Made by a program: the position numbers and the translations under genes. Below the pieces are notes generated by a model. That model was not told where the DNA came from and searched no databases. It saw nothing but the letters and a program-made list of their open reading frames with translations. This document shows, piece by piece, positions 1-21,076 of a stretch of 21,076 nucleotides of DNA; position 1 is the stretch's first letter; each line of letters starts with the position of its first letter. Where the stretch lies: positions 1-21,076 of the IMG/VR virus record IMGVR_UViG_3300001450_000415. One strand, 5' to 3'. The DNA comes from a virus.

Positions 1-306
1 CAGAACAGTTGGTGTGAGCATAAGCCAAGCATCACGGTGTACTACACTGACGATGAGTTCCTTCAAGTAGCGCAGTGGATATGGGATAACTTTGATATCT
101 GTAGCGGCATTAGCTTACTACCTGTCAGTGATCATGTGTATCAGCAAGCACCCTATGAAGACATAAGTGCTGAAAAGTACAAGGAGTTAGTAGCGGAGAT
201 GCCCAAGGATGTTGATTGGAGTGAGTTAGAACAGTATGAAATGGAGGATAATACTACAGGCTCACAAGAATTAGCGTGTGTAGGTGGTGCATGTGAAATT
301 GTTTAA
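1..306 (+). CDS. nrdJ: Class II (B12-dependent) ribonucleotide reductase, C-terminal fragment
   Basis: The reading frame is open from base 1, so this is the last 101 residues of a gene that begins outside the window; the GTG at 37 is an internal Val codon, not a start. The segment starts QNSWCEHKPS and ends TTGSQELACVGGACEIV. Both match the C-terminal end of adenosylcobalamin-dependent ribonucleotide reductases, which make deoxyribonucleotides for DNA replication in the cytoplasm. The tail pair Cys-X4-Cys (CVGGAC) is in the place of the redox-shuttle cysteines that re-reduce the active site in this class. Such reductases are common in marine phages, where they supply dNTPs during infection. 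It lies on the strand opposite to the structural genes, probably in a replication/nucleotide module to the left. The active-site region is outside the window, so activity cannot be judged. Confidence 0.9.
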   Translation, partial: QNSWCEHKPSITVYYTDDEFLQVAQWIWDNFDICSGISLLPVSDHVYQQAPYEDISAEKYKELVAEMPKDVDWSELEQYEMEDNTTGSQELACVGGACEIV

Positions 307-529
307 GAAGACAGAGGCTAACATCTTAGGGTTTAAGATACTAGTGAATGATCGGGGACATGTCGTTACAGAGATGAGCGGCATCCCCGAAAAGGATCTT
401 CACTTAGCCTTTAAAGATGATGAATTGTTAATTATAAGAAACATTGTACATCTTACAAAACCAAAACTAGAGGCGTTACATAAGTTCTTGGAGGATGAAC
501 TCAACGCCCTAAACCATATGACCTCTTAA
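293..529 (+). CDS. Small unknown protein overlapping the nrdJ end
   Basis: I do not recognise this 78-residue protein. It begins inside the last codons of the reductase gene. Three GTG codons are possible starts (284, 287, 293); I chose 293 because an AGGTGG Shine-Dalgarno-like stretch (282-287) lies five bases upstream. It then starts KLFKKTEANILGF after the initiator. The sequence is mixed alpha/beta in character, with an acidic, Leu-rich C-terminal helix (KPKLEALHKFLEDELNAL). There is no signal peptide or membrane segment. The 14-base overlap implies translational coupling to the reductase, so an accessory role in nucleotide metabolism is possible but unproven. Its TAA stop interlocks with the TAA of the minus-strand gene at 526. 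Confidence 0.7.
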   Translation: MKLFKKTEANILGFKILVNDRGHVVTEMSGIPEKDLHLAFKDDELLIIRNIVHLTKPKLEALHKFLEDELNALNHMTS

Positions 530-681
530 TGCAGTAAGATATTAGCCATTATACAAAAGCAACAAATTAAATTAATAGTGACTAGCGTTGTCCGTATAAC
601 AGCCACGGCATTAGCTTCGGAATCTGTGTCTCCCACTTTCTCGCCTAGGCTCAAAGCCCACAGTTTCCAAAACTTTTTCAT
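526..681 (-). CDS. 51-aa single-TM protein, last gene of the minus-strand block
   Basis: A short ORF begins ATG (681-679) with a GGTGAG-like site just upstream and encodes 51 residues. The N-terminus is MKKFWKLWALSLGEK, followed by an acidic stretch (GDTDSEA) and a C-terminal hydrophobic segment of about 20 residues (VTINLICCFCIMANILL). This layout, aromatic/basic head, SLGEK motif, acidic linker, then TM, resembles tiny membrane proteins I remember from marine phages; the function is unknown. It follows the 84-aa gene by 16 bases, so it probably ends the same transcript. A competing ATG in another frame (689-687) gives a peptide of about 26 residues and is less convincing. The stop TAA (528-526) overlaps the opposite-strand TAA (527-529). 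Confidence 0.65.
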   Translation of the reverse strand: MKKFWKLWALSLGEKVGDTDSEANAVAVIRTTLVTINLICCFCIMANILLH

Positions 682-697
682 TACTCACCATTAACAT

Positions 698-952
698 TTA
701 CTTTTTAGACTTAGCACCCGAACACTTCCAACGCTTTCGCGACAAGTTGTTCGGAGTGTTTGGGTCGTTTTGTTTTTTCTTAGGAAGACCCTTCTTTATA
801 CCCAGACTTCTCGCGCAGTAGCTATCGCCTTTACTTGTTCCGGGTTTTACTCTAGGCCCACCGCCCTTTGCCTTTCCTGCTTGACCATAACTAACCTTCT
901 TACCACTAGCTGTAACCTTTACTTTTGCTTTACCTTTTCTGGGAGTAGCCAT
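698..952 (-). CDS. Small Lys/Gly-rich basic phage protein (84 aa)
   Basis: An 84-residue, strongly basic protein begins MATPRKGKAKVKVTASGKK, has a Gly-rich middle (GQAGKAKGGGPRVKPGTSKG) and ends in a short Cys-containing domain (SYCARS and KRWKCSG). The two Cys lie about 33 residues apart; with no further Cys or His ligands a zinc site is not supported. I recognise the pattern as one seen repeatedly in marine phage genomes, but no function is established to my knowledge. Start and stop are coupled: its ATG shares a base with the upstream TAA (TAATG at 952). The high charge suggests nucleic-acid binding, or packaging with DNA or RNA; that is inference. It is third in a run of four such genes. 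Confidence 0.8.
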   Translation of the reverse strand: MATPRKGKAKVKVTASGKKVSYGQAGKAKGGGPRVKPGTSKGDSYCARSLGIKKGLPKKKQNDPNTPNNLSRKRWKCSGAKSKK

Positions 953-1197
953 TATTTTTTCCTATGTGGTTTAGTTTTAGCGGCAATTTTCTTGGGCTGT
1001 GCGCTGTGCTGTTTGCCCTTCTTAGTATCCGCTCTTTTCTTTTTAGTTGTAGCCGCATACTGTGCAGGTGTTAGAGCCTTGATAGCCTTCTTAGGTAGAT
1101 AACGCTCACCAGTTTTAGCACTAGGCTTACCTGACTTAGTAGTCCATTCTTGTTTTGTCCAAGCCTTCAAAGACTTCTGAGATTTTTTAAGTGTCAT
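952..1197 (-). CDS. Small Lys-rich basic phage protein (81 aa), DUF5872-like
   Basis: An 81-residue Lys/Thr/Ala-rich protein. The core reads LKAWTKQEWTTKSGKPSAKT, then GERYLPKKAIKALTPAQYAATTKKKR, and the C-terminus is a poly-basic tail (KKIAAKTKPHRKK). The W-T-x-SGKPS-x-T-x-ERYLP signature with a following Y-A-A-T-T-x-KKR is one I associate with a small domain of unknown function (DUF5872-like) found in marine phages and some large DNA viruses; the family name is from memory. Its ATG overlaps the preceding stop (TAATG at 1197) and its own stop overlaps the next ATG, so all members of this cluster are translationally coupled. No membrane segment or signal peptide is present. A DNA- or RNA-associated role is plausible. 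Confidence 0.8.
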   Translation of the reverse strand: MTLKKSQKSLKAWTKQEWTTKSGKPSAKTGERYLPKKAIKALTPAQYAATTKKKRADTKKGKQHSAQPKKIAAKTKPHRKK

Positions 1198-1364
1198 TAC
1201 TTTTTCGCCTTAGCTTTTGCCTTAGCTGACAATTCCTTCAAATGAAATAACTTTACACTTGTCTTGGTGTGGGTCTTGTTAGTGTGCAAAGAACCATTAG
1301 GCATTTTGTGACTAGAACCTTTATGCTCTGTACCGTCTTTCTTATAATGTTTAACACCTTTCAT
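1197..1364 (-). CDS. Small His/Lys-rich basic phage protein (55 aa)
   Basis: I place the start at the ATG 1364-1362 rather than at an upstream codon near 1427, because the upstream extension is simply the previous gene read in another frame and because a very strong AGGAGGAGG site sits six bases before this ATG. The 55-residue product begins MKGVKHYKKDGTEHKGSS and continues HKMPNGSLHTNKTHTKTS, ending in a Lys/Ala tail. It is His- and Lys-rich with no hydrophobic segment. I recognise the KHYKKDG-x-x-H-x-G-x-x-HKMPNG-x-x-H pattern from marine phages but know no function. It overlaps the preceding gene by ATGA and is coupled to the following one through TAATG. The regularly spaced His residues could bind metal, which is speculative. 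Confidence 0.8.
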   Translation of the reverse strand: MKGVKHYKKDGTEHKGSSHKMPNGSLHTNKTHTKTSVKLFHLKELSAKAKAKAKK

Positions 1365-1546
1365 TTGTAACCTCCTCCTGCTTCTTTGTATTGCTTGGCA
1401 AGCATCTGAGCTTTTCGTGCGCTCCACTGTCCTGCTTTGCCGCCCTTAGTCCCCGCTGTAATCTTTTTAAACAATCTTTTACGCATTGTAGGCTTAGTAT
1501 AGTTACCTGCCTCGTTGACTGTTGACTTTTTTTTCTTTGCCGGCAT
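1361..1546 (-). CDS. Small Lys-rich basic phage protein (61 aa)
   Basis: A 61-residue basic protein begins MPAKKKKSTVNEAGNYTKPT, continues MRKRLFKKITAGTKGGKAG and ends QWSARKAQMLAKQYKEAGGG plus YK. The motif VNEAGNYTKP...RK..F..I..G.KGG..GQWSARKAQ.LAK.YK..GGGY is one I remember in many marine phage genomes as a short protein of unknown function. A GAGAGGA ribosome-binding site lies eight bases before the ATG. It is the first of four consecutive tiny basic genes that follow iscU by 24 bases. Net charge is strongly positive, with a helical C-terminal half. DNA binding, or a virion-internal role, is a guess. Confidence 0.82.
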   Translation of the reverse strand: MPAKKKKSTVNEAGNYTKPTMRKRLFKKITAGTKGGKAGQWSARKAQMLAKQYKEAGGGYK

Positions 1547-1570
1547 TAGTAATTCCTCTCTCTTATTTAA

Positions 1571-1954
1571 TTATCTTCCTTGCTTTGCTCTAACGTCACG
1601 CACTGCTGTTTTGATTGCATCTTCAGCAAGTACAGAGCAGTGTATCTTAACTGGAGGAAGCGCCAATTCTTCGGCGATATGCGTGTTCTCTATCTTTTCA
1701 GCTTCATCTAAACGCTTACCTTTAACCCATTCAGTTAAAAGCGAACTCGATGCAATGGCTGAACCACAGCCGTAAGTCTTAAACTTTGCATCTTCAATAA
1801 TACCTTCATCATTAACACGGATTTGTAAGCGCATTACATCGCCGCAAGCGGGAGCGCCTACCATTCCAGTGCCTACATTTTTAGATGTCTCATCCAGTTG
1901 GCCCACATTCCTTGGGTTTTCATAATGATCTATAACTTTTTCACTGTACGCCAC
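1571..1954 (-). CDS. iscU: Iron-sulfur cluster assembly scaffold IscU
   Basis: This 127-residue protein matches bacterial IscU along its whole length, starting MAYSEKVIDHYENPRNVG. IscU is the cytoplasmic scaffold on which IscS builds [2Fe-2S] clusters before HscA/HscB-assisted transfer to target proteins. All functional residues sit at the positions known in the E. coli protein: Cys37 and Asp39 (GAPACGD), Cys63 (YGCGSA), His105 and Cys106 (KIHCS), and the HscA-binding LPPVK at 99-103. It therefore looks active. The start is GTG at 1954, eight bases after an AGGAG site. The upstream cyclase gene ends 11 bases earlier, so the two are probably co-transcribed. No iscS, hscA, iscA or fdx is nearby, so the phage protein would have to work with host partners. 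The close match to gamma-/betaproteobacterial sequences suggests recent capture from such a host. Confidence 0.95.
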   Translation of the reverse strand: MAYSEKVIDHYENPRNVGQLDETSKNVGTGMVGAPACGDVMRLQIRVNDEGIIEDAKFKTYGCGSAIASSSLLTEWVKGKRLDEAEKIENTHIAEELALPPVKIHCSVLAEDAIKTAVRDVRAKQGR

Positions 1955-1965
1955 AATAATGACTC

Positions 1966-3744
1966 CTAGTTAAGAGTGTATACTTTTAACTTCTGTGCTT
2001 TACCTTTAGCCTCAATGGGCGATAGTGGCTTTAGCTTAATACTAGATCCTTTCCTAGTGCTAAACCCTATCAACACATCTACACCTGCCGCCTTAGTACC
2101 TGACTCTAGCCTTGCCGCAATATTAACTGCGTCACCGATAGCGGTGTAATCAAACCTCTGCTCTGATCCCATGTTACCAATGATAGCCTCGCCGCTATTA
2201 ATTCCTATCCCTATCTTAATTGGAGGTAACCCCTTGGCCGCAAACTCTACGTTCAACTCTTCCATGTTTATTGCTATTTGTTTAGCACACTCTATGGCTT
2301 TGTCTTCGTGGTTTTCTAAGTCTAGTGGCGCTCCAAAGATAGCCATCAGCGCATCTCCGATGTATTTATCTACGCATCCACCATATTGAGCGACTGCCGA
2401 TTGCTGTGCTGTCAATGCCCTGTTCATAATGTAGGTTACTTCTTCTGGGGTTACGCTCTCTGATAGGGCTGTGAAGCCTCTTACATCTGTAAACAAGAAT
2501 GTGCAATACTTTTTTTCGCCCCCAAGCTTTAGTAACTCTGGGTTATCTTGCAAGAGTTTAACCTGTCGTGGGTCTAGGTAATGCTCAAATTGCTTCTTGA
2601 TCTGTTGCCTCAGTTTGTATTGTTCTTTGTAGTTGAGGTAGAATGTTGTTGAGGCTACTACAAACTCAGAGATCAGCGGCCATGTAACATCAATCAGTAT
2701 CCCGTTCCGTATCAAATAAACTCCTAGCAGTGCAGTACTAGACATAACACCTACAGATAAAATTAAACCTGCATAGACTCCTAAGTAATTAAGAGCTAGA
2801 AAAACTAAGAACACTCCTACTAAAAAAACCACTGCCTCACAAAACATAGCGATAGGCGGGATAGCGGGCATACGTTTATTAGAGGCGTGTAGTACAGTTT
2901 CAACTAACGCCGCTTGTATTTGGTGAGGATTCCAAAGCCCTTTAGGGGTAGCAACCTGCGGAAGTATCCCCTTAGCGGTGGTTCCTACTATCACCATCTT
3001 GCCCTCTACGTCCATCTTATCTAAGGTAGTGCTATCTACCTCTACCCAGTTTACCCATACTCTGCCGTGTCTGTCTGTGGGTATAGGGTTTAACTGCTTG
3101 ACGCGCACCTCTTGTATTCCGCTGACGCTAGTTTTAATAACGTAGGTGTTTGTTCCTGTAACCGCCTTGAGTAACTGCGTACCAAAGCTTGCCATCCAAC
3201 CATCTGGACTTCTCATTAGTAGCGGCATACGTCTGACTAAGTTATCTACATCTACTGGCGCTGATACTATCCCTTGTAGTGCTACATCTTTAAGGATTTG
3301 AATGTTCTGCGTAACTCCTGTAGCTTCTATGCCGCCAACATCATCACCTAGTATCACTGTACCTTCTGTTTGAGGTATCTCTTTGTAGCCGTCAGTTTCA
3401 AACATAGCAATTACTGAAGGGTGGTACGACAAAGCCCTTGCAAAAATACCGTCACCGCCAAACCTGTCTGGCTCACTAAAGACTGCAACCCATGCAACAG
3501 AAGTAGCCCCTGCATTCAGTAGGTCTACGTGTATATCCGCTAAGCGTTCACGCGGGAAAGGCCAACCACCCTCATTATGTATATCTTCTTCTGTCAAGTT
3601 AAGCAGGACTATGTTACCTGTAGGTTGTTCAGTCTTAACAAGAGCATCAAAGGTTCTGAGCTTTATAACCTCAACCAGTGTGGGCTGATATACTAAGGCC
3701 GCAAACAAAAGCGCAACAACAAGCCCTATAATTATTTTTTTTAT
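1966..3744 (-). CDS. CHASE2-domain class III adenylate/guanylate cyclase (membrane sensor)
   Basis: The predicted layout is an N-terminal membrane helix, a periplasmic CHASE2 sensor (through about residue 280), a second hydrophobic region near 295-350 and a C-terminal class III cyclase. Numbers count from the in-frame TTG at 3708. Catalytic residues are present: metal-binding Asp408 (FTDVRGF) and Asp452 (YIGDALMAIFG), Lys448 (VDKYIGD), Thr522 in DYTAIGD, and Asn529 and Arg533 in AVNIAARLE. The Lys/Thr pair points to ATP as substrate, i.e. a cAMP-producing type IIIb cyclase. A TTG start would cut the first membrane helix in half. I place the start at ATA 3744, where (M)KKIIIGLVVALLFAALV is a clean signal-anchor and AAGGAG lies six bases upstream. 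No ATG, GTG or TTG exists between the in-frame TAG (3762-3760) and 3708. The gene follows the FecR gene and ends 11 bases before iscU. Confidence 0.92.
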   Translation of the reverse strand: MKKIIIGLVVALLFAALVYQPTLVEVIKLRTFDALVKTEQPTGNIVLLNLTEEDIHNEGGWPFPRERLADIHVDLLNAGATSVAWVAVFSEPDRFGGDGIFARALSYHPSVIAMFETDGYKEIPQTEGTVILGDDVGGIEATGVTQNIQILKDVALQGIVSAPVDVDNLVRRMPLLMRSPDGWMASFGTQLLKAVTGTNTYVIKTSVSGIQEVRVKQLNPIPTDRHGRVWVNWVEVDSTTLDKMDVEGKMVIVGTTAKGILPQVATPKGLWNPHQIQAALVETVLHASNKRMPAIPPIAMFCEAVVFLVGVFLVFLALNYLGVYAGLILSVGVMSSTALLGVYLIRNGILIDVTWPLISEFVVASTTFYLNYKEQYKLRQQIKKQFEHYLDPRQVKLLQDNPELLKLGGEKKYCTFLFTDVRGFTALSESVTPEEVTYIMNRALTAQQSAVAQYGGCVDKYIGDALMAIFGAPLDLENHEDKAIECAKQIAINMEELNVEFAAKGLPPIKIGIGINSGEAIIGNMGSEQRFDYTAIGDAVNIAARLESGTKAAGVDVLIGFSTRKGSSIKLKPLSPIEAKGKAQKLKVYTLN

Positions 3745-3750
3745 GATGTT

Positions 3751-3756
3751 CTCCTT
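3751..3756 (-). promoter_or_regulatory. Shine-Dalgarno site before the cyclase
   Basis: The minus strand reads AAGGAG here, followed by AACATC and then ATAAAAAAA. It is six bases from ATA and three from ATC, and about 40 from the first conventional start (TTG 3708). It is therefore the main evidence that translation begins at a non-canonical codon or that an ATG has mutated to ATA. Confidence 0.6.
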
Positions 3757-3759
3757 ACT

Positions 3760-3843
3760 CTACACTAATATATTTATTGTATTGCCTTGTCGGGTTAGTG
3801 GAAAACCATACTTTAATTTTATATATCTTTTATAGTTAGTCAT
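3760..3843 (-). CDS. 27-codon leader ORF between FecR and cyclase genes
   Basis: A short ORF starts at an ATG sharing a base with the FecR stop (TAATG, 3845-3841), with AGGA six bases upstream at 3853-3850. It encodes 27 residues: a basic, Tyr/Lys-rich start (MTNYKRYIKLKYGFPL) then TRQGNTINILV, and stops at TAG (3762-3760). The TAG is in the same frame as the cyclase gene and only 15 bases before its ATA codon. This could be a coupling leader peptide that brings ribosomes to the cyclase, an interrupted N-terminal extension of the cyclase, or chance. The peptide is not a recognisable signal sequence. I recognise no homologue. Confidence 0.4.
   Translation of the reverse strand: MTNYKRYIKLKYGFPLTRQGNTINILV
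3776..3804 (-). promoter_or_regulatory. Candidate sigma70-type promoter for cyclase-iscU-basic genes
   Basis: On the minus strand a -35-like TTTCCA (3804-3799; four of six matches to TTGACA) is followed after exactly 17 bases by a -10-like TACAAT (3781-3776; five of six matches to TATAAT). Initiation would fall near 3769, giving a short leader that contains the AAGGAG site. This is the largest gap between recognised genes in the minus-strand block and is locally AT-rich, which fits a promoter but also raises the chance of a fortuitous match. Confidence 0.35.
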
Positions 3844-4943
3844 TATCCTTCCTGCGTAATCCTAATTACAGAATCACCTCCGTTGATCTTCACAGTATTA
3901 GAGATCCCATCTTGAATCAGTATCACTGTGTAGCCCCCTGTAGTATCTAAATCTAATCGCGTGTACTCACTTACGTTTCTAATCAGGCTTATTATCTGTC
4001 CTGTTATAAGAGCAGTAATCTGTGTCTCAGGGTCTGTACCTAAAGATGTTCCTGATATAGTTACGCCTGAAACCTGTGCTAAGCCATCCTTCTCTTCTTG
4101 TACAGCCAACACATCTAATATGTTTAACAAGTCTTCAAGGTAATTAACATCTAGAAAATTTATATCTAGCTCAGTAAACTCAAGGCTGTCATCTTCTAAA
4201 AAGTCTTCGTCTAGGTAGTCTATGTCTAGCTCATTAAAGTCTAGGATGTTTGCTGTCTTTGCAACTCTTTCTTCAGCTACTACCGCTTCTTCTTTTGGGG
4301 GTGTAACAATAAGCATGTTATCAATAAAGTCTAGAGTTAAGTCTAGTATTACAGGCTTAGAGGGCGCTGACTCAAACACCGACACCGTTGTTGCTTGGTA
4401 GGGCTTGTTCAACAACACACTGCCTGTAGCTGTTAACACTTCTATCTCTCCGCTTGATACACCAAACTTATCGGGCAGGAGTATAATCAGACTGCGGCCT
4501 AATTCGTCTACTGTGGCCGTGAAGTCCGTGCCGCGAATTGCAATATCTGCCGTAGGAGTTCTTAATTTTAAATTTTTTTTATTTAGCTTACCGCTTATAA
4601 ACCGTGCAGTTCCTAGTCCAAACGTAAGAGCCATCTTAGACTTGCTTGGGTCAGGATCATATATGTACTTATCTATTGTTAGTTGACTATGCTCAGTCAG
4701 CTTTACAACTGAGTCATCAAGAAACGTAATAGCCATCCTGCCATTCGCGGTGACTGCTTGATCGTTGGTCTGAACGGCAAACTTTAAGTCTGCGACAAGG
4801 GGCGCTTGTTCTCTTTTAATTTGTGCGTATCCAGATACCTCAGACACACCACCAATCTCAGCAAGAGAGGCTTGTACCTTGATCGTTTTGAATGACGCAA
4901 ACAGTACCGCCAGAGCCAGTAGAAAGTATTTTAAGCCAGTCAT
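3843..4943 (-). CDS. Secreted FecR-domain protein with acidic repeats and curlin-like tail
   Basis: A 366-residue exported protein. Residues 1-25 form a signal peptide (MTGLKYFLLALAVLFASF, then IKVQA). A FecR-type beta domain spans about 55-190, with its hallmark RTPTADIAIRGTDF at 128-141. A Glu/Lys-rich linker follows, then two 20-residue acidic repeats (236-271). The C-terminal ~50 residues contain LIQDGISNTV and VIRITQEG, which resemble the Q-x-G-x-x-N pattern of curlin strands. FecR domains usually transmit periplasmic signals; here there is no cytoplasmic anti-sigma segment or TM helix, so it is not a classical FecR regulator. Its position between the curlin-like gene and a CHASE2 cyclase suggests a periplasmic or surface partner of one of them. 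The start overlaps the previous gene by 86 bases; the signal peptide supports it. Confidence 0.85.
   Translation of the reverse strand: MTGLKYFLLALAVLFASFKTIKVQASLAEIGGVSEVSGYAQIKREQAPLVADLKFAVQTNDQAVTANGRMAITFLDDSVVKLTEHSQLTIDKYIYDPDPSKSKMALTFGLGTARFISGKLNKKNLKLRTPTADIAIRGTDFTATVDELGRSLIILLPDKFGVSSGEIEVLTATGSVLLNKPYQATTVSVFESAPSKPVILDLTLDFIDNMLIVTPPKEEAVVAEERVAKTANILDFNELDIDYLDEDFLEDDSLEFTELDINFLDVNYLEDLLNILDVLAVQEEKDGLAQVSGVTISGTSLGTDPETQITALITGQIISLIRNVSEYTRLDLDTTGGYTVILIQDGISNTVKINGGDSVIRITQEG
4131..4238 (-). repeat. Two acidic 20-residue repeats in the FecR protein
   Basis: Residues 236-251 (FNELDIDYLDEDFLED) and 256-271 (FTELDINFLDVNYLED) are near copies spaced 20 residues apart, with pattern F-x-ELDI-(D/N)-(Y/F)-LD-x-(D/N)-(Y/F)-LED. 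Regular Asp/Glu alternating with Leu/Ile/Tyr/Phe could form a calcium-binding or adhesive surface; this is inference. Confidence 0.75.
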
Positions 4944-5580
4944 TATCTTGGGTACTCAGTTGTTGGATGTTGAATGTCCGCGATCCACCTGTCTGGTCAA
5001 GGTAGAAATAGCCTCCTGCACTTGCAGTCACACCAGTTCCTGTATATGTGAGCGTGTTGTCAGAACCATCGATATCTACATAATTTGTCGCACCATCGAT
5101 GTTAATATTTGAGGTTATGGTGTTGTTAGAACCTTGTATAATCCAATCAAGATCAAGGGTTGCCGCTAAAGCAGTAGTGCCTTGATTAAGTGTCATTGTG
5201 TTGCTTGCCCCCGTGACTGAAACATTTTGATTTGAACTATTAGCCCCGTAAGTATTGGTTGGATCTACTTGGATTGTAAAAAGATTGCTTGATCCTACAA
5301 AATTATATAGCCCTGTGAAGCTATCAGCATAGATGTCGCCAAAGAACTTGTTAGTGTTACCTATCATGTTAATGTCAAGCGTTAAACTAGAGCCATCTAA
5401 ATCAAGAGGCGTTAGGTTTCCTGCGCTTGAATTTAAACCACCAATCAAGTTACTGGTGCCTAGCTGTTCTATGTCAATATTGGCCGTTGCGCCTGACTGC
5501 TCAATGTACACCTCGTTATCGGCACCATAAGCAACACCACTAAAGAGCAAAATCAATAGGCCGTTATTTATCTTTTTCAT
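4858..5580 (-). CDS. Curlin-like secreted protein (candidate CsgA/CsgB-type substrate)
   Basis: A 240-residue protein starting MKKINNGLLILLFSGVAYG, a clear signal peptide; the ATG at 5580 is preferred over one 27 bases upstream because of this. The mature part is Asn/Ser/Thr/Gly/Ile-rich with repeated G-x-x-N strands: EQSGATAN, EQLGTSN, MIGNTN, FVGSSN, VTGASN, IIQGSNN, IDGATN, IDGSDN. These resemble curlin beta-solenoid repeats, which polymerise into surface amyloid after export through CsgG, although the canonical curlin spacing is loose here. Two Cys (228 and 240) end the protein, which is unusual for E. coli curlins. Its location directly after csgF-csgG supports it as their substrate. It overlaps csgG by 17 bases and the FecR gene by 86. 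It could instead be a nucleator or a surface adhesin. Confidence 0.8.
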   Translation of the reverse strand: MKKINNGLLILLFSGVAYGADNEVYIEQSGATANIDIEQLGTSNLIGGLNSSAGNLTPLDLDGSSLTLDINMIGNTNKFFGDIYADSFTGLYNFVGSSNLFTIQVDPTNTYGANSSNQNVSVTGASNTMTLNQGTTALAATLDLDWIIQGSNNTITSNINIDGATNYVDIDGSDNTLTYTGTGVTASAGGYFYLDQTGGSRTFNIQQLSTQDNDWLKILSTGSGGTVCVIQNDQGTSLSC

Positions 5581-6385
5581 AAGTCCAAAACCCTCTGTTG
5601 TATCCAATATTTATTAACTCTAGTACGGCACCTTCTATTGCTTTCATTAATGCTATTGTGGTTGACTCGTTGCGCGAGTTACCTGCTTCAATTTCAACAA
5701 GCTCCGTACCCATTTCTATAAATTTAAAAACATCATCTGATTGTCCGTAACTAAACACTGTTTTCTGACTCATAACCTCTACAAGTATTTCCCCTGTAGC
5801 TACGGACACCATCCTTAATGACACCGTAATGTTATCTTCTCTGTACTGTGCGCTCTTGCCTATGCCTAAATATCTAGCGCCAACTCCACCAGTGCTTAGG
5901 TTTGAATCATAAGCGATAACCGCGCCTTCTAATAACACACCCGCAAATAATAGAGGCGGTACTTTCTTAGCGCCACCTTCATTAGAAACCTGCTCTCGCG
6001 CTGAGCGTATTAACTGTCTTTCTTTTGTCAGGTTATCTAAGCCTACGCGCTCTACAACTCTAAAAAACTTGCCGTTGCTTGCGTGTTTCAACGCTCTTAT
6101 TAACAAGGCGCTAGGTTGCTGTGTCACAGCCGTAGAGAAGAGGGCAAAAGAGCTGTTGCTTTTCCTCTGTCCTGTCTGGTCTGTAAAAGAACTAGGATAA
6201 ACCGCAACTATAGGCTGTACTACGGGAGCTACAGCGTCCCTTAAAGCATGTGATTGAAGTTCATTTATCCTAACTACATCGTTTGCACTAAACCGTTGAT
6301 TATAAGTATCTTCAAACTGATCAACTATAGAACAGCTAGAAAGTAAAAGTACCAATGGGTAGAGTAATCTCTGTCGTATTTCCAT
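5564..6385 (-). CDS. csgG: Curli secretion pore lipoprotein CsgG
   Basis: About 273 residues. CsgG is an outer-membrane lipoprotein that assembles into a nonameric pore exporting curlin subunits. The N-terminus has a lipobox (LLLSSC). Stretches match CsgG closely: FTDQTGQRK, FSTAVTQQPSALLIRAL, FFRVVERVGLDNLTKERQ, IAYDSNLSTGGVGARYLGIG, VATGEILVEV and NRGFWTYEKD near the C-terminus. Length is close to the E. coli protein (277). In the constriction loop, Phe of FSTAV is kept, but the Tyr and Asn that narrow the E. coli pore appear replaced and the loop is about one residue longer. Two starts are possible, ATG 6391 and ATG 6385; I prefer 6385 because GGA lies five bases before it. Either way it overlaps csgF by at least 50 bases. 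No csgE is present in the window. Confidence 0.95.
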   Translation of the reverse strand: MEIRQRLLYPLVLLLSSCSIVDQFEDTYNQRFSANDVVRINELQSHALRDAVAPVVQPIVAVYPSSFTDQTGQRKSNSSFALFSTAVTQQPSALLIRALKHASNGKFFRVVERVGLDNLTKERQLIRSAREQVSNEGGAKKVPPLLFAGVLLEGAVIAYDSNLSTGGVGARYLGIGKSAQYREDNITVSLRMVSVATGEILVEVMSQKTVFSYGQSDDVFKFIEMGTELVEIEAGNSRNESTTIALMKAIEGAVLELINIGYNRGFWTYEKDK

Positions 6386-6830
6386 TTGCATCCGTTATTA
6401 TTAGGGTTATAAAATCACCGTCAATGGTGTACGTAATAGTGTTGCCCTCTAGCTCAATCGTTCCCCCTGTACTTGCTGTCTCGCCAAAGAGGTTGTTAAC
6501 TAACTGGCGACTAAGCTCTGCGTAGATGCGTGATTCTAAGTTGCGTATAAACCTTGCAAGCGTAGTGTTCTCTGCATCGCGCTCAAGCTCTTCTTGATAC
6601 GCTTTAATCTCATCAGCTATATCTGACTTGCGATTAAATTCTTGGTTCTCAATTGTCAGGTAGTGTGAAGAAGTATTTACGCCGTTGAAACTAGGGCTTT
6701 TAAACTTGTGTGTTATTTGATCTGCTAAGGTATGGCCTGACCACAACACTACAAAAAAACACCAGAATGCCACACAGAACCAACAGTTTCGTAGTGTCTT
6801 GTGGCTTCTAAATGTAGGTACTAATTTCAT
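6336..6830 (-). CDS. csgF: Curli assembly factor CsgF
   Basis: A 164-residue exported protein. Residues 1-36 are a long signal peptide with a hydrophobic Trp/Phe/Val-rich core, and the mature protein starts ADQITHKFKSPSFNGVN. In E. coli CsgF the mature N-terminus has the same F-x-x-P-x-F-x-G pattern and inserts into the CsgG pore as a second constriction. The middle is a charged helix (EIKAYQEELERDAENTT...LARFIRNLESRIYAEL) and the C-terminal region is beta-rich with T/I repeats (TIDGDFITLIITDANGN), also as in CsgF. It is slightly longer than the E. coli protein (138). It sits one base after the 95-aa gene and overlaps csgG by 50-56 bases. Together with CsgG it would form a gated outer-membrane secretion channel. 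Confidence 0.9.
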   Translation of the reverse strand: MKLVPTFRSHKTLRNCWFCVAFWCFFVVLWSGHTLADQITHKFKSPSFNGVNTSSHYLTIENQEFNRKSDIADEIKAYQEELERDAENTTLARFIRNLESRIYAELSRQLVNNLFGETASTGGTIELEGNTITYTIDGDFITLIITDANGNTTEITLPIGTFTF

Positions 6831-6831
6831 G

Positions 6832-7119
6832 CTAATCTTTCCTCTGATCTTTTTTTCCGTCTGCTCTTGCTATCCTATCTACATCTACTTGAATCCCCAT
6901 AGCAGTTCTCACCATAGAGTCTATCCGTATCATGTCGTTGTCCATCTGTCTTACTCTGTCTATTAACGCAACAATCATTCCGTGCTGAGTATCTAGTTTC
7001 TTATGTACATCTGCTATCAAATGTTGGAACAGTTTCCATACAAGGTATCCTAGTCCTACAGCAAACGCCGCAGGAATGCCTATGGTTTCTATCATTTCCA
7101 TAGTTGTTTTTGGATTCAT
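6832..7119 (-). CDS. 95-aa one-TM protein with coiled coil, lysis cassette member
   Basis: A small protein with one N-terminal membrane helix (about residues 11-33, GIPAAFAVGLGYLVWKLF) followed by a charged amphipathic helix to residue ~80 (VHKKLDTQHGMIVALIDRV and DNDMIRIDSMVR), ending in a basic tail. It begins at an ATG that shares a base with the holin stop (TAATG, 7119). The layout, membrane anchor plus coiled coil next to a holin, resembles small lysis accessory proteins such as XhlA-type proteins or an inner-membrane spanin, but no diagnostic motif separates these. I see no recognisable outer-membrane spanin nearby. Orientation of the C-terminal helix in the membrane cannot be decided by eye. 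Confidence 0.75.
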   Translation of the reverse strand: MNPKTTMEMIETIGIPAAFAVGLGYLVWKLFQHLIADVHKKLDTQHGMIVALIDRVRQMDNDMIRIDSMVRTAMGIQVDVDRIARADGKKDQRKD

Positions 7120-7556
7120 TATTTTTTACTCACTAAACTGCCGCCAAAATACATGCCAATAATAGCTGAAACCAGATTAGTATCAAGCTGTGTTATAACT
7201 AAACCTTGAAAAGTTATCCACTCAAACACATCTTTGCCCTGAGTAAGAAACAAAAATCCCGGTTGAAAGTTTGTGTAGCCTACCGTAACATCTACCATAG
7301 GATAATACACAGCCACTAGCTTAGGCAGTATTACAATAGCAAAGACTGAAGACAGCGCAATGATCCTACGAGTCCACTGGAAACCTTTGTCCTTAACATC
7401 TCGTGCCGCCTTAACAGCTTTCTGTCCGAACTCACCGCGAGTTATAAGAAGCTTTTGATGCTCTGCTTTGTCCTTGCGGCTTTCTGCCCACACGCTCATG
7501 ACTCCACCAAGAACGGTAGAGCCAAGCATTGTAATTATCTCAAAGGGAAAGCCCAT
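7119..7556 (-). CDS. 3TM holin (gene-transfer-release holin type)
   Basis: A 145-residue protein starts MGFPFEIITMLGSTVLGGVM, has a charged helical segment (residues ~25-58), then the motif KGFQWTRRIIALSSVFAIVILPKL, and ends ITQLDTNLVSAIIGMYFGGSL plus VSKK. This arrangement of three hydrophobic segments with F-x-W-T-R-R and PGFLF, and a C-terminal F-GGSLV, fits the 3TM holin family described for gene transfer agent release (Pfam GTA_holin_3TM), which permeabilises the inner membrane to time lysis. It starts one base after the lysozyme-fused gene, with AAAGG upstream. Regulation of timing is not visible; there is no obvious dual start. Confidence 0.85.
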   Translation of the reverse strand: MGFPFEIITMLGSTVLGGVMSVWAESRKDKAEHQKLLITRGEFGQKAVKAARDVKDKGFQWTRRIIALSSVFAIVILPKLVAVYYPMVDVTVGYTNFQPGFLFLTQGKDVFEWITFQGLVITQLDTNLVSAIIGMYFGGSLVSKK

Positions 7557-7557
7557 A

Positions 7558-10500
7558 TTAACCTTTAATAAACTCTGAAGCTTCTTCTAAGCGACCTATA
7601 ATACCGCTAACATCTCCACCCTCTTTAGCAATTCTTTTATACTCGCGATACTCTTTATGGTCTAATAGTTCTATAGCCGCTTGTTCAAAGTTTCCTTCAT
7701 TAACACGATCTCTAAAAGTAGGGCTTTTCTGTAGGTCGCCCCTATACACTAAAGACATTAAAGCTTTCTGTTGCTTCTCAGAAAGACTATCAAATTTAGG
7801 AACATATCTTTTAGCTTCTTCCTGATGAATTTTAAACACTTCCTTAAAAGTCATGTTTTTATATTTACCTGTTTGCCCTACACCACTTGTTACAATATTT
7901 TTAGTATCCTTATACTCACCACCTACAAAACCTTCGTGTTCAACAACGTACTTCTGTAAGCTGTTTAACTCTCCTTCATCTTCCTCTACTCTACTAATAG
8001 CGTTTTTGCCGTAATATGTTTTAGGTTTTTTATTAGGAGTAGTCGGAGTCCCTTGAACTGCAAGAGCATTAATAATAACTCCTTCTTTGTACTCGTTCAT
8101 AAGTTCTTGATCTACGCCTTCTATTGTTTTAGCGTCAATTTTTTTTGCTACTTTTTCAATCTGTTGTAGTTGTTCTTGGTTAGGGGCTGTGTCAAAGTGT
8201 TTTAATATTGCTACTCCTGCTGACGATGCCATTTTAGAAACAGTATCTAAGATGCTAGAAGGTTCTTCTACAGCTACGCCGCCTTCAAACTTCTGAAGTC
8301 TTTCAACCAGACCCCCTTCAGCGTACCCCATATATGTTCTAAGCTGTTTTAAAGTTGGGTCTTTAAATGTCTTAACGCCTAATTTTTCTTTGCCTTTAGC
8401 ATCTACGTAAGGTGTGTAAACTTTGTAAGACCCATCTTCCATTAGCTCGTAAGTAAAATCTTTTTTACCTGTCCCGCTATAATCGGTGTAACCATTTTCA
8501 TCTAGGAAACTTGTTGTGACTTTTTCGTTTCTTGATGCCAGAGGTACATTTTGATAATCTCTAGAAGGTCTGTTAGCTTTTATAGATTTATTTAAATCTA
8601 AAAGATCATCTTCAATACCGTGTAGTATTGCACCGTCAGGGTCTAGTTCTGGCTGACGTTTAGTTACAAGCCTAGAAGCTTTTTGAACAGCACCTACAAG
8701 ATTTTTAGCTAGTATACGCCCACCCATAGAAAACTTAGCACGGTCTTCAATGTCTATATACGCGTCACCTGCTTGTGCGTTATATGGCAGACCTGTAATC
8801 TTATCAATTCTTTCGTCAGGCTCAGTAGGTACGTTAGGCACATCTTTGACTATGCCGCCTGTTGCAAATCCTAACATGCCTTCATCAGCTTCAAACTCTG
8901 GGATAAACCCTTGTTCAAATTCAGAAAGACTTTTATCAGCCGTATAAACAAAATGATCCATGTCAGCTTTAAAAATTTCAGCGGCCTCTTCATCTACAAT
9001 ACCTAAAATTTTCTGTACTGGCGATAAAGCGGCAGGAATTTTCCTAACTAATGTAGGTGTTATACCGCGCCGACCTACGCTTAAAGCATCAGTAGCTAAC
9101 GGGCCAAAAGGCAGTGTACCATAACCAAGTACAGATTGATTGTACTTGGCGGCATCATACGACTTAGTAATGTTGTCAGCTAGGATACCTAAACCGCCTA
9201 CACGTTTTACGGCTTGGAACAATGCATCGCCAGTTCCTTTTTCTTCTGACTTACCGTCTGATCTCCAATCATTCATAATACGAGCAACCTGAACCATTGA
9301 TAAAGCAGTTACTGCAACTTTACCTACGTTGCGCGGGTCGCCGCTCCGAACATCCTTTGTAATTTGTTTTATGCTTCCTTTAAGAACAGTGTTTGTAAAC
9401 GCCGCAGGATAACCCATCAACTGAAAAGCTATTGAGGTTTTAGGATTGCTAAACAACAATGGCTTTAAGTTAGACATGCCAGAAGGCTGTAAGATTACAG
9501 AGTTAGCATACCGCGCCGCACCCGCAAGAAAAGTTTTGTCATAAAACTCCTCGTTTCGTTTAGCTCCATTTTTATACCACTTCATTGCATCTTTATAATC
9601 TATATCTAGCTCAGCTAACTCACCTATTAAAGTGTTCTGTCTTTTGCCTAGCGGCCTAGCTCCGTGAGCTACAAGGGCTTGAATGTTCTCTTCAATTAAA
9701 TTCTTACCGCTCATAAACGAACTTGTCTGTACAAACTTAGTCCAATCTTCAAGCAGAGTCATTTTAAAGAAACCGCTACTTGCTTTCTGCATCCACTTAG
9801 TTTGTAAATCATCACCACCTAAACGGTTCTCTAGCTGAGTCAAGCCCATGTCCATGCCTAAACTAAACTTACGCATTTCTGCTCTGGCTTCTGCGGCTGT
9901 TATACCATGCTGAGACATGAGCTTAGCTTGCATGTTACCTGTAGCTCCTTTGTAAGAAAGCTCCATTGCTTCTCCTAGACCTTTAAAACTATTTCTAAAT
10001 CCTGACTTACTCACATTTAAAAACACTTCTGTCAAACTAGATACCGTTGCAAGACCTAAGTAAGCTACTCTGTTTATTAAACCGTAGCCATCTACTGCGC
10101 CCTGTGAGTACTTTCCAAACCTATTTAAGTTTTCAGAAGTAGTAGTGCGATATACTCTAGTAATTCTTTCAGCGTCTTTTTTTGTAAATGTTTCTCCTGC
10201 TTCAGCCATTTCTTTTCTAATGCGATCAATGTAAAAACTTTTAAATTCTTTTTCATTCCGAACACCCAAAGCTCTAACTTTTGCTAGACCTTTAGCGGCT
10301 TGAAAAGTATAGAGGTTCATGCTTGCTCTAACGTCAGTATCTAAAAACTCTTGAAAATCTGCATCTTTTTTAATGTTGTCAAAAGATCGTTTAGCTGAGA
10401 AAAAGAAACCACCAGAGCCACCGCTATCTAATTGGTTATCAATCTTCAACATGTCTTTAACGGTTTCCATGCCCTTTCCTTTAGGCACAACGCCTTGATC

Positions 10501-12159
10501 TTCAAACAACTTAGCTAAGCCTTTTTGATTTTCAAAAATAGCTTTACGGTTCCAAGAGCGTGGGATGTAATCGGCTACTTCATTTTCAATAAGCCCTGCT
10601 TCTTTAAGCTCAGAACCCATTTGCTTGTATAGTTTTTTAACGCCCACTGAAGATTTATTAATTGCTTTGTTCATTTCAGCAGTAAGACCATTTGCGCTTG
10701 TTGCTTTTTGTCCACGCACTGCTAACATTAAAGCATTGTTAACTTCATCAGCAAGTTTAGCGTTGTCTTTGTTACGCCTTAAAAATTTACTGGTAGCTAA
10801 CGGCTCTACAATAGCTCTGTAGTCTTCAAAGAAACGACCCTGTATCTCGCGTTGAGTTTCAAAAAAGTCTTTACCAACTAAACGACTATTGACTTTCCAA
10901 TCTATGCCTATTTCATGAGAGAATTTTTCTTGTAATATTTTAGCTGTTGAAGATACTTTTGCAAAGGGGCTTAGAACTCCTGAAGCTTTTCCAAGCCAAC
11001 GGCTAGTGCCGTGAGTAGCGTGAGCATATAGATCTTTCTTTATTTTATTTTTTATGGCTCCTGCTGTTGTTTCTGTTTTAGCCGCCGCCATGATAATAGC
11101 TTGCACCTCTTCTACAGTTTTAGCACCACCCCCTAAATCAGCCGCATATTTTTTTATAAGCTCTTCGTCAGGTGTAATGTTTTCATAATTTCTAGTAGTT
11201 CCTGAAAGTAAAGGGAGGTCATCTATTAAAGAAGCCGCAGAAGCAGGAATCCATTCGCCTTCAATGCCCTCGTCAAAAAGCTCAGCGCCCCTTTCAGGTG
11301 TAAACTCATCCATGTCAGAGTCAACTTTAAATTTCTGAGTTAACTTTTTAATACCGACAGTCATCCCAACATTTAAACCTGCTGAAATTCCTGCTGTAGC
11401 CACTGTTTGAAGCGGATTAAAATCTTCTTGGGAGCCTACAGTAATGTTTAGATTTTGATAAGCTAAATCATCTATTGTTCCTTGAGCCGCACCAATAGCC
11501 GCTACAGATTTCATAGGGTTTTTATCCATCAAAGCTCTAAGAGTTCGTAGTGTTGATTCTTGAGTAGGTACTTCACGCACTATAGTTGATACGCCTTTAG
11601 AGGGTAAACGAGCAACAGCAGAAGGGCCAGTTAAAGCCTTTTTAAGCGCAGTCTTAGCTACTGCTTTGCCTGTTTCTCTAGCCGCTAGTGCCGCAGGAGC
11701 GCCAACGCCGCCTGTCTGTGCCGCAAACCACACAGCACCAATGTTAAAAGGATCAGTAACAGCGTCTATGCCATAGTCTTTTATCATTCCTGCCCACTCA
11801 CCAATACCTTCGTTATTTACATTGGCAAATTTACTTTGTATGCGTTTATAGCTTTCTTTAATTTCTTCAGGAGCATCTTCTAAAACCATTGCTTTAGCTA
11901 TCATGTTTTCAAAACGAGATTCGCTGTCACGAAAAGACTCTAAGACATCTGCGTCTTCAGACATTAAATCTAAAGATGCGGGATCAAGGACTTTACCTGC
12001 CATGTACTCCCGCACAACTGACCAATCTTGTTTTACACTTTCGTCAGCCCTAAACTTAGTAGCTGTATAGGGAGTTAAACTTGTAGTTTTGCCTGTTCCA
12101 AAAGAAGAAGCGTCTTCGTCACGTAAATCTGGAAATTCTCCGGTAATCCTATTACTCAT
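7558..12159 (-). CDS. Giant virion/ejection protein with C-terminal T4-lysozyme-like (GH24) domain
   Basis: A 1533-residue protein. Most of it is helical, without recognisable enzyme domains; there are Gly/Ala-rich hydrophobic segments near residues 140-175 and 245-270, as in membrane-crossing internal phage proteins. A conserved-looking stretch around residue 1100 (ATGGIVKDVPNVPTEPDERI) recalls marine phage internal proteins. The C-terminal ~135 residues are a GH24 muramidase: VVEHEGF...EYKDTKNIVTSGVG places Glu1409, Asp1418 and Thr1424 with exactly the spacing of Glu11/Asp20/Thr26 of T4 lysozyme. It likely degrades peptidoglycan during DNA entry (like the lytic domain of T7 gp16) and perhaps at lysis, since the holin gene follows directly. 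A GGAGAG site overlaps the end of the previous gene. Confidence 0.85.
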   Translation of the reverse strand: MSNRITGEFPDLRDEDASSFGTGKTTSLTPYTATKFRADESVKQDWSVVREYMAGKVLDPASLDLMSEDADVLESFRDSESRFENMIAKAMVLEDAPEEIKESYKRIQSKFANVNNEGIGEWAGMIKDYGIDAVTDPFNIGAVWFAAQTGGVGAPAALAARETGKAVAKTALKKALTGPSAVARLPSKGVSTIVREVPTQESTLRTLRALMDKNPMKSVAAIGAAQGTIDDLAYQNLNITVGSQEDFNPLQTVATAGISAGLNVGMTVGIKKLTQKFKVDSDMDEFTPERGAELFDEGIEGEWIPASAASLIDDLPLLSGTTRNYENITPDEELIKKYAADLGGGAKTVEEVQAIIMAAAKTETTAGAIKNKIKKDLYAHATHGTSRWLGKASGVLSPFAKVSSTAKILQEKFSHEIGIDWKVNSRLVGKDFFETQREIQGRFFEDYRAIVEPLATSKFLRRNKDNAKLADEVNNALMLAVRGQKATSANGLTAEMNKAINKSSVGVKKLYKQMGSELKEAGLIENEVADYIPRSWNRKAIFENQKGLAKLFEDQGVVPKGKGMETVKDMLKIDNQLDSGGSGGFFFSAKRSFDNIKKDADFQEFLDTDVRASMNLYTFQAAKGLAKVRALGVRNEKEFKSFYIDRIRKEMAEAGETFTKKDAERITRVYRTTTSENLNRFGKYSQGAVDGYGLINRVAYLGLATVSSLTEVFLNVSKSGFRNSFKGLGEAMELSYKGATGNMQAKLMSQHGITAAEARAEMRKFSLGMDMGLTQLENRLGGDDLQTKWMQKASSGFFKMTLLEDWTKFVQTSSFMSGKNLIEENIQALVAHGARPLGKRQNTLIGELAELDIDYKDAMKWYKNGAKRNEEFYDKTFLAGAARYANSVILQPSGMSNLKPLLFSNPKTSIAFQLMGYPAAFTNTVLKGSIKQITKDVRSGDPRNVGKVAVTALSMVQVARIMNDWRSDGKSEEKGTGDALFQAVKRVGGLGILADNITKSYDAAKYNQSVLGYGTLPFGPLATDALSVGRRGITPTLVRKIPAALSPVQKILGIVDEEAAEIFKADMDHFVYTADKSLSEFEQGFIPEFEADEGMLGFATGGIVKDVPNVPTEPDERIDKITGLPYNAQAGDAYIDIEDRAKFSMGGRILAKNLVGAVQKASRLVTKRQPELDPDGAILHGIEDDLLDLNKSIKANRPSRDYQNVPLASRNEKVTTSFLDENGYTDYSGTGKKDFTYELMEDGSYKVYTPYVDAKGKEKLGVKTFKDPTLKQLRTYMGYAEGGLVERLQKFEGGVAVEEPSSILDTVSKMASSAGVAILKHFDTAPNQEQLQQIEKVAKKIDAKTIEGVDQELMNEYKEGVIINALAVQGTPTTPNKKPKTYYGKNAISRVEEDEGELNSLQKYVVEHEGFVGGEYKDTKNIVTSGVGQTGKYKNMTFKEVFKIHQEEAKRYVPKFDSLSEKQQKALMSLVYRGDLQKSPTFRDRVNEGNFEQAAIELLDHKEYREYKRIAKEGGDVSGIIGRLEEASEFIKG

Positions 12160-12160
12160 T

Positions 12161-14089
12161 TTACTCTCCGTACTTAGTAATGTAATCTTTGTATGCTTTT
12201 TCTAACTCAGCAATTGATTTCATTGAGGCTTTCTGTGGAGTACCTATCCTATTTCTAAATTCAGGTTTTAAACTAGCTGTAGATTCGTCAGCCCTTGCTT
12301 TTTTCTTTTGTGCTACTGTTTGAAGAGCTAGTAATTTGTTATACGCCTCTAGTTGTGTAGGGGCTTTTTTAGCATATCTTTTCCCCGACATGGGATTAAG
12401 ATAACTTGAACCTCGTGAAGTAGAAACTTCATTAGGTTTAACAAGTTTAGAAAGAGAAACAAGTTCAGGAACTACAGGTGTAGTAATTGTAGACTCTACT
12501 TCAGCTAAAGTAGGAGCAGTGATAGGCAGTGCCATTTGCTCAGCTTGGTAGTAATTATATATTTCTTTTAAATCTTTAGTATTTTTAGTTTCAGAAATAT
12601 TTATAAACCTTTCCATTCTTTTATGAGCCATGCTCAAGTACGGGTCGCCCGCTTCTTCAACTAAATTTCCGTAGGCTTTAAGAGCATCGGGAGTTAACTC
12701 GTCATAATCTTCAAACATAGCTCTTAAATTTTCAGGAGAGCTTATAAACTCTTTAATGTCTTCCTGTGTAAAATCTGTAGCTCGTTCTGCAACTGACTGT
12801 TGCTCAACCATTACTAAAGCTGTTCCTAAAATATTTGAAAAATCATACGGATTAGCCCCTAAAACATTTGACTCTCGTTGAGCTTGTCTGCTTTCTAGTA
12901 CTTTTTTATGCATTGCAACAGCTAGTCTACTTCCTACTCGTTCGCTTAAACCGTAATCTCTACCTGTATAAATAAGTTTTAATCCTGCTATGCTTGCCGC
13001 AGTTTCACGGTTTGCTTTAGCTATAGCTTTGTCTCTATCCCCACTTTTTCTAGCTACTGTTTTTGAATGGTCAATAAAAAAATCGCGTTCTTCATTAGTT
13101 GCGTGACTTGCTAAAGCTAATTCACCTATAGCTTGATTTGATTTCGCGGCTTCCGTAGTTCCAAGATTCTGACCAACCCAAGTATTATATTGTTTATGGA
13201 TACGTGCTTTTTCAGGTGTAAATGTATCTCCGTCAGGGGTGACATACTTTTCAGATCCATCCCAATAAGTAGCTTTATAAACTTTTACTTTGCCAAGATC
13301 ATTTCCTAAAGAATCTGTTCCTCCTAAATCTTCAAAGTCTTCTTTAATTATAGGCGCGGCCCCACCTAGTTTTTTTGAAGTGTCTGCAAAGAACTTAGAA
13401 ATTTTGTTATCGCCTGTTTCATCCCACGCTTTGTCATAAGCAATTAAAGCTTGAGCATCTCCTAAATAACCTTTACGAGTTAGTTCTCTAGATGCAACAT
13501 TTAAATCGTTACCCCCTAACGCTTCTTTAGCTTTGTTCATTATTAAATCTTTAAGCGTTATTGGCCTAGATTGTTTTGCAAAGTCTGCATAAAACTCAGC
13601 GCCTTTATCACCTGCTTGATTAATAAATGACTGTGCAATTGTAAGCCCATCTTCGTGGTTTTTTCTAGCCGCCATTCCAATTTCTTTCATTAACTCTGCA
13701 CGATTAGCTTTCCAATCAGCAGTGTTATATTTTTTCATATCTCCATATTTTTCTGTCATTGCGGCATCTACTTGTCCTGAAGGCGCTACGTTTGACCAGT
13801 AAGCATCATAACCAAGAGTGTCTTCTCTAGCAAGTTTTTCATTATTTATGTACTCACTAGCAATACCGTGTCCCTTTTTAAACTGCATGTTTTCTTTATA
13901 AAACTGTTCAGTTTCTAAAAACGAATTAGCTTTATCTTTAAGCATAGAGTTGCCTATACTAACAACGCCTGTAATTGCAAGTTCTTTTAAAGCATTCCTT
14001 TCTTCGCGTCTACGAGCATCACGGGCTTGATCGTCTTTACGTTTGCGTACATCTGCTAGTAAACTTTTTCCAAATTCTTCTATAGCCAT
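12161..14089 (-). CDS. 642-aa probable internal virion protein, unknown function
   Basis: I recognise no domain in this 642-residue protein. It is charged and mostly helical, with a very basic N-terminal region (DVRKRKDDQARDARRREERN) and no signal peptide or membrane segment beyond a short hydrophobic stretch (LAITGVVSIGNSML). Its place between the acidic-tailed protein and the lysozyme-fused giant protein, with one base to the next gene and AGAAGG upstream of the ATG, suggests a subunit of the same ejection apparatus, analogous in position to the gp15-like proteins of T7-type phages. That is inference from context and size only. It could equally be a tail tube or adaptor component. Confidence 0.75.
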   Translation of the reverse strand: MAIEEFGKSLLADVRKRKDDQARDARRREERNALKELAITGVVSIGNSMLKDKANSFLETEQFYKENMQFKKGHGIASEYINNEKLAREDTLGYDAYWSNVAPSGQVDAAMTEKYGDMKKYNTADWKANRAELMKEIGMAARKNHEDGLTIAQSFINQAGDKGAEFYADFAKQSRPITLKDLIMNKAKEALGGNDLNVASRELTRKGYLGDAQALIAYDKAWDETGDNKISKFFADTSKKLGGAAPIIKEDFEDLGGTDSLGNDLGKVKVYKATYWDGSEKYVTPDGDTFTPEKARIHKQYNTWVGQNLGTTEAAKSNQAIGELALASHATNEERDFFIDHSKTVARKSGDRDKAIAKANRETAASIAGLKLIYTGRDYGLSERVGSRLAVAMHKKVLESRQAQRESNVLGANPYDFSNILGTALVMVEQQSVAERATDFTQEDIKEFISSPENLRAMFEDYDELTPDALKAYGNLVEEAGDPYLSMAHKRMERFINISETKNTKDLKEIYNYYQAEQMALPITAPTLAEVESTITTPVVPELVSLSKLVKPNEVSTSRGSSYLNPMSGKRYAKKAPTQLEAYNKLLALQTVAQKKKARADESTASLKPEFRNRIGTPQKASMKSIAELEKAYKDYITKYGE

Positions 14090-14096
14090 TATTTGA

Positions 14097-14711
14097 TTAC
14101 CTTCTTGCCATTAAACTTTCAGGGGTTTCAGTTTCTTCAGGTGCTTCTTCAGCTACTGGAGGAGATAGGAGACTTTCTTCAGGCTCAGAAGTTTCTTCAA
14201 GAGTTTCAGGGAGGTCTTCCATCTTTTCTTGCATTGCAGGTGTCAGCATTCCTGCGGGAACTGCACCAGTTGACGCGGCCCCTTTAAGCTGTTTAAGCTG
14301 ATCTTCTTTAAAATTTACTCCAAAAACTTCTTCGTCATCTTCATCATCTTCGTCAATAACAATATCTAAATCTAATCTTTCTGCAAGGGCAATAATCATA
14401 TAAGCTACAGGCTCTACCATCATTAACATTAGATCTGGATTATATGCACCATCTTGAAACTCTTGAAATAAAATCATTTGAGTTATTTGTAAAACAGGAA
14501 TGCCGTCATCAACAGCTTCCATTATAGGAACATATACTTTTGGCTCAATAAGTTTTATAAACATGTCTTCGCTTGCCGCATGTACAGAAGTAAACCTAGG
14601 TGCTTTTTCAAAAGGCGCACGTTCTTCAGGATTAGCAGTTAAAGATTGACCGGGAATTGGACGATTAGATGAACTCCTTACATTTTGTACTTCTTCTTCA
14701 AATGTAGCCAT
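14097..14711 (-). CDS. 204-aa acidic-tailed marine phage structural-type protein
   Basis: A 204-residue protein with RPIPGQSLTANPEERAPFEK near the N-terminus (residues ~17-36), a helical middle with EAVDDGIPVLQITQMILFQE, then a cluster of Asp/Glu (DEDDEDDEEVF) and a long Pro/Glu-rich, disordered C-terminus ending PESLMARR. The RPIPGQSLT motif followed by a P-rich segment and a helical domain is one I recall from virion-associated proteins of marine phages; the exact role is not known to me. A GAGGTGG site precedes the ATG and it is two bases after the 370-aa gene. The acidic run could make it a partner of the basic N-terminus of the adjacent 642-aa protein, which is speculation. Confidence 0.8.
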   Translation of the reverse strand: MATFEEEVQNVRSSSNRPIPGQSLTANPEERAPFEKAPRFTSVHAASEDMFIKLIEPKVYVPIMEAVDDGIPVLQITQMILFQEFQDGAYNPDLMLMMVEPVAYMIIALAERLDLDIVIDEDDEDDEEVFGVNFKEDQLKQLKGAASTGAVPAGMLTPAMQEKMEDLPETLEETSEPEESLLSPPVAEEAPEETETPESLMARR

Positions 14712-14713
14712 GA

Positions 14714-15826
14714 TTAAATACCACCTCTATATGCTATTTGTTGAGCTTCTGTTCGCCTAAAGTTTGCTGTTTCTTGTTCAGCATTATATACAAGAGCGGG
14801 GTGTCCAAACATTCCTTGAAGTCCTGCTTGCATATCTTGTTGTATTGCCCCTGTGTTCATAAGCATTGAATCTGCTCCTGTTCCAACTTCTGTAAACTGA
14901 GCAGGAGAACTACTGTAGTTTGTTATCTGTGCGGCTTGCGGCCCTGTTCCTGTTATTTGAGCGGCAAGTCCACTAATTCCTTGATCTACAAAGTCTTCAC
15001 CTTTGTCTCTTGCAAACTTTTCTATTGTCCCCATACTTGTTGTAGAAACAGGAACAGTAGTTGATTTTTCTGCTAATAAAGAAGGAGACTTAGTTAAGTC
15101 TGTTGTACCCATAGCTTTAGATATAGAAGGATCAATTGACATTTCAGGATCTATTGCAAAAGGATCTATAGATCCATCAGCTAGTTTCGGAGCATCAAAA
15201 TCTGTTGCCTGTATTTTTTCTGCTAGTGTTTGTTCTGTTGATCGAAAAGAACCTCCTTTAGCTATATCATCATCTACCATTTTTGAAATTTTAGAAAAAT
15301 CTGTAGTTAAATTTTGAAACTTAGACGTACTTCCAAAACTTTTAGAAAGTGCAGTAGCATCACCAGTAGTTCCAGAACTAAAGAAATTATCAGCCGCATT
15401 TGTAAACATGTCGCCTTTAAATCCTAGTTTCTTACCTGCGGTTTTTGCAAAGTTACCTAAAGTTTCAGTTATGCCTTGAGTAATATTGCTAAATACGTTT
15501 TTAACAGTAGCTATTTTATTACCTACCCAAACAGCGGCTTTACCTGCGGCTACGCCTACTGAGCCTAAAGCGCCTCCTAAAAGACCTGAAGCAGGAATTG
15601 CGGCGGCTGTTACAGTTGCTCCACCAACTCCTGCAACCGTGGCCGCTGTACCTGCCGTACCTAGCAAAGCATTTCCAATTCCCGGTAAAACAAACATCAT
15701 AGCTAGTTGGCCTACAATGCCAATCTTACCCATAAATTTGCCAAACTTTTTAAAGGCGCTTTTAATACCCTTGCCTATTTTTTTAACAATTTTTTTAATA
15801 GGTTTTAAAAAACTAAAAAATCCCAT
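14714..15826 (-). CDS. 370-aa membrane-active-looking virion protein
   Basis: The first ~35 residues are cationic and amphipathic (FLKPIKKIVKKIGKGIKSAF, then KKFGKFMGKIG), followed by a hydrophobic Gly/Ala-rich block to about residue 115 (LPGIGNALLGTAGTAATVAG; IPASGLLGGALGSVGVAAG). The rest is Ser/Thr/Asp-rich and probably flexible, with a conserved-looking tail (YNAEQETANFRRTEAQQIAY). No catalytic motif is visible. Size, order and composition suit an ejection protein that inserts in the cell envelope when the virion delivers DNA, or a tail protein. AAGGAG lies eight bases before the ATG and the gap to the preceding gene is 13 bases. I do not recognise a named family. Confidence 0.8.
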   Translation of the reverse strand: MGFFSFLKPIKKIVKKIGKGIKSAFKKFGKFMGKIGIVGQLAMMFVLPGIGNALLGTAGTAATVAGVGGATVTAAAIPASGLLGGALGSVGVAAGKAAVWVGNKIATVKNVFSNITQGITETLGNFAKTAGKKLGFKGDMFTNAADNFFSSGTTGDATALSKSFGSTSKFQNLTTDFSKISKMVDDDIAKGGSFRSTEQTLAEKIQATDFDAPKLADGSIDPFAIDPEMSIDPSISKAMGTTDLTKSPSLLAEKSTTVPVSTTSMGTIEKFARDKGEDFVDQGISGLAAQITGTGPQAAQITNYSSSPAQFTEVGTGADSMLMNTGAIQQDMQAGLQGMFGHPALVYNAEQETANFRRTEAQQIAYRGGI

Positions 15827-15839
15827 CTATACTACTCCT

Positions 15840-18800
15840 TTATCCAAATACACCTTTAACTAAATTAACTAACGTAGAAGAACCTGAAGAGTTTTTACCG
15901 CCCCCTGCACCTGCTTCGTTTCCTATAGCTGTTGCGTACAACGTAGCTTTACGCTGTTCTTCATTTTCATAAGACTGCCGTACATAAGCCGCTTCATCTC
16001 TTAGCTGTTGCCACATCTGACTTTGATCCATTGACGATAAACCAAAAGCGTTCTGAACATTCTGCTGATTAGCGGCGTTAGCGGCGGCAGTGTCTGCTGA
16101 GTTAGCTTGCCTACGCCAGTTTACATTAGATTGCTCAACGGCCTGTGCATTCGCGGCATTCCAAGTATCGCGCTGATTATCAATAGAAGCATTAAACTTA
16201 CTTATATCTGCTTCAAGCTGTGCAGTTAAAGAATCAGCCTGTAGTTGATTACCTGCTTCAATAGCGGCTTGGCGATTAGCCTCAGTAACATTAAAAGACT
16301 CCATAGCATTAAGTGCGCTTGTATTAAACTGCTTCATGTTATTAGATTGACTAATCATAAACTGATCTATCTGGTTCTGAGAAGTAGCACCAAATTGTTT
16401 TGCGGCGTTTTGCGCGGCTTGATCAGATAACAAAGCTTGTTGTGCTATCTGCTGATCCATTACAACCGCTTGTTGACGATTGCTTAGATTAGCCATATCT
16501 TTAGCTAAGAAGTTTTTAGCGTTCTCTACAGATACACGAGTCCTTGCATCAGCATTAGCTAGATCTGTTTGAGCTATTAGCGAAGCATTAGAAAGGGCTG
16601 TCTGCTGATCGGCACTAAACTTTGTAGCCGTCATAGTCTGCATAAACTTACTGTTAGCTATTTCCATTTGTTGCTCGTTGCTCATTTTACTCATATCAAA
16701 GTTAGCATTCATTTGAGCATTAAACATTCCTGCTGACTGCTCGTTGCTAAGATTTGCTAGGCCCATAGCCTGTGCAAGCTGTGCGTTAACCTGTCCTGCC
16801 GCCATTTTCTTTTCGTAGACTTGAAGCTGTTGAACATTCTCAGCAGACATAGAAGCCATATCAGCTTGACTCTGTGAGCTAAGGTTAGCTAGGTTTATCT
16901 TCTCTTCCATAGAGAGGTTAGCCATATCAGCATTTTGTTTAAGCTGTTCGTTCTGCGACATAACCTGAACAAAAGTATTAAGCTCTTGAGTTCTGCCTCT
17001 GTTAGCTTCAGTAAAGTTAGCGGCATCTACATTTGAACGCTCTTGAAGATTCGCAAGCTCCATCTGTTGCTCGTTACCTAAGTTAGCCAAGTCCATTTGC
17101 TGAGCCATAGCCGCGTTAGTTTTGCGGAAGTCCACTAAGACATTTAAGTTTGCAAGGCGCGTCTGTTGTTCTGCGCTCATGTTTGCACGAGAAGTAGTGT
17201 TCTTTTCTGCAAGTTCAGATAGTTCTACTTTTAACTTAGAATCTAAATTAACTTCTTCCATGCGTGAAGTTAGTTCTGCTTGGCGTGTAGCCCGTGCAAC
17301 TTTCTGATTCAGTTCTTGCATCCTAAACTGATTGTCTGCTGTAAAGTTTGAAGAATCTTCTCTAGACTTTTCAGCTAAGTTAGCTAGTTCCATCTGCTGT
17401 TCGTTAGATAAATTAGCTAATTCCATTTGCTGTGCAAAATTAGCATCAGTTTTACGGAAGTCTATAAGAGTGTTAATGTTCTGCATTCTTTCTGTTTGTT
17501 CTGCGGTCATTGTATCTTTAGCGGCGGCATTTTGTTCAGACAAGTTTTGCATTTCAATCTGTAATGCAGGGCCAAGATTAGCTTTTGTCATGTCTTGCTC
17601 TAGTTCTGCTGTACGCATAACCTTAGCTATTTGAGCGTTGTACGTAGCTAAACGCGATTGCTGATCAGCCGTCATGTTCTGCGACCCTGCGGCATTTAGA
17701 GCTTGCAAGTTTGCCAAGTCTGCTTGTGCGCCAGTGTTTAAGTTAGCCATAGCAGTTTGCTGACGCTGGGAAGACTCTTGTTGTGCGCGTTGCTGAGCCA
17801 TCTGTGCGTTAGTTAAGTTTGTTTCTTGTTGCTGTTGAGCAGTCGTCATTACAGCTTGTTGATCAAACGTGCCTTGCTGTAATTTAATCTGCTGTGCCAT
17901 GTCTGCTGTCTGAGATGCGGCAGTCTGACGGTTAGAAAGATTCTGCATCCGTACTTGCATAGTGTTCTGAGCAGTAGAAAGGTTAGCTTGTTGTTCGTTG
18001 CTAAGGTTTTGTTGCGCTCTAGCCTGTAGTGCTGTTGCATTGCTTTGTGCTATTGGTAACGCGCTCTGAATGATAGCGTTAAACAAAGCATCACGACCTA
18101 CAGTAGAAGCACTTAAACCTCTCTGAGCCATCTTAGCTTCCATAGCCGCTACAGCAGGTCTAGCCCACGCAGGAGTCTCGCCATCTTCCATGCCCGCTAA
18201 TAAGCTTTCCATCTGTGTAGAAACTAATGCTTCTTTTGGAAGTGCCGCAATAGCCGCAACAGTTTGAGGATCAGCGCCTGAGTCTAGCTGAGCTTCTACA
18301 GTTGCAGGGTCTTGAGCAATAGCCGCTGTAACTTCAGGAGAAACATCTGCAACAACTGCCATCATGTCTGCGGCGGCGGCGTTACGTGCTTGACCTATTA
18401 CTGCATCAAACTTAGCGGCGGCGGCTGTAGGGATACCACCAATCTGCGAGGCATCTCCTTTAGGCGCGTCACCTGTAATAGCTTGTCGGCCTTCTAAGTC
18501 TACAGAAGGCCCAGTGCCTAGTTCAGTAGCTTTTCTAGTTTTTGCTTCGCCTACTTGAGCTTCACTTTCTGCGGCTTTTTCATACGCAGGTATAGCATCT
18601 ATTTCTGTGTTGCCGCCCTGTGGCGTATAATCTGCGCCATAAGTTTCTGCTCTAGCCGCTGTCTCTTCAGGAGCTTCTCCCATTCTAGGCGTATATCCTT
18701 TTTGTGCGGCATCGCCTGATTGGACTTTACGCTGAACCATAGCTTCGCTGTAAGCTTTAAGCGCGTCTGTAGGATCAAGCCCACGTTTTTCAGCATCTAA

Positions 18801-20579
18801 TCTAATTTCATCAACCTTAGATTGCGGTATTGTTACGCCGTCACTTATAGTTACTTGAGGCTCGTCTACTGTTGAAGTATCAAAACCGTAGTCTGAATCA
18901 TCTCTAGCGGCTGTAGCATAATCTTTATACTCTGGTCTATCAGCAAATGTTCCTTTGGCGGCTTCTTCAGCGGCGGTATCACGTTGAGTTTCTCCTGCTT
19001 GAGAAATGTCATCTACTTGACCTGCTTCTGCTTTAGTTGGATCACCCTCAAATTGAGCCGCGTCAGTTGCGTCCATTTCGCCTTCAGTAGTTGTCGCCTT
19101 GTAAGTTGTTGCGTCTCTTGAAGTTGTATTAAATTCCATGTTGTTAGCGGCTTCAAGACCTTTAAGGAAATCCATGTCACTAAAGAAAGCAGGAAACGGC
19201 GCTTCGCTACCTTGCTTGTTGTTTACGCCCCACTCTCTAAGTTCTTTTCTTTGTGAATCAGTTAAATCAGGATACTGATCTACAAGTTTATCGGCCCACT
19301 GCTCAGCCTCTGGGACAACTCCTGCAACTTCGGCCTGACTTGCCCTTCCTTGTTCGGCTGTAAGCGTGTCTGCGGTCACTGTGCTTGATGTAGCGTCTGT
19401 AGCATCACCAAGCTTTTGAATGTCTTCATCGCCTGTTACGGTTCCTGCGGGTGCTGTGCCATCTTCACTTAGTATTGTGTCTGCTGTCATTTGGTCTAAG
19501 GTTGTTACAGGAGCATCATATGTTACGCCTCTAGGCGCTCCAGTGCTTGTCTTACCTTCAATGGTGACTCCACCCATTGTGTCGGATGCAGGGGCTTGAT
19601 CGTCTTGGCCGCCACCGCCTTGATTACCGCCTTGATTACCGCCTTGATTACCGCCACCGCCTCGATTACCACCATTACCGTTGTTTTCTTGTGTTCCTTC
19701 CGCGTTCGGATTATATCCTCCTCCGTAGTCTTCAGCAAGTTTAGCTAACTGAGCAGGAGTAAGTCCTGTAAAACCACTACCCATCATGCTTTGTTGTGCT
19801 ACATTTTGAGACTGTTGGGATTGAGGCATAGAAGCCCGTTGTGCTACATCTTGAGACCGTTGATTTGTTTGAGAACCTGCGTCCTGTTTGGCGGCATCAG
19901 CGTTTGTTTGAGAAGCTCTACGAAAGTTAGCTGTGTCTCCCGTGCTTTTCTTTTCTTGATTAAACTGTGAGCCAAGCAAGTCTTTTAAATTTGCAAGATT
20001 AGAAGTTCCCTTCGGTGTGTACTGCGCGTTTTTTATTGTTTCGCTTTCTTGTAAAGCGTTTTGTTGTTGGAGTTGTCTTTGTTGTAAAACGTTCCGCTGA
20101 GGATCAAGCATATCCTCTTGCGTAGCAGGTCTTCCCATGCTTGGTGGAGCAATGCTTTCATTAGAGATTGGGGTTTGATTTCCAAGCAGAGTTTCTCTTC
20201 CACCGCCTCCAAGCTGTTGCTCTATATTAGGAACTGTAGGTTGGTTTCCAATAGGTCGGCCTCTTCCACCGCCTGTTGAGCGAGAAGGTTCTGGAAGCTT
20301 AATATCTTTAGGATTCTTCATTCCACCAACTCTAACAGGATCAGCAAACAAACTAGGTTTAGGCTTAGGTAAAGGAGTAGGCTTACCTCCTATTTTTGTA
20401 GGCTTTTGATCAGAAACTTTTAAAGGCTCTAGCGCCGATTTTATTTGCTTTAGTTCTTGTACAGGCTGAGCGGCTTTTCGCGCAGGAGGATTTCCTCTTC
20501 TACCACCCCTAGCATATTGCTTACGTTTCAGAGTCTCCAAAGACTTATTAGCGGTTTTCTTATTTCCTTTTTTACTCAT
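15840..20579 (-). CDS. 1579-aa repetitive coiled-coil virion protein
   Basis: A very large protein in clear segments: a basic, Pro/Lys-rich head (1-~110); a Gln/Asn/Gly-rich low-complexity region including GGNQ repeats (~110-330); an Asp/Thr/Ala-rich acidic region (~330-740); a short ordered part (ETPAWARPAVAAMEAKMAQR, GRDALFNAIIQSALPIAQSN); then a long Gln/Asn/Ala-rich helical domain built from ANLSNEQQ-type units (~850-1400), including an exact 55-residue periodicity; and an Ala/Asn/Gln-rich C-terminus with WQQLRDEAAYVRQSYENEEQ near the end. Repetitive proteins with NLSNEQQ units are, from memory, structural proteins in marine phages. A long fibrous or internal-core role is likely. The ATG lies inside the end of the preceding tiny gene, with GGTAGGAT upstream. 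No enzyme domain is seen. Confidence 0.85.
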   Translation of the reverse strand: MSKKGNKKTANKSLETLKRKQYARGGRRGNPPARKAAQPVQELKQIKSALEPLKVSDQKPTKIGGKPTPLPKPKPSLFADPVRVGGMKNPKDIKLPEPSRSTGGGRGRPIGNQPTVPNIEQQLGGGGRETLLGNQTPISNESIAPPSMGRPATQEDMLDPQRNVLQQRQLQQQNALQESETIKNAQYTPKGTSNLANLKDLLGSQFNQEKKSTGDTANFRRASQTNADAAKQDAGSQTNQRSQDVAQRASMPQSQQSQNVAQQSMMGSGFTGLTPAQLAKLAEDYGGGYNPNAEGTQENNGNGGNRGGGGNQGGNQGGNQGGGGQDDQAPASDTMGGVTIEGKTSTGAPRGVTYDAPVTTLDQMTADTILSEDGTAPAGTVTGDEDIQKLGDATDATSSTVTADTLTAEQGRASQAEVAGVVPEAEQWADKLVDQYPDLTDSQRKELREWGVNNKQGSEAPFPAFFSDMDFLKGLEAANNMEFNTTSRDATTYKATTTEGEMDATDAAQFEGDPTKAEAGQVDDISQAGETQRDTAAEEAAKGTFADRPEYKDYATAARDDSDYGFDTSTVDEPQVTISDGVTIPQSKVDEIRLDAEKRGLDPTDALKAYSEAMVQRKVQSGDAAQKGYTPRMGEAPEETAARAETYGADYTPQGGNTEIDAIPAYEKAAESEAQVGEAKTRKATELGTGPSVDLEGRQAITGDAPKGDASQIGGIPTAAAAKFDAVIGQARNAAAADMMAVVADVSPEVTAAIAQDPATVEAQLDSGADPQTVAAIAALPKEALVSTQMESLLAGMEDGETPAWARPAVAAMEAKMAQRGLSASTVGRDALFNAIIQSALPIAQSNATALQARAQQNLSNEQQANLSTAQNTMQVRMQNLSNRQTAASQTADMAQQIKLQQGTFDQQAVMTTAQQQQETNLTNAQMAQQRAQQESSQRQQTAMANLNTGAQADLANLQALNAAGSQNMTADQQSRLATYNAQIAKVMRTAELEQDMTKANLGPALQIEMQNLSEQNAAAKDTMTAEQTERMQNINTLIDFRKTDANFAQQMELANLSNEQQMELANLAEKSREDSSNFTADNQFRMQELNQKVARATRQAELTSRMEEVNLDSKLKVELSELAEKNTTSRANMSAEQQTRLANLNVLVDFRKTNAAMAQQMDLANLGNEQQMELANLQERSNVDAANFTEANRGRTQELNTFVQVMSQNEQLKQNADMANLSMEEKINLANLSSQSQADMASMSAENVQQLQVYEKKMAAGQVNAQLAQAMGLANLSNEQSAGMFNAQMNANFDMSKMSNEQQMEIANSKFMQTMTATKFSADQQTALSNASLIAQTDLANADARTRVSVENAKNFLAKDMANLSNRQQAVVMDQQIAQQALLSDQAAQNAAKQFGATSQNQIDQFMISQSNNMKQFNTSALNAMESFNVTEANRQAAIEAGNQLQADSLTAQLEADISKFNASIDNQRDTWNAANAQAVEQSNVNWRRQANSADTAAANAANQQNVQNAFGLSSMDQSQMWQQLRDEAAYVRQSYENEEQRKATLYATAIGNEAGAGGGKNSSGSSTLVNLVKGVFG
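16686..17675 (-). repeat. Three 110-residue (two 55-residue halves) hendecad repeats
   Basis: Residues 969-1078, 1079-1188 and 1189-1298 of the 1579-aa protein align without gaps. Each starts (M/F)T-(A/E)-x-(Q/N)-x-x-R and has at position 56 M-(T/S)-AE-(Q/N). The first two share DFRKT at 72 and NEQQMELANL at 91; the third has NLSNEQ at the same place. Each 55-residue half is five 11-residue units (for example MELANLSNEQQ). Confidence 0.85.
19619..19654 (-). repeat. 12-bp tandem repeat (x3) encoding GGNQ
   Basis: The plus strand reads CTTGATTACCGC three times in perfect tandem, encoding Gly-Gly-Asn-Gln repeats in the disordered region of the 1579-aa protein. Degenerate copies flank it on both sides (about 19606-19690). 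It is a likely site of slippage and length variation. Confidence 0.95.
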
Positions 20580-20748
20580 CTTTTATCCTACCTTTTTTAA
20601 TAAGCTTTTGAACGGTGTCTGTTTCATAAATCCTAATGCCTAACCACACTATAGTAAACAGAGAAGCGATAGGCGGTAGCCAACTAAGCATAGTTAGTAC
20701 TCCTGTGCTTGCGGCGGCTACGTCAATTACATCTTTTGTTTCTTGCAT
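20572..20748 (-). CDS. 58-aa single-TM small phage protein
   Basis: This ORF encodes 58 residues: MQETKDVIDVAAASTGVLTM, then a hydrophobic segment LSWLPPIASLFTIVWLGIRI, then a charged tail YETDTVQKLIKKGRIKDE. One membrane segment, a helix-breaking WLPPIASL, and the IRIYET-x-TVQ tail are features I remember from small proteins of marine phages, where they are sometimes called holin-like. Its stop lies 8 bases inside the 1579-aa gene, which implies translational coupling. An AGAGG site precedes it by about ten bases. Whether it acts in lysis or virion assembly is unknown; its place far from the 3TM holin and next to structural genes argues for assembly or a virion component. Confidence 0.75.
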   Translation of the reverse strand: MQETKDVIDVAAASTGVLTMLSWLPPIASLFTIVWLGIRIYETDTVQKLIKKGRIKDE

Positions 20749-20763
20749 AGTGTGGGTGCCTCT

Positions 20764-20925
20764 TTAGTTTTTAGCTTTGTTGCCAAGGAACGCGAATTGT
20801 TCTAAAACTTTATAAGCTTTAGCAACCCATATATCGTCCTTTGGGGTTTCAGTGTAGTTGCATACTACTGAGGCTATCGAAATTAATGATGTTGCTAATA
20901 CGTAAGCATCTATTAAATAGCTCAT
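20764..20925 (-). CDS. 53-aa small phage protein with N-terminal hydrophobic segment
   Basis: The product is 53 residues, MSYLIDAYVLATSLISIASV followed by VCNYTETPKDDIWVAKAYKV and LEQFAFLGNKAKN. The first half is one membrane-like segment; the motif VCNYT-x-TPKDD followed by a helix with LE-x-x-A is one I recall from marine phages, always unassigned. Its ATG overlaps the TGA of the gene before it (ATGA at 20925-20922), and the next gene begins 15 bases after its stop. No strong ribosome-binding site is visible, consistent with reading by coupling from the upstream gene. Function is unknown. Confidence 0.75.
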   Translation of the reverse strand: MSYLIDAYVLATSLISIASVVCNYTETPKDDIWVAKAYKVLEQFAFLGNKAKN

Positions 20926-21074
20926 GATGCTGTATATCCGTTACCTGCGCTAACTGCTGAGTCAGTAGCGGTAAAGCTTTCACTGCCCCAATCGCTTTTA
21001 GCTTTCATGAGTACAAGGTGTGCTACGTTTCTATCAACACAGTCCTGTCGATCTTCTTTTGGCTCATCTGCCAT
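20922..21074 (-). CDS. 50-aa small phage protein near the window edge
   Basis: A 50-residue ORF whose ATG is two bases from the window edge, so an earlier start is possible but not visible. It begins MADEPKEDRQDCVDRNVAHL, continues VLMKAKSDWGSESFTATDSA and ends VSAGNGYTAS. The D-C-x-x-RN-x-x-HL-x-x-M-x-x-x-x-W motif is familiar to me from short phage proteins without function. It overlaps the next gene by ATGA. There is no membrane segment. It probably forms one translational unit with the two tiny genes that follow. Confidence 0.7.
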   Translation of the reverse strand: MADEPKEDRQDCVDRNVAHLVLMKAKSDWGSESFTATDSAVSAGNGYTAS

Positions 21075-21076
21075 AG

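Follow-up and report, generated by a model that had tools for sequence, protein, structure and literature searches.

The window analysed here, a stretch of 21,076 nucleotides, carries on its minus strand at 3843-6830 what its sequence identifies as a type VIII/curli secretion module borne by a phage. The csgF, csgG, curlin-like and FecR genes that the original prediction placed there are consecutive and overlapping, all on the minus strand. The cassette extends beyond this interval: a CHASE2-cyclase gene lies downstream of the FecR gene and is followed by IscU, and upstream of csgF there are genes for a 95-aa protein (TM95), a 145-aa membrane protein and a 1533-aa lysozyme-bearing virion protein. 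The relevant features are as follows.

7558-12159, minus strand: virion protein, 1533 aa, with a lysozyme domain at the C-terminus (E=6e-6)
7119..7556, minus strand: membrane protein, 145 aa, holin candidate (hydrophobic segment)
6832..7119, minus strand: TM95, 95 aa, first module gene; phrog_18771 (function not assigned)
6336..6830, minus strand: csgF, 164 aa, chaperone and pore partner of curli; Pfam CsgF 1e-15 (residues 24-158), phrog_35372 1.6e-44
6633..6722, minus strand: mature CsgF N-terminus (DQITHKFKSPSFNGVNTSSHYLTIENQE...), strongly conserved among phages and recognisable in the chromosomal loci L085-L087
5564..6391, minus strand: csgG, 275 aa; Pfam CsgG 4.7e-50, lipobox LLSSC with Cys20
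4858..5580, minus strand: curlin-like secreted protein, 240 aa, candidate fibre subunit (signal peptide, repeats)
3843..4943, minus strand: FecR-domain exported protein, 366 aa; Pfam FecR E=3.8e-11
3846..3932, minus strand: curlin-type repeat at the FecR C-terminus (YTVILIQDGISNTVKINGGDSVIRITQEG), by tail pattern and matrix score
1966..3708, minus strand: CHASE2 sensor with class III adenylate cyclase, 580 aa; Pfam CHASE2 4.1e-31, Guanylate_cyc 5.3e-21
1571-1954, minus strand: IscU Fe-S scaffold; TIGR01999, 223 bits, above the cut-off
37-306, plus strand: C-terminal end of an adenosylcobalamin-dependent ribonucleotide reductase (RNR) at the left window edge; TIGR02505

The identities of CsgG and CsgF are secure as sequence assignments. 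E. coli CsgG in the PDB aligns with residues 51-272 of the window protein (E=4.7e-44), which together with the CsgG and CsgF profile matches supports the predicted module type; a sequence search of the PDB with CsgF gave nothing useful. The window CsgG is 52% identical to that of HTVC008M and 45% to that of Melnitz. Cys20 of the lipobox is invariant among the aligned CsgGs and, since the lipobox is kept, CsgG should reach the outer membrane. The N-terminal pore-binding segment of CsgF is strongly conserved across the phages examined. We take this mature N-terminus to be the segment that binds inside the CsgG pore in the E. coli CsgG-CsgF structure.

The module had also been credited with its own candidate substrate, and this is supported by the predicted fold but not by the Pfam curlin profile. 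Curlin_rpt matches the window 240-aa protein with E=0.044, under the cut-off, while 8 of 23 relatives match it (best 8.6e-6). N-terminal curlin-type repeats (NEVYIEQSGATANIDIEQLGTSN) are conserved, and the protein resembles the annotated 'curlin-associated protein' of HTVC008M. The AlphaFold2 (AF2) model is all-beta with 16 strands (pLDDT 79, pTM 0.77). Its best Foldseek neighbours are largely beta-helices or beta-solenoids, among them an ice-binding protein, SufB/SufD and a tailspike, with the FapC amyloid lower in the list; none has E<0.001, and neither sequence nor structure search gave a significant PDB match. From the model we are moderately sure that the protein belongs to the beta-solenoid class, and it is likely a curlin by descent. 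The assignment as candidate substrate is thus supported by the repeats, the gene position and the all-beta model, not by the Pfam curlin cut-off.

The FecR protein consists of a signal peptide, the FecR domain, a disordered acidic linker (about residues 210-292) and a C-terminal beta domain (about 296-366). The AF2 model accordingly contains a signal helix, the FecR domain, a disordered stretch and a seven-strand C-terminal domain, with an overall pTM of 0.51. Foldseek matches it to the anti-sigma FecR domains 4m0n, 4m0h and 6ovk (E 1e-4 to 6e-4), and to 5ix9, a 'cell surface anchoring domain' (1.2 A over 62 columns, E=0.035, TM 0.73 on the target; the aligned FecR residues are not given). The latter match would fit a retention role of FecR. 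A sequence search of the PDB gave nothing useful. The architecture of sigma-regulator FecRs of the iron-citrate type, with a cytoplasmic N-terminus, a TM helix and the FecR domain in the periplasm, was not seen: the export signal comes first and a second hydrophobic segment is missing.

Since hhalign of FecR against curlin alignments was weak (E=0.042) and the Pfam curlin repeat was found in none of the FecRs tested, a matrix of curlin strands from bacterial curlins was built, and a tail pattern was scored with controls. The pattern [NSDGT]x[IVL]x[IVL]xQ ends all 89 distinct complete phage-module FecRs at most 2 residues from the C-terminus, these being related and not independent sequences. 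It is lacking at the end of all 29 non-curli FecRs taken from elsewhere in Caulobacterales, to which the Caulobacteraceae relative belongs. Of the three FecRs from chromosomal curli operons, those of L086 and L087 have this ending too; the Hyphomonas one (L085) ends in SVFILE without the Gln. Within the window group the tail is longer and makes up a full repeat, and the window repeat beats 200 of 200 shuffles against the curlin matrix. The likeness of the FecR tail to curlin is therefore a strong sequence pattern, not a proof of homology, because the sequences are related and profile methods alone miss the tail.

As predicted, csgE was not seen in the window. It is also absent from each relative tested, with no match in 12 genomes or records including the chromosomal relatives; the E. 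coli control was positive. CsgE is not a universal feature, since its absence is reported for pelagiphage and alphaproteobacterial modules (PMC9599517), and it is stated to be non-essential in E. coli (PMC7029224). With the gate not found, CsgG might serve as an ungated pore that admits nutrients or cofactors to the infected cell, as proposed in PMC7029224 and PMC9599517. However, an uptake pore leaves CsgF, the conserved curlin-like protein and the curlin-tailed FecR unexplained, and we consider it improbable.

Viral contigs were scanned with the CsgGs of the window (552 relatives) and of HTVC008M (194 relatives), and 160 loci were kept. The synteny looked for in viral contigs was found in nearly all of these csgG loci when only those with enough flanking sequence were counted: csgF precedes csgG in 146 of 146 loci, FecR follows in 113 of 113 and the cyclase in 50 of 51. 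The curlin gene passes a strict distance rule in 126 of 134; in the remaining loci that were checked it is adjacent, and its overlap with csgG is longer than the rule permits. Behind FecR, 18 of 25 HTVC008M-type loci have another curlin gene, versus 0 of 68 window-type loci. Since the gene order recurs across 160 related viral loci, a chance arrangement is excluded. Purifying selection acts on the cassette, with dN of about 0.09-0.24 and dS >1 wherever estimable. One match, labelled Salmonella phage S.Kent (L004), was discarded; it is an unverified contig of 1.5 kb that groups with a Pseudomonas CsgG.

The assignment of the DNA to a phage stood up. The relative G314 carries a T7-type primase/helicase, PolA, endonuclease I and a class II RNR, and the window opens with the end of a G314-type RNR gene (81% identity at the C-terminus). 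These replication genes and the RNR end rule out a bacterial chromosomal island. The G314 polymerase is nearest to those of HTVC115P, HTVC103P and HTVC104P (45-47%), and the window belongs to a T7-like podovirus lineage with PolA and class II RNR. Another carrier (L076/L282) is of HTVC023P type (portal 50-54%), and a further one (L059/L283) has an HK97-type terminase-portal-capsid block beside the cassette. There the cassette is flanked by the HK97-type major capsid gene on one side and later genes on the other, and no lysis gene was seen nearby. Carriers thus comprise at least four types of phage: T7-like, HTVC023P-type, HK97-capsid and T4-like. The cassette proteins of the window share about 77-86% identity with those of the HK97-type contig. 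The GC content is near 0.42 in the window's set and near 0.34 in the HTVC008M set.

A scan of genomes from 84,980 species also revealed chromosomal modules. Two MAGs of Caulobacteraceae and, on a contig of 705 kb, Hyphomonas sp. TMED17 (together L085-L087) carry csgF-csgG-curlin(s)-FecR-CHASE2/cyclase among ordinary bacterial neighbours (TonB receptor, FAA hydrolase, glycosyltransferase, S9 peptidase). This is contrary to a published statement that FecR and cyclase do not occur within bacterial curli operons. The CsgGs of these three loci group with those of marine phages in a single clade (support 100/99), apart from 23 other bacterial CsgGs. With the Caulobacteraceae CsgG as query against viral contigs, no relatives were found by that route. 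A 'Planctomycetaceae' contig (L088) and a 'Pelagibacter' contig (L092) carry the module too; since both contigs are short and L088 also bears TM95 genes and one resembling lysozyme, they were left out of the chromosomal set.

Holdfasts are known in the Hyphomonas and Caulobacteraceae groups. The chromosomal relatives there, together with a weak NCBIfam HfaB match of the window CsgG, might indicate a relative of the holdfast anchor (HfaA/B/D) instead of curli. The CsgG match is far better, however (4.4e-49 versus 2.8e-7), csgF is present and the gene order is the curli order. Hence, a holdfast-anchor relative in place of curli is very improbable.

In the CHASE2 cyclase the two metal-binding Asp and the adenine-selecting Lys are invariant in 32 of 32 aligned sequences, and the Asn and Arg are nearly so; by these residues the class III adenylate cyclase active site is intact. 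FecR and cyclase genes also adjoin one another without curli in genomes of Caulobacterales. When 299 genomes were sampled evenly from this order, a full-length FecR match was found only in the Caulobacteraceae query genome. Other FecRs match mainly across the FecR domain, and at about one third of their loci a cyclase was matched inside the 1.5-kb flank. As a side observation, the IscU gene adjoins the cyclase gene, and L088 has an IscA-like gene in a matching neighbourhood.

Upstream of csgF, the predicted lysin was substantiated by the lysozyme domain. The two predicted holins (7119-7556 and 6832-7119) are both small and have a hydrophobic segment, and neither has a curated holin match. Podophage proteins of Vibrio and Alteromonas share about 42-49% identity with the C-terminal lysozyme domain. 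The 145-aa membrane protein occurs only in close relatives of the window and, judged from its sequence, is a holin candidate and a neighbour of the cassette rather than a member. TM95 has one N-terminal hydrophobic segment followed by a polar/coiled tail and is holin-like. Every phage locus with sufficient flank has one or two homologues close to csgG, in some cases between csgF and csgG (L213-L229); proteins of this kind are about 80-116 aa long with a single hydrophobic segment. Since TM95 is always present there and sometimes lies between csgF and csgG, we assign it to the module and not to the neighbouring lysis block; it was not seen in the bacterial operons L085-L087. The module of Wittmers et al. 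2022 (PMC9599517) has an upstream 'histidine kinase'. For TM95 such a function was rejected, as HisKA/HATPase gave no match among 22 family members. Probably, the TM95-type one-helix protein is the published 'histidine kinase'.

Buchholz et al. 2022 proposed that lysis is timed by CsgG/CsgF working like a pinholin or a secretin pore, and the downstream proteins would then be accessory. The window cassette indeed directly follows the lysozyme domain and holin-like genes, and TM95 travels with it. Nevertheless, the proposal was built on missing fibre genes, whereas HTVC008M, Melnitz and the further phage loci inspected have a curlin-like gene beside csgG. Moreover, the retained CsgG lipobox leads one to expect the outer membrane, the cassette of L059/L283 is surrounded by head genes and no lysis gene was seen nearby, and TM95-free versions exist in chromosomes. 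We therefore regard a repurposed lysis pore as rather unlikely.

The phage curli module and its main speculations are already published, and the window is an additional carrier. The order csgF-csgG-csgA/B-FecR-adenylate cyclase was described in podo- and myophages (Wittmers et al. 2022, PMC9599517), and the HTVC008M and Melnitz records annotate curlin-associated proteins at their csg loci, Melnitz also FecR. Hence, contrary to the premise of the original prediction, the substrate and the FecR partner are not new to phages. Aggregation, superinfection block and pore roles were likewise proposed earlier (PMC9599517, PMC7029224, Buchholz et al. 2022); virion exit through the CsgG pore was excluded by size (PMC7029224). 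The window shares with the T8SS module of pelagiphages, phages of SAR11 (PMC9599517, PMC7029224), the order short protein-csgF-csgG-curlin-FecR-cyclase and the lack of CsgE. That module, however, was described in HTVC023P-type podophages and T4-like pelagimyophages, whereas the window lineage is T7-like, lacks the second curlin gene and has an upstream gene without a kinase domain. HTVC008M and Melnitz share the window's gene order but have an extra, second curlin-like gene between FecR and cyclase. With E. coli csgBAC/csgDEFG the window has in common the CsgG pore, the CsgF partner and, as a candidate, a secreted curlin-repeat substrate; it differs by the lack of CsgE, by weaker and more diverged repeats and by FecR and a CHASE2 cyclase in the operon. 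In the Burkholderia BiofilmReg operon a secreted FecR protein occurs with a CHASE2 histidine kinase (PMC5192318). This pair resembles the window in an exported FecR beside a CHASE2-bearing sensor linked to biofilm, but there the sensor output is a histidine kinase instead of a cyclase, and the curlin tail is lacking in the 29 non-curli FecRs examined. New details are the phage lineage, i.e. the window's T7-like group, the curlin-like tail on phage-module FecRs and the matching chromosomal operons.

We favour, with a probability of roughly 60%, a secreted-fibre system with curlin-like fibres on infected cells, a FecR partner and a cyclase sensor. Late expression is probable, because the cassette sits with structural and lysis genes. 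CsgG would be exported as a lipoprotein and form an outer-membrane pore, in which CsgF would dock via its conserved N-terminal peptide. The curlin-like protein would pass this pore unfolded and then fold or stack into surface fibres on the infected cell. FecR may attach to or nucleate the fibre via its C-terminal curlin-type strand, in a CsgB-like role, and the periplasmic CHASE2 domain may read the FecR domain, the cyclase making cAMP according to the export state. A cell surface changed late in infection might keep neighbouring hosts close or exclude competing phages. The data show which genes are present, that they are conserved and selected, their fold class and catalytic residues, and how widely the cassette is spread; we infer surface fibres as the function, and likewise late expression, secretion, amyloid formation, FecR tethering, cAMP signalling and the benefit. 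In favour of this account are the CsgG and CsgF matches, the kept lipobox and CsgF pore peptide, the repeats and all-beta model of the curlin-like protein, the conserved module, the chromosomal operons with CsgGs in the phage clade, the FecR tail and the intact cyclase site. The FecR-cyclase neighbours without curli and the Burkholderia FecR-CHASE2 operon also count for it. The substrate below the cut-off and with no significant PDB match, the lack of CsgE, the weak FecR-curlin hhalign, the missing Pfam curlin repeat in FecRs and the fact that clumping was not seen in Melnitz-infected cultures count against it. A more specific arrangement, with the FecR domain in the periplasm, the linker threading CsgG, the tail outside capping or seeding the fibre and the CHASE2 cyclase reading FecR engagement, seems rather unlikely to us. 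In this arrangement the full-repeat tail of the window's group, which lacks a second curlin gene, would look like a stand-in for that subunit.

If the fibre system is real, a cassette moving between unrelated phage types would make infected cells curli producers, a new host-surface remodelling by viruses. Two questions become testable through the FecR tail and the operons in chromosomes: what FecR and cyclase contribute to phage curli, and in which lineage of bacteria the module is shared, as its possible donor or recipient.

Two further regions of the window lie on the minus strand. At 698-1546 four short, partly overlapping lysine-rich ORFs of 61-84 aa are about 85-97% conserved in close relatives. 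At 15840-20579 a repetitive Gln/Asn-rich protein of 1579 aa, probably structural, is conserved in the window's lineage.
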